NCBI RefSeq assembly: GCF_024267655.1 | Contig: NZ_CP100595.1 | Location: 2,728,001 to 2,792,000, forward strand | Length of the DNA stretch: 64,000 bases | Reading direction: 5' to 3' | Origin: Arcobacter roscoffensis | GTDB lineage: Bacteria > Campylobacterota > Campylobacteria > Campylobacterales > Arcobacteraceae | Shown: positions 1 through 64,000 of the stretch, one piece after another | How positions within the stretch are numbered: position 1 is the stretch's first letter | How the letters are laid out: each line of letters starts with the position of its first letter | Program-made: the position numbers and the translations under genes | Notes under the pieces: model-generated | The model's input: only the letters and a program-made list of their open reading frames with translations | Told to the model about the DNA's origin: nothing | Database searches by the model: none

Positions 1-281
1 TTTGCTGTCCATACTGTTTTTTTACCTATTAAGTTAGAAGCTTTATCTCCATAATGAATTTCAGCAAGTCTTCTCTCATCAGTACTACCCTCAATAAACC
101 ATAAAAGCTCAGAAATAATTGCTTTTAAAAATGTCTTTTTTGTAGTTACAAGTGGGAAGCCCTCACTTAAATCAAATCTCATTTGATAACCAAATACAGA
201 AGTAGTTCCTGTACCTGTTCTATCTTCTTTTTTAACACCCTTATCTAAAATATGTTGCAATAAATCTAAATACTGTTTCAA
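1..281 (-). CDS. thyA: Thymidylate synthase ThyA, N-terminal part (runs off the window)
   Basis: Methylates dUMP to dTMP with methylenetetrahydrofolate in the cytosol. The 93 visible residues match the ThyA N-terminus: [14 protein letters not shown], then DRTGTGT with the phosphate-binding Arg, then [16 protein letters not shown] and [10 protein letters not shown]. The rest lies before base 1. The start is a TTG at 281-279 with AAGGAA a few bases upstream; an in-frame TAA directly precedes it, so no earlier start is possible. The TTG shares bases with the TGA stop of recQ, so the two genes are probably translationally coupled. Confidence 0.93.
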
Positions 282-2386
282 TTACTTTCCTTCTTAAAAT
301 ACTCATACAAATATAAGTATTGTCTTAGTTCTTTTAAACTTTCATACTGCAAACCTTGCTCTATCCATTGTTTTATTTCACTTGGAATTTTAATAGGCTC
401 TAATAACTCTTGTTTTTTGTTTTGTGAAAGCTTTTTATGTTCGTATAATAGTGATAAATGGCTTAATATCGAACTAATCCCTAAATCACGAATTTGTGCT
501 ATTTCTTCTAGTGTTTTTTCATTTTCAATTAACTCCAAAGTTTCCAAATAAGTCTTTGTTAACTTCTTTGAAGGAGCTTTATTTTCTATCTCTTCTTTGT
601 TTTCTTCTTTTATTTTTTGACAAGCTTCTAAAAAAGCATTTCCATACTTTTCAAATCTTACTTTTCCAACTCCATTTATTTCAAGGAACTCTTCTTTTGT
701 GATAGGAAGTTTTTGACTTAACTCTTTTAAAGTTTTATCCCCAAAAATCACATAAGCAGGAACTTCATTTTCATTTGCTATTTCTCTTCGCAGAGTTTTA
801 AACTCCTCAAAAACCTTATCATCAAAGCTTAGTTCTAAGTCTTCCTCTTCTTGTTTTACTAAAAGTCCAAGCTTATCACTATCTATGAAAAGTTTCTCTT
901 TTCCTTTTAGTATTTTCATACCCAAATCTGAAATTTTCAAAGCTCTAAACTCACCTAATTCTAAAGCTTGTATGTCTATAAGCTTATCACAAATAGCTAT
1001 CCATTCATTTTTACTTTTTTGTGATCCAATATTATAAACACTTAACTTATCATGACCAAACTCTAAAAGCTTTTGATTTTTTGAACCTCTTAAAACATCA
1101 ACTATGTGATTTATTCCAAATCTTTGTTCACATCTAAAAATAGCTGAGAGTAGTTTTTGAGCATCCACACTTACATCAACTTGTTCAACCTCGCCTTTTG
1201 TACAGTTATCACATAAAGTTTCACAACTAGGTATTTCATCTTCAAAATATGAAGCTATGATTTTATGCCTACAATTATTTGAAACACAATATCTATACAT
1301 AAACTCTAATTTTTCTAAAGATGTAGATTTATACCCATCATCAATAGCTTCTTCGATTTGTATTTTTCTTTTTACCTCATCAGCCTTTGAATAAAGTAAA
1401 TATACATAAGACATATCGCCATCTCTTCCTGCACGACCTATTTCTTGATAGTAATTTTCCAAAGTTTTAGGCATAGAAGTATGTACTACAAATCTAATAT
1501 TTGATTTATCAATTCCCATACCAAAAGCAATAGTAGCAACAACTATATCAACTCTTTCATATACAAAATCTTCAAAAACTCTATTTTTCACATCTACACT
1601 AAGTCCTGCATGATAAGCTGCTGCTTTATAGTTTTCATCACATAAAAACTTAGCAATACCCTCAGCCTCTTTTCTAGTAAAAGTATAGATTATTCCACAC
1701 ATTCCCCTATGAGTTTTTAGGAAATTTAATATTTGTCTTTTTCCATTTGAAACTCTTGGTTCTACTTTTATATCAAGATTATCTCTTTTTGTTTTTGCTC
1801 TAAAATGTTTTGGATTATTTAGTCTTAGACTATTTGCTATATCAGCTTCTACTTTTTTTGTAGCAGTTGCAGTAAATGCACATATAGAAGTATCAGGAAA
1901 AAACTGTTTTAATCTATCAAGATTTCTATACTCAGCTCTAAACTCATGTCCCCAAGCAGATACACAGTGAGCTTCATCTATTACGAAGTAGTTTATATTT
2001 ATTCTTTGAAGAACACCTACAAACTCATTTGAAGTAAATCTCTCAGGAGCTACATATAAAAACTTTAACTCCCCTTGCAAAAGCTTTTGTAAAGTAAAAC
2101 TGTTTTCATCACTACTTTGAAGAGAACTAATCATCTCAGCACTTATATTTAAATCATTAAGAGCTTTTACTTGGTCTTGCATAAGAGCAATCAAAGGAGA
2201 GATTACAATTGTAACTCCTTGCATAAGTAAAGTTGGAAGTTGATAACAAAGTGATTTTCCACCACCTGTTGGCAAAATAGTTAAAACATCTTGCCCACCT
2301 ATAATAGTATCAACAACATCTTCTTGAAATGACCTAAAACTTTCATGTCCAAATATATCTTTTAGTACTTCATATTTACTATTCAT
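278..2386 (-). CDS. recQ: ATP-dependent DNA helicase RecQ
   Basis: 3'-5' DNA helicase of recombination and replication-fork repair. The 702-residue protein has Walker A TGGGKS at residues 40-45, the DEAH box in [17 protein letters not shown] near residue 137, and helicase motif VI in [12 protein letters not shown]. Zinc-binding cysteines follow (CVSNNC, then CETLCDNC), then the RQC winged helix and an HRDC domain near 515-590. A C-terminal extension of about 100 residues resembles a helix-turn-helix segment, which lengthens it beyond E. coli RecQ (about 610 residues). The start codon overlaps the stop of the TetR gene by one base and the stop overlaps thyA, so TetR-recQ-thyA looks like one transcript. 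Confidence 0.96.
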
Positions 2387-2958
2387 TACTTAACTTTTAA
2401 AAGATTAAGATAATTATGCAATTGTTCTATACATATATCATAGTATTTAGAATCAGATGATTTTTTGGCAGTTGTTAAGCCACCTTGAATTGTGGCTAAG
2501 ATGAACATTCCCACAGCTTTTGTATCAGTATCTTTTTTTATCTCACCATTTTCCACAGCTCTATCTAGTGCTGCTTGGAAGATTGCTTCAAATTTAAAGT
2601 ATGATTTTTCTAAGGCTTTTTTAAAGTCTTCATCTTGATTTGATAATTCATGTACAAGATTATTTAATCTACATCCATAAATGAAATTATATAAAGGTTT
2701 GTTTCTTAGTACAGACATGATGGCTTCTATCATATTCTCTTCACTTTCTAAAATAACTCCATATTTTTTTTGAATATATTCATCAACATGAACTTCAATT
2801 ATTGCTAGAATCAGCTCTTTTTTTGATTTGAAAAAGTGATACATACTTCCTTTATTCATTGAAGCTTTTTTAAGTATTTTATCTACAGATGTTGCATGAT
2901 ATCCATTTTGAAAAATCTCTTCAAAGGCTACTTTTAATAACTTATCTCTACTATTCAT
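2386..2958 (-). CDS. TetR/AcrR family transcriptional regulator
   Basis: A 190-residue regulator with an N-terminal TetR helix-turn-helix (HATSVDKILKKASMNKGSMYHFF, residues about 20-43, followed by KSKKELI) and a helical C-terminal ligand domain. The ligand is not predictable. It sits 9 bases after the LysE-family exporter gene on the same strand, and TetR proteins often control a neighbouring transporter, so the exporter is the first candidate target (inference). It overlaps recQ by one base. Confidence 0.9.
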   Translation of the reverse strand: MNSRDKLLKVAFEEIFQNGYHATSVDKILKKASMNKGSMYHFFKSKKELILAIIEVHVDEYIQKKYGVILESEENMIEAIMSVLRNKPLYNFIYGCRLNNLVHELSNQDEDFKKALEKSYFKFEAIFQAALDRAVENGEIKKDTDTKAVGMFILATIQGGLTTAKKSSDSKYYDICIEQLHNYLNLLKVK

Positions 2959-2967
2959 TTTTTTCCT

Positions 2968-3603
2968 TTATTTACTTAAGGCTACTTTTATACCTAAACC
3001 TATCAATACCACACCAACAATTCTATCAAACCATACTCCAAAGGAATTAAAGAAAGTTCTTACTTTTTTATGACTTAAAAATAGTGAAAGAAACACAAAC
3101 CAAATAATACTTGCAATCATACAAAATATTCCATATATAGCTTGTATATACATAGGTGTATCTATGCTTATAACTACTGTAAACATTGATAAGAAAAATA
3201 GTGTTGCTTTAGGATTTAAAGCATTGCATAAAAACCCCATACTAAAGGATTTAAAATCACTTATATTCTCTTTTTGTTTTGAACTATCATCTTGTAAGTT
3301 CATACCTTTTGATCTTAAACTCATAATCCCAAGATAAATTAAATAAGCAGCACCTAAATACTTCACAATATTAAATAAAACAATTGATTTTGAAATAATA
3401 AGCCCTATACCTAATAAAGTATAAACTACATGAACAGAAACACCAAGTCCTATTCCAATACTTGAAACAATAGATGCTCTTTTTCCATAACTAACACTTT
3501 GTTTTAAAATCATCGCAAAATCAGGACCAGGTGATAGCAATGCTATAAATAAAGCAGCAGCTAGTATTAAAAACTCATTTACATATAAAGAATAATCAAT
3601 CAA
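2968..3603 (-). CDS. LysE/RhtB family amino-acid exporter
   Basis: Inner-membrane exporter of the LysE/RhtB family, which typically exports amino acids such as homoserine, threonine or lysine. The first helix carries the family signature LSPGPDFAMILKQSVSYGKRAS, where the SPGP turn is diagnostic, and about six hydrophobic segments follow over roughly 210 residues. I place the start at TTG 3603-3601 (LIDYSLYVNEF) because AAGGAA lies 5 bases upstream; an ATG at 3636 also keeps the frame open but would overlap the upstream gene and has no obvious ribosome site. The substrate is unknown. Confidence 0.85.
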   Translation of the reverse strand: MIDYSLYVNEFLILAAALFIALLSPGPDFAMILKQSVSYGKRASIVSSIGIGLGVSVHVVYTLLGIGLIISKSIVLFNIVKYLGAAYLIYLGIMSLRSKGMNLQDDSSKQKENISDFKSFSMGFLCNALNPKATLFFLSMFTVVISIDTPMYIQAIYGIFCMIASIIWFVFLSLFLSHKKVRTFFNSFGVWFDRIVGVVLIGLGIKVALSK

Positions 3604-3604
3604 T

Positions 3605-4582
3605 TTAATTCCTTCTTTGCCCTGATTTTGGATCACTTACTTCTTTTTGTAAGTCTAAACTTAGATTATGATAGAAAAGCTCTCCATAATCTGTAGTTCT
3701 ATTTATAGTCTCATATGCTTGTTTTATATCATTGTTATATTTTAAAGCTTCTTGTAATATCTTTATAATTTTTACAGATTCCAAAAAGTTCACATGAGAA
3801 GGAGCTTCTATGGGTGAGCTATAATACTTGTGCATTCTTTCAACTAAGTTCTTATTTCTGATTTCTATAAATACAGATTCAATTGGTGATTTAAAGAAAA
3901 GTATCTTTTGCTTTACATTTATAGATATATATGTTGTTTCCATTCCATAAATTTTTCTTGAAAAACTATCAAATAAGAAAAGCTTTTTATTATAGTTATT
4001 GTTAAATAACTCATATATAAGTTCTAATATTTTGATTTTTTCTTCTTTTGTATAGAAGTTTCCAATACTTGCAAAACAAAATGATAAAACAGACTTAATT
4101 GAATACCATTCAGTAGTATCATAATCATATCTTAGCATCTGCTCAATTCTTCTTTGTTTTAACTCTTCAATATCTTTTGATGTTTTTGTTCTGTACACTT
4201 CTTGTACAGCAGTATCTCTATACATAGGTCCTGGAAACTGTGCTTGAATAACAAATCTTCTATTTTTTTCAACTTCCATGATATATTTTAACCTACCATA
4301 ATAGTCTTCATCTATTATTCTAACTTCTTTTTGAGGTATTTGTGTTATTGATTTTAAAAACTCCTCATCAACACAACCATCCTCCCATATATAATCTGGG
4401 TACCTAAAAATCTGACAAATTTTCTCTTTTACATCATTACTTGGTTCAACTTCTGTTAAATTATCAATCCACGATGTAACAGTCCTTCTATCCTTATTGA
4501 TTAAAGATGCAAACTTAGATATACTTAAATTTGATCTTTTGAATATCTCTATAAACTTATCTATTGAGTTTTTATAATTCAT
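3605..4582 (-). CDS. Helix-turn-helix regulator divergent from the prp operon
   Basis: A 325-residue protein with an N-terminal helix-turn-helix of XRE/Cro character (ISKFASLINKDRRTVTSWID, residues about 20-39) and a large C-terminal region that I do not recognise. It lacks the sigma-54 AAA+ module of enterobacterial PrpR and the paired cysteines of actinobacterial short-chain acyl regulators. It is divergent from prpB across about 175 bases that hold two copies of a 10-bp direct repeat, so it is the obvious candidate to sense propionate-derived metabolites and control prpBCDF (inference). The LysE-type exporter gene begins 1 base after its stop. Confidence 0.7.
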   Translation of the reverse strand: MNYKNSIDKFIEIFKRSNLSISKFASLINKDRRTVTSWIDNLTEVEPSNDVKEKICQIFRYPDYIWEDGCVDEEFLKSITQIPQKEVRIIDEDYYGRLKYIMEVEKNRRFVIQAQFPGPMYRDTAVQEVYRTKTSKDIEELKQRRIEQMLRYDYDTTEWYSIKSVLSFCFASIGNFYTKEEKIKILELIYELFNNNYNKKLFLFDSFSRKIYGMETTYISINVKQKILFFKSPIESVFIEIRNKNLVERMHKYYSSPIEAPSHVNFLESVKIIKILQEALKYNNDIKQAYETINRTTDYGELFYHNLSLDLQKEVSDPKSGQRRN

Positions 4583-4609
4583 TTACATTCCTTAGAATTA
4601 ACTTTATCT

Positions 4610-4649
4610 AATATTGTACCATTTTAAAGCATAAGAACAAATATTGTAC
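4610..4649. repeat. Tandem 10-bp direct repeats, candidate operator
   Basis: AATATTGTAC occurs at 4610-4619 and exactly again at 4640-4649, start to start 30 bases or about three helical turns. Each copy contains the palindromic core GTAC. The copies lie in the divergent region between the regulator and prpB and were not found in the later prp intergenic gaps. The spacing suits two dimers on one DNA face. Operator function is inference. Confidence 0.5.
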
Positions 4650-4723
4650 ATTTAATATATATTTTAAAAAAAGTTGTGTTTTCTCTTACAAAAATCATAC
4701 ACTGTGCATATGTCTAAATCATG

Positions 4724-4729
4724 TATAAT
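4724..4729 (+). promoter_or_regulatory. -10 element of the prpB promoter
   Basis: A perfect TATAAT lies 28 bases before the chosen prpB start. No convincing -35 hexamer is present, as is usual for the housekeeping sigma factor of Campylobacterota. The expected transcript start is near 4736. Confidence 0.6.
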
Positions 4730-4757
4730 AATACTCAATTCAAATTAAAGGATGTGT

Positions 4758-5642
4758 ATGAGCGCAGGAAAAAAATTTAGAGAAGCACTTAAGGAAGAGT
4801 CTCCTTTACAAATCGTAGGAACAATTAATGCATACCAAGCATTACAAGCTACAAAAGTAGGACATAAGGCAATTTACCTTTCAGGTGGAGGAATTGCAAA
4901 TGCATCTTACGGTTTACCAGATTTAGGTATGACTATGATTGAGGACGTATGTATTGACATTAGAAGAATTACTTCTATTTGTGATACTCCTGTTATCGTA
5001 GATGCTGATACTGGTTGGGGACACGCATTCAACGTTGCTAGAACTGTTAAAGAATTTATCAGATCTGGTGCAGCTGGACTTCACATTGAAGATCAAGTTG
5101 CTGCAAAAAGATGTGGACACAGACCTAATAAAGAGTTAGTTTCTACTGAAGAAATGTGTGACAGAATTAGAGCTGCGGTTGATGCAAAAATGCAATTAGA
5201 CCCAGATTTCTATATCATCGCTAGAACTGATGCACACGCTTCTGAAGGGCAACAAGCTGCAATCGACAGAGCATTAGCTTACGTTGAAGCTGGAGCAGAT
5301 GCAATTTTCGCTGAAGCAATCCATACATTAAAAGAGTACAAAGAGTTTACTGATAAAATGGATGTTCCAGTATTAGCAAACATTACTGAATTTGGTGCAA
5401 CTCCAATGTTCACAACTGAAGAATTAGCAGAAGTTGGTATTGACATGGTTCTTTACCCATTATCAGCATTCAGAGCAATGAACAAAGCTGCATTAAACGT
5501 ATACCAAGAGTTAAAAGACAAAGGAACTCAAGAAGGTGTATTAGATACTATGCAAACAAGAATGGAGCTTTACGATATGTTAGGTTACCATGATTATGAG
5601 CAAAAAATGGACGCACTATTTTCAAAAGGTAAAGCTAAGTAA
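4758..5642 (+). CDS. prpB: 2-methylisocitrate lyase PrpB
   Basis: Last enzyme of the methylcitrate cycle: it cleaves 2-methylisocitrate to pyruvate and succinate. It belongs to the isocitrate lyase/PEP mutase superfamily; the metal-binding DAD is at residues 82-84 and the catalytic Cys119 sits in KRCGHRPNK, the form typical of methylisocitrate lyase. The 294-residue length is normal. I prefer ATG 4758 over ATG 4752: the AAAGGA site ends at 4751, which gives a 6-base spacer, and [11 protein letters not shown] matches known PrpB N-termini. It is first in prpB-prpC-acnD-prpF. Confidence 0.96.
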
Positions 5643-5717
5643 TTAGCTTCGCCTTGTAAAACAAAAAAAGCACGAATATAAAATTTTAATTAAAACACAA
5701 AGTTTAAGGAGAGAGAA

Positions 5718-6827
5718 ATGAGTGGTTTAGCAGGTGTTACAGCAGGTCAATCATCAATTTGTACATGTGGATTAGGTAATGGTCTTAACTATAGAGGTTA
5801 TGATATCGCAGATTTAGCATTAAAAGCAGACTTCGAAGAGGTTGCATTTTTATTATTAAATGGTGAATTACCAACTAAAAAAGAATTAAAAGCATTCCAA
5901 AATAAAATTATTGAAGCTAGACAACTTCCAGCTGCAGTAAAAGAGGTATTAAGAGCATTACCAGCTTCTTCTCACCCAATGGATATCATGAAAACTGCAA
6001 CTGCAGCTTACGGATGTGTATTCCCAGAAGCTGAAGATTTTTCTGATCAAATGGATAAAATCACTATGTTACTTGGAGCATTTCCATCGTTCTTAGTTTA
6101 CTGGCACCACTGGCATGTAAATGGTAAAGAGATTGAATTAGCTTCAGAAGAGCAAACTATGGCTGGTTTCATTGTTGAAAGATTAAAAGAGAAAAAACCT
6201 TTTGATGTTGAAGTTAAAGCAATGAACGCAATGTTAACTTTATATGCAGAGCATGAATTCAATGCATCTACATTTGCAAACAGAATTACTGCTTCTACAT
6301 TATCAGACATCTACTCTTGTATGACTACTGGTATTGGTACATTAAAAGGTCACTTACATGGTGGAGCTAATGAAGTAGCAATTAAATTCGTATTAGGATT
6401 TGATGATGTTGATCACGCATTAAAATCTGTAGATGAATTATTCGCTAAAAAAGAAAAAATTATGGGATTCGGGCACAGAGTATATAGAGAAGTAGATCCA
6501 AGATCTCCTATCGGATTCGAATTAGCTAAAGAGTTAAAAGAATTAGAAACTTCTGACCCTAAATTATTTGATATTGCAAAAGCAGTAAGAGATAAGGTTA
6601 AAGCTGAAAAAGGTTTACCTGATAATATCGACTTCTTCGGTGGATTAATTTACCACTATATGCAAATAGAAAGATTATACTATACGCCATTATTCATTAT
6701 GTCAAGAGCTGCTGGATGGGCTGCTCACGCATTTGAACAAAGAGCGAATAACAGAATTATCAGACCAAGTTCAGAGTATACTGGACCTGAGCCTAGAGAT
6801 TTCGTAGCATTAGAAGATAGAGCTTAA
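5718..6827 (+). CDS. prpC: 2-methylcitrate synthase PrpC
   Basis: Condenses propionyl-CoA with oxaloacetate to 2-methylcitrate. The protein is of the citrate synthase family but at 369 residues is the short type typical of methylcitrate synthases. Active-site landmarks are LHGGANEVA and GFGHRVYREVDPR, each with a catalytic His, and the start YRGYDIADLA is characteristic. A strong AAGGAGAG site precedes the ATG. It lies 75 bases after prpB and is probably co-transcribed. Confidence 0.96.
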   Translation: MSGLAGVTAGQSSICTCGLGNGLNYRGYDIADLALKADFEEVAFLLLNGELPTKKELKAFQNKIIEARQLPAAVKEVLRALPASSHPMDIMKTATAAYGCVFPEAEDFSDQMDKITMLLGAFPSFLVYWHHWHVNGKEIELASEEQTMAGFIVERLKEKKPFDVEVKAMNAMLTLYAEHEFNASTFANRITASTLSDIYSCMTTGIGTLKGHLHGGANEVAIKFVLGFDDVDHALKSVDELFAKKEKIMGFGHRVYREVDPRSPIGFELAKELKELETSDPKLFDIAKAVRDKVKAEKGLPDNIDFFGGLIYHYMQIERLYYTPLFIMSRAAGWAAHAFEQRANNRIIRPSSEYTGPEPRDFVALEDRA

Positions 6828-6887
6828 TTCTTTCTTCTTTTTTTAAAAAAGCACAAGAAACATAAAAAACTTACATAAAAAAATTAA

Positions 6888-6911
6888 AATAGCCTCTTTA
6901 TAGAGGCTATT
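6888..6911. promoter_or_regulatory. Perfect stem-loop between prpC and acnD
   Basis: AATAGCCTCT and AGAGGCTATT pair perfectly (10 bp) around the loop TTAT. On the plus strand ACAACACAAG follows, so there is no U-tract and a plain terminator is unlikely in the operon direction. On the minus strand a T-rich stretch follows. It may be an RNA processing or stability element setting relative expression of prpBC and acnD-prpF, or a terminator for antisense transcripts. Confidence 0.6.
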
Positions 6912-7020
6912 ACAACACAAGTGCCACATACAGTGGATAAATTACAATAAAAAATTTAGCACTGTTTGGAAACATAAATTGAACTAAAGTTCATAAAAAA
7001 TTTAAGAATGGATATAAATA

Positions 7021-9618
7021 ATGACAAACGAAAAATATCTTAAAAACCTTGATGGTGTAGATGGTGTTAAGTACTATGATGTTAAAGCAGCAGTAGAAGA
7101 CATTACTCCTGGTTCATTTGAAAAACTTAACTATACTTCAAGAGTTTTAGCTGAAAACTTAATTAGAAAGTGTCCTAGTGCAGACTTAAAAGACTCATTA
7201 GTACAATTAATTGAAAAAAGAACTGATAAAGATTTCCCTTGGTTCCCATCAAGAGTTATTTGTCACGATATCTTAGGATTAACTGCATTTGTTGATTTAG
7301 CAGGATTAAGAGAAGCAGTAGCTTCTAAAGGTGGTAACCCTGATAAAGTTAACCCTGTTGTTCCAACACAATTAATCGTTGACCACTCATTAGCTGTAGA
7401 GTGTGGTGGATATGATCCAGATGCTTTCCAAAAAAATAGAGATATAGAAGATAGAAGAAATGCAGATAGATTCCACTTTATTAACTGGACTAAAGAAGCA
7501 TTTAACAACGTTGATGTTATTCCTCCAGGAAACGGTATTATGCACCAAATCAACTTAGAGAAAATGTCTCCAGTTGTTCACTTAGATGATGGTGTTGCAA
7601 GTCCAGATACATTAGTTGGTACTGACTCACATACTCCTCACGTTGATGCACTTGGTGTTATTGCTGTTGGTGTTGGTGGATTAGAAGCAGAAAATGTAAT
7701 GTTAGGTAACCCTTCTTATATGAGAGTTCCTGAAATTATTGGTGTTGAGATTGTGGGTGAGAGAGCACCTGGAATTACTGCAACTGATATTGCACTTTCT
7801 ATGACTTCATTCTTAAGAGAAAACAATGTTATTTCTGCTTACTTAGAGTTCTTCGGTGAAGGTATTAAATACCTTAACTTAGGCGATAGAGCTACTATTG
7901 CAAATATGACTCCTGAATATGGTGCATCTGCTGGTATGTTCGCTATTGATGAGCAAACTATTTCTTACTTAAAAGTAACAGGTAGAGAAGCAAAACAAGT
8001 TGAATTAGTAGAAGCTTATGCTAAAGCAAATGGTTTATGGGCTGATCAATTTGAAGGTGCTACATATGCTAGAACTATTCAATTTGACTTATCAAAAGTA
8101 ACTAGATCATTAGCAGGTCCTTCTAAACCTCATAAATTAGTTCCAACTTCAACTTTAAAAGAAGAAGGTATTGTAAAAGAGTGGACTCAAGAAGGTGATT
8201 TAATTCCTGATGGTGGTATCTTAATTGCTGCTATTACTTCATGTACAAATACTTCAAATCCTAGAAACGTAATTGCTGCTGGACTTTTAGCTAAAAAAGC
8301 AAACGAGCTTGGACTACAAAGAAAACCATGGGTTAAGTCTTCATTAGCACCAGGTTCAAAAGTAATTGAAGTTTACTTAAAAGATGCTGGATTATTACCT
8401 GAAATGGAAAAACTAGGATTTGGTGTAGTTGGTTTTGCTTGTACTACTTGTAATGGTATGTCAGGTGCATTAGATGAAAAAATCCAACAAGAAGTTATAG
8501 ATAGAGATATTTATTCTACTGCTGTATTATCTGGAAACAGAAACTTTGATGGAAGAATTCACCCATACGTAAAAGAAGCATTCTTAGCATCTCCTGCATT
8601 AGTTATTGCATATGCATTAGCTGGTACTGTAAGATTTGATATTGAAAATGACTCTTTAGGTAAAGATGCAAATGGTAATGACATTAAATTAGCTGACTTA
8701 TGGCCATCTGATGAAGAAATTGATGCTGTTGAAAAAGAGTGTGTTAGACCTGAAATGTATAATGATATTTATGATCCAATGTTCGCAAGAGATGGATTAT
8801 CAAGTGTTAAAGTAGATCCATTCTACAAATGGAATACTAACTCTACATATATTAATAAGCCTCCATACTGGGAAGATGAATATATGCAAATGCCAGCATT
8901 AAAAGGTTTAAGACCATTAGGTGTATTCCCTGATAATATCACTACTGATCACTTATCTCCATCAAATGCTATCTTACCTGATTCTGCTTCTGGTGAATAT
9001 TGTATTTCTAAAGGTCTTCCAATTCCTGACCTTAACTCTTATGCTACACATAGAGGGGATCATAATACAGCTTCAAGAGCAACATTAGCAAATCCAAAAT
9101 TATTTAACGAAATGGTTAAAGATGAAAATGGAAATGTTAAACAAGGTTCACTAACTAAAATCATGCCAGAGGGTACTGAGTCTAGAATGTGGGAAGCTAT
9201 TGAAGAGTATAACAATAGAAAACAACCATTAATTATCGTTGCTGGTACTAACTATGGTCAAGGAAGTTCTAGAGACTGGGCTGCAAAAGGTGTTAGACTT
9301 GCAGGTGTTGAAGTTCTTATTGCTGAATCAATTGAGAGAATTCACAGAACTAACTTAGTTGGAATGGGTGTATTACCATTACAATTCAAAGAAGGTGATA
9401 CTAGACATACTTACGCTATTGATGGTTCTGAGACTTTTGATATCGAAGGTGAAATCACTCCTAGATGTGACTTAGATGTTGTTATGACAAGAGCAAATGG
9501 TGAAGTTGTTAAATTCTCAGTATTATGTAGATTAGATACTTCTGCTGAAGTTGAAGTTTACAAAAATGGTGGTATTTTACAAAAATTCGCTAAAGATGTT
9601 GTTGCTGAAACTAAGTAA
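7021..9618 (+). CDS. acnD: 2-methylcitrate dehydratase, Fe-S type, AcnD
   Basis: Aconitase-family enzyme that dehydrates 2-methylcitrate to a 2-methylaconitate isomer, which PrpF then converts. The 865-residue sequence follows AcnD closely, for example DFPWFPSRVICHDILG and VPTQLIVDHSLAVE. The [4Fe-4S] ligands are Cys408 in SCTNTSNP and Cys474 and Cys477 in CTTCNG. The C-terminal swivel domain carries YGQGSSRDWAAKG. The neighbouring prpF supports AcnD rather than AcnA. The upstream gap is 193 bases and holds a perfect stem-loop. Confidence 0.96.
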   Translation: MTNEKYLKNLDGVDGVKYYDVKAAVEDITPGSFEKLNYTSRVLAENLIRKCPSADLKDSLVQLIEKRTDKDFPWFPSRVICHDILGLTAFVDLAGLREAVASKGGNPDKVNPVVPTQLIVDHSLAVECGGYDPDAFQKNRDIEDRRNADRFHFINWTKEAFNNVDVIPPGNGIMHQINLEKMSPVVHLDDGVASPDTLVGTDSHTPHVDALGVIAVGVGGLEAENVMLGNPSYMRVPEIIGVEIVGERAPGITATDIALSMTSFLRENNVISAYLEFFGEGIKYLNLGDRATIANMTPEYGASAGMFAIDEQTISYLKVTGREAKQVELVEAYAKANGLWADQFEGATYARTIQFDLSKVTRSLAGPSKPHKLVPTSTLKEEGIVKEWTQEGDLIPDGGILIAAITSCTNTSNPRNVIAAGLLAKKANELGLQRKPWVKSSLAPGSKVIEVYLKDAGLLPEMEKLGFGVVGFACTTCNGMSGALDEKIQQEVIDRDIYSTAVLSGNRNFDGRIHPYVKEAFLASPALVIAYALAGTVRFDIENDSLGKDANGNDIKLADLWPSDEEIDAVEKECVRPEMYNDIYDPMFARDGLSSVKVDPFYKWNTNSTYINKPPYWEDEYMQMPALKGLRPLGVFPDNITTDHLSPSNAILPDSASGEYCISKGLPIPDLNSYATHRGDHNTASRATLANPKLFNEMVKDENGNVKQGSLTKIMPEGTESRMWEAIEEYNNRKQPLIIVAGTNYGQGSSRDWAAKGVRLAGVEVLIAESIERIHRTNLVGMGVLPLQFKEGDTRHTYAIDGSETFDIEGEITPRCDLDVVMTRANGEVVKFSVLCRLDTSAEVEVYKNGGILQKFAKDVVAETK

Positions 9619-9626
9619 TAAATCTT

Positions 9627-9658
9627 AATATTTTAGGGGCTTTTGCCCTTAAAATATT
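9627..9658 (+). terminator. Stem-loop directly after acnD
   Basis: A 14-bp stem with one G-U pair (9627-9640 with 9645-9658) closes a TTTT loop; the core is GGGGC with GCCC. The 3' side is only weakly U-rich (TGTT). It begins 9 bases after the acnD stop. It could be a partial terminator reducing prpF expression, or a 3'-end stabiliser. Confidence 0.55.
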
Positions 9659-9713
9659 TGTTAAAGAAATCAAAGATTTTTTTAATAAATATTTTTTCTA
9701 ATAGGAACAAATA

Positions 9714-9731
9714 AAACTGACTCGTCAGTTT
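9714..9731. repeat. Perfect 8-bp inverted repeat upstream of prpF
   Basis: AAACTGAC and GTCAGTTT flank a 2-base TC centre. Such a tight dyad fits a dimeric DNA-binding site better than an RNA hairpin. It lies 109 bases before the prpF start. Confidence 0.5.
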
Positions 9732-9753
9732 CTTTAGAGTTTTGTTTCTTTTA

Positions 9754-9772
9754 GTGAAAATTAATTTTTCAC
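9754..9772. repeat. 7-bp inverted repeat upstream of prpF
   Basis: GTGAAAA at 9754-9760 and TTTTCAC at 9766-9772 flank TTAAT. It is the third of four dyads in the acnD-prpF gap. Its role is unknown. Confidence 0.45.
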
Positions 9773-9798
9773 GATAAAAAGAAATCATAAAATAATAG

Positions 9799-9817
9799 GT
9801 CCCTTTTTAAATGGGAC
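9799..9817. promoter_or_regulatory. Hairpin just upstream of the prpF ribosome site
   Basis: GTCCC at 9799-9803 pairs with GGGAC at 9813-9817, ending 7 bases before the AAGGAG site of prpF. It could modulate ribosome access or protect a processed 5' end. No riboswitch family is recognised. Confidence 0.4.
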
Positions 9818-9839
9818 ATTTTAAAAGGAGAATATTATT

Positions 9840-11018
9840 ATGGCTTACAAACCACAATTTAAAGTAAAAGCAACATATATGAGAGGTGGTACTTCAAAAG
9901 GTACTTTCTTTAATATTGCAGACCTTCCAAAAGAAGCTCAAGAAGATGGAAGAAAAAGAGACAAACTATTACAAAGAATTGTAGGTTCTCCTGATATTTA
10001 TAAAAAACAAATGGATGGAATGGGTGGAGCTTCTTCATCTACTTCAAAAGCTATCTTAGTTGGGAAATCTGATGTTCCAAATCATGATGTAGATTACTAC
10101 TTCTGTCAAGTTGCTATTGACAAAGATTTTGTTGATATGAGTGGAAACTGTGGTAACTTAAGTTCAGCAGTTGGTCCTTTTGCTATTAAAGAAGGTTTAG
10201 TTGATAATGTACCCCAAAATGGTGTATGTTGTGTAAGAATTTGGCAAGCAAATATCAAAAAAACTATTCTTTGTTATGTAACAATGGAAGATGGAATGGT
10301 TAAAGAAATGGGTGACTATGAAATTGATGGTGTTGCTTTCCCTGCTGAAGAGATTGTACTAGAGTTTGTTGAGCCAGTTGACCCAAGTGAAGAGTTATTC
10401 CCTACTGGAAACTTAGTAGATGACTTAGAAGTTGAAGGTATTGGTACACTTAAAGCTACTATGATTACAGCAGGAATTCCAACAGTATTTGTAAATGCTG
10501 ATGAAATCGGATATAAAGGAACTGAGCTTCAAGGTGATATTAATTCTGATACAGCAGCTTTAGAAAAGTTTGAAAAAATCAGAATTGCAGGTGCTTTAAA
10601 AATGGGTGTTATGAAAGATGCAAGTGATGCATTAACTCAACAACACACTCCAAAAATTGCATTTGTATCTCCTGCTCAAGACTTTATTACATCTTCTGGT
10701 AAAGAAGTAAAAGCAAGTGAGATGGACTTACATGTAAGAGCCTTATCTATGCAACAATTACACCATGCTATGATGGGAACAGCTTCTGTTGCTATTGGTG
10801 TTGCAGGTTCTATTCCAGGAACTTTAGTTAATTTAGCTGCTGGTGGTGGAGAAAAAGATACTGTAACATTTGGTCATCCAAGTGGTGCTATTAAAGTTGG
10901 TGCTACAATTACTAAAGATGGTGATAAACTTACAGTTCAAAAAGCTTCTATGAGTAGAAGTGCTAGAATTATTATGGATGGAAATGTTCACGTTCCAGCT
11001 GGAACTATGGACGTATAA
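9840..11018 (+). CDS. prpF: 2-methylaconitate isomerase PrpF
   Basis: Isomerises the AcnD product to the 2-methylaconitate form hydrated onward to 2-methylisocitrate; it is needed only with AcnD-type cycles. The 392-residue protein has the PrpF start ATYMRGGTSKGTFF and GGASSSTSKAI, and a diaminopimelate-epimerase-like fold is known for the family. MSGNCGNLSSAVGPFAI carries the conserved Cys. AAGGAG lies 9 bases before the ATG. A strong bidirectional terminator follows, closing the operon. Confidence 0.95.
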   Translation: MAYKPQFKVKATYMRGGTSKGTFFNIADLPKEAQEDGRKRDKLLQRIVGSPDIYKKQMDGMGGASSSTSKAILVGKSDVPNHDVDYYFCQVAIDKDFVDMSGNCGNLSSAVGPFAIKEGLVDNVPQNGVCCVRIWQANIKKTILCYVTMEDGMVKEMGDYEIDGVAFPAEEIVLEFVEPVDPSEELFPTGNLVDDLEVEGIGTLKATMITAGIPTVFVNADEIGYKGTELQGDINSDTAALEKFEKIRIAGALKMGVMKDASDALTQQHTPKIAFVSPAQDFITSSGKEVKASEMDLHVRALSMQQLHHAMMGTASVAIGVAGSIPGTLVNLAAGGGEKDTVTFGHPSGAIKVGATITKDGDKLTVQKASMSRSARIIMDGNVHVPAGTMDV

Positions 11019-11035
11019 CCTAAATACTTTAAAGT

Positions 11036-11081
11036 AAAAAGAGAATAGCTGGAATAAGATTCCAAGCTATTCTCTTTTTTA
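11036..11081. terminator. Bidirectional terminator between prpF and the LuxQ-like kinase gene
   Basis: A long stem pairs AAAAAGAGAATAGCT with AGCTATTCTCTTTTTT, plus GGAAT with ATTCC nearer the loop and one bulged T. T-runs follow on both strands, so it serves the convergent prpF and kinase genes. Confidence 0.85.
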
Positions 11082-11093
11082 TTAGTAAAAATT

Positions 11094-13226
11094 TTAATCA
11101 CATAAAAGTGGTATTTGTATTTTAAACTCTTCACCTTTATATTTATTTCCTTCATATTCATACTCTACGGTTTTATTTGATAAACTACCATTAAAATGTT
11201 TTTTAATGATTTCATTTGACATATAAAGACCAAGTCCTGTACCTTGACTTTGATGTTTTGTAGTAAAATATGGTTCATATATTTTCTCAGAGATTTCACT
11301 AGGTATACCCCCTGCATTATCAGTAACTATTAATACTAGATTATCATCAACTACAGATGATTTTATAATTATAAATTTATTTGTGTCTCTTAATGACATT
11401 TTAGATATCAAAGCATCTTTTGCATTGTTAATAATATTTATAACAACCTGCATGAGTTCAAATTTGAAACCCAAAACTTTTATACTTTTTAAATCTAAAA
11501 CCAACTGTATATTACTAGATTTATATGAAGACTCAAATATAACCAAATTCTCTTTTATAAGTTCATCTATATAAAACTCTTCTACTTCATTATTTGGATT
11601 GAAAAAGTTTCTAAATTTATCTATTATTGATGATAAATAATTGATATTATTTAAAAGCTTTTCTAAATTTACTTGTGCTTTTTCTTTGTTTAATTTATCT
11701 AATTGTATTTGCATACTCATAGAAGAAGATATTACACTCATGATTGTTAGAGGCTGTCTCCATTGGTGAGCAATATTTCCAATCATTTCACCCATAGAGG
11801 CTAATTTTGATTGTTGATATAACATTCTTTCTTTTTCTTGATTTTGTTTTTCTAATAAAACTAAATCATTTATATCTGTATGAAAACCAATAAACCTACT
11901 TGCCTTATCATCTGAATCATAAAATAGTTTTCCTCTAATTTTTATCCATTTATATGTATTGTTTTTACATTTAAATCTATACTCTGTTTCAAATAAATCA
12001 GACTTTTGATTTATATGTTCTTTTAGTTCACTTAGTGTCTTTTTATAATCTTTTTTATGAATACTTCTTTGCCAAAAACTATTATAAGCTATGTCATCAT
12101 CTAAATCATAATCTAACATAGTTTTAAAGCGTGGAGAATAAAATACTTTTTTATTTTTTAAATCCACATCCCATAAACCATCTTGAACTCCATCAATTGC
12201 CCTAGAATATTGCTCTTTTACATCCCTTAGTTCAGAAATAATGTCGTTTAATTCATACGCAAAACTATCAAACTCTAAAACATTTGTATTTTTATACTCT
12301 ATATCTTTTTGGTCTTTAACTTTATTTGCATAATCAACAAGTTGGCTAAAAGGTTTGATAATAAATTTATTAGATAGATAATATAAAAGAATAAAACAAA
12401 AAATAACAAAAAATACTAATAAAAAAGCTTGTTGGATAAAATTGTCTTTTAGAACTTCAAAAGTACTATTTTTCTTTTCATATATAATTTCTAATTTATC
12501 AGTATCATATATCTCATAAGGAATACTAGAATATATTTTATCTTGCTTTACAAATATATCTTTTTTTGTAAACTTACTTAAATCAATGTTTTTTTGATTA
12601 TTCGTAGAAGCAATTAATCCTTTATCAAAATATACATATATATCAAGAAGTTTTGCTCTTGTTTTTATATTCTCTAAAAAACTAAAGTTATCATTTAAAA
12701 CTTTTGCCCCATAAACTTTAGCTTTAACTCTCCCTGTTAATTCATCAATAATACTATCTTTACTTATCATTAGAATAATATCTTTATTTTCAATCTTTAC
12801 TCTAATAATTCTATTGTTTATTGATGAGTCCATTTGTTTGATTTTTTCAATTATTAACTTTGAGTCAAATAAAGATGTACTATAATCATAAAATATTCCA
12901 TCCATCTTGAAAAAAAGTAAATCTACTGTGTCCACATAAGATAAGGTTTCAAGTTTATATATAACCTCATCTTGATTTTCTAAATGGGAAATACTTTTAA
13001 ACTCATTCGTTACACTTGAAACTATCTCTTGTAAATTTTTTTGTTCATTTTCAATAATTAACTTTGTGATATTATAGGTTTGATTAAAGTAATCACTAAT
13101 ATTTTTATCCACTACTTTTTGTGTATTCATATAACTTGAAAAAAGTACAGCAGTAGTTAATATAATAAAAAATAGTAATAGTAATAAACTATTAATTATA
13201 GATAAGGAAAGCTTTTTATTTTGCAT
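11094..13226 (-). CDS. Sensor histidine kinase with LuxQ-like periplasmic domain
   Basis: Membrane histidine kinase, probably partner of the LuxP-like protein whose gene it overlaps. Numbered from a possible TTG start at 13259, the parts are: TM helix about 19-42, periplasmic domain 43-275, TM helix 278-296, linker, PAS domain about 350-465, HisKA with His498 in GNIAHQWRQPL, and an ATPase domain with INNAKDAL, DNAGGIP and GTGLGLYMS. The periplasmic segment TGRVKAKVYGAKVLNDNF resembles the equivalent part of Vibrio LuxQ. There is no receiver or Hpt domain, unlike hybrid LuxQ. I chose ATG 13226, which overlaps the luxP-like gene by 11 bases. No response regulator gene is adjacent. Confidence 0.85.
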   Translation of the reverse strand: MQNKKLSLSIINSLLLLLFFIILTTAVLFSSYMNTQKVVDKNISDYFNQTYNITKLIIENEQKNLQEIVSSVTNEFKSISHLENQDEVIYKLETLSYVDTVDLLFFKMDGIFYDYSTSLFDSKLIIEKIKQMDSSINNRIIRVKIENKDIILMISKDSIIDELTGRVKAKVYGAKVLNDNFSFLENIKTRAKLLDIYVYFDKGLIASTNNQKNIDLSKFTKKDIFVKQDKIYSSIPYEIYDTDKLEIIYEKKNSTFEVLKDNFIQQAFLLVFFVIFCFILLYYLSNKFIIKPFSQLVDYANKVKDQKDIEYKNTNVLEFDSFAYELNDIISELRDVKEQYSRAIDGVQDGLWDVDLKNKKVFYSPRFKTMLDYDLDDDIAYNSFWQRSIHKKDYKKTLSELKEHINQKSDLFETEYRFKCKNNTYKWIKIRGKLFYDSDDKASRFIGFHTDINDLVLLEKQNQEKERMLYQQSKLASMGEMIGNIAHQWRQPLTIMSVISSSMSMQIQLDKLNKEKAQVNLEKLLNNINYLSSIIDKFRNFFNPNNEVEEFYIDELIKENLVIFESSYKSSNIQLVLDLKSIKVLGFKFELMQVVINIINNAKDALISKMSLRDTNKFIIIKSSVVDDNLVLIVTDNAGGIPSEISEKIYEPYFTTKHQSQGTGLGLYMSNEIIKKHFNGSLSNKTVEYEYEGNKYKGEEFKIQIPLLCD

Positions 13227-14316
13227 TATCTTGTGTATACCTAAAAGCTCTTTGTTCAAGCTCTTCTAATTTCTCTTTTGCAATTCCCTTTTCTACAAGG
13301 GCAAAATCTCCTGAAAAAATTGTAGGTACTTTTTGCTTGTCACCTTCTAAATCAAGTTTTATTGCCTCTGCCATTGCTACGCCATTATCATCATTCATTC
13401 TCATAACTGTAATGTCCATATATCCATCTTGAATAGCTTGAAGTTCACTACTTCCTCCACCCCATCCATTTACTAATATTTTTCCTACTAAATCTTTTTG
13501 TTTAAGTGCTTCTATTACACCTAATGCAATATCAGTAGAACACGCATATATAAACTTAATATCATCATCTTGTTTTAGCAAATCAAGTGTTGCAAGTTTA
13601 GCTTTTTCTTTACTTGTATTTGTAAAGTATTCATGAACTACTTTTAAATCTGAGTTCTTAGAAACATAATCAATAAACTTTGTTCCTCTCATATAACTTA
13701 CATAACCATTTGCTGTATATAAAACAGCATACTTACCAACACCTTTTGTCTTTTTGATATAATAATCAGCTAGCATTTGACTGCCTATCATATGATCAAA
13801 ACCTACATATAAAAAAGGTTGACTTTTCTGCCATTTTCTAAGGGGTGTTGTTATGTTTTGTAAAATTAGTTTTGGTTTTTCACGACTTATAATTCGCTCA
13901 ATAAATTTAGCATGTTTACTTGCATCTAATACAAATACTAAATAATCAGTATTATCTTTTATAGCCTTTAAGAGTAGTTTAGATTGAACCCTAGTTTCCA
14001 CATGAGGTTTAGTAAAGTGAAGAACTAATTCATAATCTATACCTAATTCATCAAGTCTTTTTTCAAAAGAGACTTTACTTTTCATCCAATAATCAGTTAA
14101 TTGTTTACCCGGATATACTAAAACTATCTTTACTTTTTTATTTTGTTGTTTTATTTTGAGGGCATCTTTTTGTATTTGTTTTATAAAGTCTGTTGTTATT
14201 TGTTCTTGATTAGTGAACTTAATATACTCATCTATGTCAAAGTATTTTGAATTTTCTGCATTTAGAAAACTGATAGTGCACATCAAAAGAATCAATTTGA
14301 TAATGGATTTTTTCAT
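13216..14316 (-). CDS. luxP: LuxP-like autoinducer-2 binding periplasmic protein
   Basis: Periplasmic binding protein of type 1 (ribose-binding) fold with a signal peptide ending near Ala20. Long stretches match Vibrio LuxP: VYPGKQLTDYW, LILQNITTPLRKW, QPFLYVGFDH, IYACSTDIALG, NGWGGGS, DITVMRMNDD and SGDFALVEK. Residues aligning with the recalled LuxP ligand contacts are Gln72, Thr74 (Ser in LuxP), Trp77, Asn154, Arg210, Trp285 and Arg306. An ordinary sugar-binding protein would lack this set, and no ABC transporter genes adjoin. It overlaps the kinase gene, like luxP-luxQ in Vibrio. Its ligand is inferred, not shown. Confidence 0.88.
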   Translation of the reverse strand: MKKSIIKLILLMCTISFLNAENSKYFDIDEYIKFTNQEQITTDFIKQIQKDALKIKQQNKKVKIVLVYPGKQLTDYWMKSKVSFEKRLDELGIDYELVLHFTKPHVETRVQSKLLLKAIKDNTDYLVFVLDASKHAKFIERIISREKPKLILQNITTPLRKWQKSQPFLYVGFDHMIGSQMLADYYIKKTKGVGKYAVLYTANGYVSYMRGTKFIDYVSKNSDLKVVHEYFTNTSKEKAKLATLDLLKQDDDIKFIYACSTDIALGVIEALKQKDLVGKILVNGWGGGSSELQAIQDGYMDITVMRMNDDNGVAMAEAIKLDLEGDKQKVPTIFSGDFALVEKGIAKEKLEELEQRAFRYTQDNAK

Positions 14317-14324
14317 TGTTTACC

Positions 14325-14337
14325 CTTATATTATAAG
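14325..14337 (-). promoter_or_regulatory. Palindrome containing a -10 element before the luxP-like gene
   Basis: CTTATA-T-TATAAG is a perfect 13-base dyad. On the minus strand it includes TATAAT (14335-14330), 13 bases before the ATG, with AAGGG between. A second minus-strand TATAAT lies at 14357-14352. Either could be the promoter; the dyad may also be a regulator site. Confidence 0.45.
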
Positions 14338-14396
14338 TTTAAAATACAATTATTATACCATAACAAATTAATTCTTTTAATATTAATAAATAGCTT

Positions 14397-14939
14397 TTAC
14401 TTAACTAATTTAGATATTTCTTTAAATACTGGATTTTTAGCATTTAGTGTTAATTCAAATAAAATTGATTCATATGTAGTTGGAATAACACCTGCTTGAA
14501 TTAATCTTTGAATTGCTACATCAGTATCATTTTGTTTTCTTGAAGTTACACAATCAGTAACTAGTATTGGTTGAAGTCCCGCTTCTAATAAATCAATACA
14601 AGTTTGTAATACACATACATGTGTTTCAATTCCTGCAACAATTACATTTTTCTTTCCACTGTTTTTAATAGCTTCCATTGTTGGTTCATTTTTACAACAA
14701 GAAAATGTTGTTTTTTCAAAATGAGGATAATCAACTACTAACTCTTTTAAAGAAGGTATTGTCTCACCTATTCCTTTTTTGTACTGTTCATTTACTATAA
14801 AAGGAACTTCTAATACTTTTAAACCCTTAATTAAAGTAATTAATTTTTTTTTAATCTCTTCATTATTCGTTACGTGAGGAAATAGCTTTTCTTGTACATC
14901 TACTAAACAAAATAGTGTATCTTCTACATTTATTCTCAT
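14397..14939 (-). CDS. Isochorismatase-family cysteine hydrolase
   Basis: A 180-residue cytosolic amidohydrolase of the isochorismatase/nicotinamidase superfamily. The catalytic triad is visible as Asp14 (LVDVQEKL), Lys76 (FEKTTFS) and Cys109 (GIETHVCVLQT), with the preceding cis-peptide motif. Similar small proteins are annotated YcaC-like or hydrolase of unknown substrate. It is monocistronic between the luxP-like gene and a PhnA-like gene, so context gives no substrate. Confidence 0.85.
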   Translation of the reverse strand: MRINVEDTLFCLVDVQEKLFPHVTNNEEIKKKLITLIKGLKVLEVPFIVNEQYKKGIGETIPSLKELVVDYPHFEKTTFSCCKNEPTMEAIKNSGKKNVIVAGIETHVCVLQTCIDLLEAGLQPILVTDCVTSRKQNDTDVAIQRLIQAGVIPTTYESILFELTLNAKNPVFKEISKLVK

Positions 14940-15034
14940 ATATCACTCCTTAATATATTAATATAAATATGATACTAAAATTATTATTTAATTTTCTTGG
15001 AAAATATTGCTTTTTTGAAAGTTTTTGAAGTTAT

Positions 15035-15057
15035 GACAAAAGAGAAACTCTTTTGTC
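15035..15057. terminator. Stem-loop downstream of the PhnA-like gene
   Basis: GACAAAAGAG and CTCTTTTGTC pair perfectly around AAA. It begins 15 bases beyond the stop of the minus-strand PhnA-like gene. No clear U-tract follows on either strand, so termination is plausible but not canonical. Confidence 0.5.
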
Positions 15058-15071
15058 AAATAAGGCAGTTT

Positions 15072-15419
15072 TTAAGCTTTTTTAACAAACTCTTGTTTAA
15101 GTTTAATAGCTCCAACACCTGGAACTTTACAGTCAATATTATGACCGTCATTACCCTCAACTAATCTTATACCTTTTACTTTAGTACCAACTTTAATACC
15201 TGATGAGCTACCTTTTACTTTTAAGTCTTTGATAACAGTAACATCATCCCCATCTTCTAAAATAGCACCATTGGCATCTTTTACGATAAGTTTATCTTCA
15301 TCTTCTTCTAATGATGCATCTTTTGACCATTCATGGGCACATTCTGGACATATATATAAATCCATATCTTCGTAAGTATATTCGCTCCCACATTTTGGGC
15401 AGTTTGGTAAATTTTCCAT
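15072..15419 (-). CDS. PhnA/YjdM-like zinc-ribbon protein
   Basis: A 115-residue protein with an N-terminal zinc ribbon ([10 protein letters not shown] and CPECAHEW) and the conserved PhnA C-terminal beta domain ([19 protein letters not shown], then DGHNIDCKV). Despite the historical name PhnA, the family has no established role in phosphonate use and its function is uncertain. It lies 28 bases after hemC on the same strand and could be the last gene of that run. Confidence 0.88.
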
Positions 15420-15447
15420 GTTTTCCTTTTCTTGTTAAATTGGGTTT

Positions 15448-16389
15448 TTATTTAAATGCTATTTCTTCTGCTCTTTTAAGAAGCTCTTTTGCTCCCTTTT
15501 CAATAAAGCTTTGGGCTATTTTCTTTCCTATTTCTTTATAGTTTTCAATTGGTTCAATTACTTCTTCTTCTATTCTTTCACTAGCATCTGGCATACCAAC
15601 TATTGCTTGGAACTTGATGTTTTTGCCATCTTCTAAAATAGTAGCTTTTGAACCAATTGGTACTTGACAACCACCTTCTAATACTCTTACAAAATCTCTT
15701 TCAACTGTTGATTCAATATAAGCATTTTCATCATTTAAAACAGATAATAAGTCTACTAATTCTTTATTATCAAGTGTTTCAATACCTAATGTTGCTTGTC
15801 CCATTGATGGAATCATTAAATCTGTAGATATTGGAGTAAAGTAGTTTACTTCATCTTCAATTTGAAGCTTTTGTACACCAGTTGCTGCTAAAATAATTGC
15901 ATCATATTCACCAGCTTTAAGCTTTGCAATTCTTGTATTGATATTTCCTCTTAAGTCTTTAAGTTCAATATCAGGTCTTAGCATTTTAATTTCCATTCTT
16001 CTTCTAAGACTAGTAGTTCCTATAACAGCCCCATTAGGTAAAGCTTCAATACTCTCATATTTTTCACTTAAAAAAGCATCTCTTGGATCAAACCTTTTTG
16101 TAAGTGCTGCTAATACAAATCCATCTTCAAACACAACAGGAACATCTTTTAAACTGTGAACTGCAATATCTGCTTCTTTATTTAATAGTGCTATTTCTAA
16201 TTCTTTTGTAAATAAACCTTTTCCACCAATTTTTGCTAAAGGTACATCTAAAATCTTGTCTGCTTTAGTTGAAAATGTTTTTAACTCAATTTGCATATCT
16301 GGATAGTGTTTATTTAGTTCTGCTTTTATATATTCACTTTGCCATAGTGCTAATTTACTTTGTCTTGTTGCGATTACTAGTTTTTTCAT
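15448..16389 (-). CDS. hemC: Hydroxymethylbilane synthase HemC
   Basis: Polymerises four porphobilinogen units to hydroxymethylbilane in tetrapyrrole synthesis. The 313-residue protein has the N-terminus VIATRQSKLALWQSEYI, the substrate-binding SLKDVP and GTTSLRRR, DLRGNINTR, and the dipyrromethane-cofactor Cys in LEGGCQVPIG. It starts 2 bases after the stop of the upstream dsb-like gene, so it is in the murI-dnaX-dsb run. Confidence 0.96.
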   Translation of the reverse strand: MKKLVIATRQSKLALWQSEYIKAELNKHYPDMQIELKTFSTKADKILDVPLAKIGGKGLFTKELEIALLNKEADIAVHSLKDVPVVFEDGFVLAALTKRFDPRDAFLSEKYESIEALPNGAVIGTTSLRRRMEIKMLRPDIELKDLRGNINTRIAKLKAGEYDAIILAATGVQKLQIEDEVNYFTPISTDLMIPSMGQATLGIETLDNKELVDLLSVLNDENAYIESTVERDFVRVLEGGCQVPIGSKATILEDGKNIKFQAIVGMPDASERIEEEVIEPIENYKEIGKKIAQSFIEKGAKELLKRAEEIAFK

Positions 16390-16391
16390 AT

Positions 16392-17231
16392 TTACTTCCC
16401 TAATGTTTGATATTTTTCTTTTGTACTATCTTTTTTACCATTTACAAAAATAGTTGGTGTTCCTTGAACCATCACATCTTCACCCATATTTATATCTTTT
16501 TGGATATTTGCTTTTTTTAGCTCTTCTAATGTGATATTTGTTTTAAGTTCTTTATTAAAAGCTTCTAATATTTTATTTGTATCAGTTGATTTTGAATCAA
16601 AATATTTATCCCAATCAATCTCATAAACTTTTAATTCTAAATCTTTTATGTTTTTATGTTTTGCTACTTCCATAATTTGAGATAATGGTCCTGCTGCTGG
16701 ATGTATTCTAAGTAATGGAAAATGGTAATAGTATAAAGCAATATTATCACTATTTTTATTCACATAGTTTATTACATCTGGTACATAGTCCATACAAAAA
16801 GGACATAAAGGATCAGAGAAAATCACTATTTTATCTTTTGCATTATGATTACCTGCAATTAATCTATCTTCTTGATAATACTCTTTTGTTAAAGTTGGAG
16901 CAACTAAACTTTTTAAAGATTTACCTGTTTTTAAATCTAATAAATCTAAGGATACATACTTTCCATTTGTAAAAACAATATCTTTAACATCTACTACTTT
17001 TGAAGTATCTTTAGATGTTGGTATTTGTGCTTGTACATTTAAAATATATCCATACCAATCTTCTAAAGGCATTTGTTTTTTTAAACTAACTTCTACATTT
17101 AGAACTTCTACATTAGGATTTAATCCAAGTCTATTTTTTTCAAACTCAATAACTTCTTCGTCATTAATATTTGCAAAAGCCAGTGTACTACATAAACCTA
17201 ACAGACCTAAAACTTTTAATGCTTGCTTCAT
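16392..17231 (-). CDS. Periplasmic thiol:disulfide protein, DsbC/DsbG-like
   Basis: A 279-residue secreted thioredoxin-fold protein. A signal peptide (MKQALKVLGLLGLCSTLAFA) is followed by an N-terminal region of about 110 residues and a thioredoxin-like domain with the redox motif CPFC in FSDPLCPFCMDYVP and the cis-Pro loop QGTPTIFVNG. The N-terminal extension suggests a DsbC/DsbG type isomerase or reductase rather than plain DsbA, but the exact role is uncertain. It lies between dnaX and hemC, spaced by 9 and 2 bases. Confidence 0.82.
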   Translation of the reverse strand: MKQALKVLGLLGLCSTLAFANINDEEVIEFEKNRLGLNPNVEVLNVEVSLKKQMPLEDWYGYILNVQAQIPTSKDTSKVVDVKDIVFTNGKYVSLDLLDLKTGKSLKSLVAPTLTKEYYQEDRLIAGNHNAKDKIVIFSDPLCPFCMDYVPDVINYVNKNSDNIALYYYHFPLLRIHPAAGPLSQIMEVAKHKNIKDLELKVYEIDWDKYFDSKSTDTNKILEAFNKELKTNITLEELKKANIQKDINMGEDVMVQGTPTIFVNGKKDSTKEKYQTLGK

Positions 17232-17240
17232 ATCTCTCCT

Positions 17241-19571
17241 TTAACTTCTTGATTTAACAGTTATTTTCTTTACATCTAAAAGCTCTTTTGCTCTATTTAA
17301 CATAGGAGAGTTTAGTATATCATTTAACTGTAACTCTTTTTGTGATGGCTTAGGGTCAGATACCTTTTGCATATCTGCCACACAACCAGAGCCAACTTCA
17401 ACATCTTCAAGCATAGAACCAGAATCATTTGAGTTGTTTTGTAATGAAGAGTTAGGCTCTTCTTTTACTTGATTATTACTAGGTTTAGGTGTTTTTTCTA
17501 AGACCTTGCGGGCCGGCTCCTTTGTAAAATCTAGCTCAATTTCATTTCCAAAAACATCTTGAGCAAATGTTCTTATTAGTCCAAAGTGTTTATATAAAAA
17601 CTTTCTATCATCACCTTGGGCTCTTGAGATTATATATAGTTTATTATTTTCATGACCATTGAAAATAAAGTTCTTTTCAAAACATTCACCTAAAGTATAA
17701 TCCCTATCATAAACTTTTTGAGTTAATTTAGCATATAACTCATTTACCACTGGCTCTTCTTGAACTTCTTCTTCAAAAGGAACAGCTTCTACTTCCATAT
17801 TTGGATTTACAGCTACTTGTTGTTCAATTGTTTCCATATGAATTTCATTTGAGGTATTTGCATTTATAGGCTCAGTTTTAGGTTTTGTATCTTCTATATT
17901 TTGAGGTATTGTTTGCTCAAAAGGATTTGAATCAACAAGATTTGAAACTGCTTCATTTTGAGTTACTTGAGGCTCTGCAGGTTTAGCTATAACTTCTTCA
18001 TTAATACTTTGTGTTTGCTCACTTGGCTTTTGTTCTTGAGTGCTTGCAATAGGAGCACTTGTTGGTAAATCATCAAATGGCGTTGGATAAGATACAGTCT
18101 CAATTGCATCAGTAATACCTAAATCAACAATATCAGTTACACTATTAGCATATGCTATATCTTGTATTGTTGGCTCTTCTATCTTAGTTTCAGGTTCATT
18201 TTCAAATGGATTATCATTTGGCGTTTGATTTTGTTGTATTTGTGACTGAATAGTTTGCTCAACTTTTTGAACCACATCTTCTACACTTTGTGGTTTTGAA
18301 GCTGGAACTTCTTGTGTAAGTGAAGTAGGATTAACTTCTTCTATTTGCACTTGAGGAGCTTCAACTATTTCTTGTGGTTTTACTTCTTGCACTACTGATT
18401 GTTGAACCTCTTCAACTTTTGGTGTTTTTATTTCTTCAATCTTTAGAGAAGGTGTTTGAACTGTTTGTTTTACACCTTGATTAACTTGTGGGTCTTCTTT
18501 TTCTTTTACTTTTTGAACTTGGTCAATAATTTCATCAATTGTTCTAATATCAACAGCTTCAATCATTTTCATTAAAGTCAAAATAAGTACAAAACCACCA
18601 TCAGAATTCATAGCTAAAAGATGTTTTGCATCACTTAATATTCTAAAAAATCTATCAAATAAAAGCAAATCAAATCTTGAATCTTTTTCTAACATTCTAT
18701 GTTTTAAATAAATAGTCATTTCATCACAAACCTGTGATACTTCATAGTTTTCAAGCTCTTTTACAATAGCTGTAATATCACCTTTATTTAAAACTACTTG
18801 GAAGATTGTATCCATAACCTCAGGGTCAATAAGTCCTAACATATCAACAACTGCTGTAGTACTTACTCTTCCTCTTGAAAAAATTATAGCTTGGTCAAGC
18901 ATAGTTAAGGTATCTCTTAAACTTCCTTGTCCACTTCTAGCTAAAATCTCTAAAGCTTCGCTTTCAAAATCAATTCCCTCTTCATTTAAAATATGTGATA
19001 AATGATGAATTACATCAGAATTTGAGATTTTATTAAATCTAAAGTGCTGAGTTCTTGAAAGAATAGTAGCAGGAAGTTTTAAAGGATCTGTTGTTGCTAA
19101 AATAAATTTTACAAAACCAGGAGGTTCTTCTAAAGTCTTAAGTAAAGCATTAAAAGCTTGAGTAGTAAGCATATGAACTTCATCGATAATAAATACTTTA
19201 AATCTAGCACTACTTGGTTTATATTTAGTATGCTCAATTAAATCTTTTATATCATCAATACCTCTATTTGAAGCTGCATCCATTTCTATAATATCTAAGT
19301 GTCTTGAAGAGTTTGCACTTTTACAGTTATCACAAACTTCACATGGTTTTGAAGTAGGACCTTCACTACATAAAAGAGCTTTTGCCATAATTCTAGCAGT
19401 ACTTGTTTTACCACTTCCTCTAAGACCACTAAATAAGTAAGCATGAGATAGTCTATTTGAATCCAATGCCAAAGATAGTGTTTGTGAAACTGTACTTTGC
19501 CCTACTAAATCTTCAAATCTGTGCGGTCTATACTTTAAAGCTAAAACTCTTTTTTCTACTGATTCACTCAT
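17241..19571 (-). CDS. dnaX: DNA polymerase III subunit gamma/tau DnaX
   Basis: Clamp-loader ATPase and replisome organiser. Walker A is GLRGSGKT (residues 49-56), zinc ligands are Cys68, Cys77, Cys80 and Cys83, Walker B is IIDEVH (128-133), and an SRT arginine finger lies in ILSRTQHFRF. After the three clamp-loader domains, a Gln/Glu/Pro-rich linker of roughly 270 residues leads to a C-terminal domain. No convincing slippery heptamer for a short gamma form was found. A GC-rich patch lies at 17503-17520. The start overlaps murI by 4 bases (ATGA). Confidence 0.95.
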   Translation of the reverse strand: MSESVEKRVLALKYRPHRFEDLVGQSTVSQTLSLALDSNRLSHAYLFSGLRGSGKTSTARIMAKALLCSEGPTSKPCEVCDNCKSANSSRHLDIIEMDAASNRGIDDIKDLIEHTKYKPSSARFKVFIIDEVHMLTTQAFNALLKTLEEPPGFVKFILATTDPLKLPATILSRTQHFRFNKISNSDVIHHLSHILNEEGIDFESEALEILARSGQGSLRDTLTMLDQAIIFSRGRVSTTAVVDMLGLIDPEVMDTIFQVVLNKGDITAIVKELENYEVSQVCDEMTIYLKHRMLEKDSRFDLLLFDRFFRILSDAKHLLAMNSDGGFVLILTLMKMIEAVDIRTIDEIIDQVQKVKEKEDPQVNQGVKQTVQTPSLKIEEIKTPKVEEVQQSVVQEVKPQEIVEAPQVQIEEVNPTSLTQEVPASKPQSVEDVVQKVEQTIQSQIQQNQTPNDNPFENEPETKIEEPTIQDIAYANSVTDIVDLGITDAIETVSYPTPFDDLPTSAPIASTQEQKPSEQTQSINEEVIAKPAEPQVTQNEAVSNLVDSNPFEQTIPQNIEDTKPKTEPINANTSNEIHMETIEQQVAVNPNMEVEAVPFEEEVQEEPVVNELYAKLTQKVYDRDYTLGECFEKNFIFNGHENNKLYIISRAQGDDRKFLYKHFGLIRTFAQDVFGNEIELDFTKEPARKVLEKTPKPSNNQVKEEPNSSLQNNSNDSGSMLEDVEVGSGCVADMQKVSDPKPSQKELQLNDILNSPMLNRAKELLDVKKITVKSRS

Positions 19572-20365
19572 ACTTCACATTTCCTTACCATTATTTCATC
19601 TTGTTTTTCATACTCTTTAAAAATCATATTCACCATATTTATATTTAATTCACCTGTATAACAAATGGATATTTTCAAATCTCCTAAATTAGTATGTCCT
19701 TTTTGCGAACTTAAACTAATTAGTCTACTTGCTATAGCCTCTCCTGTTTGTATTAAGTTTACACCCTCACCCATAATACTTTTTATAGCTTGGGATACCA
19801 ATGGATAATGTGTACAACCTAAAACAATAGTATCAACACCATTGTCTTTCATAGGAAGAAGCCAATTTTTTAACATCTCATTTGTGTCATTATGTAAAAC
19901 TCTTCCTTTTTCAATCTGCTCAACTAAACCAGGACACTCTTGCTCAAAAAGTTTTACTTCTTTATTGCGTGAAAGATTATCAACTAAAGTTTGATACTTA
20001 TCACCTTTTAGTGTTGCAGGAGTAGCTAAAACTCCTACATTTAAACTTTTTGTATTTTGTATAGCTGGTTTAATTCCAGGTTCTGTTCCTATTACGATTA
20101 AAAAAGGAAAGTTTTCTCTTATTTGTTTTATAGCAGCAGAAGTTGCAGTGTTACAAGCGACAATCAAAACCTCTATCTTATGCTCTTTTATAAAATAGTT
20201 TGTAAGTTCAATACATCTTTGAAGGATTTGTTCATGGCTTTTTACCCCATAAGGAGCATGGGCTGTATCAGCAATATAAAAAATATCAGCACCATTAAAA
20301 ACATCTTTGATAGCATTTACAACAGTAAGACCACCAAGTCCAGAATCAAATACACCTACTTTCAA
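19568..20365 (-). CDS. murI: Glutamate racemase MurI
   Basis: Makes D-glutamate for peptidoglycan. The 265-residue protein has the N-terminal FDSGLGGLTVV, VACNTATSAA with one catalytic Cys, and LGCTHYPLV with the other, plus IADTAHAPYG. The start is TTG 20365-20363, preceded by AAAAGG at 6 bases; a minus-strand TATAAT lies at 20396-20391. It overlaps dnaX by 4 bases and appears to head that operon. Confidence 0.95.
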   Translation of the reverse strand: MKVGVFDSGLGGLTVVNAIKDVFNGADIFYIADTAHAPYGVKSHEQILQRCIELTNYFIKEHKIEVLIVACNTATSAAIKQIRENFPFLIVIGTEPGIKPAIQNTKSLNVGVLATPATLKGDKYQTLVDNLSRNKEVKLFEQECPGLVEQIEKGRVLHNDTNEMLKNWLLPMKDNGVDTIVLGCTHYPLVSQAIKSIMGEGVNLIQTGEAIASRLISLSSQKGHTNLGDLKISICYTGELNINMVNMIFKEYEKQDEIMVRKCEV

Positions 20366-20390
20366 CTTTTGCCTTTTATAAATTTATGGG

Positions 20391-20396
20391 ATTATA
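20391..20396 (-). promoter_or_regulatory. -10 element of the murI-dnaX promoter
   Basis: TATAAT on the minus strand, 25 bases before the murI TTG start. No -35 is evident. Confidence 0.55.
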
Positions 20397-20440
20397 CCTA
20401 AAAAGGTCAAAAAAGTAGATGAAAACAATTAGGGTATTTT

Positions 20441-20446
20441 TATAAT
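20441..20446 (+). promoter_or_regulatory. -10 element of the UDG-like gene
   Basis: TATAAT on the plus strand, 53 bases before the TTG start at 20500, in the divergent gap with murI. Confidence 0.45.
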
Positions 20447-20499
20447 AAAAATGTTAAAACTAATAAATCTTTTAAATAATATCTAAATAAAGGCTCGTC

Positions 20500-21165
20500 T
20501 TGTTTTTTCATTTTCATCCCTATGAAGCATTTTTAAATAATGATACAAAAAAAGTAATAATAGGAACACTACCACCACCTAGATTTTGTAATAAAGAGTT
20601 TAAAATAAATGATGTTGATTTCTGTTATGGTTCACAAGATGGACTTTTATGGAAATGCTTAGACAAAATATTTGAACTAAATTTGCTTTATAACAATACC
20701 CAAGAAGCAGTAAAACAAAGAAAAGAGTTTTTGATAAAAAAGAAAATTGGTATCTGTGATATTGTTGATTCATGTAAAAGAGAAAAAATTGATGCAAGTG
20801 ATTTAGGAATGAGTGAAGTTAAACTTCGTGATATTCTAGGATATATCAAAAAATATAAAAACATAGAAACTCTAATATTCACAGGTGGAAATAGCAAAAA
20901 TGGTCCTGAGTATTTTTTAAGAAAAATATTAAAAGATCAAAACATCAAGTATGAATTAATCTCAAAAGAAATACCAAAAATTCATAGTTTTTTCTATGAT
21001 AATAGACTTATAAAAACCATAAGTTTAACATCACCCTCAAATGCTGCAAATAGATTCATAGGCTCAAATACCTTATATAAAAAAAGAAAACTTGAAGATA
21101 AAAACTACACAACTTTTGATTTTAGAGTTGAACAGTATGAAAAAGTATTTAAAGATAAAATTTGA
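20500..21165 (+). CDS. Uracil-DNA glycosylase superfamily protein
   Basis: A 221-residue protein likely to have the UDG fold: an N-terminal motif VIIGTLPPPRF (motif 1-like), then YGSQDGLLWKCLDKIF, and a C-terminal LTSPSNAANRF that resembles the SP(S/A)N motif 2 loop. A proline-rich motif 1 without the usual Asp resembles hypoxanthine-glycosylase-like and uncharacterised branches. The substrate is unknown; DNA base-excision repair is an inference. The start is TTG 20500 with AAGG at 6 bases. A bidirectional terminator separates it from metQ. Confidence 0.6.
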   Translation: MFFHFHPYEAFLNNDTKKVIIGTLPPPRFCNKEFKINDVDFCYGSQDGLLWKCLDKIFELNLLYNNTQEAVKQRKEFLIKKKIGICDIVDSCKREKIDASDLGMSEVKLRDILGYIKKYKNIETLIFTGGNSKNGPEYFLRKILKDQNIKYELISKEIPKIHSFFYDNRLIKTISLTSPSNAANRFIGSNTLYKKRKLEDKNYTTFDFRVEQYEKVFKDKI

Positions 21166-21171
21166 CATAAA

Positions 21172-21201
21172 AAAAGCAGAAAAGAAAACTTTTCTGCTTT
21201 T
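21172..21201. terminator. Bidirectional terminator between UDG-like gene and metQ
   Basis: AAAAGCAGAAAAG (21172-21184) pairs perfectly with CTTTTCTGCTTTT (21189-21201) around AAAA. A-run and T-run flanks serve both convergent genes. Confidence 0.85.
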
Positions 21202-21224
21202 GAATTGAAGTTATAAATTTTTAA

Positions 21225-22031
21225 CTAGAAAGCTTCTACAATAGAACCTTCATATTTTGAAGCAATAAAGTTTTTAATTTCTGTTGAGTTTAATACTTCA
21301 TTTAAAGCTTTAATAGCTTCGCTGTTTTCATTCCCTTGCTTAACTACTATAATATTTGCATATGGAGAGTCTTTTGGCTCTATAATTAAAGCATCTTTCA
21401 TAGGATTTAAATTAGCAGCTAAAGCATAGTTTGTATTAATAATAGCACCATCTACTTCATCTAAAACTCTTGGTAATTGAGGAGCATCTAACTCTTTGAT
21501 TTTTAAGTTTTTAGGATTATCTTTAATATCTAAAGCTGTTTTAAACTGAACATCATTAAATGTTAATAAACCTTTTTTCTCTAAAATATCTAAAGCTCTA
21601 CTCTCATTTGTTGGGTCATTTGGAACAGCAATTGTAGCACCATCTTGTAATTCATCTAAGTTTTTTAACTTATTTGAGTAAAGTCCCATTGGCTCTAAGT
21701 GTACATTTACAGTTTTAACTAATTTTGTGTTTTTACTTTTGTTAAATTCAATTAAGTATGGTTCATGTTGGAAGAAGTTAGCATCTAACTCACCCTCATC
21801 AACTGCAATATTTGGAGTTACATAATCAGTAAACTCAACAATTTGTAAATCATAACCTTTAGCTTTTAATAAAGGTTGAGCTATTTCTAAAATCTCAGAG
21901 TGAGGAACAGGAGTAGCTCCAACTTTAATAACCTTTGACTCTACTTTCTTCTCTTCTTTTGAATCTGTACAAGCTACTAATCCTAAAGCAACTGCTACAG
22001 TAAGTAGTAATTTTAATAAATTTTTTAACAT
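21225..22031 (-). CDS. metQ: Methionine-binding lipoprotein MetQ
   Basis: Substrate-binding lipoprotein of the D/L-methionine ABC importer. The signal peptide ends in the lipobox LVAC (Cys21), followed by VIKVGATPVPHSEIL, the typical NlpA/MetQ opening, and DYVTPNIAVDEGELDANFFQHEPYL. At 268 residues the length is normal. It is third in the metN-metI-metQ operon, 20 bases after metI. Confidence 0.95.
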   Translation of the reverse strand: MLKNLLKLLLTVAVALGLVACTDSKEEKKVESKVIKVGATPVPHSEILEIAQPLLKAKGYDLQIVEFTDYVTPNIAVDEGELDANFFQHEPYLIEFNKSKNTKLVKTVNVHLEPMGLYSNKLKNLDELQDGATIAVPNDPTNESRALDILEKKGLLTFNDVQFKTALDIKDNPKNLKIKELDAPQLPRVLDEVDGAIINTNYALAANLNPMKDALIIEPKDSPYANIIVVKQGNENSEAIKALNEVLNSTEIKNFIASKYEGSIVEAF

Positions 22032-22051
22032 ATATTTTCCTTTCTATTTGT

Positions 22052-22690
22052 TTATTTTTTTGTAATTTTGTATAAATAATCCCCTGCACTTTGACAAGCT
22101 TGAACAAGTGCAATAAGAATAATAACCGTGTAAATCATAGTATCAGTTTGGAATCTATAGTAACCATATTTAATAGCTACATCTCCTAAACCTCCACCAC
22201 CAACAGCTCCTGCCATAGCAGAAAAACCAATAACTGTAATAAGTGTTAAAGTAATAGCTGAAATAATACTTGGTAATGCTTCTACTAGCATCACTTTAAA
22301 TATGATTTGAGTATCACTTGCACCAAAAGACTTAGCAGCTTCAATTACACCTCTATCCACTTCTTTGAATGCACTTTCAATCAATCTTGCAATAAAAGGA
22401 GCAGCACCAATTGTAAGAGGAATAATTGCAGCTGTTGTTCCAATACTTTTTCCAATTAAAAATTTTGTTAAAGGAAATAAAACAATCATCAAAATAATAA
22501 AAGGAAATGATCTTAAAGTGTTAATTACAACATCTAAAACAGCATAAACTTTTAAATTTTCTCTTAATCCACCTTTTGAAGTAAAAATAAGAATAATTGC
22601 TAAAAAAAATCCAATAACAACAGCTAAAAAAGTAGATACAAATGACATATATACAGTTTCACCAAGTGCAGGTAATAAAATATTAAACAT
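22052..22690 (-). CDS. metI: Methionine ABC transporter permease MetI
   Basis: Inner-membrane permease with about five helices and the ABC-coupling EAA loop GVIEAAKSFGASDTQIIFKV. I place the start at ATG 22690 ([16 protein letters not shown]) because GGGAGG lies 7 bases upstream; the frame is also open from 22705. This ATG overlaps the metN stop by one base, which indicates translational coupling. Confidence 0.94.
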   Translation of the reverse strand: MFNILLPALGETVYMSFVSTFLAVVIGFFLAIILIFTSKGGLRENLKVYAVLDVVINTLRSFPFIILMIVLFPLTKFLIGKSIGTTAAIIPLTIGAAPFIARLIESAFKEVDRGVIEAAKSFGASDTQIIFKVMLVEALPSIISAITLTLITVIGFSAMAGAVGGGGLGDVAIKYGYYRFQTDTMIYTVIILIALVQACQSAGDYLYKITKK

Positions 22691-23646
22691 TATAAAACCT
22701 CCCATACAATATCATGTTCTTTAATATAGTTTGTAACTACTTGTCTATCTTCATCTTTAATATTAATAACCATGTTTCCAACAATATGAGAATTAATCTC
22801 TTCAAGTTTTCCCCATACGATATTAAAATCCATATCTAGCTCTCTAGCCATTTTTGTTATAAATGACTGATAAGCATTATCTTTAGGGAAATACAATTTA
22901 ATATTTACCCCATCATTAGGAACAACTTCTGTTTCTCCTAAAAAGTCTTTCATTTTTTCATCAGGTTTTAAAAACAACTCTTCTGTGTCATCAAAACCTA
23001 TAATATTTCCATGCTCTAAAAGCAAAGCTTTTTGAGCTATTTGTTTTACAACTTCCATTTCGTGAGTTACTAAAACTATAGTAATATTTAGTTTTTCATT
23101 TATCTCTTTTAATAGATTTAAAATTGATGTAGTTGTATTTGGATCAAGTGCTGATGTTGCTTCATCACTAAGCAAAACATCTGGATTCAAAGTCAAAGCT
23201 CTTGCAATTGCTACTCTTTGTTTTTGTCCTCCACTTAGTTGATTAGGATAAGCATTAAGCTTTTGATCTAAACCAACTAAAGCTAATAACTCTTTTACTT
23301 TTTTTGAAATTTCTTCTTTACTATATCCCCAAAGTTGCATTGGTAGTGCAACATTTTCGAAAACAGTTTTTCTTTGAATTAGTGAAAAATGCTGAAATAT
23401 CATTCCAATATTTTTTCTAAATTCTCTTAACTGCTGTTTATTTAAAGATTTTATTTCTTTGTTATTAACTCTTAACGAACCATCACTATAATCTTCAAGT
23501 CCATTAATACATCTAAGAAGTGTAGATTTTCCAGCACCACTGTGTCCTACAATGGCAAACATCTCACCTTTTTTAATATCTATAGAAATATCATTTAAAA
23601 CTTTTACATCACCATAGTATTTATTTAAATTCTCTATAGTTATCAT
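22690..23646 (-). CDS. metN: Methionine ABC transporter ATPase MetN
   Basis: ATPase of the methionine importer. Walker A is GHSGAGKST, the signature is [15 protein letters not shown], and Walker B is LLSDEAT. The C-terminal 75 residues form the NIL ligand-sensing domain that permits methionine trans-inhibition in this family. It is first in metNIQ. No S-box (SAM) riboswitch could be seen in the 165-base leader. Confidence 0.95.
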
Positions 23647-23790
23647 GATAAATCCTTCATTAAGTGATGGAATAGTAGTAAAATTTGAATAAAATATGTG
23701 TTAAATATAGAATAAAAATAAAATTTTTTTGAAATTAATTGTAATTTTGTGTAGTTTAAATTTGACTAGTTTTGTATAGTTTATTATTTT

Positions 23791-23817
23791 GAATAAAAGA
23801 GTTAAACTCTTTTATTC
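23791..23817 (-). terminator. Stem-loop overlapping the rho stop codon
   Basis: GAATAAAAGAG (23791-23801) pairs perfectly with CTCTTTTATTC (23807-23817) around TTAAA. The rho stop (TAA, 23814-23812) and last codons form one arm. No long U-tract follows on the minus strand. The same AAAAGAGTTAAACTCTTTT core recurs at 40669-40695. Confidence 0.6.
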
Positions 23818-25134
23818 ATTCATTCCTGCAAAAAACTCTTCATTGTCTTTTGTCTTTTTCATTTTTGAATATAAGAATTTAAGTGCTTCAACTTCATCCA
23901 TAGATGCAATTGCATTTCTTAAAATCCATGTTTTTTGTAAGATTTCTGGAGTAAGAAGCAACTCTTCTTTTCTAGTACCAGATTTAGTAATATCAAGAGC
24001 AGGATATACTCTTTTATTTGCAGCATCTCTACTTAATACAACTTCACTATTACCTGTTCCTTTGAACTCTTCAAAAATAACTTCGTCCATTTTTGAACCA
24101 GTTTCAATTAATGCTGTTGAAATAATAGTTAAAGAACCACCCTCTTCAATATTTCTTGCTGCACCAAAGAATCTTTTTGGTTTATGTAAAGCATTTGCAT
24201 CAACACCACCTGAAAGTACTTTTCCAGAACTTGGTGTAACTGTATTGTAAGCTCTTGCTAGTCTTGTAATAGAATCAAGTAAAATAACTACATCTTTTTT
24301 CATCTCTACAAGTCTTTTTGCTTTTTCAATAACAATTTCAGCAACTCGTACATGATTGTGTGCCGGTAAATCAAAAGTAGAACTATATACTTCACCTTTT
24401 ACACTTCTTTGCATATCTGTAACTTCTTCAGGTCTTTCATCAATTAAAAGAACCATTAAAGATACTTCTGGGTGATTTTTTGTAATACCGTGAGCTAATT
24501 CTTTTAAAAGTTCAGTTTTACCAGTTTTTGGAGGTGCAACGATAAGACCTCTTTGACCTTTACCCATTGGAGCAAATAAATCAAGCATTCTACCTGTCAT
24601 TCTAGTAGATTCATACTCAAATTTAAATTTGTCAGTTGAATATAAAGGTGTTAAGTTATCAAATAATGGTCTATTTTTTGATGCTTTGATAGGTAAGTAG
24701 TTAATTGCTTCAATCTTTAATAAAGCATTGTACTTTTCACTCTCTTTGTTTGGAGGTCTTACTTGACCTGTAACAATATCACCTGTTCTTAATGCAAATT
24801 TTCTAATTTGTGTAGCACTTACATAAGAATCATTTGATGTATCTGAAAAGTTTCCATCAATTGCTCTTAAGAATCCAAATCCACCCTCTTTAATCTCTAA
24901 AATACCTGTGAATAAAATAAATCCACCTGCATCAATTTGATTTTTTAGAATTGAGAACATTAAATCTTGTCTTTTTAATTCTTGGGGGTTTTCTACGTCT
25001 AGTTCTTTTGCGATATTTAAAAGTTCTTCTAAAGGAAGTTCCCTTAATTGTTCAATTTTATACCCTTCAACAGGTATATGTGTTCTAGTTTTCCTAGTAT
25101 TTTTTGTTTTACTTTGAGTTTTAGACTCTTCCAT
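23812..25134 (-). CDS. rho: Transcription termination factor Rho
   Basis: Hexameric RNA helicase that ends untranslated transcripts. A basic N-terminal tail ([15 protein letters not shown]) leads to the Rho N-terminal and cold-shock-like RNA-binding domains ([12 protein letters not shown]), then Walker A in [12 protein letters not shown], Walker [16 protein letters not shown], and the Q/R loops. The 440-residue length is close to normal. It is monocistronic, with stem-loops on both sides. Confidence 0.96.
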
Positions 25135-25266
25135 GAGTAATCTTAACCTTTTTTGATTTTTACATATTTTATGTATGTAGTTTTTTGTAGTTTTCGTAGT
25201 TTGAAAGTAATAGTGTAATTGTAGTGTTAATTTAAAAAAAAGTCAATAAATTGATTTTTGAAGGTA

Positions 25267-25294
25267 AAATAAAGGTGCAAATGCACCTTTATTT
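25267..25294. terminator. Terminator between ahpC and rho
   Basis: AAATAAAGGTGCA (25267-25279) pairs perfectly with TGCACCTTTATTT (25282-25294) around AA. It lies 23 bases past the minus-strand ahpC stop and is followed by TTTTACC on that strand. Confidence 0.75.
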
Positions 25295-25317
25295 AATAAA
25301 ATATATTCAATTATATA

Positions 25318-25914
25318 TTATAAGTCACCCTCGTGCTTACCTAAGTACTCAGCAACACCATCAGTGTTTGGCTTCATACCTTCGTCACCTTTGTTCCATC
25401 CAGCAGGACAAACTTCACCGTGCTCATTAGTAAATAACATTGTGTCAACCATTCTGATCATCTCATCAATGTTTCTACCTAATGGTAAGTCATTAATTAC
25501 TGCGTGTCTTACTGTTCCATCTTTGTCAATTAAGAAAGAACCTCTTAAAGCAACTGAATCTCCGAATAATACATCGAAATCTCTAGAAATTTGTTTAGAT
25601 AAGTCTGCAACTAATGGGTACTTGATTCTTCCAATTCCACCATTTTCTACAGGAGTTTCTCTCCAAGCAAAGTGAGAGAATTGTGAGTCAACAGAAACAC
25701 CAATTACATTGATACCTCTTGAAGAAAACTCTTCAATTCTTTTAGAGAATGCAATAATCTCAGAAGGACAAACAAAAGTAAAGTCTAATGGGTAGAAGAA
25801 TAATACCGCACCATTTTCACCGATGTTCTCATATAAGTTAAAATCTTCAACAATTTGTCCGTCTGCAAGTACAGCTGTAGCTGTAAAATCTGGAGCTTTT
25901 TTAGTTACTAACAT
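25318..25914 (-). CDS. ahpC: 2-Cys peroxiredoxin (AhpC/Tsa type)
   Basis: Thiol peroxidase that reduces hydrogen peroxide and organic peroxides. The peroxidatic Cys lies in FYPLDFTFVCPSE and the resolving Cys in GEVCPAGWNKG; 198 residues is typical of Tsa/AhpC. It is divergent from a 2[4Fe-4S] ferredoxin across a 320-base region, an arrangement known for ahpC and fdxA in Campylobacter jejuni. A Fur/PerR-like site lies between them, so iron or peroxide control is likely (inference). Confidence 0.94.
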   Translation of the reverse strand: MLVTKKAPDFTATAVLADGQIVEDFNLYENIGENGAVLFFYPLDFTFVCPSEIIAFSKRIEEFSSRGINVIGVSVDSQFSHFAWRETPVENGGIGRIKYPLVADLSKQISRDFDVLFGDSVALRGSFLIDKDGTVRHAVINDLPLGRNIDEMIRMVDTMLFTNEHGEVCPAGWNKGDEGMKPNTDGVAEYLGKHEGDL

Positions 25915-25950
25915 ATTTAATTCCTTTAATAATATTTATTTTGTAGTGTA

Positions 25951-25956
25951 ATTATA
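25951..25956 (-). promoter_or_regulatory. -10 element of the ahpC promoter
   Basis: TATAAT on the minus strand, 36 bases before the ahpC ATG. The expected transcript start is near 25944. Confidence 0.55.
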
Positions 25957-26085
25957 CATCAAATTTTTATAAATTAAGCTACAAGTTTCCTTAAATTTAA
26001 AAATTTGTAAATTTTTATCTTAAGATAATTTTTATCCTCAATATAACTATATTATATATGTATAAAAACAAAAGCTTTTTTATCT

Positions 26086-26100
26086 CAATAATCATTATCA
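26086..26100. promoter_or_regulatory. Fur/PerR-like box between ahpC and fdxA
   Basis: CAATAATCATTATCA matches the 7-1-7 Fur dyad TGATAATNATTATCA at all but two positions, with a perfect right half. PerR sites in Campylobacter are similar, so the regulator cannot be assigned from sequence alone. Confidence 0.5.
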
Positions 26101-26234
26101 TTTTAAGTTTGAAAAATGCCTAGTGTTACCATAACTACTACATCTCTAGTATCAATTGATAATTTTTATTTTTTAAAGTTAATTTTATATTTACTGTGAT
26201 AAAGTTTTACTAAATTTATTATAGGAGATTTACT

Positions 26235-26510
26235 ATGGCAGTAAAAATTACTGATATTTGTATTAGCTGTGACGCATGTTTAGATGAGTGTCCAGTAGAA
26301 GCAATTGTTGATAACGATGATAACCCAACTGGTGAAGATGTATATTACGTATACGCTGATAAATGTGTTGAGTGTGTAGACCACAATGATGCACCAGCAT
26401 GTGCTGATGCATGTCCAACTGAGGGATGTATTGTATGGGATGAAGCTGGTTCTGGTTCTATTGAAAAAGAAGACAGAGGTGAAGCTGGAACTCCTGTAGT
26501 AGAAGACTAA
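26235..26510 (+). CDS. fdxA: 2[4Fe-4S] ferredoxin, FdxA-like
   Basis: A 91-residue cytosolic electron carrier. Cluster ligands are in CISCDACLDECP and CVECVDHNDAPACADACP; the second group has eight residues between its second and third Cys, as in Alvin-type bacterial ferredoxins. An acidic C-terminal tail follows. It is divergent from ahpC; the Campylobacter jejuni homologue in the same position is iron-induced and linked to aerotolerance. An AGGAG site precedes the ATG. Confidence 0.88.
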   Translation: MAVKITDICISCDACLDECPVEAIVDNDDNPTGEDVYYVYADKCVECVDHNDAPACADACPTEGCIVWDEAGSGSIEKEDRGEAGTPVVED

Positions 26511-26541
26511 TTTTTAGTTTTTAACTATATACAAACACTAT

Positions 26542-26579
26542 AAAAGGTAAGTAGTTTTTTTAACTACTTGCCTTTTTTT
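26542..26579 (+). terminator. Intrinsic terminator after fdxA
   Basis: AAAAGGTAAGTAGTT pairs with AACTACTTGCCTTTT (one G-U pair) around TTTTT and is followed by further T residues. It separates fdxA from ndk. Confidence 0.88.
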
Positions 26580-26590
26580 ATTTTTTTAGG

Positions 26591-26596
26591 TATAAT
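26591..26596 (+). promoter_or_regulatory. -10 element of the ndk promoter
   Basis: TATAAT preceded by a T-rich run, 35 bases before the ndk ATG. It probably drives ndk-yceD-rpmF-plsX. Confidence 0.65.
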
Positions 26597-26631
26597 CCGC
26601 GACTTAAAAAAATATTGAGGGATATACAAAT

Positions 26632-27045
26632 ATGGAACAAACACTATCAATCATCAAACCTGACGCGGTAGCTAAAAATGTTGTAGGTAAAATCTTAGAC
26701 AGATTTGAATCAAACGGATTAAGAATAGCAGCAACTAAAAAAATTCAATTAAGCAAAGCTGATGCAGAAGCATTCTACGCAGTACACGCTGAAAGACCAT
26801 TTTTTGGTGAATTAGTTGAATTCATGATTTCTGGACCAGTTGTAGTAACTGTTTTAGAAGGTGAAGATGCAATGACTAAAAATAGAGACTTAATGGGTGC
26901 TACAAATCCTAAAGAAGCAGCAGCTGGAACAATCAGAGCAGATTTTGCAGAATCAATTGATGCTAATGCAGTTCATGGTTCAGATTCATTAGAAAATGCA
27001 GCAAATGAAATTAAATTCTTCTTCTCTGACAGAGAAATTTGTTAA
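26632..27045 (+). CDS. ndk: Nucleoside diphosphate kinase Ndk
   Basis: Transfers the gamma phosphate between nucleoside triphosphates and diphosphates. The 137-residue sequence starts [13 protein letters not shown], and the phosphohistidine lies in [12 protein letters not shown]. It leads a cluster with yceD, rpmF, plsX and fabH, 26 bases from the next gene. Confidence 0.96.
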
Positions 27046-27071
27046 TAAATAAGTAAATTTTATAATTTAAC

Positions 27072-27452
27072 ATGAAAATAGAATTTAAGAAAGTACCTCA
27101 AAACCCTAAAGAATTCAGCTCTTCGCTTGATTCAGTAGAAATTGAAGGTACTTTTTGTAAAATATCGCAATCGTTAGTAAAAATTGATGCTGTATTAAAA
27201 GGTAATACTCAAATCAATTGTTGCAGATGTGGTATCACAGATACTATTGCTTTAAATGAAGATGCAAATTTTTTATTAAGCGATGGTATTTATAAAGAAG
27301 ATTCTAAATCGGAAGATTTAGTAATCGAAATAGACAATAATACAATTGACTTTGATGAAATTATTCAAAGTGAATTAGAATCAATTAAAAGTGATTACTA
27401 TCTATGTGAAAATTGTTCACATGACGATAGTGAATTTCAAAAAGAATTTTAA
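27072..27452 (+). CDS. YceD/DUF177 family protein
   Basis: A 126-residue protein just before rpmF, the conserved location of YceD/DUF177, a family linked to 23S rRNA accumulation. It has two cysteine pairs (CCRCG and CENC) that could bind zinc, as in many members. The low similarity expected for this family means the assignment rests largely on context. Confidence 0.75.
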
Positions 27453-27462
27453 GGAGAAAAAA

Positions 27463-27615
27463 ATGGCAGTACCAAAGAGAAGAGTATCTCATACTAGAGC
27501 AGCGAAAAGAAGAACTCACTATAAAATAACTTTAAAAAAACCAGTTAAAGATAGTGATGGATCTTGGAAAATGCCTCATTCGGTTAACCCAAACACTGGT
27601 GAATACAAAAGCTAA
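27463..27615 (+). CDS. rpmF: Ribosomal protein bL32 RpmF
   Basis: A 50-residue large-subunit protein, [20 protein letters not shown] at the start and [12 protein letters not shown] at the end. The start is set by AAGGAG 7 bases before ATG 27463; the frame is open further upstream but that would extend into yceD. It lacks the zinc cysteines found in some L32 proteins. Its stop overlaps the plsX start. Confidence 0.97.
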
Positions 27616-28607
27616 TGTTGAAGATCGCAATAGATGCAATGGGTGGGGACTTCGGTCCTGAACCTATTATTCAAGGCCTTGTTGCAGCTTTAAAACAAAA
27701 TAATAACTTCACTGCAATTGCAGTTGGTAAAAAAGATGAAATAGAACCTTTATTACCAAAACAATTTCAATCAAGAGTTGAAATATTAGATACAGATGAT
27801 GTAATTAGTATGCACGACTCTGCTACAGATGCACTTAAAAGAAAAGATTCTACAATTTATAAAGCTATTGAATTAGTAAGAGACCAAAAAGCTGATGCTG
27901 TTGTTTCTGCTGGACACTCAGGTGCTTCAATGTCATTAGCAACACTTAGAATCGGAAGAATAAAAGGTGTATCAAGACCTGCTATAGCAACACTTATGCC
28001 AACTAGTGAAAACCAAAATACTTTAGTATTAGACGTTGGAGCTAATGTTGATAGTGATGCAAAAAACTTATTCGAATTTGCCATTATGGGACAAGTATAT
28101 GCACAAGATGTATTACAGCTTGATGAACCAATTGTTGGTTTATTATCTAATGGTGAAGAAGAAAGCAAAGGTAATGAAGTTACCAAAGAAGCTTATAAAC
28201 TTATATCAAGAGTTCCAAATTTTGCAGGTAATGTAGAAGGTAGTGATATCTTCAAAGGAACAGTTGATGTTGTTGTTTGTGATGGTTTTGTAGGAAATAT
28301 CTTACTTAAAACAGCCGAAGGTGTTGCAGATACTATCGGACAAATCATCAAAAAGAATTTAAAAAGATCTCTAATTTCAATTGCTGGTGCAGTTCTAATG
28401 AGAAAAGTATTCAAAAACTTAAAAGTTAGAGTTGACTATGCGGAATATGGTGGAGCACCTTTACTTGGTGTAAAAGCACCTGTAATTATTGCTCATGGAA
28501 AATCAAATCCTAAAGCAATTCAAAATGCAATATTCCAAGCAATCAATGCAGCTAGCTCAAACTTAAATAGTCATATTGAAGAGAGATTATCACAGTATAG
28601 TAATTAA
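27615..28607 (+). CDS. plsX: Phosphate acyltransferase PlsX
   Basis: Makes acyl-phosphate from acyl-ACP, the first step of phospholipid synthesis with PlsY. The 330-residue protein starts [18 protein letters not shown] and contains SAGHSGASM and the C-terminal [10 protein letters not shown]. The ATG overlaps the rpmF stop (TAATG), so translation is probably coupled. Confidence 0.96.
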
Positions 28608-28613
28608 TTTAGA

Positions 28614-28619
28614 TATAAT
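28614..28619 (+). promoter_or_regulatory. -10 element upstream of fabH
   Basis: TATAAT lies 28 bases before the fabH ATG, just after the plsX stop, and suggests an internal promoter. Confidence 0.55.
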
Positions 28620-28647
28620 AACTATACTTTTATTTAAGGATATGTAA

Positions 28648-29646
28648 ATGGCATATGCAGCTTTTAGATCTATTGGAGCATATATACCTCCAAAGATTAT
28701 GACAAATGCAGATTTTGAAAAAATTATTGATACTAGTGATGAGTGGATAACAAAAAGAACTGGTATTAAAGAAAGAAGAATTTCTGAAGAAAATGAAGCT
28801 TCATCTGATTTAGGAGCAAAAGCGGCGGAAGTTGCTATTGAAAGATCAGGAATTGCAAAAGAAGATATCGACATGGTAATCTGTGCTACTGTAACTCCTG
28901 ATTATTTATGTATGCCTTCAACGGCTTGTTTAATCGCATCAAAATTAGATTTACCTCCTGTTCAAGCTTTTGATATTAGTGCAGCGTGTACAGGATTTGT
29001 ATATGCCGTATCTATAGCAAAAGCATTTATTGAATCAGGAATGAAAAAAAATGTTCTAATCATAGGTGCAGAGACTTATACATCAATTTTAGATTATACT
29101 GATAGAGGTACTTGTTTTATCTTTGGAGATGGAGCAGGAGCTGCAATAATATCAGCAACAGATGACAAAAGCGAAGCAATCGTAGATGTTAACTGTTCAA
29201 GTGATGGAAATTATGATGATTTAATCAAAACTCCAGGTGGAGGAAGTAAACATCCATGTTCACAAGAAGTAGTTGAGCAAAAAATGGCGTGTATTAGAAT
29301 GAAAGGAAATGAAACTTTCAAACTAGCAGTTAAAACTTTAACAGCAGATGTTGAAGTAATGATGGAAAAACACAATATTAAAAATGATGATATCGACCAT
29401 TTTATTCCTCATCAAGCTAATTACAGAATTATAAGTGCAGTTGGAAAAGCTTTAGGACTAAATGATGAGCAAACGGTTATTACTGTAGATAAATATGGTA
29501 ATACATCAGCTGCATCAATTCCAATGGCTATGAACTATGCTTATGAACAAGGAAAAATCAAAAAAGGTGATAACATCTTATTTGATGCTTTTGGAGCAGG
29601 ACTTACTTGGGGAAGTGCTTATTTCCCATTTGCACCAAAACAATAA
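28648..29646 (+). CDS. fabH: Beta-ketoacyl-ACP synthase III FabH
   Basis: Starts fatty-acid synthesis by condensing acetyl-CoA with malonyl-ACP. The catalytic triad is Cys in DISAACTGFVYA, His in HFIPHQANYRI and Asn in YGNTSAASIP; 332 residues is normal. It follows plsX by 40 bases, with its own -10, and ends at a strong terminator. Confidence 0.96.
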   Translation: MAYAAFRSIGAYIPPKIMTNADFEKIIDTSDEWITKRTGIKERRISEENEASSDLGAKAAEVAIERSGIAKEDIDMVICATVTPDYLCMPSTACLIASKLDLPPVQAFDISAACTGFVYAVSIAKAFIESGMKKNVLIIGAETYTSILDYTDRGTCFIFGDGAGAAIISATDDKSEAIVDVNCSSDGNYDDLIKTPGGGSKHPCSQEVVEQKMACIRMKGNETFKLAVKTLTADVEVMMEKHNIKNDDIDHFIPHQANYRIISAVGKALGLNDEQTVITVDKYGNTSAASIPMAMNYAYEQGKIKKGDNILFDAFGAGLTWGSAYFPFAPKQ

Positions 29647-29649
29647 AAA

Positions 29650-29678
29650 TAGATAAAAGGCAAAAGCCTTTTTATCTA
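29650..29678 (+). terminator. Intrinsic terminator after fabH
   Basis: TAGATAAAAGGC pairs with GCCTTTTTATCTA (one bulged T) around AAAA, starting 4 bases after the fabH stop. The flanks could also serve the converging azlD transcript. Confidence 0.8.
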
Positions 29679-29732
29679 CTACAAATTCACAAAATATTTA
29701 ATTTACATTAAATCTCTTACTTATCTTTAATC

Positions 29733-30053
29733 TTATAAATACTGAACTAAAGCCATATAAAAAATCGTTCCTGAAAAAATAGAAACTAAATAGTTTTTAA
29801 AAACTATATGTAAAACTGCAGTAAAAGTAATGCCACCTATTTCTTTTAAACCATAAGGTACAAGGGAAAAATTTACATCTTTTACAGAATATACTATTAA
29901 GATAGTCATAATAACAGCAGGAAAAAACTTCTCAATAAACACCACATATGAAGGAAGTTCATTTTTTCTAAAGAATAAAAAAGGAAATACCCTTGTAAAG
30001 AAGTTTACAACTGCCATAATAGCAATAGCTATGTATATTTCAATTCCACTCAT
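29733..30053 (-). CDS. azlD: AzlD-family branched-chain amino-acid exporter subunit
   Basis: A 106-residue membrane protein with about four helices (IYIAIAIMAVVNFFTRVFPF at the start), the small partner of AzlC. Together they export branched-chain amino acids or analogues. The start overlaps the azlC stop by 4 bases. Confidence 0.88.
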   Translation of the reverse strand: MSGIEIYIAIAIMAVVNFFTRVFPFLFFRKNELPSYVVFIEKFFPAVIMTILIVYSVKDVNFSLVPYGLKEIGGITFTAVLHIVFKNYLVSIFSGTIFYMALVQYL

Positions 30054-30733
30054 TGCTCTATCTTTCTTCTAAATGTAAACATTAAAATAAGTGCAATTAC
30101 AATTGAAACAATTAACATTTTATCACTTGGTATAAATATAAGTGAAAAAAGTGAAGCTAAAGCTCCAACTATAAAAGGCATAGCATTTTGTAAGTTTTTG
30201 TACTGTTCTATACATAAAACTACAAAAAGTGCTGTTAATGAAAACTCCAAGCCAGCTGTATTAAACTTAATGTTTGAGCCAATAATAGCTCCTAAAGTAC
30301 AGCCTACAAACCAATAAGATTGATTAAAAGCTGTTAAAAAAAAGTAATACCATCTTTTCTTTAATTGCTCATCATCTTTTATTGTAGTTAATAAGGCATA
30401 TGTTTCATCAGTTAAACCAAAAATTAAATAAGGTTTTAGCTTTCCTGTTTTTTTAAATCTTTTTAGTAAAGATAAGCCATAAAAAGATTGTCTAATATTT
30501 ATAAACCATGTAGCTATTGCAATATCTACAAAACCTGCTTTTGCATTAAAAAAGTTTATTGCTACAAACTGTAATGCCCCTGCATAAATAAAAAGGGACA
30601 TTATAGGAGCTAAATACCAAGGATAATCAAAAGATACTAAAAGTAAACCAAATGCAAAACCTAAAACTGCATATCCCATCATAACAGGTATTGAGACTTT
30701 AAATGCAGTTTTTATCTCTTTTTCATATTTCAA
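30050..30733 (-). CDS. azlC: AzlC-family amino-acid exporter subunit
   Basis: A 227-residue inner-membrane protein; the family motif GYAVLGFAFGLLL is followed by the conserved FIYAGALQFVAINFF and LFGLTDETYAL segments. It pairs with AzlD as a branched-chain amino-acid exporter. It starts 12 bases after the SspB-like gene, on the same transcript. Confidence 0.9.
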   Translation of the reverse strand: MKYEKEIKTAFKVSIPVMMGYAVLGFAFGLLLVSFDYPWYLAPIMSLFIYAGALQFVAINFFNAKAGFVDIAIATWFINIRQSFYGLSLLKRFKKTGKLKPYLIFGLTDETYALLTTIKDDEQLKKRWYYFFLTAFNQSYWFVGCTLGAIIGSNIKFNTAGLEFSLTALFVVLCIEQYKNLQNAMPFIVGALASLFSLIFIPSDKMLIVSIVIALILMFTFRRKIEQ

Positions 30734-30745
30734 TACTTATACCAC

Positions 30746-31198
30746 CTACTTATCAAACTTTTTATTATTTGGATTGTTCTTAAAGATATTCATTGATTTT
30801 TCTTTTGGATCTTTATTAAACTTATCAACAGTTGCTACTGAGTTTATATATAAAATTGACTCATCAACTACAATTTGGAAAACACTATGAAGAGGAACTT
30901 TTACAACGGCTCCAAAATTTTCACTTCCAAAACCTGCTTCAAAACTAATATAGTTTTCTGTTATTTCAATAGTTGTATATGTGTAGTTACTTAATATGAA
31001 AAGAGAAAACTTCTGTAGTTGTTCCTTAATTGCACTTGGTAGTTCAGGAGAAAACTCAATTGGTTCAATGTTTGCTGTTATTGAGAATTCCTGATCTTTT
31101 TCTAAAAGAAACTCGATTGTTTCAAATACTTGTTTCTTCACTAAGTTTTTATAATTTACATCTTCTATTATGTTATTTATCATCTTATTAATATCCAT
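30746..31198 (-). CDS. SspB-like ClpXP adaptor candidate
   Basis: A 150-residue soluble protein that I align with alpha-proteobacterial SspB, the adaptor that tethers tagged substrates to ClpXP. Shared features are an N-terminal helix (VKKQVFETIEFLL), an F-S-I-T strand, SPELPSAIKEQL, then a beta core ITENYISFEAGFG and VKVPLHSVFQIVVDES, matching the known F-x-V-x-x-x-F and Y-V-P core. A flexible charged tail after about residue 125 would suit a ClpX-docking tail. Start: ATG 31198. The function is inferred. Confidence 0.6.
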   Translation of the reverse strand: MDINKMINNIIEDVNYKNLVKKQVFETIEFLLEKDQEFSITANIEPIEFSPELPSAIKEQLQKFSLFILSNYTYTTIEITENYISFEAGFGSENFGAVVKVPLHSVFQIVVDESILYINSVATVDKFNKDPKEKSMNIFKNNPNNKKFDK

Positions 31199-31214
31199 TT
31201 CAAAATTTTAGTGG

Positions 31215-31221
31215 TATTATA
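31215..31221. promoter_or_regulatory. Overlapping divergent -10 elements
   Basis: Only 27 bases separate the SspB-like and LapG-like genes. TATTAT at 31215-31220 reads as a plus-strand -10 five bases before ATG 31226, and TATAAT reads on the minus strand at 31221-31216. The two polymerase sites would exclude each other, and the plus transcript would be leaderless. Confidence 0.5.
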
Positions 31222-31225
31222 ACCT

Positions 31226-31867
31226 ATGAAACGAATATTTTTGCTTATTTTAATACTTTATAATATTACTTTTGCTTATGAATTCAAATTAAATAAAGAC
31301 GATATTAAATATATACAAGAGTCAAAGAAACAGTCATTTATAGTTAATAGATTGAAGAAGTACCAATCTTTAAAAAAGAAAGTTGTAGATTATACTTTAA
31401 TTAGAAAACTATCCCATGTAAACTCGTTTTTAAATAAAATATTACCTAAACATGATATAAATGCAAATTCATCTATTGATTATTGGGCAACACCGAAAGA
31501 GTTTTTAATTCAAGGTCATGGTGATTGTGAAGATTATGTAATAAGCAAGTATTTTACCCTTCTTGAACTTGGCATAAAAAAACAAAATCTCTATTTTGCA
31601 GTTGTAAAAGTAAAAGGTGAGAGAGATTATCATATGGTCTTACTTTATATTGAAGATAAAAAGAAAAGTCCTTTAGTTTTAGACAATCTAAGTTTTAAAG
31701 TTATTCCTTTCAATAAAAGAAAAAAATTAATCCCTAAATTTGCTTTTAATGAAATTGACTCATATAAATTTACAAAAAATGGATTTACTCAAAAAGTAAA
31801 AATAAATTGGGGAAAAGAAAATAAATTTGAAAAACTACTTAAAAGAGTTTATGAAAAAAATGAGTAG
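31226..31867 (+). CDS. LapG-like periplasmic cysteine protease (BTLCP family)
   Basis: A 213-residue protein with a signal peptide (MKRIFLLILILYNITFA) and a transglutaminase-like fold. The triad is visible as Cys in GHGDCEDYVISKYF, His in DYHMVLL and Asp in LVLDNLS. In Pseudomonas, LapG cleaves the adhesin LapA under control of LapD and cyclic di-GMP. Neither partner is in this window. The gene probably has a leaderless transcript. Confidence 0.82.
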   Translation: MKRIFLLILILYNITFAYEFKLNKDDIKYIQESKKQSFIVNRLKKYQSLKKKVVDYTLIRKLSHVNSFLNKILPKHDINANSSIDYWATPKEFLIQGHGDCEDYVISKYFTLLELGIKKQNLYFAVVKVKGERDYHMVLLYIEDKKKSPLVLDNLSFKVIPFNKRKKLIPKFAFNEIDSYKFTKNGFTQKVKINWGKENKFEKLLKRVYEKNE

Positions 31868-32430
31868 TTCTCAATCGCATCAAAACCTATCATAGCATTC
31901 ATTAAGGCTAGTTTTTCACACTTTTGAAGCATTTTTATACTTATATCTTTTTCCTGTAGTTTTCCCTCTTCTATAAGTCTTGTTCTTGTTGTACCTTCAA
32001 GTAATGGCTTTTTAGGTGTTAGCCATTTATTATCATAAAATATTGCGATATTTGCTATTGAGGTATCACTTATAAAACCATCTTTTATAATTATGATTTC
32101 ATCATAATTCTCTTTTTTTGTATATAATTCATCTAAGCTTTTTCTATTTAGATACTTTTTTGAATACTCAATATTTTCATCATATACTAATTTAAAAGTT
32201 TTTATATCTCTTTTTTTATATTCAAAATAGTTTACTTCCAAAATTCCTGTTTCATCATAAATTAATTTACATCTTAATAGTTTATTTGAAATAGGATAAA
32301 CATACTCACTTAAATTTATGTTTAAACCTACAGTTTTTGCAATTCGTTTTTGATGATACTCTAAATTAAAAACTTCATAATCATCACATTTTATAGTTTC
32401 AAAATACACATTTTCTTCTTTTATAGTCAA
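31849..32430 (-). CDS. pabC: Aminodeoxychorismate lyase-like aminotransferase PabC
   Basis: PLP enzyme of fold type IV, about 193 residues. A Lys in KKYLNRKSLDEL is the likely PLP Schiff-base residue, and SDTSIANIAIF and PKKPLLEGTTRTRLI are the family cofactor motifs. With PabB (34356-35321) it would release p-aminobenzoate for folate. The start is uncertain: TTG 32430 has no ribosome site, while GTG 32409 follows AAAGAAGAAAAT and gives a normal PabC N-terminus. Its 3' end overlaps the LapG-like gene tail to tail. Confidence 0.82.
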   Translation of the reverse strand: MTIKEENVYFETIKCDDYEVFNLEYHQKRIAKTVGLNINLSEYVYPISNKLLRCKLIYDETGILEVNYFEYKKRDIKTFKLVYDENIEYSKKYLNRKSLDELYTKKENYDEIIIIKDGFISDTSIANIAIFYDNKWLTPKKPLLEGTTRTRLIEEGKLQEKDISIKMLQKCEKLALMNAMIGFDAIENYSFFS

Positions 32431-32445
32431 TTTAAATTTAAAAGA

Positions 32446-32451
32446 TATAAT
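32446..32451 (+). promoter_or_regulatory. -10 element of the alpha/beta hydrolase gene
   Basis: TATAAT, 26 bases before ATG 32478, which has AAGG at 6 bases. Confidence 0.5.
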
Positions 32452-32477
32452 ATCAAAACTTTATTTTAAGGCTTCTC

Positions 32478-33254
32478 ATGCAAAAGAAATATCAAAAGAT
32501 TATTGATAGTTTTAAAGATTTTGATAATACATATAAATATGCTTATATTGGTATTCCAAAAGGTTTTGGAGGTTTAAAAGAGCCCTACTTTGGAACACTT
32601 CAAAAATTTAAAAAACTATATCCTGATTTTAAAGCAAAAAATAAAATACCAACAGTTTTATTTTTACATGGTTCTGCTGGTTTAAATAAAGGAGTGATTT
32701 ATAGAAAATGGATAGTTGAAAAAGCAAATTTTATTTTCTTTTGTCCTAACTCATTTAAAGTAAAGAACAGACCAATCTATGAAACACCAACAAAACTAAA
32801 AAACTATGAAAAAGTACATAAATTTAGACAAGCAGAAATACACTACAACCTACAGAAACTTCAGAATATAAGTTTTATAGATATAAACAATATTTTTCTT
32901 ATGGGCAATTCTGAGGGTGGTTTGGCTGCTGCTTCCTTTAAAGGTAGAGAATTTAAAGGAAGAATTATTACTGCTTACTCTTGTGAAAACTCATACTACT
33001 CAAAAAATTTTGAAATAGGTGCAAATAAATATGAGCCATTTTTAAATATAATAGGAACTCATGATGAATATTTTTCAAATGATGCAAGTCCTACAAAAGA
33101 GTATAAAGTAGATGGACATTGTACAAAAGCCCTTAGAAAACATAAAAATGCAAAGGTTATAATATTACCTCAAACTAAACATGATATTACTTCTAATGTC
33201 TATGTAAAAGATGACATTATAAGCTTTTTAAGACTTTGGAGCAAAGAAGCCTAA
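32478..33254 (+). CDS. Alpha/beta hydrolase, dienelactone-hydrolase-like
   Basis: A 258-residue cytosolic protein. VLFLHGSAGLNKG carries the oxyanion HG motif, GNSEGG the nucleophile elbow with Ser, GTHDEYFSND a plausible acid, and QTKHDITS the catalytic His. The arrangement fits dienelactone hydrolase-type enzymes; the substrate is unknown. It has no signal peptide. Confidence 0.8.
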   Translation: MQKKYQKIIDSFKDFDNTYKYAYIGIPKGFGGLKEPYFGTLQKFKKLYPDFKAKNKIPTVLFLHGSAGLNKGVIYRKWIVEKANFIFFCPNSFKVKNRPIYETPTKLKNYEKVHKFRQAEIHYNLQKLQNISFIDINNIFLMGNSEGGLAAASFKGREFKGRIITAYSCENSYYSKNFEIGANKYEPFLNIIGTHDEYFSNDASPTKEYKVDGHCTKALRKHKNAKVIILPQTKHDITSNVYVKDDIISFLRLWSKEA

Positions 33255-33263
33255 AGGCTTCTT

Positions 33264-34289
33264 CTATTTTACAAAAACTTGGGCTACATCTTTTGCATAT
33301 TGTAACTCTGTTGTAATTCCCACACAAGAACAGTTTATTTCTGATAAAACATATTTATCAGTTCCATCTTCATTGTAATCTAAGATATAATCCATCGTCC
33401 AAAGCAGTGGATAGTTTTGCCCTCTTAAATATGGTTTTAAAACTTCTAAACCTTCTGTAGTTAAATCAACAACATCTTTCCATTTTGCTTCACTTGGTGA
33501 CTCGTACTTGTATTTTGCACCTGAAAAAAGTGTAGCTGAAAACTGTCCATCTTGTGGCTTTTTATGAACAACAGATATTGGCTTATCATTTACAAGTAAA
33601 ACTCTAATTTCACCTTCATTAATTCTTTCTAAATATCTACAACCAACAAAGCCTACTTTATCTTGAAAATACTCAGCATATTCACTATCATCCTCAAAGT
33701 TTTTTTCAAATTTTGAAATAAATTCATGAATATCATCAAAAAAGAACTTTTCATTATTTACAGCTTCTGTTGAAATAATAGAACCATCATCTTGTTGTCG
33801 TACAAGATAAACACCCTCACCTGTTGAACCATAGTTTGTTTTTAAAACCCTAATTCCATGTTTTTTTAAATCTGCTGGGAACTTTGAAGCAAAATCAGAG
33901 AAATCATGATAAAAATAAGACTCATCATCTCCTAAAACAGTACCTTTTAGTTTTGAAAGAATATCTTTAAAATCAAGGTTAATCATAACATCAGGGTGAG
34001 TATGAATTTCAACTCCACTATCTCCTAAAGCTTTTAAGAACTGAAAATACTCATCGACTTGCTTTAAATTACCAGGGTTAATTCTTGAAATAACAGCATG
34101 TGCATTCTCTTTTAAATACTCTAACAATTGATATTTTTTATTTGGCTTAAAAAATACAATCTCTGTTTTAAAAGATGTTTCTTCTTCAATGGCTCTTAAA
34201 ATTGGCTTTGTATCAGGTCTAAATCCATCAAAACCTTTATCACTACCTTTTTGATACTCTATAATAAAAACTGTATCTGCTTTTTTCAT
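33264..34289 (-). CDS. Cj0069-family protein, ATP-grasp-like
   Basis: A 341-residue protein of the family named after Campylobacter jejuni Cj0069, of unknown function. ATP-grasp traits can be seen: a nucleotide-binding loop RVLKTNYGSTGEGVYLV, strand EIRVLLVNDKPISVVHKKP, and a metal-binding-like end LSEINCSCVGIT where Glu and Asn are placed as in ATP-grasp ligases. A glutathione-synthetase-like amide ligase is possible. It is separated from pabB by 66 bases and may have its own promoter. Confidence 0.72.
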   Translation of the reverse strand: MKKADTVFIIEYQKGSDKGFDGFRPDTKPILRAIEEETSFKTEIVFFKPNKKYQLLEYLKENAHAVISRINPGNLKQVDEYFQFLKALGDSGVEIHTHPDVMINLDFKDILSKLKGTVLGDDESYFYHDFSDFASKFPADLKKHGIRVLKTNYGSTGEGVYLVRQQDDGSIISTEAVNNEKFFFDDIHEFISKFEKNFEDDSEYAEYFQDKVGFVGCRYLERINEGEIRVLLVNDKPISVVHKKPQDGQFSATLFSGAKYKYESPSEAKWKDVVDLTTEGLEVLKPYLRGQNYPLLWTMDYILDYNEDGTDKYVLSEINCSCVGITTELQYAKDVAQVFVK

Positions 34290-34355
34290 TTAAACATCCT
34301 ATTTGAAATATTAAATAGAATAATAAAATTATTTGATTACATTAAAGTTACAATT

Positions 34356-35321
34356 TTAAAAAGGCAAATATATCTTATCAATCAGCTCTTCATACTCTAA
34401 ATTGGCATTTGAGTCACAAGTAATACCCCCACCACTTTTATAGAATTGTTTATTATTTTCATCTTCTTCTATAAACCTAATCATTACTGAACTATCAAAA
34501 CTCTCCCCATCATATACTCCAAATATTCCTGTATAAAAGTCTCTATCATAATCTTCAATATGATTTAAAAGTTCAATTGTTTTTTTCTTTGGAGTTCCTG
34601 TAATTGAACCTGCTGGTAGCATTGAAGTTATAATTGTTCCTAGATTTTTTTGCCAATCATCTTCTAATTGTCCAGAAATTTTTGAGCTTACTTGTAAAAG
34701 CTTTTTATCTCCTGCATTAATTTTATCAATATATCTAAATTTATCCACTCTTACTTTTGAAGCAACCATACCTAAATCATTTCTAAGTAAATCTACAACC
34801 ATAGTATGCTCTGCCATTTCTTTTACATCACCTAAGATTTTAGCTTGAGCATTTAGAACTTTTGAATCAATAGTTCCTTTCATTGGATAAGTATAGATTT
34901 TATTTTTTTTAATTTTTACAAATCTTTCAGGAGAAAAACATACAAAATTATCATTTTCATTTTTATATCTAAGCTTAAATTTTGCATCAACTTTTTCATA
35001 AATTTCATCTAAAGAAAAAGATGTTTCTATTTTTGTTTTAGCAGTAAGGTTTTGTAAATATGTATTTCCTTTTTTTATCTCTTCTTGAAGGAAATCAAAC
35101 TTTTTTTTATATTCAGCAAAAGAAATAGGATATTTTTTTACATAAGTTTTATGTGTTGAAGTAGAGTTCTTTTTTGAGTTTATATCAAACTTTATATCTT
35201 TAGGTAGCTTATTAAGTTTTTCACAGTAAAACTTAGAAAAATCATATGAGACTATAAAGAAAAATGGCTCGTTTAACGAGCCATATTTATTTATTTCTTC
35301 TTCTATTAATTTCTTGTTCAA
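34356..35321 (-). CDS. pabB: Aminodeoxychorismate synthase component I PabB
   Basis: Converts chorismate and ammonia to aminodeoxychorismate for folate. The 321-residue protein is a chorismate-binding domain: FSPERFVKI, YPMKGTID and PAGSITGTPKKKT carry active-site residues, and DRDFYTGIFG is also diagnostic. It lacks the long N-terminal domain of E. coli PabB. The only in-frame start is TTG 35321, with no clear ribosome site, 10 bases after pyrB. A terminator-like hairpin lies in codons 13-20. Confidence 0.92.
   Translation of the reverse strand: MNKKLIEEEINKYGSLNEPFFFIVSYDFSKFYCEKLNKLPKDIKFDINSKKNSTSTHKTYVKKYPISFAEYKKKFDFLQEEIKKGNTYLQNLTAKTKIETSFSLDEIYEKVDAKFKLRYKNENDNFVCFSPERFVKIKKNKIYTYPMKGTIDSKVLNAQAKILGDVKEMAEHTMVVDLLRNDLGMVASKVRVDKFRYIDKINAGDKKLLQVSSKISGQLEDDWQKNLGTIITSMLPAGSITGTPKKKTIELLNHIEDYDRDFYTGIFGVYDGESFDSSVMIRFIEEDENNKQFYKSGGGITCDSNANLEYEELIDKIYLPF
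35260..35284 (-). terminator. Intrinsic terminator inside the start of pabB
   Basis: ATGGCTCGTT and AACGAGCCAT (35264-35284) form a perfect 10-bp dyad around one base, effectively an 8-bp GC-rich stem with a 5-base loop. On the minus strand it is followed directly by TTTTTCTTT. It encodes YGSLNEPF of PabB, yet has all features of a terminator for pyrB. Confidence 0.7.
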
Positions 35322-35331
35322 ATTATGTTTT

Positions 35332-36210
35332 TTATTGTAAAACTAATTTTTTTAGGGCAGCCATTCTAATAGCAACACCATTTGTAACTTGTTCTAATAC
35401 TTTATTTCTAGGGTCTTTTAGCATTTCATCTGAAATATCAACATTTCTATTTACAGGACCTGGATGTAATAATAAAATATCTCTATCACCCATCACTTCA
35501 CTTGTAATACAAAAGTCTTTTGCATATTCATTTAAAGATTCAAAATATACTTGATTATGTCTTTCAAGTTGAGTTCTTAAACTCATAATAATATCAACAT
35601 TATCAATCACATCATTTAAACTTGTGTAAGTTTTGAAATCATCACCTTCATATCTAAAACATTCAGGAGATACAAAAGAAACATCAATTCCAAATTTTGG
35701 TAATAATCTTTTATTTGATCCAGCAACTCTTGAAGTTCTTACATCTCCAACAATTGCAATACTTTTACCATCAGTTTGACCATCAAAATGCTCATAAATT
35801 GTAAACATATCAAGTAGTGCTTGTGTAGGATGAGCGTGTTTTCCATCACCTGCATTTAAGATAGGACACTCTACATAATCTTTTAGTTTATCAGGAAGTC
35901 CACACTCTGAATGTCTGATGATTAAAGCATCTGGTTTCATTGCATTTATATTTGCAACAGTATCAAAAATAGTTTCACCTTTTGAAGTTGATGAAGTTCC
36001 AACATCAAGTGATACTACCTCAGCACCAAGCCTTTTTGCTGCTATTTCAAAAGAACTTCTTGTTCTAGTTGAGTTCTCAAAAAATAGAGTAACAATAATC
36101 TTCCCTTTTAAAACCTCATTATATTCAAACTTTAAAAACTCTCTTGCGTCGTCAAATAAACTAACTATCTCTTCTTTAGAAAAATCTGAAGTTCTAATCA
36201 AATGCTGCAT
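35332..36210 (-). CDS. pyrB: Aspartate carbamoyltransferase PyrB
   Basis: Catalytic chain that joins carbamoyl phosphate and aspartate in pyrimidine synthesis. The 292-residue protein has the phosphate-binding FFENSTRTRSSFE, HPTQALLD, DVRTSRVAGSN and LHPGPVNRN. No pyrI is adjacent. pabB follows 10 bases downstream, but a terminator-like hairpin within pabB may separate expression. Confidence 0.96.
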   Translation of the reverse strand: MQHLIRTSDFSKEEIVSLFDDAREFLKFEYNEVLKGKIIVTLFFENSTRTRSSFEIAAKRLGAEVVSLDVGTSSTSKGETIFDTVANINAMKPDALIIRHSECGLPDKLKDYVECPILNAGDGKHAHPTQALLDMFTIYEHFDGQTDGKSIAIVGDVRTSRVAGSNKRLLPKFGIDVSFVSPECFRYEGDDFKTYTSLNDVIDNVDIIMSLRTQLERHNQVYFESLNEYAKDFCITSEVMGDRDILLLHPGPVNRNVDISDEMLKDPRNKVLEQVTNGVAIRMAALKKLVLQ

Positions 36211-36311
36211 TTTTTCCCTTTAATTTTAGTTTTTATTTTACCCAAAATGACTTTAAAGAAAAAACAACTTCACCAAAAACAGTTGTTAATATATGGTTTA
36301 AATTTTTTAGA

Positions 36312-36317
36312 TATAAT
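36312..36317 (+). promoter_or_regulatory. -10 element of the argD promoter
   Basis: TATAAT lies 33 bases before the argD ATG, which is preceded by AGGAAAAG. Confidence 0.55.
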
Positions 36318-36350
36318 CTTTTTTAATTTATAAAGTATTTAGGAAAAGAA

Positions 36351-37535
36351 ATGTTAGAACAATTAGATAAAGATTATGTACTTCAAACTTATGCAAGAAA
36401 CTATGTAAACTTCAAAAAAGGTATAAATGCAACTTTATTTGATGAAAATAATAAAGATTATATAGATTTCACATCAGGTATTGGAGTAGTTTCTGTTGGT
36501 CATGGTAATAAAGAAGTAGCAGATGCTATTTATAAACAAGTAAGTAATATTACACATATATCAAACCTTTATGCTATTGAACCACAGGCAAAATTAGGTG
36601 AAAAAATTGCAAAACTTTCAGGTATGGATGTTGCAACATTTTTTGCAAATAGTGGTGCAGAAGCAAATGAGGGAGCTATTAAACTTGCTAGAAAATATGG
36701 TGAAACTAAATTTGAAAATAAAAGATATAAAGTTATCACTTTAGAGCACTCATTTCATGGAAGAACTATTACAACTGTAAAAGCTACAGGTCAAAGCTCT
36801 ATGCATTCACCTAACTTTTCACCTTATCCAGATGGTTTTTCATATGATAATAAAATTGAAGATATTTATAAGTCAATTGATGAGGAAACAGTTGCTGTTA
36901 TGATTGAACTTGTTCAAGGTGAAGGTGGAGTTCAGCCTTTTGATAAAGAAGAGATTCAAAAACTAGCAAAATACTTAAAACAAAAAGACATTTTACTTAT
37001 CATTGATGAAGTACAAACAGGTGCATATAGAACTGGTGAATTTTTAGCTACGAATCTTTATGAGATTGAACCAGATATTATCACTATGGCAAAAGGTTTA
37101 GGTGGTGGTGTTCCAATTGGAGCAGTTGTTACAACACATAAAGACTTATTTACATATGGTGATCATGGTTCTACTTTTGGAGGGAACTATTTAAGTACTG
37201 CTGCATCATTAAAAGTTTTAGAAATTTTAGATAACTATAAAGACTCAGGAAAACTTGATGAAACAATCATTTATTTCCAAAATAGATTAAACAAAGTTTA
37301 TGAAGCAAATAAAGAGATATTTACAGGAAGTGTTGGATTAGGACTTATGAGAGGTCTTAGAGTAAAAGATGCAGATACATTAACTGAAATTATAAAAGCG
37401 TCTTTAAATGAAGGTTTACTTATTTTAAAAGCAGGAAAAAATACACTAAGAATGTTACCTGTTCTAACTATATCAAAAGAAGAGATTGATGAAGGTTTTA
37501 AAAGGCTAGAAAATGCACTTTCAAAAATCAAATAA
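36351..37535 (+). CDS. argD: Acetylornithine aminotransferase ArgD
   Basis: PLP enzyme of arginine synthesis that makes N-acetylornithine; many homologues also serve lysine synthesis. The 394-residue protein has FANSGAEANEGAIKLARKY, FHGRT, LIIDEVQTGAYRTG, the PLP lysine in MAKGLGGGVPIGA and HGSTFGGNYL. The TolC-like gene begins inside its last codons. Confidence 0.94.
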   Translation: MLEQLDKDYVLQTYARNYVNFKKGINATLFDENNKDYIDFTSGIGVVSVGHGNKEVADAIYKQVSNITHISNLYAIEPQAKLGEKIAKLSGMDVATFFANSGAEANEGAIKLARKYGETKFENKRYKVITLEHSFHGRTITTVKATGQSSMHSPNFSPYPDGFSYDNKIEDIYKSIDEETVAVMIELVQGEGGVQPFDKEEIQKLAKYLKQKDILLIIDEVQTGAYRTGEFLATNLYEIEPDIITMAKGLGGGVPIGAVVTTHKDLFTYGDHGSTFGGNYLSTAASLKVLEILDNYKDSGKLDETIIYFQNRLNKVYEANKEIFTGSVGLGLMRGLRVKDADTLTEIIKASLNEGLLILKAGKNTLRMLPVLTISKEEIDEGFKRLENALSKIK

Positions 37536-38703
37536 AATTAAACTACTTTTATGTAGTTTAATTAGTGTAAACCTTTTTGCAAATACTAATTTGGATGAAA
37601 GTATTTTATCTGATAGTAGAAAAAAAACTTTTGATTTAGAAAAAGAACAAGCTAAAGAAGATAGCTCAAAACTAAAAAAAGATTGGATAAACCAAGTTAT
37701 TTTTAAATATACAAAAAATTTAGGTGATGAGTATAAAAGTGAAACTTCTTCAATACGAATTGATCAGCCTATTTTTCAAAGTGGTGGGATTTATCAAGCT
37801 ATAAAATATGCTAACTCAACACATGATTATGCAAATCTTCAAATACAACAAGAAAGAAAAAATTTAATAAAAGATGCATATAACCTACTTTTTCAAATCA
37901 AAAAACTTGATTTAAATATCCAAAAAACAAAACTATCTTTAGCAAATGCAAAAATAGATGTTCAAAGAAAAAAAGAACAAGTTTTAAATGGATTTTTAGA
38001 TAGTTCATTTTTAGATAATGCACTACTTACTTTAAATAGTTCAAAACATACATTGGTTGATTTAAAATACCAAAAGCAAGAACTTATAAATAGTTTTGAA
38101 AACATCGCTTCTGGAAAATACAATAACTTTGAACTTCCAAAATTTGAATTTATTTCTAAAGAAGAGTATTTAGAAAAAAATATAGAACTAGAAAAAGCAA
38201 AAGCTTCTATTAAAAAAGATAAAAACTATTCACATATGACTATGGCTAGATATTTACCTAGTGTAAATGTGTACTATAACTATTCTAAAACACACTATTC
38301 TGATGGAAAACCAAATGCTGAACAAACCAATGATCAAACATATGGATTATATATTACTATGCCACTTGACTCAAGAGCATTAAATGACATTGAAAGTAAA
38401 AGAATTGAATATTTAAAATCTAAACTAAATCTAAAAAATAAGATTGATGACGAAAAAAGTTTTTTTAAAACAAAACTAGATAAACTTAGTATGCTAGAAG
38501 ACAGATTAAAAATTACTAGTGAAGATTTAAGCCTATATGACTCTATTTTAGAGATTATAAAAGAAGAAAAAGAGGCACAGATTAAAACGCAAAGTGATTA
38601 TGATACACTTAAGAATTCTAGAGATATTAAACTTTTAGATGCACAAGTATATAAAATTGACAAACAAATAATTTTATTGGAGCTATACTCAAAAGTTTAC
38701 TAA
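37513..38703 (+). CDS. TolC-family outer-membrane protein
   Basis: A 396-residue protein with a signal peptide (KIKLLLCSLISVNLFA) and two long coiled-coil regions separated by beta-rich segments (RYLPSVNVYYNYSKTHYSD, then TYGLYITMPLD), the TolC repeat plan. It is on the short side for TolC (usually 420-490). No pump or membrane-fusion protein gene is adjacent; a sensor kinase follows 15 bases later. It overlaps argD by 23 bases. The role is open: efflux, secretion, or a signal partner of the kinase. Confidence 0.75.
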   Translation: MHFQKSNKIKLLLCSLISVNLFANTNLDESILSDSRKKTFDLEKEQAKEDSSKLKKDWINQVIFKYTKNLGDEYKSETSSIRIDQPIFQSGGIYQAIKYANSTHDYANLQIQQERKNLIKDAYNLLFQIKKLDLNIQKTKLSLANAKIDVQRKKEQVLNGFLDSSFLDNALLTLNSSKHTLVDLKYQKQELINSFENIASGKYNNFELPKFEFISKEEYLEKNIELEKAKASIKKDKNYSHMTMARYLPSVNVYYNYSKTHYSDGKPNAEQTNDQTYGLYITMPLDSRALNDIESKRIEYLKSKLNLKNKIDDEKSFFKTKLDKLSMLEDRLKITSEDLSLYDSILEIIKEEKEAQIKTQSDYDTLKNSRDIKLLDAQVYKIDKQIILLELYSKVY

Positions 38704-38718
38704 ATAAAAAGGAAGTAT

Positions 38719-40674
38719 ATGAAAAAAATCAATAATATCACATATTGGATCATAATACTTCCTATCATTGCAGTACTTTTAACTTCTAGTATTTTAACTT
38801 ATGAATTTATTTCTTATGAAAATAAAGAGTTTAAAGAAGAAATAGAAAACATTCAAACAAATTATGCAGAAGAAATTAAAAAAACAATAAAAAATAGAGT
38901 AAATAGGACTATTAAACTTATTGAAACTCAAACTAAACTAAATACCATTGAAGAAAAAAACAATATTAAGAATATCGTTAATATTGGATATAAAACAATC
39001 AAACAGATATATCTACAAAATGAATCAAAATCAAAAGAAGAAATTCTTAATCTGATAATTAAAAGTTTAGACCCTCAAAGATTTTACTCAAATGCTAGTG
39101 GCTACTTTTTTATAATCGATTTAAATGATAAAGTTATTATGCAACCTCAAACTCCATCACATGTAGGAAAAACTCTTTCAAATCTACAAGATAAAGAAGG
39201 AAAATACTTCATAAAAGAGTTTAAAGAAATTGTAACAACAAAAAAAGAGGGTTTTACAACATGGCATTGGAAAAAACCTAAAACAAACAGAATTGAGAAA
39301 AAACTTGGATATGTAAAACTATTTGAGCCTTTAGGTATTTACATAGGAACAGCAAAATATATTGAAGATATTGATAAGAAAATACAAAATCAAGTTCTTA
39401 GAATTATAGATACTGTAAGTTATGGAAAAGATGAGTATCTATTTGTTGTTAATCAACACGGAACAACCTTATCTCATATAAATAAGTCTTTTATTAATAA
39501 AAAGATAGAAACACTTTCAGAGATTGAACAAAATGTTATTAAAAATATCTTAGAAAAAGGCGCTATTGAAGGTGGTTCATTTTTAGGATATACACCTACT
39601 AGCCATAATATCTCAAAAAAACTATCAAAAAAAATCTCTTTTGTAAAAAAAGTTCCAAAGTTAAACTGGGTAATAGGTACAGGACAATACACTACAAAAA
39701 TTCAAGAGCAAATACAAAAGAAAAAGCTTAATTTAGAAAAAGAAGTAAAAGATGCAAAATATAAAATTATAATTATTTCAGCAGCTATTAGTTTAATTTT
39801 AATAATTATATTAGTATTGATATCAAGAAGAATAGACTCACAATTTAAAAAATATGAAAATGAATTGAAACAAAATAATAAGGAATTAAAAAAACTAAAC
39901 GAGTCTTTAGAAATGCAAGTAAAAGAGCAAGTTTTAAAAATAAGAAAAACAGATGATATGTTAAACCAACAATCAAGATTGGCTTCAATGGGTGAAATGA
40001 TAGGAAATATAGCTCATCAATGGAGACAGCCACTATCAACAATAAGTACAATTGCTTCTGGTACAAAACTTGAAGATGAACTAAACTTAATGAACAAAGA
40101 GAAGCTTTATAAAAATCTAGACTTGATAGTTTCAAATACCCAACACTTATCTAATACAATTGAAGATTTTAGGAACTTCTTTAAAAAAGACAAAGCAAGA
40201 GTAAACTTTAATTTAAAAAATACAATTGAAAAAGTTATCAGTTTAATTTCTGCTAGTTTAAAAAATAAAGAGATACATATAGAACTTGATATTGATGATA
40301 GTATTGAGCTTTATACTTTAGAAAATGAACTAACTCAAGCTATTTTAAATATCTTAAATAACTCTAAAGATGCTTTATTAGAAAAAGATTTTGACTATAA
40401 GATTATTAATATAAAAGCTTTTACTAAAAATGATAAAACATATATTGAAATTTATGATAATGGTGGAGGAATAAAAGATAATATTATAAACAAAATCTTT
40501 GAGCCATATTTTACAACAAAATTTCAAGCACAAGGAACGGGAATAGGTTTATATATGACAAGAACAATCATTGTAAATCATATGAAAGGTAAACTCTTAG
40601 CTAAAAATATTCAAATAGAAGCTAAAAATAAAAAGTATAAAGCTGCTTTAATACAAATTATATTAGATAAGTAA
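38719..40674 (+). CDS. Sensor histidine kinase with tandem Cache-like domain
   Basis: A 651-residue membrane kinase. Order: TM helix about 9-30, periplasmic double Cache-like module about 35-345 (YFFIIDLNDKVIMQP with YIGTAKY, then YLFVVNQHGTTLSH with WVIGTGQY), TM helix about 349-370, coiled coil, HisKA with His433 in GNIAHQWRQPL, and an ATPase domain (ILNNSKDALL, DNGGGI, GTGIGLYMT). No receiver domain. AAGGAAG precedes the ATG. No response regulator is adjacent; its ligand may be a small organic molecule, as is typical of Cache domains. Confidence 0.9.
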   Translation: MKKINNITYWIIILPIIAVLLTSSILTYEFISYENKEFKEEIENIQTNYAEEIKKTIKNRVNRTIKLIETQTKLNTIEEKNNIKNIVNIGYKTIKQIYLQNESKSKEEILNLIIKSLDPQRFYSNASGYFFIIDLNDKVIMQPQTPSHVGKTLSNLQDKEGKYFIKEFKEIVTTKKEGFTTWHWKKPKTNRIEKKLGYVKLFEPLGIYIGTAKYIEDIDKKIQNQVLRIIDTVSYGKDEYLFVVNQHGTTLSHINKSFINKKIETLSEIEQNVIKNILEKGAIEGGSFLGYTPTSHNISKKLSKKISFVKKVPKLNWVIGTGQYTTKIQEQIQKKKLNLEKEVKDAKYKIIIISAAISLILIIILVLISRRIDSQFKKYENELKQNNKELKKLNESLEMQVKEQVLKIRKTDDMLNQQSRLASMGEMIGNIAHQWRQPLSTISTIASGTKLEDELNLMNKEKLYKNLDLIVSNTQHLSNTIEDFRNFFKKDKARVNFNLKNTIEKVISLISASLKNKEIHIELDIDDSIELYTLENELTQAILNILNNSKDALLEKDFDYKIINIKAFTKNDKTYIEIYDNGGGIKDNIINKIFEPYFTTKFQAQGTGIGLYMTRTIIVNHMKGKLLAKNIQIEAKNKKYKAALIQIILDK

Positions 40675-40695
40675 AAGAGTTAAACTCTTTTACTT
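40669..40695. terminator. Bidirectional terminator between the Cache kinase and pyk
   Basis: AAGTAAAAGAG (40669-40679) pairs perfectly with CTCTTTTACTT (40685-40695) around TTAAA. The kinase stop codon (40672-40674) is in the left arm. The core is nearly identical to the hairpin at the rho stop. Confidence 0.75.
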
Positions 40696-40696
40696 A

Positions 40697-42139
40697 CTAT
40701 TTATTTTTGAAATTTAAATAGTACTCAATTTCAGATGGTGTTAAAATCTTAATAGTATTTGTACTTCCTGGCATTCCTACAGGATAACCTACCGTTGCTA
40801 CATAAGTCTCACTTTTATCCAATAAACCTTTTGCATCAAGTTCTTTAAGCATTTTTTGGAACATTTTTGAAGCTTGTGCTTCTTTTATTGTACCAATTGG
40901 TTTTACACCCCAAATTGCTGTTAAGGCTGATAATATCTTCTTTTTATGAGTAAATGCATAAATAGGAGTTCTTGGTCTATACCTTGACATTTTTATTGCT
41001 GATTTACCTGAACTTGTAAGGGCTAAAATACCTCTTGCTCCTAAATCATCAGCAAGTTTTGTAACTGTTGCTTGAATAACATCAAAATGATCTAAATAAT
41101 CAAATTTTGCTTGTTTATCAAAGTTATAAATATCTTCTGTTCTTGCAATAATATTACTCATAGTATCAACAACATTAATTGGATCTTCTCCAACTGCACT
41201 CTCTTCACTTAACATAACAACATCAGTTCCATCAAGTACTGCATTTGCTACATCTGAGATTTCGGCTCTTGTTGCTCTTTCGTTATGAGTCATAGATAGA
41301 AGCATTTGTGTTGCTGTAATTACAGGCATTCCAACATTATTTGCTTTTTTAATAAGCATTTTTTGAATAGTTGGTACATCATAATAAGGAACTTCAATAC
41401 CTAAATCTCCCCTTGCAACCATAAGTCCATCTGATTCTTCAATAATCTCATCAATATTTTCAACTGCATCAAACTTCTCAATCTTTGCTATTAATTTACC
41501 TCTGTAGCCATTTAGAAGTTTTCTTGCTTTTTTCATATCCTTTGCATTTTGAACAAATGAAATTGCAAAGTAATCAACTTGGTTTTCAACACCCCAAGCA
41601 ATATCTTTTTCATCTTTTTTTGTAATTACATCAATATCAATAACTGTATTTGGAAAGTTTACACCCTTTCTTGATGATAAAATACCATGATTTTCGATTT
41701 TTGCTTGAACCTCATCACCAGTTTGGATAACCTTTGCTCTAATTGTTCCATCATATAAATAGATATATTCATCTACTTTTACTTTACTTAAAATATCAGG
41801 ATAATTAATAGATACTATATATTTTTTATCAGCTTGTTTATACCCTACTATTTCATCTTTTAAGAAAGTTATTACATCACCTCTATGTAATTCAAAAGGT
41901 TCTTTTAAATCTCCAATTCTAACTTTTGGACCTGAAATATCTTGTAAAACACCAACTGTTTTATTTAAGTTTTTCATTGCTGTTCTAATATTATCAAGTG
42001 TTTCTTTATGATACTCATGACTTCCATGAGAAAAGTTTAATCTAAACATGTTTGCACCTGCTTTTATTAAACCTTCAATTGTTTCAATACTATGGCTTGA
42101 TGGCCCTAATGTTGCCAAAATTTTTGTTCTTTTATCCAC
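40697..42139 (-). CDS. pyk: Pyruvate kinase
   Basis: Makes pyruvate and ATP from phosphoenolpyruvate. The 480-residue protein has TKILATLGPSS, FRLNFSHGSHE, KIENHGIL, the active-site Lys in LIAKIEKFDAVEN, and VARGDLGIEVP, followed by MLLSMTHNERATRAEISDVA. The start is GTG 42139-42137 with AAGGAG at 6 bases. It is monocistronic. Confidence 0.95.
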   Translation of the reverse strand: MDKRTKILATLGPSSHSIETIEGLIKAGANMFRLNFSHGSHEYHKETLDNIRTAMKNLNKTVGVLQDISGPKVRIGDLKEPFELHRGDVITFLKDEIVGYKQADKKYIVSINYPDILSKVKVDEYIYLYDGTIRAKVIQTGDEVQAKIENHGILSSRKGVNFPNTVIDIDVITKKDEKDIAWGVENQVDYFAISFVQNAKDMKKARKLLNGYRGKLIAKIEKFDAVENIDEIIEESDGLMVARGDLGIEVPYYDVPTIQKMLIKKANNVGMPVITATQMLLSMTHNERATRAEISDVANAVLDGTDVVMLSEESAVGEDPINVVDTMSNIIARTEDIYNFDKQAKFDYLDHFDVIQATVTKLADDLGARGILALTSSGKSAIKMSRYRPRTPIYAFTHKKKILSALTAIWGVKPIGTIKEAQASKMFQKMLKELDAKGLLDKSETYVATVGYPVGMPGSTNTIKILTPSEIEYYLNFKNK

Positions 42140-42264
42140 AGTTTCTCCTTTTTTTAATGCAAATATTATAGCACAAATATATTACATATTAATTACGATT
42201 TTTAACACAATTATTTCACACTACTTATGTTAAAATGTTAAGACTTAAAAATAAAGGTTTTGAA

Positions 42265-42993
42265 ATGAAATATTTTAACTTAAAAACTTTTGTATCATCA
42301 ATAGCAGCAGTAGCTATTCTAACTGGATGTACATCAGGTTCAACAGGAAATCAAACAATTGACAATAATCAAAGAGCTATTATTGGTACAACAATAGGTG
42401 CTTTAGCTGGTATTGCTTTAGGAAACAATGTTGGGGGTGGAAGTAAAAGTAGGAATAAAACAATTGGCGCTTTAGCAGGAGCTGCTATTGGTGGATATGT
42501 TGGATACAGAATGGATCAGCAAGCAAAAGAAGTAGCTGATAGCTTAAATACAACAGTAAACAATGACCCAAATGCAGTACTTGATCCAAGCCAAGACTTA
42601 ATTGTATCACATACAGACAACTACGTAAAGATTATCTTTAGAGATGATATGATGTTTGCTACAAACTCTGCAAACCCAACACCAAGTGCTACAAGTAAAA
42701 TTGCAAAAGTAAATGGTGTTTTACAAAAATATCCAAACACTATAGTTCAAGTAGTAGGACATACGGATAGTAGAGGAAGCTACGAATATAATAAAACTCT
42801 TTCTGAAAAAAGAGCTTCAAATGTAGGAAATACTATTTATAGCGCAGGAATAAAAAACCAGATTTTCTCAAAAGGTTGTTCTTATGACAAACCAGTAGCA
42901 CCAAATACAAATGAAACAAATATGGCTTTAAATAGAAGAGTAGAAGTATACCTTTATGCAAATGCAAATGCGGTAGTTGATACTTGTAAATAG
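42265..42993 (+). CDS. OmpA-family lipoprotein with glycine zipper
   Basis: Outer-membrane lipoprotein. A signal peptide with lipobox LTGC is followed by two glycine-zipper repeats (IIGTTIGALAGIALGNNVGG, then TIGALAGAAIGGYVGYRMD) and a C-terminal OmpA-like peptidoglycan-binding domain (VVGHTDSRGSYEYNKTLSEKRA, Asp and Arg conserved). The architecture matches YiaD/Pal-like proteins. I start at ATG 42265, 7 bases after AAAGG; the frame opens at 42235 but the extra residues would disrupt the signal peptide. Confidence 0.9.
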   Translation: MKYFNLKTFVSSIAAVAILTGCTSGSTGNQTIDNNQRAIIGTTIGALAGIALGNNVGGGSKSRNKTIGALAGAAIGGYVGYRMDQQAKEVADSLNTTVNNDPNAVLDPSQDLIVSHTDNYVKIIFRDDMMFATNSANPTPSATSKIAKVNGVLQKYPNTIVQVVGHTDSRGSYEYNKTLSEKRASNVGNTIYSAGIKNQIFSKGCSYDKPVAPNTNETNMALNRRVEVYLYANANAVVDTCK

Positions 42994-43056
42994 AAGATTT
43001 TTTCTTCTATTTATAATCATTTCACCTTCCATTTCTTCTTCAAATAAACTTTTAGA

Positions 43057-43062
43057 TACAAT
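43057..43062 (+). promoter_or_regulatory. -10 element adjoining the methyltransferase start
   Basis: TACAAT ends 6 bases before ATG 43069, and no ribosome site lies between them. Transcription would start at or next to the ATG, making a leaderless mRNA. Confidence 0.5.
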
Positions 43063-43068
43063 TGCTTT

Positions 43069-44076
43069 ATGATAAGATTTAATGAATATTTTAACGACTG
43101 GCTATATGGAAATAATGGCTACTATGCAAACTATAAACAAATAGGAAAAGAAGGGGATTTTTATACTTCGGTTTCTACAAGTTCTTTTTTTGGTGGAACA
43201 ATTGCTAAAAGACTAATTGATTCTATTGAAAAAAATATCCTTCCTAAAAATACAACCTTAGTTGAAGTTGGTGCCCATCATGGCTACTTACTTGCTGATA
43301 TAATTCAGTTTATTTATACTTTAAAACCAAAGCTTCTCGAAACCCTAAATTTTGCAATTGTTGAAAGATTTGAAAATCTACAAGAACAGCAAAAGAACTA
43401 CTTAAAAGACTCATTTGGTGATGTTATAAAAATCAAACACTACAATGATATCAGTGAAGTAAAATTAAACAATGCCTTTATTGTAGCAAATGAGATTTTT
43501 GATGCCTTTGGATGTGATTTAGTTTATACAAATAAAGATGGTATTTTACAAAATGCCTATGTAAATGAGCATAAAATTGAGTTTAAAGATTGCCAAGACG
43601 TAGAACTAATTGAGCATTGTAAAAAATATAGTATTGAAAAAGGTGAGGTTTGTTTAAACTATAAAGAGTTTGTTCAAACTATTTGTAAAAATATAAGCTC
43701 TTTTGAGTTTTTAACATTTGATTATGGGGATAGATATCCTAGAAATGACTTTTCTACAAGAATATATGAAAGTCATAATGTTTATCCTATCTTTGATGAA
43801 GAGATTCACTTAAAAAAATTATTTAAGAAAAGTGACATCACTTACGATGTACATTTCAACTATCTAAAAGACCTATTTTTACAAGAAAATGTAAAAGATG
43901 TAAAGTTTAACACTCAACTAAAATCACTTGTTGACTTTGGAATTTTGGATTTATTAGAAATTTTAAAAGCAAATGTTGATGAAAACACTTATTTAAGAGA
44001 GACTCAAAAAGTCAAGATACTACTTGAACCAACAGGAATGGGAGATAGATTCAAAACTCTTAGCATAATAAAGTAG
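43069..44076 (+). CDS. SAM-dependent methyltransferase, MidA/NDUFAF7 family
   Basis: A 335-residue protein of the DUF185/MidA family. The opening FNEYFNDWLYGNNGYY, then GKEGDFYTSV, and the SAM-binding LVEVGAHHGYLLADII are characteristic, as are VANEIFDAFGCD and the C-terminal GMGDRFKTL. The mitochondrial relative methylates a complex I subunit arginine; the bacterial substrate is unknown. Confidence 0.85.
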   Translation: MIRFNEYFNDWLYGNNGYYANYKQIGKEGDFYTSVSTSSFFGGTIAKRLIDSIEKNILPKNTTLVEVGAHHGYLLADIIQFIYTLKPKLLETLNFAIVERFENLQEQQKNYLKDSFGDVIKIKHYNDISEVKLNNAFIVANEIFDAFGCDLVYTNKDGILQNAYVNEHKIEFKDCQDVELIEHCKKYSIEKGEVCLNYKEFVQTICKNISSFEFLTFDYGDRYPRNDFSTRIYESHNVYPIFDEEIHLKKLFKKSDITYDVHFNYLKDLFLQENVKDVKFNTQLKSLVDFGILDLLEILKANVDENTYLRETQKVKILLEPTGMGDRFKTLSIIK

Positions 44077-44169
44077 ATTATATTATACTTTATTATGTCA
44101 ATAAGTTACAGTTTTTATTCATTGATACATTTTTTCACATTTTTCACATTTTGTAAAATCATAATTTGT

Positions 44170-44175
44170 TATAAT
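44170..44175 (+). promoter_or_regulatory. -10 element adjoining the FIST kinase start
   Basis: A perfect TATAAT ends 5 bases before ATG 44181 with no ribosome site between, which points to a leaderless mRNA. Confidence 0.5.
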
Positions 44176-44180
44176 TTCGT

Positions 44181-46088
44181 ATGAAAACCTATAATTATAA
44201 AATAGATGATTCTTTTTGTAAAGAAGAAATTGACTTTGAACAATTTAAAAACCATTGTAATATTTTAGTACAAGTTTTTTGTGGACAAAACAAAAAAAAT
44301 TATAAACAAACACTTGATTATATAAAAGAAAAAATTCCAAATGCAATTTGTATAGGTAGTAGCTCAGATGGTGAGATTTATAAAGAAGAGGTTTTAACAA
44401 ATTCAATTGTTGTATCTATTAGCATCTTTGAGACAACTTCAATAAAAGCTAGCTTTAGTGAACTTGAAGACTCATATGAAAAAGGTGTTAGTCTAGCAAA
44501 AGATCTAATCAGTAAAAACACTAAACTTTTGATACTTTTTACAAACTCTTTAAATATAAATGCAGAAGAGTTTCTAAAAGGTGTAAATAGTATTTCAAAA
44601 GATGTGATTATCTGTGGTGCGATGGCTGCTGATAATGGCAATTATAAAAATACTTATATTTCTTTAGATAATAACATATATCAAAATAGTGCTGTGGGAG
44701 TATCCCTAAATTCTGATAATCTTGAAGTTAAAAATGATTTTAGATTTAATTGGTCTTGTATTGGAGTAGAACATGAAATAACAAAAGCTTTAGACAATAA
44801 AGTTTACGAAATAAACAACTTAAAAGTATGTGATTTTTATAAAAAATACTTAGGTGATGATATTTTAGAATCACTACCTGAGAGTGCAACAACTTTTCCT
44901 TTACTTATAAAAACAAATAAAAACCTAACAGCAAGAGCCTTAATGAAAATAAATAAAGATGGAAGTTTTCAGTATACAGGTAATTTTAAAAATAAAGATA
45001 AAATCAAATTTGGATTTGGAAATGCTGAAGTAATCTTAAAAAAGCCAATAGTAGCAGATGAAAAAAGATTTGCAAATAGTGAAAGTTTTTTTATTTATTC
45101 TTGTTTAGCAAGAAGAAGATATATGCCTAATCTTATTTTTAATGAAAACAAAGCCTATGCAAACATAGCTTCTACAAGTGGTTTTTTTGGGAATGGAGAG
45201 TTTTTTTATAAAGACGGAAGTACACAGCTTTTGAATCAAACATTTACAGTAGTATCGCTAAGTGAAAACCAAGAAAACTCAAAAAAAAGTTTCCCTTTAG
45301 AGCTTGAACAAAGTAACCTAGATGACTTCTATACAAGAAACATAAAAACCTTAACTCATTTAATAGAAGCATCATCAAAGGATTATGATGAGCAATCTAC
45401 AAAACTAGAAGTAGAAAAAATAAACTCTCAAATGCTTCTAACATCACAAAAGATTTTTTTAAGACATGCAGTTCATGAAACTAATACTCCCTTATCTGTA
45501 ATAATGAGTAATATTGAGCTTTTCGAGATGCAACATGGGAAAAATACATATTTATCAACAATTGAAGTTGCCTTAAAAAATGTCTTTAATATCTATGATG
45601 ACTTAAGTTACCTAGTAAAAAAAGATCAAGTTTTATACCCTAAAAAGAAAATTGATTTAGTAGATTTTATTAGATCAAGAATTGATTTTTTCTCCCAATC
45701 GGCTAATCAAATAGGTTCAACTATTAAATTTTTCAGCCAAAAAGAGTCGATTATTTTTAATTTTAATGAAACAAAACTTCAAAGAATAGTAGATAATAAT
45801 CTAACTAATGCTATAAAATACACAGAGGAAAACTCAAATATTTATATATCATTAAAAAAAGAGAATAAAAACTATGCCTTAACAATTTCAAGTTGTTCTC
45901 AATATATTCAATATCCAGAAAAGATATTTAAAGAATATTATAGAGAAACTTCTACGAAAAAAGGTTTTGGTTTAGGACTAAGTTTAGTCAAAAGGATTTG
46001 TGACGAAGAAAATATAACTATTAAAATTGATTCAAATGAGTATTTTACTTCATTTAGATATCTTTTTAATGAAAGAGAAATTATATGA
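44181..46088 (+). CDS. Cytoplasmic FIST-domain sensor histidine kinase
   Basis: A 635-residue soluble kinase. Residues about 25-215 look like FIST_N (CIGSSSDGEIY, CGAMAADNGNY) and about 216-365 like FIST_C (FFIYSCLARRRYM). A coiled coil leads to a HisKA-like helix with His432 in HETNTPLS and a divergent ATPase domain (DNNLTNAIKY, then GFGLGLSLVKRI). FIST domains are proposed to sense small ligands such as amino acids. No membrane segment is present. It overlaps its response regulator gene by 4 bases. Confidence 0.88.
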   Translation: MKTYNYKIDDSFCKEEIDFEQFKNHCNILVQVFCGQNKKNYKQTLDYIKEKIPNAICIGSSSDGEIYKEEVLTNSIVVSISIFETTSIKASFSELEDSYEKGVSLAKDLISKNTKLLILFTNSLNINAEEFLKGVNSISKDVIICGAMAADNGNYKNTYISLDNNIYQNSAVGVSLNSDNLEVKNDFRFNWSCIGVEHEITKALDNKVYEINNLKVCDFYKKYLGDDILESLPESATTFPLLIKTNKNLTARALMKINKDGSFQYTGNFKNKDKIKFGFGNAEVILKKPIVADEKRFANSESFFIYSCLARRRYMPNLIFNENKAYANIASTSGFFGNGEFFYKDGSTQLLNQTFTVVSLSENQENSKKSFPLELEQSNLDDFYTRNIKTLTHLIEASSKDYDEQSTKLEVEKINSQMLLTSQKIFLRHAVHETNTPLSVIMSNIELFEMQHGKNTYLSTIEVALKNVFNIYDDLSYLVKKDQVLYPKKKIDLVDFIRSRIDFFSQSANQIGSTIKFFSQKESIIFNFNETKLQRIVDNNLTNAIKYTEENSNIYISLKKENKNYALTISSCSQYIQYPEKIFKEYYRETSTKKGFGLGLSLVKRICDEENITIKIDSNEYFTSFRYLFNEREII

Positions 46089-46750
46089 GAATTTTATTAT
46101 TAGAAGATGATGTAATGCTAAATAGAGCAATTACTGAGTTTTTACAATCAAGAAAATATGAAGTTAGAACTGCAAGAGATGGGAATAACTGTCTTAGAAT
46201 ATTAGATATGGAAGAATTTGACTTATTAATATTAGATATTAATGTACCAGATATTAATGGTTTTGAAGTTTTAGAGTTTTTACATAAAAGAAACAAAGTA
46301 ATTCCAACTATTTATATTTCGGCACTTATTGATATTGAAGATATTTCAAGGGCATTTGAGCTTGGTTGTTATGATTACCTAAAAAAACCTTTTCATCTAA
46401 AAGAGCTATCTCTTAGAATTGATAAAATTAGTCAAGCTAAAATATTACCCCAAAAAGATAAAAAATTGTCAGATTCATATAGTTTTAATCCAAATACTTT
46501 AACTCTTTTGTATAATAACGAAGTTCAAAGTTTGACAAAAAGACAAATACAAATTATTCAACTTCTAACAAAGTTTAAAAACTCAGTAGTAAACTATGAT
46601 ATGTTTAGAGAGTTTGTTTGGAACGATGAAATTGATAATGCCACTATTAGAGCAGAAGTTAATAGAGTCAAAAAATCTTTAAAAGAAGATTTTATTACAA
46701 ATGTTAGAGGTCTTGGATATATGATTGAATATGAGAAAGAAAAGGTTTAA
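46085..46750 (+). CDS. OmpR-type response regulator
   Basis: A 221-residue regulator. The receiver has the acidic pair EDD, phospho-Asp in LLILDINVPDINGFE, and Lys in YDYLKKPFH. The C-terminal winged helix (LTKRQIQIIQLL, then RAEVNRVKKSLKED, RGLGYMIEYE) is OmpR/PhoB-like. It overlaps the FIST kinase by 4 bases and is surely its partner. Targets are unknown. Confidence 0.93.
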   Translation: MRILLLEDDVMLNRAITEFLQSRKYEVRTARDGNNCLRILDMEEFDLLILDINVPDINGFEVLEFLHKRNKVIPTIYISALIDIEDISRAFELGCYDYLKKPFHLKELSLRIDKISQAKILPQKDKKLSDSYSFNPNTLTLLYNNEVQSLTKRQIQIIQLLTKFKNSVVNYDMFREFVWNDEIDNATIRAEVNRVKKSLKEDFITNVRGLGYMIEYEKEKV

Positions 46751-46751
46751 T

Positions 46752-46952
46752 ATGAATTTAATAGTAAATGGTGAAACAAAGAATTTTGATGAAAACTCAA
46801 GCTTACAAGATATTATTACATCATTAAAGATTGAAGATAAAGTTATGGCAGCGGCTGTGAATATGGAAATTGTAAAAAAAGACAATTGGAGTAGTTTTAA
46901 GCCAAAAGATGATGATAAAATTGAATTATTGCAATTTGTTGGTGGTGGGTGA
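46752..46952 (+). CDS. thiS: Sulfur-carrier protein ThiS
   Basis: A 66-residue ubiquitin-like protein that carries sulfur for the thiazole ring of thiamine. It starts MNLIVNGETKNFDENSSLQD, and the C-terminal FVGGG provides the Gly-Gly end that is thiocarboxylated. The start follows AAAAGG at 6 bases. No other thi gene is in the window. Confidence 0.9.
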   Translation: MNLIVNGETKNFDENSSLQDIITSLKIEDKVMAAAVNMEIVKKDNWSSFKPKDDDKIELLQFVGGG

Positions 46953-46958
46953 TTTTTA

Positions 46959-47291
46959 ATGAGTAAAGAAAAAGGAGATTTTGCTGAAAAAAAAGCACTT
47001 AGTTTCCTTGAAGATAGAGGTTTTAAAATAATTGAGCAAAACTTCTATGCAAAAAAGCTAGGAGAGATAGATATTATTTGTAAAAAAGATAATGTCTACC
47101 ACTTCTGTGAAGTAAAATCAGCCCCTGATTATGAAACTGCTATAAATAATATCCACAAAAGTAAACTCTCAAAACTAAAAAGAAGTATAGATTATTATAT
47201 ACAAACTAAAAAAATAAACCCAATATTTTGTATTGATGCAATAATAGTTTGCGATGAGCAAATAGAACACCTAGAAAATATCACTTTGTAA
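46959..47291 (+). CDS. YraN/UPF0102 family nuclease-like protein
   Basis: A 110-residue protein with the restriction-endonuclease-like core of UPF0102: GDFAEKKALSFLEDRG, then LGEIDIICKKDN and CEVKSAPD, giving the E-xD-ExK pattern. The biological role of the family is not settled. It starts 6 bases after thiS. Confidence 0.88.
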   Translation: MSKEKGDFAEKKALSFLEDRGFKIIEQNFYAKKLGEIDIICKKDNVYHFCEVKSAPDYETAINNIHKSKLSKLKRSIDYYIQTKKINPIFCIDAIIVCDEQIEHLENITL

Positions 47292-47334
47292 AAAAAATAA
47301 ACAGTTTTATCTTGTTAAAAAATATACTTTAGGA

Positions 47335-47340
47335 TAAAAT
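47335..47340 (+). promoter_or_regulatory. -10 element adjoining the antiporter start
   Basis: TAAAAT ends 6 bases before ATG 47347, with no ribosome site between them. This is another candidate leaderless start. Confidence 0.4.
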
Positions 47341-47346
47341 ATATAC

Positions 47347-48942
47347 ATGGAATCAATACTATTTATACTATTTTTATCACTAGCAATCTCATCAATATTA
47401 AACATTATTTTAAAAAAATATGAAATTTCTCATATTATTGGATATATAATTACAGGTATAATAATTACCTCTATTTTTAACCTAAGCAAGAACCATAATC
47501 TAGATGCCTTAAACCTAATAGCAGAGTTTGGTATAGTATTTTTAATGTTTACTATTGGACTTGAAATGTCAGTAAATAAACTAAAAAAAATAAAAGAGCT
47601 CTTATTTGTAAATGGTTTTTTTCAAGTAGCTATTAGTGCTGTTTTAATCTTTGTCATAGCAAAGTTAGTATTTTCTATTGATACGGTATCAGCTATTATA
47701 GTGTCCCTTGCTTTTTCTTTATCTTCAACTGCTATTGTCTTAACATACTTAAAACAATCAAAGGATATTTACACTCCTTATGGAGAAAAAACAACAGCTA
47801 TTTTAATTTTTCAAGACTTAGCTGTGATACCTATACTTTTGCTTATAAGTTTTTTATCAAATGATACTTTAGAACTGCAAGATATTATTCTAAAAACTAC
47901 TTTAGCAGCTATTGCTATTATAGTTTTTATGTTTACTATTGGTAAAAAAATTGTAAATTGGCTACTACAGTTTTCAACAAAAGCAAGACTTGAAGAGCTA
48001 TTTATAGGTTCAGTTTTATCTATAGTTTTTGGAGCTTCTATTTTAGCTCATGAATTAGGATTTACTTATTCCCTTGGAGCATTTATTGCAGGTATGATTA
48101 TAGCTGAGACAAAATATCATATAAAAGTTGAATCAGATATTGCTTCATATAAAGACCTTTTACTAGGAACTTTTTTCTTTACAGTTGGTACGAAAATAGA
48201 TATTATTTATCTTTTTGAAAATATTGTATATATAGTTCTAGTTTTTATAGCTATTCTTTTATTAAAAGCTATTGTAATTTACTTCTTAATTAGAAGAAAA
48301 TCAAATAAAAATGACTCAGTAAAAGCAGCTCTTGCCCTATGTCAAGTAGGTGAGTTCTCATTTGCAGTTTTTGCTTTAGCTTCTGCAAATGGAATTTTAG
48401 ATGAAAACTTAAGTAAATTTTTAATATTAGTTACAGTTTTATCTATGATAATAACTCCATTTATTGTAAACAATATATACAAAATAGCATCATTTTTTGC
48501 ACAAGAATATTTTGAATCTGATAATATTACACCAATTGATAAAAAGAACCACATAATAGTTTGTGGATACTCTGCACTTGGAAAAAGAGTTGCTAGTAAA
48601 CTAAATGAAAAAGAAATACCTTTTGTAATAATTACAGATAATTTAAGACATGTATTAAATGCAAGGAAAAGTGGATATATGGCATACTTTGGGCACTTAG
48701 AAAAGGTACAAGTTTTAGAATCACTAAAAGCTGATGAAGCTTCTAGTATTATCATCACATTAGATAATCTAGAAAAGAAAAGATTGATTTGTGATGCGAT
48801 TTTAAAGTATAAAGCAAACTCAAATATAGTTTTAAAAATCAATAATTTTAATGAAAAAAAAGAGTTTGAAGATTTAGATATTGATAATTTTGTTCACGCT
48901 CACAATAAAATCGCCTCACTTCTTGTAAAAAAGAGTTTATAG
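47347..48942 (+). CDS. Kef-type cation:proton antiporter with TrkA-N domain
   Basis: A 531-residue inner-membrane protein of the CPA2 family. About twelve helices include FGIVFLMFTIGLEMS and ILIFQDLAVIPILLL, the latter with the ion-binding QD. The C-terminal Rossmann domain HIIVCGYSALGKRVASKL is a TrkA-N nucleotide-binding module. K+ or Na+ exchange for H+ is the likely role. The stop is one base from the convergent chemoreceptor stop, and both share a hairpin. Confidence 0.92.
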   Translation: MESILFILFLSLAISSILNIILKKYEISHIIGYIITGIIITSIFNLSKNHNLDALNLIAEFGIVFLMFTIGLEMSVNKLKKIKELLFVNGFFQVAISAVLIFVIAKLVFSIDTVSAIIVSLAFSLSSTAIVLTYLKQSKDIYTPYGEKTTAILIFQDLAVIPILLLISFLSNDTLELQDIILKTTLAAIAIIVFMFTIGKKIVNWLLQFSTKARLEELFIGSVLSIVFGASILAHELGFTYSLGAFIAGMIIAETKYHIKVESDIASYKDLLLGTFFFTVGTKIDIIYLFENIVYIVLVFIAILLLKAIVIYFLIRRKSNKNDSVKAALALCQVGEFSFAVFALASANGILDENLSKFLILVTVLSMIITPFIVNNIYKIASFFAQEYFESDNITPIDKKNHIIVCGYSALGKRVASKLNEKEIPFVIITDNLRHVLNARKSGYMAYFGHLEKVQVLESLKADEASSIIITLDNLEKKRLICDAILKYKANSNIVLKINNFNEKKEFEDLDIDNFVHAHNKIASLLVKKSL

Positions 48943-48964
48943 GCTATTTGCCTTTAAACTCTTT
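48930..48964. terminator. Shared terminator inside two convergent genes
   Basis: AAAGAGTTTA pairs with TAAACTCTTT and AGGC with GCCT across one mismatch. The stem contains the stop codons and last codons of both the antiporter and the chemoreceptor gene. Confidence 0.65.
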
Positions 48965-51448
48965 AGTATTAGTATCTTCAACAACCTTTAAAGCTATCTT
49001 ATTTGTTTGCTCTGCGATTGTTTTTGTTTCTGTAGCAATTGCTGCATTTTTTTGCGTTTGACTATCTAACATATTAATAGCATCATTAACTTGCTCAACT
49101 CCTGTTTTTTGTTCACTTGAAGCTGAGGCTACATCTTTTATTAGCTCTATTGTTTCTGTAATACTACTATTTAAATCACTATAACCTTTAATCATATTCT
49201 CAGAGATATGTTTACCTTCATTTGCTTTAGAAGTGGCATTTTCAACTATTGATTTTATTTCATTTGCAGCTTCTGCACTTCTACTTGCTAGATTTCTAAC
49301 TTCTTGGGCAACTACTGCAAAGCCTTTCCCAGCTTCACCTGCTGTTGCTGCTTCTACTGCTGCATTAAGTGACAAGATATTTGTTTGGAAAGCAATTTGA
49401 TCAATTACTAAAATTGCTTCACTTATTGATTGAACTTGCTCATTTATCTCATCCATTGCTAAAGTTGTACTAGTAGCTAAGTTTTCACCCTCTTTTACAG
49501 AACTTGTAAGTTGATTTGTTTTGCTACTCATTTCATTTACTTTTTGAGTATTTGTAGTTACTAAACTTGTGATTTCCTCTAAGGCTGCTGCTGTTTGTTC
49601 TAATGAAGCTGCTGCTTCATTTGAACTTGTATTTAAAGAATCAACATTACTTAAAAGTTTTTGCGAGCCATTTTGAAGAGTAAGACCATTATTTTTATTC
49701 TCAAGTAGCATTCCTGTAATTGAATCACCTAAATCATTAATTCCATCAATTAAACTTGCCAACTCACCTCTTAAGTCTTTTTTGTCAACTTGTTTTAAAT
49801 AATTATAGTTTGCATATTCGCCTAAAATCTCTAAAATATTATTGATATTATTATCAAGATTTATAAGCATTGTATTAATTAAATCTTTTAGTTCATTTAA
49901 ACCTTTATTAGAAGAGTTTGAGTTTATTCTTTGGGATAAATCCCCTGAATTTACACTATTAATAACTGTACTTGCATCACTTATTAAGCTTTTTTCCTCT
50001 TCTAAACTTTTTTGAGTTAATTCGATATTTTCATTTACAGCTTTTGCCATTAATCCTATTTCATCATTTGATTTAACTTCTAAAAGTTTTATATCCTCTG
50101 TCTTTTTATTTACATAATCGAAGAAGCTTAATAAAGAGTTTTGGAACTGCTCTAAAGGTTTTAAAACTAAGGCATTAAAGAAATATAAAGTTACTAAAGC
50201 AACTAAAACAATAATAATTAGAGAAAGCACTGATATTATTAATCTTAACTCATGAGCAGGGGCTAAGGCTTCTTCTTCATCAATTTCGGCAATAATTGCC
50301 CACTTTGTAGTATCAAAGATATCAATTGTAGATGAAAGACTTAAAACATCTATTCCTCTATAATCAGTAATAATATCTTGAAAGTCTTTATTTTCTAAAG
50401 CATTTTGTACAGATGGAGTTTTTATTTCCCAAATACCAATAGTACTTCCAAGGTTTTGAACAACATCATTTTTTATATCTTTTATAAATCTTGAATTGTT
50501 TCTCATTTTATAATCACTACCAACTAAATAAACTTCACCACTATTTCCTAATCCTGCTTGTTTAAATTTACCTTCAAAGTTCATAATAGCATTGATGTTA
50601 TCAACTGGCATTTGAAATATTAAAACACCTTTTTTTACATCATCTACAAAAATTGGTGTTGCAATAAATGAAGCTGCTGCATTATAACTTGGCTCATAAG
50701 GTGCGAAATCTTCAAATGCTAAGTCACCTTCTGATAGGTTTAAAGCTTTTTTATAAGCTTTTGCAATACCTGTATTTGAGTAAACACCTGATTTTAAATT
50801 TGTAGCAAAATCTTTTTCTTTAAAATCTGTATAAATTAAATTTCCTTTTAAATCAACCATAAAGATATCATATAAAGCAAATTCATTTAAATACTTATCG
50901 TAAGTTAAGTGATACTTTTTATGGGCTTTCATATATGAAGAATCAAAGGCTTCATCATAAATAAGTGAATTTTTTTCACCTAATTTTTCTTTATTATTAG
51001 TAATAAAAATATATTGAGCAATTAAAGCACTATCTAGTGAGGGTACATATGAAGAAGTACTTCTTCTATTTTGTGAATTTGGTACATCATAATTTACACT
51101 ATTTAAATAGTTTGCTTCAAAATCATTTTGTAATGATTTTTTGATACTTTGAGTATCTAAATCTATTTCATCACTAAGTTTATAAAAACCGTCTTCAAAC
51201 TCTAAAAATGCCTCTTGAGTAGATTTGGAGTTTGCAAGTGAAATAAGTAGTGATTTTAATGAATTAAAATAATTATTAATTTCACTTGCTTTAGTTGTTT
51301 CAATTGACTTAAGCTTGTTGTACTCAGCTTCTAGTAAAGCTTCTGTTGATTTATTTACAGATAAAACAGTAATAAAAACTCCAAGTATCAGTAGTCCAAT
51401 AACTGATACTAAAGTAAGTTTTATCTTTATTGACATGTTCTTAAACAT
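48944..51448 (-). CDS. Methyl-accepting chemotaxis protein
   Basis: An 834-residue chemoreceptor. Order: TM helix about 9-31, a large periplasmic sensor of about 370 residues probably of Cache type ([18 protein letters not shown], then [13 protein letters not shown]), second TM near 405-428, HAMP-like segments, and the signalling domain with the conserved tip [16 protein letters not shown]. The hairpin flanks include methylation-type glutamates. It is alone on its transcript. Confidence 0.94.
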
Positions 51449-51516
51449 ATGCTCTCCTTTAATGCTTTCATTATATCTACATATTGTAGCACAAAGGTAT
51501 CACAAATTTTATAACA

Positions 51517-52692
51517 CTACTTATTTATTACTTTTTTTGAAAATAAAAGCAATAGAACTCCAAAAGAAACAATAGCTGCTGTTAAATAAAGAGCATAATT
51601 ATAATTACCTGTTAGTTGCGTTAAGCTTACTGCATATAAAGGTGCTGTAACTTGCCCTATTCCATAAGCTGTAGTTAATGCACCCATCAGCATTACAGGG
51701 TTTTTCTTTGCTAATTGTCCTCCTAAATTCATAAATAATGCAACTAGTCCAACAAAAGTTCCTCCATACAATACCCCACAAAAAAGGTTTAAATACATAT
51801 TACTTGTAAGTGTAGGAATTAAAATACCAACAACTTGTAGACTCATTGCAAGTATTATTATATTTACACTTCCATACTTATAAGCTAATCTCATCCAAAT
51901 AATAGAAGATGGAATTCCAGCAAGACCCACTAAAAGCCAAGACAAAGCTGCGACATCTTCTAATCCTTCAATTGATTTTAAAATAGTTGGTAAGAAAGTT
52001 CCTTGAACAACAAAACCAACTCCCTCTGTAAAATAAGCAGCAATTAAAATAACCACAAAAGGTGAGAATATAGCTTTATTAAAAGGGTGTTTTTCATTAT
52101 TACTTGCTACTTTTTTATCAAAAGATAAAATATATAAAGGATAAAAACAAACAAGAGCGGCACTTAAAGTCAAAATAATCCAAGAGTTTTCCCAAGAAGA
52201 GTAAGATAAAACATATCTACTTATAATATCCGAGCTAGCTAGGGCTATACCAATACCAGAAAAGTATATTCCCATTGCTTTTGTTTTATCTTCAAAATTA
52301 AGCTTTACCATAACAATAGCAGCACCAACAATCAAAGCCATTGCTGCTGCAAAACCTGCAATTATTCTTGATATAAACCATAAGATTTCATTTGTAGTAA
52401 TTCCTAAAATAATTGTGGTTAAGATACATAGAACAATCCCTATTCTAAAGTACTTTACTTTTGTATCTATATCTTTTATAAAAATTGCAAATATTGCTCC
52501 ACTTAAATACCCCACATAATTTACAGAAGCCAAGATTCCAGAGAAAGTTAAAGTCAAAGCTTCATCTTCAAGCATCGCAGGAAGCAAAGAAGTATAAGAA
52601 AATCTTGCAACTCCAACACCTATAAAAAGTCCTATAATTCCAGCAAGTAAAATATTAAAATTGCTATTTTTATCAAGTAAATTAATCTTCAT
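51517..52692 (-). CDS. YbfB/YjiJ-family MFS transporter
   Basis: A 391-residue inner-membrane protein with about twelve helices. The opening LLAGIIGLFIGVGVARFSYTSLLPAML is characteristic of the YbfB/YjiJ family. The substrate is unknown. Its start overlaps the end of the AraC regulator by 11 bases, so the regulator probably controls it. Confidence 0.88.
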   Translation of the reverse strand: MKINLLDKNSNFNILLAGIIGLFIGVGVARFSYTSLLPAMLEDEALTLTFSGILASVNYVGYLSGAIFAIFIKDIDTKVKYFRIGIVLCILTTIILGITTNEILWFISRIIAGFAAAMALIVGAAIVMVKLNFEDKTKAMGIYFSGIGIALASSDIISRYVLSYSSWENSWIILTLSAALVCFYPLYILSFDKKVASNNEKHPFNKAIFSPFVVILIAAYFTEGVGFVVQGTFLPTILKSIEGLEDVAALSWLLVGLAGIPSSIIWMRLAYKYGSVNIIILAMSLQVVGILIPTLTSNMYLNLFCGVLYGGTFVGLVALFMNLGGQLAKKNPVMLMGALTTAYGIGQVTAPLYAVSLTQLTGNYNYALYLTAAIVSFGVLLLLFSKKVINK

Positions 52693-53494
52693 TTTTTTCT
52701 ATTTCCTTTTGATACGCTTTTGGAGTTATTGCAAATACTTTTTTAAATACATTTGTTAAATGACTTTGATCATAGAAGCCAACTTCTAAAGCAGCCTTAC
52801 TTATATCAAAACCATCAGCTATAAGTTTTTTTGCTCTATGCACTCTTTTATTTACTATATAAGCATTTGCAGATAAACCAAAATCTTGATTACAAACTCT
52901 TATAATATGATAAGGGCTATAGCCTAACTCGTTTGAAATTTTTGAAAGTGTTAGTTTTGAAGAGATATTATTTTCAATATACTCTTTGAAATCTTTTGCA
53001 ATTTGAGTTGTATTATCCATTTTTACAACTTCACTTTTTTTACAATACATAGTGAATATCTCTTTAAAAAAATCTAATAATAAAAGCTCTTTTTTGATAC
53101 TTTCATTTGAAGAGTTTAAAAATTCAAAAAGTGCAAAAAAACTATCTAAATACCTTTTTTTGACAATTTTATTAGGTAAAAGCAGAGTATCTTCTGTTTT
53201 ATAAGTTAGTTTCTGTAAATTCATATACCATGATCTATCTATATAAATAACATAATAGTCTTCGTTAAAATCGCTACTTATTGAATAATGTACTTCATTT
53301 GGATTTATTACAACTAAAGTATTTTCATCTAATATTGTTTCTTTTTCATTTATAACTATTTTAGCTGTTCCTTTTTTCAAGGCTAAAAAGCATATTAGAT
53401 TATGATAATGTTTTTGAGAACACTCATGAAAACTTCTTGAGTATTTTAGTTCTAAGTAGTCTAAATCTTTGATTTTTAATATTTTGTTATTCAT
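52682..53494 (-). CDS. AraC-family transcriptional regulator
   Basis: A 270-residue regulator. The N-terminal cupin domain (CSQKHYHNLICFLALKKGTAKI) is followed by two helix-turn-helix motifs: LTLSKISNELGYSPYHIIRV and DISKAALEVGFYDQSHLTNV, ending FKKVFAITPKAYQKE. It overlaps the MFS gene, forming a regulator-exporter pair. Confidence 0.92.
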   Translation of the reverse strand: MNNKILKIKDLDYLELKYSRSFHECSQKHYHNLICFLALKKGTAKIVINEKETILDENTLVVINPNEVHYSISSDFNEDYYVIYIDRSWYMNLQKLTYKTEDTLLLPNKIVKKRYLDSFFALFEFLNSSNESIKKELLLLDFFKEIFTMYCKKSEVVKMDNTTQIAKDFKEYIENNISSKLTLSKISNELGYSPYHIIRVCNQDFGLSANAYIVNKRVHRAKKLIADGFDISKAALEVGFYDQSHLTNVFKKVFAITPKAYQKEIEKNED

Positions 53495-53552
53495 GGTAAA
53501 GATAATACATAATAGTTTGTTAAAAGTCTTGTAAAATATTGCTCTTTATTAG

Positions 53553-53588
53553 AAAGATGAATGTAATGAGCGATACATTCATCTTTTT
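53553..53588 (+). terminator. Strong terminator in the araC-bioF divergent gap
   Basis: AAAGATGAATGTA (53553-53565) pairs perfectly with TACATTCATCTTT (53574-53586) around an 8-base loop, followed by TTTTT. It is oriented for plus-strand transcripts, but no plus-strand gene lies upstream within 4 kb. Confidence 0.75.
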
Positions 53589-53714
53589 AAATGACGTATA
53601 TAAAATTAGTAAAAAAAGTATAACAAGACAAAATAGCATTAAACTAGCATCTAAATTATTCATTAATTATTCAACTATTTTTTATGGTTTTTTAGATAAC
53701 ATAAATAAACACTT

Positions 53715-54821
53715 ATGGAGAATTTTTTGTATTCAAAAGAACTACTTTCAATTAAAAAATCAAATAGATTTAGAACACGAGATATCTTCAATGAAAACTT
53801 AATTGATTTAGCTTCAAATGACTATTTAGGTCTAGCTTCCAATGTAAATATTTTTCAAAATGCTTATGAAAGAGTACTTAAACAAAAGTACTATTCACCC
53901 AAAGCTTCTATGCTTGTAAATGGTTACAACCCTATTCATAAAGAGTTTGAAGAGAAGCTTTGTGAAGTAAATAAATTTGAAGCAGCTGTTTGCGTAGGTT
54001 CTGGATTTTTAGCAAATATTTCCATGATAGAAGCACTTTGTAGAAAAAATGATACTTTATTTATTGACGATGACTATCATGCAAGTGGTATTTTAGCTAC
54101 TAAACTTCTAAAAGATGAACAAGTTATTGTATTTAATCATAATGATGAAAAAGACTTAGAGGAAAAACTAAAAGCTTGTGAAAGAAAAGGTAGAAAAATA
54201 ATCGCCATTGAGGGTGTTTACTCAATGGGTGGAGATCTTGCAAAAGAAGAGATATTCCATATAGCAAAAAAATACGACAGCCTACTAATTGTAGATGAAG
54301 CTCACAGTTCAGGTGTTTTAGGAGATAGTTTATTGGGAATTTTTGATTACTATAAAATTAAACCTAATAAGCATCATATCAAAATGGGCACACTAGGAAA
54401 AGCCTATGGTTCATATGGAGCTTATATCTTAGCTTCAAAAGAAATTATTGAGTTTTTACAAAATAGAGCTAAGCCTATTATTTACTCTACTGCACCATCA
54501 CTTTTTGATATGGCAATGGGCTTAGAATCTTTACACTTTATTGTAAACAATAAAAAAGCACTAAAAGAAAAAATAAATAAAAATCTGAAAATAGTTGAAG
54601 AAATTTTAAATATCGCATCTGAAAGTTTAATTATTCCAATTGAAATTGCAGATAATAAAAAAGTTAAAGAGATTCAAAAAGAAGTTGAAAAAAAAGGCTT
54701 TGTAGTTGGAGCAATTAGGCAACCAACTGTAAAAATAGCCATTATTAGACTTATAGCAAAAATAGATATAGAAGAAGATGATTTAAGAGATGTATGTAAA
54801 TTAATAAAGGAACTTATGTGA
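53715..54821 (+). CDS. BioF/KBL-like alpha-oxoamine synthase
   Basis: A 368-residue PLP enzyme related to 8-amino-7-oxononanoate synthase. LASNDYLGLASN, the PLP-stacking region GSGFLANISM, DEAHSSGVLGD, and the Lys in MGTLGKAYGSYGAY define the family. It may be BioF or a relative that makes another acyl-amino ketone; no other bio gene is nearby. The start is uncertain: ATG 53715 lacks a ribosome site, while TTG 53727 has GGAG 6 bases upstream. Confidence 0.8.
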   Translation: MENFLYSKELLSIKKSNRFRTRDIFNENLIDLASNDYLGLASNVNIFQNAYERVLKQKYYSPKASMLVNGYNPIHKEFEEKLCEVNKFEAAVCVGSGFLANISMIEALCRKNDTLFIDDDYHASGILATKLLKDEQVIVFNHNDEKDLEEKLKACERKGRKIIAIEGVYSMGGDLAKEEIFHIAKKYDSLLIVDEAHSSGVLGDSLLGIFDYYKIKPNKHHIKMGTLGKAYGSYGAYILASKEIIEFLQNRAKPIIYSTAPSLFDMAMGLESLHFIVNNKKALKEKINKNLKIVEEILNIASESLIIPIEIADNKKVKEIQKEVEKKGFVVGAIRQPTVKIAIIRLIAKIDIEEDDLRDVCKLIKELM

Positions 54822-54903
54822 AAATAGCAACTTTATTAAGTTTTCTTTTACATTTTCAAGTGAAGTTGAAATAATAAAAAAATAATAGATAAGAGTAAAT
54901 AAA

Positions 54904-55560
54904 ATGATTTTAAAACAATTAATAAAAGGTCACAAAAGCTTTCAAGAAAGTAAGGTTCCAAAGTGGCAAGAAGAACTAAATGAATTAGTTCTAAATGGAC
55001 AAAAACCAGAAGTATTATTTGTGGGTTGTTCAGATAGCAGATTAACACCTGATTTAATGTTAAATACAAAACCAGGTGATATGTTTATTTTAAGAAATGT
55101 AGGTAATTTTATTCCTCCATTTAGACATGATGAGGATTTCCATGGAAGTGCTGCTGCTATTGAGTATGCAGTTGCTGTTCTTGGAGTAAAACACATAATA
55201 GTATGTGGTCACACTCACTGTGGAGCTTGTAAAAGCTTATATGAATATGATCAAATTCCTGATACGACTTCATTGGTTCATGTTAAAACTTGGCTAAAAC
55301 TTGGTATGGCTGCAAAAGAAAAAACTTTAGCTGATAAAAAGTTTAATACCCAAGAAGAGATGTATAGAATAACAGAGAGAAACTCTATAAAACATCAATT
55401 AAAAAATCTTTTAACTTATCCTGATGTAAAAAAGAAAGTTGAAGATAAAACACTACAAATTCATGGTTGGCACTATGATGTACAAAATGGTGAAATTGAT
55501 TATTTAGATGAAAAAGAGAATCAATTTAAACCATTAAGTGAAATGAAAATAGAAGAATAG
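54904..55560 (+). CDS. Beta-class carbonic anhydrase
   Basis: Hydrates CO2 to bicarbonate. The 218-residue protein has zinc ligands and catalytic pair in VGCSDSRLTPD (Cys, Asp, Arg) and VCGHTHCGACK (His, Cys). It is co-directional with the small membrane protein and mqnE that follow at 8 and 7 bases. Confidence 0.94.
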   Translation: MILKQLIKGHKSFQESKVPKWQEELNELVLNGQKPEVLFVGCSDSRLTPDLMLNTKPGDMFILRNVGNFIPPFRHDEDFHGSAAAIEYAVAVLGVKHIIVCGHTHCGACKSLYEYDQIPDTTSLVHVKTWLKLGMAAKEKTLADKKFNTQEEMYRITERNSIKHQLKNLLTYPDVKKKVEDKTLQIHGWHYDVQNGEIDYLDEKENQFKPLSEMKIEE

Positions 55561-55568
55561 GAAAAGAT

Positions 55569-55889
55569 ATGAGTGAAACTGAAGTTAGGAAACTACCAAA
55601 GAAAACTGTTATTATAATTAGTATAATTGTAGCTCTTGCAATTGCAATATTTTTTGTACTAAAAGATTTAAAAGAGAAAAAAATGACTGAAATACTTGCT
55701 ACTTTAGGACACAAAAATATAAATAGTATGGAAGTGATTAATAAATTAAGGGTAGAAGATACTAAGACTAGATATAAAAGTACAGTATATAAAGTAAGAT
55801 TCTTTGATGGTAATCTAAATAAAACTTGTATTGGTTTTATTCATATTGGAAGACATAAAGAGTTAACTAAAGATTTAGATTGTAAATAG
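55569..55889 (+). CDS. Small single-pass membrane protein, unknown
   Basis: A 106-residue protein with one TM helix (TVIIISIIVALAIAIFFVL, residues about 13-31) and a charged C-terminal domain with two cysteines (NKTCIGFIHIGRH and LDCK). I do not recognise the family. Tight spacing to the carbonic anhydrase and mqnE shows a shared transcript, not a shared function. Confidence 0.7.
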   Translation: MSETEVRKLPKKTVIIISIIVALAIAIFFVLKDLKEKKMTEILATLGHKNINSMEVINKLRVEDTKTRYKSTVYKVRFFDGNLNKTCIGFIHIGRHKELTKDLDCK

Positions 55890-55896
55890 GAAAATT

Positions 55897-56961
55897 ATGA
55901 GTATTATTGAAAAATTAGAAAATGGGCAAAGACTAAGCTATGAAGATGGTGTAGAACTTTTTGATTTAGACTTATTTACTTTAGCTCATTATGCAAACAA
56001 AATAAGAGAAGAAAAGCACGGTAAAAAAACATATTTTAATATTAATAGACACATAAATCCAACAAATGTATGTAAAGATGTTTGTCAATTCTGTGCCTAT
56101 AGTGCAAGTAGAAAAAATCCAAATCAATGGACAATGAGTCATGAAGAGATTTTGGATATTGTTAAAAACTCTTCAAAGAATGATATTAAAGAAGTTCATA
56201 TTGTATCAGCACATAATCCAGATACAGGCTTACAATGGTATATGGATGTTTTTAGAAAAATTAAAGAAAATTATCCTTCAATACATGTAAAAGCCTTAAC
56301 AGCAGCAGAAATACACTTCTTAAGTAAAGAGTATGATGTATCTTATGAAGATTTAATTTCTATGATGAAAGAGCATGGAATTGATTCAATGCCAGGTGGC
56401 GGTGCTGAGATTTTTGATGAAAAAGTGCGAAAAAAAATCTGTGGTGGAAAAGTTAAATCTGATGAATGGCTACAAATTCACAGACTTTGGCATAAAGCAG
56501 GAATGCAAAGTAATGCTACTATGTTATTTGGTCATGTAGAATCAAGAGAACATAGAATTGATCACATGATAAGACTAAGAGACTTGCAAGATGAAACAGG
56601 TGGTTTCAATGCCTTTATTCCTTTAGTATATCAAACAGAAAACAATTACTTAAAAGTTGAAGAGCCATTAACTGGTCAAGAGATTTTAAAAACTTATGCA
56701 ATTGCTAGAATTATGCTTGATAATATTTCAAATATCAAAGCATATTGGGCAACATCAACGGTAAAACTTGCACTAATAGCTCAAGAATTTGGAGCAAATG
56801 ATGTTGATGGAACAATTGAAAAAGAATCAATTCAAAGTGCTGCTGGTGCTTCAAGTGCAGGAGGAGTTGCTTTAAAAGAGTTTGTAGAGCTAATCCAAAA
56901 TACAGGATTTACACCTGTTGAAAGAGATTCTATTTATAATGAATTAAAGGTTTGGAATTAA
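55897..56961 (+). CDS. mqnE: Aminofutalosine synthase MqnE
   Basis: Radical SAM enzyme of the futalosine route to menaquinone. The [4Fe-4S] motif is CKDVCQFC in NVCKDVCQFCAYSA; further motifs are GGGAEIFDE and ATMLFGHVE. The 354-residue length fits MqnE. It implies menaquinone as respiratory quinone, as known for Campylobacterota. A terminator stem includes its stop codon. Confidence 0.93.
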   Translation: MSIIEKLENGQRLSYEDGVELFDLDLFTLAHYANKIREEKHGKKTYFNINRHINPTNVCKDVCQFCAYSASRKNPNQWTMSHEEILDIVKNSSKNDIKEVHIVSAHNPDTGLQWYMDVFRKIKENYPSIHVKALTAAEIHFLSKEYDVSYEDLISMMKEHGIDSMPGGGAEIFDEKVRKKICGGKVKSDEWLQIHRLWHKAGMQSNATMLFGHVESREHRIDHMIRLRDLQDETGGFNAFIPLVYQTENNYLKVEEPLTGQEILKTYAIARIMLDNISNIKAYWATSTVKLALIAQEFGANDVDGTIEKESIQSAAGASSAGGVALKEFVELIQNTGFTPVERDSIYNELKVWN

Positions 56962-56976
56962 CCTTTAATTCTTTTT
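56941..56976 (+). terminator. Intrinsic terminator overlapping the mqnE stop
   Basis: GAATTAAAGGTT (56941-56952) pairs with AACCTTTAATTC (56960-56971), followed by TTTTT. The left arm encodes E-L-K-V and the stop codon spans the loop and right arm. Confidence 0.8.
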
Positions 56977-56997
56977 ATTTCTATTAATATCTTTAGA

Positions 56998-58560
56998 TTA
57001 TTGAGGTTGATTAAATTGAATATTAAACTCAATATCTAAATTACCCTCTTCATTTTTTATCATACTTATTGGATAAGAAATACTAATTGAATATAACTCA
57101 TTATTTATCATATCAATTAAATCAAAAAACTCTTTAGGTGTAGCTACTTCAATATTAACCAAATAGTTGAATACAGTAACTTTCTTATTTTGACTTGATT
57201 GAAATTTAACTATTGCATTTTCGGGCATTAAAATCTTTAATTGTTCAGTTACTCTTGAAATAGGAAAAAACTCATCTACAATATACCTACTATTGTATTT
57301 TTTATAGTTTATATCTTCTAAATCAAGTAAGTCTTTAGCCATAACTGTACCATCAACGAAATATTTCTTATCTTTTGAGTCCAATTCCACTTCTATTGTT
57401 TCATAAAGTGAGCCAAGTTCTGGTTGAAGAGACTTTATAAAAGTATCATCTTTTATAAACTTAGCTCTTAGAAGTAAAGCATCTCCATCTACAACCATTT
57501 CACTTAATACTACATCATAAGGAATTGAATCAAAAATAGCTTTTATTCTTTTTATAATTCTGTCATTTTTATTGACATGATCTGGAAGTTTAACTTCACT
57601 TCTTAGATTTTTCTCTGTTTTAGTTTCTTGAGTTTTGTTTTGTGATACTTCATCAAATAAAAGATAAACTCCATAAAAAGATAAAGCAAAAAATAGCACA
57701 ATAAGAATAGTAAAGTAATTACCTTTCTTCTCTTTTTTTCTTGGACTTATAAAGCTTTGTTTTTGATGTTTATCTTTTGATAATTCAAAAATCTCTTCAT
57801 CAATATTTATTGGTTGATAATCTATTGTAAGTAGTAGCTCATTACTTAAATTATCAATTTGTTCTTGGCTCAATTGCTTTAAAGTATAAAGAATAGTAAT
57901 TTTATCAATAAATGTTTGTGATTCTTTCTCATAAAACTCATTTAAATTATTGTGAATAATTTCACTTAACTCTAAATAATAAATTTCATCAAAAAGCTTT
58001 TGTCCTACTACATCATCATCATAAAAATGTGTTTTTTTAACACTATCAAAATTTGGTAGTTCAACTGTTTTACTGTAAACAATCTTTGATTTGTCATCAA
58101 GTATTAATATAAATGCCTTATTATTGAATAAAAAAATTAGAAGTTGATTCTTACATACTTTTTGTTCAATATGTAAATTCAAAATATGAAAAGCAGAATA
58201 GATATAATCAATCCCTGTTTTCTCAAAATAGTGTTCTGTCTCAAAAAGAGTAGATTTTAAAACAGCAATATCATAGTCATTATTAAAATGTGCTATTTCA
58301 CAATCATTTGGTTTTTTACTTGATTTAGGAATTAATTTTGTTGTATCACTAATAAGTAAAGTAGAGATATAAGTTACGGGTGTTTGTTTCTGAGATGCAT
58401 TAATTTTATGAGCAATTTCATGGGATAATATCTCATCTTTAACTAAAAAAACTGAATTATTCGCTTCACTTATCTGCTCATCATCTAGCTTTTTATAATC
58501 TAGTTTTAATTGAGTATCATATTTAATTGCATTAATATATAAAGACTCTTTACTAAACAT
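56998..58560 (-). CDS. Bitopic membrane protein, GspL/PilM-PilO-like architecture
   Basis: A 520-residue protein of unknown family. A cytoplasmic part of about 280 residues includes alternating strands (LLIFLFNNKAFILILDD) as in the actin-like domains of PilM/GspL. A single TM helix lies at about 281-302, then a periplasmic part of about 215 residues with PilO/GspM-like alpha-beta segments. This plan recalls type II secretion or pilus assembly platform proteins, but no such genes adjoin. It is last in a run with HP0268-like, miaB and DUF374 genes, 16 bases after the latter. Confidence 0.5.
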   Translation of the reverse strand: MFSKESLYINAIKYDTQLKLDYKKLDDEQISEANNSVFLVKDEILSHEIAHKINASQKQTPVTYISTLLISDTTKLIPKSSKKPNDCEIAHFNNDYDIAVLKSTLFETEHYFEKTGIDYIYSAFHILNLHIEQKVCKNQLLIFLFNNKAFILILDDKSKIVYSKTVELPNFDSVKKTHFYDDDVVGQKLFDEIYYLELSEIIHNNLNEFYEKESQTFIDKITILYTLKQLSQEQIDNLSNELLLTIDYQPINIDEEIFELSKDKHQKQSFISPRKKEKKGNYFTILIVLFFALSFYGVYLLFDEVSQNKTQETKTEKNLRSEVKLPDHVNKNDRIIKRIKAIFDSIPYDVVLSEMVVDGDALLLRAKFIKDDTFIKSLQPELGSLYETIEVELDSKDKKYFVDGTVMAKDLLDLEDINYKKYNSRYIVDEFFPISRVTEQLKILMPENAIVKFQSSQNKKVTVFNYLVNIEVATPKEFFDLIDMINNELYSISISYPISMIKNEEGNLDIEFNIQFNQPQ

Positions 58561-58576
58561 ATATTTCCTATTTAAA

Positions 58577-59188
58577 CTATTTAATTGAATGAACCATTAG
58601 TTTTTCTTTAATAAAATCTTTTGCTTCATCTATTTGTAAGTTACTAATATCATAAGGTTCTGACATATAAAAATCTATTTTACCAAAAGGCTTAGGTAAA
58701 ACAAACTTATCCCAAGAATCAAACTGCCAATACTTACTTGGTTTTGAGTTTAAAACTACAACTTTAGAACCACTTTTTTGAGCAATGGCTACAACACCAT
58801 TTGCTACAGAAAATCTAGGTCCTCTTGGACCATCAGGAGTAATAGCCACGTCGCTTCCTGATTTAATTTCCTTAATTGTACTAATTAAAACTTTAGCTGC
58901 ACCTTTAGAAGAAGAACCTCTTATGGCTTCTATTCCTAAAAGTGAAAAAGTTTTTGATAGAATTTCTCCATCTTTATTTAAACTAATCATACCTTTTACT
59001 ACTTTATTAGCTCTTTGGGCTTTGTAGTTAAAAGGTTGACTTAGCAAATCTCCATGCCACATAACAAAAATATAAGCTTCATCATCTAACTTTGGATGAT
59101 GATAAACTTTTTTGTTTGTAGCATAGATTAATCTAACTAAAAAATATAAAAAATATGGTAATATTTTTAGTTTAAAGAAAAGCTTCAT
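58577..59188 (-). CDS. DUF374 lysophospholipid-acyltransferase-like protein
   Basis: A 203-residue membrane-associated protein of DUF374, related to LPLAT acyltransferases. FVMWHGDLLSQPF is the motif 1 equivalent with WHG, IRGSSSKGAAK carries the conserved RGSS, and ITPDGPRGPRFSV the PDGPRG motif. It may acylate a lipid A or lipid precursor. Its start overlaps the miaB stop by 1 base. Confidence 0.87.
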   Translation of the reverse strand: MKLFFKLKILPYFLYFLVRLIYATNKKVYHHPKLDDEAYIFVMWHGDLLSQPFNYKAQRANKVVKGMISLNKDGEILSKTFSLLGIEAIRGSSSKGAAKVLISTIKEIKSGSDVAITPDGPRGPRFSVANGVVAIAQKSGSKVVVLNSKPSKYWQFDSWDKFVLPKPFGKIDFYMSEPYDISNLQIDEAKDFIKEKLMVHSIK

Positions 59189-60498
59189 TAGGCTATTACT
59201 TCACCCTTTAAAGCTGTTCTTGTTACATCTGTTACTTTAACATCCACAAATTTACCAAGTAAATCATCACTACCTTTTGCAAATACTTGAAGATAGTTAT
59301 CAGTATAACCAGAAATCTCACCATTTGGTTTTAATGACTCAACTAAAATATTTACAGTTGAACCAATAAGCTTAGGCATTTCTTGTTCAAGATGTCTTTT
59401 ATGAAGTTCAATTAACTCAGTTAATCTTGCACTTCCAATTTCATCAGGAATTTCTTGTTCTTTTAGCTCTAATGCTGCTGTTTCAGGTCTAGGTGAGTAT
59501 TTAAAATTGAATACTTGATCAAAGCCTACTTTTCTAACTACATCTAAAGTATCTTGATAGTCTTCATCTGTTTCACCAGGAAATGCAACAATAATATCAG
59601 TTGTAATTCTAAGGTTTGGAACTAACTCTCTCATTTTAGCTGCTCTATTTAAGAACCACTCTTTTGTGTATCCTCTTTTCATAGCTCTTAAAATTGAAGT
59701 TGAACCACTTTGTAATGGCATATGAATACATCTAGAGATCTTTTCATTTTTTGCAAACTCTTCAATAAACTCATCATCCATATGTAAAGGGTGAGGAGAT
59801 GTAAATCTAATTCTTTTTAATTTCTCAATTTTTGAAACATCTTGTAAAAGTTTTGTAAAAGAGTACTTAGGTCTTTTATCTGAAAATCTTCTACCATAAG
59901 AGTTTACATTTTGACCTAAAAGCATAACTTCAACTGCACCTTCATCAACTGCATTTTGAACTTGCTTTACAATCATTTCAGGTGGAATAGAAATCTCTTC
60001 ACCTCTTGTATTAGGAACAATACAGTAAGTACACTTTTTATCACAACCAACTGAGATATTTACACTAGCTCTATATTTGTTTGTTTTTGCAGCAGCAAAT
60101 TCATACATTGACTCATCATTGTCAATAGCAATTTCAACTGCACCTTTTACATCAACAACGTCTTTTATCTTAGAGATGTTTCTAGCACCAACAACAAAAT
60201 CTACATATGGTGCTCTTTTAATGATGTCTTTACCTAAATGACTTGCCGTACATCCACAAACACCAATTTTAGCTCCATCTTTTTTCTTTTTATTGAATTG
60301 ACCTATTTCAGAAAAAAGTTTTTGTACTGGCTTTTCTCTTACTGAACATGTGTTAATGATAATTAAATCAGCATCTTCAATTTGCTCAGTTTGAGTGTAA
60401 TCTTTATGCTTTTCTAATTCAGATGCAATATGTTGACTATCAGTGTCATTCATCTGACAGCCTAAAGTTTGAATAAATAATTTTTTGTTTGAACTCAT
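59188..60498 (-). CDS. miaB: tRNA methylthiotransferase MiaB
   Basis: Adds the 2-methylthio group to isopentenyladenosine-37 in tRNA. The 436-residue protein has the N-terminal UPF0004 domain with cluster cysteines (LGCQMND, NTCSVRE, VCGCTA), the radical SAM motif in GCDKKCTYCIVP, and a C-terminal TRAM domain. It lies 19 bases after the HP0268-like gene. Confidence 0.95.
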   Translation of the reverse strand: MSSNKKLFIQTLGCQMNDTDSQHIASELEKHKDYTQTEQIEDADLIIINTCSVREKPVQKLFSEIGQFNKKKKDGAKIGVCGCTASHLGKDIIKRAPYVDFVVGARNISKIKDVVDVKGAVEIAIDNDESMYEFAAAKTNKYRASVNISVGCDKKCTYCIVPNTRGEEISIPPEMIVKQVQNAVDEGAVEVMLLGQNVNSYGRRFSDKRPKYSFTKLLQDVSKIEKLKRIRFTSPHPLHMDDEFIEEFAKNEKISRCIHMPLQSGSTSILRAMKRGYTKEWFLNRAAKMRELVPNLRITTDIIVAFPGETDEDYQDTLDVVRKVGFDQVFNFKYSPRPETAALELKEQEIPDEIGSARLTELIELHKRHLEQEMPKLIGSTVNILVESLKPNGEISGYTDNYLQVFAKGSDDLLGKFVDVKVTDVTRTALKGEVIA

Positions 60499-60517
60499 TT
60501 TGCTAAACTACTTTCTA

Positions 60518-60760
60518 TTAAAGTGCATGAACCTCATACATATATTCTTCATCAGCTAAACCGTATTTAACTTCTCTAAAATATACATTTAAGCCTTCAT
60601 CTTCTAAAGCATCTACTAATGCCATCATATCTTTGTGAGAATTATCTCTATCAAAATAGAAAATTTTTTCACCCTCTTTTTGTAATTCTTCTTTAATCTT
60701 ATCTAATTGTACTTTTTTGGGTTTTTCATTTAACTCGTTTCTAGCAAATAATAATTCCAT
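60518..60760 (-). CDS. HP0268-family small nuclease
   Basis: An 80-residue protein matching the HP0268 family, restricted to Campylobacterota. The Helicobacter pylori protein is reported as a small Smr-like nuclease. IFYFDRDNSHKDMMALVDAL and the end DEEYMYEVHAL are the conserved parts. It leads the miaB run. Confidence 0.82.
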   Translation of the reverse strand: MELLFARNELNEKPKKVQLDKIKEELQKEGEKIFYFDRDNSHKDMMALVDALEDEGLNVYFREVKYGLADEEYMYEVHAL

Positions 60761-60840
60761 TTATTAAGCCCTTTTCTTTTTTAATCTAACTATACATTTT
60801 ATCTTAAAATTGCTTTAATTTGTATAAAAGAAGTTTTAGA

Positions 60841-60846
60841 TATAAT
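60841..60846 (+). promoter_or_regulatory. -10 element of the nusA promoter
   Basis: TATAAT lies 65 bases before the nusA ATG, giving a leader of about 58 bases. The leader contains an imperfect direct repeat of ATTTCAATG-like sequence but no clear terminator. Confidence 0.5.
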
Positions 60847-60911
60847 ATCTGCCTACATTACATTGGAAATCAAAACAAATCATTTCAATGTCAACATAAA
60901 AAAGGTTATTA

Positions 60912-62084
60912 ATGGACAAAATAATAGATATTTTAGATTCAATTGCCTATGAAAAAGGCTTAAAAATTGAAGATGTTGAAAATGCTTTAAAAGAAGCATT
61001 AATCAAAACTGCCCAAAAAATGGTAGATGAAACATTAGTCTTTGATGCAAATATCGATAGAGAAAATAAAAAGTTAGAACTTTCACAAAAAATTGAAGTT
61101 GTACCTGATGGGGATAATAGAACTTTAGGTTTAGGTGAAGATGAATGGGGAAATAAACTTAACCCTGAAAACTTTATTGAACTAAGCGAAGCAAAAGAGA
61201 TTGATCAAGATTTAGAAGTAGGTGATACAGTAGATTACGACCTTGAATTTGAAAATATGGGAAGAAATGCAGCTACGATTTTACATAACAATTTTGAATA
61301 TAGAATTCAAAGATTTATTGAAGAGAATTTAGTTAGTAAATATAAAAGTAAAATAGGAAGAATCATCTCTGGAACTGTAACTAGAGTAGATAGAGCTGAA
61401 AATACATTTATCGAAATTGGTGAAGTTAAAGGTATGCTTGCTAGAAAAAGTAGAATTAAGGGTGAATCTTTCAGAATTGGTGATACAATTAAAGCAGTTG
61501 TAAAAGCTGTAAATATTGATAAAACTAATGGTTTAATTATTGAAATTTCAAGAACAAGCCCTAAATTCTTAGAGTCATTATTAAAACTTGAAGTTCCAGA
61601 ACTTAAAGATGAAAAAATCTCTATTGAAGCAAGTGCTAGAATCCCAGGTTCAAGAGCTAAAATTGCACTTTTAACTACTGATCCACAAATTGATCCTATT
61701 GGTTCTGTTGTTGGTGTAAAAGGTGTTAGAATTAGTGCTGTATCTCAACAATTAAATGGCGAAAACATTGATTGTGTTGAATTCTCAACAGTTCCTGAAA
61801 TGTTCTTATCAAGAGCATTATCTCCAGCTATTATATCATCTGTTAAGATTGATAAAGCTCCTGAGGGGAATGAAAAAGGTAAAGCAACTGTTACAATTCC
61901 AAGTGATCAAAAATCTAAAGCAATTGGAAAAGCTGGTTTAAATATTAGATTAGCTTCGATGCTTACAAAATATGATATTGAGTTAATTGAAGTTGAGGGT
62001 AAAACACCTACTTCATCTATGGATTCAAATCATAATGAAGAAAAAACAAGAGATACTTCATCTTTAGAAGCACTATTTAAATAA
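60912..62084 (+). CDS. nusA: Transcription elongation/termination factor NusA
   Basis: RNA polymerase-binding factor. The 390-residue protein has an N-terminal RNAP-binding domain (residues 1-125), an S1 domain (GRIISGTVTRVDRAENTFIE onwards), and KH domains with GSRAKIAL and the GxxG loop in KAIGKAGLNIRLASML. It lacks the acidic repeats found at the C-terminus of E. coli NusA. cysS starts 1 base later. Confidence 0.95.
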   Translation: MDKIIDILDSIAYEKGLKIEDVENALKEALIKTAQKMVDETLVFDANIDRENKKLELSQKIEVVPDGDNRTLGLGEDEWGNKLNPENFIELSEAKEIDQDLEVGDTVDYDLEFENMGRNAATILHNNFEYRIQRFIEENLVSKYKSKIGRIISGTVTRVDRAENTFIEIGEVKGMLARKSRIKGESFRIGDTIKAVVKAVNIDKTNGLIIEISRTSPKFLESLLKLEVPELKDEKISIEASARIPGSRAKIALLTTDPQIDPIGSVVGVKGVRISAVSQQLNGENIDCVEFSTVPEMFLSRALSPAIISSVKIDKAPEGNEKGKATVTIPSDQKSKAIGKAGLNIRLASMLTKYDIELIEVEGKTPTSSMDSNHNEEKTRDTSSLEALFK

Positions 62085-62085
62085 C

Positions 62086-63489
62086 ATGAAAACTATAAAT
62101 ATATTTGATTCAGTAAAGAAGAAAAAAGTTCCATTTGAAGCTATCAAGAAAAATCAAGTAAAAATATATGTGTGTGGGCCAACAGTTTATGATGACTCAC
62201 ACTTAGGTCATGCAAGAAGTGCAATTGCCTTTGATTTACTTCATAGGATGTTTAAAATAAACAACTATGAAGTAACAATGACAAAAAACTTTACTGATAT
62301 TGATGATAAAATCATAAAAAAAATGTACGAAACTTCTAGAACACTTGAAGATATTACTACTTCTTATATCAACGCTTACAAAAACGACATGAAAGCTTTA
62401 AATGTATTAGATAATACTTTAGAGCCAAAAGCAACACAAAATCTTGAAATTATGAAAGATATGATTAATAACCTAATGTCTAAAGATGTTGCTTATAAAA
62501 CTAGCGATGGTATATATTTTGATACATCAAAAGATGAAACTTATGGTTCTATTTCTTCAATGGCTAGTGATGAAAACTCTCAATCAAGAGTAGAAACAAA
62601 TACTGAAAAAAGAAACCCTTCTGATTTTGCCTTATGGAAATTTGCTAAAGAAAATGATGTAAGTTTTGAAGCTTCTTTTGGTTTGGGTCGTCCAGGATGG
62701 CATATTGAGTGTTCTGCTATGATAAAAGAGCATTTAGCTTATGAAGATGGTGATTATCAAATTGATATTCATGGAGGAGGAGCTGATTTACTATTTCCTC
62801 ACCATGAAAATGAAGCCGCTCAAACTAGATGTGATTCAAAACAGCATTTAGCAAAATACTGGATGCATAATGGTTTTGTAAATATCAATGGTGAAAAAAT
62901 GAGTAAGTCACTTGGTAATTCATTTTTCTTAAAAGATATTTTAAAATCATACTCAGGTGAAGTTGTAAGATTCTATCTTATTACAGCACACTACAGAGCA
63001 AACTTTAATTTCAATGAAGAGGATTTAATAGCTTCTAAAAAAAGATTAGACAAGTTTTATAGAGTTAAAAAAAGAGTTTATGGTGGAGGAAAATCTGCTG
63101 TAAACAAAGATTTTAAAGCTGCAATTATTGAAGCTTTAAATGATGATTTAAACACTTCAAAAGCTCTTTCAGTTATAGATGAATTTATCAATAATGCGAA
63201 TGAAAGACTAAATGAAAACCCAAAAGATAAGGCTTTTAAAAAAGAACTAGTAGCATCTTTAGAATTTATTGAAGAAGCTTTAGGTTTTGGAGGAAGTGAC
63301 GCCTATGAGTATTTCCAATTTGGAATTGATGAGCAAACAAAAAATAAAATTGAAGAACTTATTTCAAAAAGAACTGAAGCTAAAAAAGCTAAAGATTTTG
63401 AAACAGCAGATAAAGTAAGAGATGAATTATCAGCTATGAGTATCAACTTAATGGACACACCAAATGGTGTTGTTTGGGAAAAACAATAG
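62086..63489 (+). CDS. cysS: Cysteinyl-tRNA synthetase CysS
   Basis: Charges tRNA-Cys. The 467-residue class I enzyme has the HIGH variant HLGH in CGPTVYDDSHLGHAR, zinc ligands in GWHIECSAM and GGADLLFPHHENE, and KMSKS in NGEKMSKSLGN. The ATG is 1 base after the nusA stop, so the two are co-translated. Confidence 0.96.
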   Translation: MKTINIFDSVKKKKVPFEAIKKNQVKIYVCGPTVYDDSHLGHARSAIAFDLLHRMFKINNYEVTMTKNFTDIDDKIIKKMYETSRTLEDITTSYINAYKNDMKALNVLDNTLEPKATQNLEIMKDMINNLMSKDVAYKTSDGIYFDTSKDETYGSISSMASDENSQSRVETNTEKRNPSDFALWKFAKENDVSFEASFGLGRPGWHIECSAMIKEHLAYEDGDYQIDIHGGGADLLFPHHENEAAQTRCDSKQHLAKYWMHNGFVNINGEKMSKSLGNSFFLKDILKSYSGEVVRFYLITAHYRANFNFNEEDLIASKKRLDKFYRVKKRVYGGGKSAVNKDFKAAIIEALNDDLNTSKALSVIDEFINNANERLNENPKDKAFKKELVASLEFIEEALGFGGSDAYEYFQFGIDEQTKNKIEELISKRTEAKKAKDFETADKVRDELSAMSINLMDTPNGVVWEKQ

Positions 63490-63515
63490 AGCCTAACTTA
63501 ATTTAGGCTTTATTT
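63490..63515 (+). terminator. Intrinsic terminator after cysS
   Basis: AGCCTAA (63490-63496) pairs with TTAGGCT (63503-63509), then TTATTT. It begins directly after the cysS stop codon. Confidence 0.75.
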
Positions 63516-63566
63516 CTTAATTTAAATCAACTTCTTAATTATTATCTTAATATTAGATTTTTTCAA

Positions 63567-63572
63567 TATAAT
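63567..63572 (+). promoter_or_regulatory. -10 element of the BCCT gene
   Basis: TATAAT lies 33 bases before ATG 63606, which has AAAGGAAA at the usual distance. Confidence 0.5.
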
Positions 63573-63605
63573 ATATGTACTTACAAATTATAAAGGAAAT
63601 ATAAA

Positions 63606-64000
63606 ATGACAAGTAAATTAAATAAAACTGTATTTTTTATATCTTCTGCTTTGATTATTACTTTAGCACTTTTTGCTTCTGTTTTTCCAAAAGTAGCAGA
63701 TAGTTTTTTTAAAGCTTTACAATCTGTAATAGTAGAAAATGGTAGTTGGTTTTATGTACTAACTGTAGCTATTATCTTAATAACTGTTGCTTTTTTAGCT
63801 TTTTCAAAATATGGAGACATTAAACTAGGGCCTGATCACTCAACATCTGATTATACGAATTTATCTTGGTTTGCTATGCTTTTCTCAGCAGGTATGGGTA
63901 TTGGTTTAATGTTTTTTGGTGTAGCAGAACCTGTAATGCACTTTTTAAATCCACCTGTTGGAGATGGAAGTACCGTTGAGGCTGCAAGAGAAGCTATGAG
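63606..64000 (+). CDS. BCCT-family transporter, N-terminal part (runs off the window)
   Basis: First 131 residues of a betaine/carnitine/choline transporter. Three hydrophobic segments are visible, and MLFSAGMGIGLMFFGVAEPV is the family signature, with the conserved Gly-rich substrate/Na+ region. It probably imports an osmoprotectant such as glycine betaine; the substrate cannot be assigned from this part. Confidence 0.9.
   Translation, partial: MTSKLNKTVFFISSALIITLALFASVFPKVADSFFKALQSVIVENGSWFYVLTVAIILITVAFLAFSKYGDIKLGPDHSTSDYTNLSWFAMLFSAGMGIGLMFFGVAEPVMHFLNPPVGDGSTVEAAREAM

Follow-up and report, generated by a model that had tools for sequence, protein, structure and literature searches.

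LuxP, the binding protein of the Vibrio autoinducer-2 (AI-2) receptor, was reported in 2004 to occur only in Vibrio (PMC524169), and one 2025 paper still calls it exclusive to that genus (PMC12503165). Surveys give a wider picture: the 2008 survey finds LuxP homologues in Oceanospirillales and in two delta-proteobacteria, some from organisms that lack luxS and some next to regulators containing PAS domains (PMC2561040), and a survey from 2025 counts 267 LuxP proteins, mainly from Proteobacteria, and reports AI-2 binding for three LuxP proteins from Proteobacteria and Deferribacterota (PMC12268683). A search of titles and abstracts yielded no report of LuxP in Arcobacter. LuxP outside Vibrio is thus already known, and what is new in the locus described here is its occurrence in another phylum and its different output half.

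In Campylobacterota, luxS is common and a receptor to match it has been lacking. For Campylobacter jejuni, a 2026 paper describes the AI-2 receptor as unidentified (PMC13049666). Here, we analyze a 64,000-nucleotide stretch ("the window") of the Arcobacter roscoffensis genome, a single contig of 3.15 Mb, in which a luxP-type gene is followed by a luxQ-type kinase gene. We propose, with a probability of roughly 0.78, that the two genes encode a LuxP/LuxQ-type AI-2 receptor whose ordinary kinase passes phosphate directly to a separate response regulator. The features on which this reading draws are the following:

13216..14316, minus strand: luxP-type periplasmic binding protein, 366 aa, from sequence search, alignment and predicted fold
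Within the luxP-type protein: signal-peptide-like N-terminal segment MKKSIIKLILLMCTISFLNA, judged by eye
13216..13226, minus strand: 11-nt overlap of the luxP stop and the luxQ start, from start-codon inspection
11094..13226, minus strand: luxQ-type membrane sensor histidine kinase, 710 aa from the ATG at 13226, without a receiver domain
13125..13217, minus strand: transmembrane segment 1, about residues 4-34, from hydropathy
12468..13091, minus strand: LuxQ-type periplasmic sensor domain, residues 46-253, from PF09308, profile comparison and predicted fold
12357..12446, minus strand: transmembrane segment 2, about residues 261-290, from hydropathy
11880..12146, minus strand: cytoplasmic PAS domain (PAS_3), residues 361-449
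11604..11795, minus strand: HisKA domain with H-box HQWRQPL (His487)
11106..11459, minus strand: HATPase_c domain with N and G boxes NIINNAKDAL, DNAGGI and GTGLGL
14397..14939, minus strand: isochorismatase-like gene (by eye), upstream neighbor and one border of the interval in which luxPQ is present or absent
9840..11018, plus strand: prpF-like gene (by eye), convergent neighbor and other border of that interval

A LuxP-type protein and its LuxQ-type partner

A preliminary description, made from the DNA letters alone, had placed a LuxP-like protein at 13216-14316 and an overlapping frame reaching 11094, both on the minus strand; the list of open reading frames agrees, and every LuxP-shared segment named there is found in the translation. 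When solved structures are searched with the protein, LuxP chains rank first (phmmer E 1.7e-96) and account for all four top PDB matches, with the next family following at E 2.2e-13, and identity to Vibrio harveyi LuxP is 46% over the full length (335 residues aligned). The AlphaFold2 model (pLDDT 89) matches five LuxP entries with Z scores of 43-46 and rmsd values of 2.0-2.5, and the best sugar-binding protein reaches Z 30.5 against 45.8 for the best LuxP. Judged from homology and predicted fold, the product of 13216-14316 is orthologous to LuxP.

The kinase gene overlaps luxP on its downstream side in the luxP-luxQ order, as had been described, though the TTG listed as its start at 13259 gives way to an ATG at 13226, which we consider the more likely start. 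The overlap is then 11 nt, and overlaps of 1-14 nt recur at the homologous loci of close relatives (L002, L003, L004 and L005), so that translational coupling of the two genes would fit. The kinase scores 35.8 bits against PF09308 (LuxQ-periplasm; curated cut-off 25.7), and a genome search turned up no other protein with this domain. Comparison of a profile of 10 Arcobacteraceae sequences with one of four Vibrio LuxQ sequences aligns 265 columns (E 2.6e-11), and the best structural matches of the predicted sensor domain (pLDDT 85) are the five LuxQ entries, at Z 15.5-16.5 and rmsd 2.6-2.7, followed by a chemoreceptor ligand-binding domain (Z 12.1, rmsd 5.9). Pfam finds no Response_reg match, the protein stopping after HATPase_c, and the NCBIfam LuxQ_Vibrio equivalog cut-off is missed (91.6 vs 1200 bits).

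The putative ligand pocket

The residues put forward as ligand contacts in the preliminary description, Q72, T74, W77, N154, R210, W285 and R306, are all present and align to Q77, S79, W82, N159, R215, W289 and R310 of V. harveyi LuxP. With S265 and T266 there are nine contact positions, those other than N159, R215 and R310 being taken from the 1JX6 structure. Eight of the nine are identical in the window (Q77, W82, N159, R215, S265, T266, W289 and R310 in LuxP numbering), and the ninth, S79, is Thr. N159, R215 and R310 are hydrogen-bonding residues for AI-2 (PMC6452917), R215 and R310 have been tied to binding of S-THMF-borate (PMC3794749), and in docking work the pocket is lined by these residues and also by position 134 (PMC9920117).

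That Ser79 is replaced by Thr74 had been noted correctly; that it is the only change does not hold, as position 134, absent from the earlier list, is Val in the window and Thr in 84 of the 88 rows of a LuxP-family alignment. Thr at position 79 also occurs in five of the 87 other rows, and the two changes occur together (window codons 74 and 129) only in the window and in L083 and L002, its nearest relatives, perhaps as paired changes in the pocket. No variation is seen across the 88 rows at W82, N159, F178, H180, R215, T266, W289 or R310, and 85 of the rows have Q77. By contrast, Q77, N159, W289 and R310 are missing from two RbsB-like paralogues of related genomes that were included for comparison, whose pocket positions read TGWSRFHRSDSIH and TGWSRFRRSDSIP against QTWVNFHRSTDWR in the window. 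The window's pocket residues match LuxP and differ from those of the RbsB-like paralogues.

This comparison bears on whether the protein is instead an ordinary ribose/allose-type sugar-binding protein serving a transporter or a sugar-sensing kinase. Such a protein would share the Peripla_BP_4 fold that Pfam assigns here, and NCBIfam does give distant matches to allose and ribose binding proteins, yet these lie far under their cut-offs (39.2 vs 335 and 32.4 vs 337 bits), the E-value for LuxP is better by over 80 orders of magnitude, and the partner carries a LuxQ sensor domain. With a pocket unlike that of the paralogues and no transporter gene recognized alongside, we rejected a role as a sugar transporter component, and we regard a sugar-binding protein of any ordinary kind as very improbable. 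Identification as LuxP does not by itself prove AI-2 as the ligand, since Vibrio LuxP has been crystallized with 1-deoxy-alpha-L-xylulofuranose-1,2-borate and with a formose-derived analogue (entry titles 4YR7 and 4YP9).

The NCBIfam model of LsrB has no match to the luxP-type protein. Two other Peripla_BP_4 proteins of the genome were considered as LsrB candidates and rejected, one scoring 28 vs 384 bits against the NCBIfam model and the other giving no match. Elsewhere in this genome (L155, 114-2379), an MCP-like chemoreceptor gene, named by eye, is directly followed by the gene of another Peripla_BP_4 protein, and the two possibly form a binding-protein/chemoreceptor pair.

One locus, present or absent between species

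In six genera the genes follow the order dnaX - dsb - hemC - isochorismatase-like - luxP - luxQ - prpF - acnD, with all names besides luxP and luxQ assigned by eye and with small insertions in some copies. One Arcobacteraceae genome, 74% complete, has luxP at this locus with no adjacent luxQ (L108, 7715-8818). In seven genomes examined, four of them from the genus of the closest relative, the interval is empty, without luxPQ or detectable remnants. The luxPQ pair sits at one fixed locus and is present or absent between species. LuxP homologues are found in 19 of 104 Arcobacteraceae genomes, representing eight of 20 genera, and in eight of 397 sampled Campylobacterota genomes, two of the eight belonging to other families.

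In a LuxP phylogeny, one of the checks suggested in the preliminary description, the window falls in a clade with 11 further rows from Arcobacteraceae (support 99), and separate clades are formed by a second Campylobacterota group (95), by Desulfobacterota (97), by an alphaproteobacterial group (97) and by Vibrio (100); the deep branching order among these clades is not resolved by the tree, and two of the loci, L005 and L109, encode identical proteins. A patchy distribution such as that in Arcobacteraceae might point to a pair recently acquired from Vibrio, and so perhaps not wired into its host. The Arcobacteraceae and Vibrio clades are nonetheless apart, the neighbors are the same in six genera, and an empty counterpart of the locus exists in other genomes. 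Because of this combination of tree and synteny, we rejected a recent gift from Vibrio, which we hold to be the least probable of the readings considered.

LuxP homologues and their partners in other phyla

The preliminary description treated LuxP as largely a Vibrionales trait. This view does not stand, and the claimed rarity of LuxP was overstated: among the matches listed, several phyla have homologues that share this pocket, and the 2025 survey reports AI-2 binding by LuxP proteins from outside Vibrio (PMC12268683). The spread seen here is a lower bound, coming from a pattern search built on the window's LuxP-type protein and comprising up to 80 loci. Among 57 candidate partners of LuxP homologues (50 adjacent, seven nearest), PF09308 is present in 49, and the domains of these candidates include histidine-kinase in 31, GGDEF in 15, EAL in 13 and receiver domains in nine. 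Genomes with LuxP contain luxS in 34 of 56 cases. Nearly all of those from Campylobacterota and Gammaproteobacteria have it, as do two of seven from Desulfobacterota (one a partial match) and none of the 10 alphaproteobacterial genomes searched; since several of the assemblies are drafts or metagenome-derived, single absences carry little weight. The absence from Alphaproteobacteria agrees with their use of the SahH pathway (PMC524169).

At five alphaproteobacterial loci (L016, L022, L051, L053 and L057, all in genomes without luxS) and three gammaproteobacterial ones (L030, L045 and L049), the luxP gene is directly followed by one whose product, about 900-1020 aa long, has GGDEF and EAL motifs, an arrangement that suggests AI-2-type sensing wired straight to c-di-GMP. 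The LuxP partners in Sulfurospirillum sp. Kmv13 (L077, 6008-7861) and in a Campylobacterota metagenome-assembled genome (L063, 6047-7987) have a GGDEF-like motif and no kinase motif. In Motilimonas, two luxP copies lie on one contig (L015/L061, L019/L036 and L035/L044), neither followed by a large same-strand gene. In Vibrio fluvialis, plasmid pIDH5335-3 (83 kb, mobilizable by typing) carries a luxPQ pair (L121, 4001-7687). In luxP-bearing Marinobacterium, Neptuniibacter and Pontibacterium, luxS is present (genomes G083, G088, G089 and G090; loci L030, L045, L048 and L049), whereas the 2008 survey gives no luxS in Oceanospirillales (PMC2561040).

The same pocket in luxS-negative bacteria implies that they either eavesdrop on AI-2 or bind a related borate-diol. 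The second option extends to the window: the LuxP/LuxQ module would be real, and its natural ligand another furanose- or pentulose-borate, or a related diol, instead of AI-2. The sugar-borates found in Vibrio LuxP crystals, the many luxS-negative genomes with the same pocket (all 10 from Alphaproteobacteria and most from Desulfobacterota) and the S79T and T134V changes of the window's clade lend this some weight. Against it, every known LuxP-AI-2 contact except S79 is kept, luxS is near-universal in Arcobacteraceae (102 of 104 genomes), and LuxP proteins of distant phyla bind AI-2 (PMC12268683). We consider a ligand other than AI-2 unlikely, and prefer AI-2 itself for the window's pair.

More broadly, we think the odds lean slightly toward LuxP and the LuxQ periplasmic domain being an old, portable module for borate-AI-2 that is untied to LuxU and LuxO and has been placed on plain or hybrid kinases or on GGDEF/EAL c-di-GMP enzymes in Campylobacterota, Desulfobacterota, Alphaproteobacteria and Gammaproteobacteria. 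Carriers without luxS would then hear a signal that they do not make themselves.

Output of the pair and a proposed mechanism

A full-genome search, another check suggested at the outset, found luxS in the window's genome (E 9.8e-57). Hpt matches in this genome occur solely inside open frames of 556-1407 aa, and so no stand-alone LuxU was found. The best PF00158 match in the genome reaches 36.8 bits, which we read as background from other AAA+ ATPases; these matches are probably not activators, and a LuxO is unlikely. No response regulator was seen beside the pair in the window or at L106, L109 and L111. With no stand-alone LuxU or convincing LuxO found, and with no receiver domain on the kinase, the pair probably signals in a simple two-component step, its regulator being encoded away from the locus. 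Since a plain sensor kinase serves as the membrane partner and no relay proteins of the Vibrio kind were found, the same AI-2 "ear" seems to be wired to an internal circuit other than that of Vibrio.

We propose the following model. The exported LuxP would hold a furanosyl borate diester in its interlobe cleft; the most likely ligand is borated AI-2 (S-THMF-borate), sensed in the periplasm. LuxP would sit on the membrane kinase, with which it would be co-translated, at the tandem-PAS domain on the periplasmic side, and ligand binding would alter this complex and shift the balance of autokinase and phosphatase activities at His487, in one direction or the other. Phosphate would then pass directly to a separate response regulator, bypassing a fused receiver domain, LuxU and LuxO. 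Since the genome encodes LuxS, the cell can probably hear itself as well as other luxS-bearing bacteria.

Comparison with known systems

Sequence, predicted fold, the residues of the pocket, the order of the genes and the luxS of the same genome speak for a LuxP/LuxQ-type pair, a proposal that is well supported within the reach of sequence and structure prediction. Counting against an AI-2 receptor are the two substitutions in the pocket, the other sugar-borates crystallized with Vibrio LuxP and the locus L108, where luxP stands without luxQ. With a complete candidate pair in Arcobacteraceae that have luxS, AI-2 signaling becomes testable in this phylum, and the presence or absence of luxPQ at one locus among related species offers natural comparison pairs. 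The pair does not supply a receptor for C. jejuni, as LuxP was found in so few of the sampled Campylobacterota genomes. The absence of a receiver domain, of LuxU and of LuxO suggests a sensor that can serve outside the circuit known from Vibrio.

The non-Vibrio LuxP proteins of earlier surveys resemble the window's in lying outside Vibrio, and some of them bind AI-2; the accessible portions of these surveys name no Campylobacterota LuxP and do not describe the conserved locus and kinase architecture found here (PMC12268683, PMC2561040). Another membrane histidine kinase, AsrK of V. furnissii, responds to AI-2 through its periplasmic domain, as we propose for the window's kinase (PMC11796354). 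Yet the dCache AI-2 receptors, CahR-type proteins and AsrK, bind non-borated AI-2 directly, whereas the window's pair combines a LuxQ-like sensor domain with a separate binding protein.

The closest relatives remain those of Vibrio. With LuxP of V. harveyi/V. campbellii (1JX6, 2HJ9), the window's protein shares homology over the full length, fold and eight of nine contact positions, and it differs in its phylum and in the S79T and T134V changes of the pocket. With Vibrio LuxQ (1ZHH_B, 2HJE, 3C30), the kinase shares the luxP-luxQ gene order, two membrane segments, a tandem-PAS periplasmic domain, and HisKA and HATPase_c domains, but it has 710 aa and no receiver domain, while Vibrio LuxQ is a hybrid kinase of 855-860 aa with a C-terminal receiver domain. 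Compared with the Vibrio LuxPQ-LuxU-LuxO relay as a whole, the window's genome shares luxS and differs in having no stand-alone Hpt protein of the LuxU kind and no convincing LuxO, so that the likeness to Vibrio lies in the sensor and the difference in the output.
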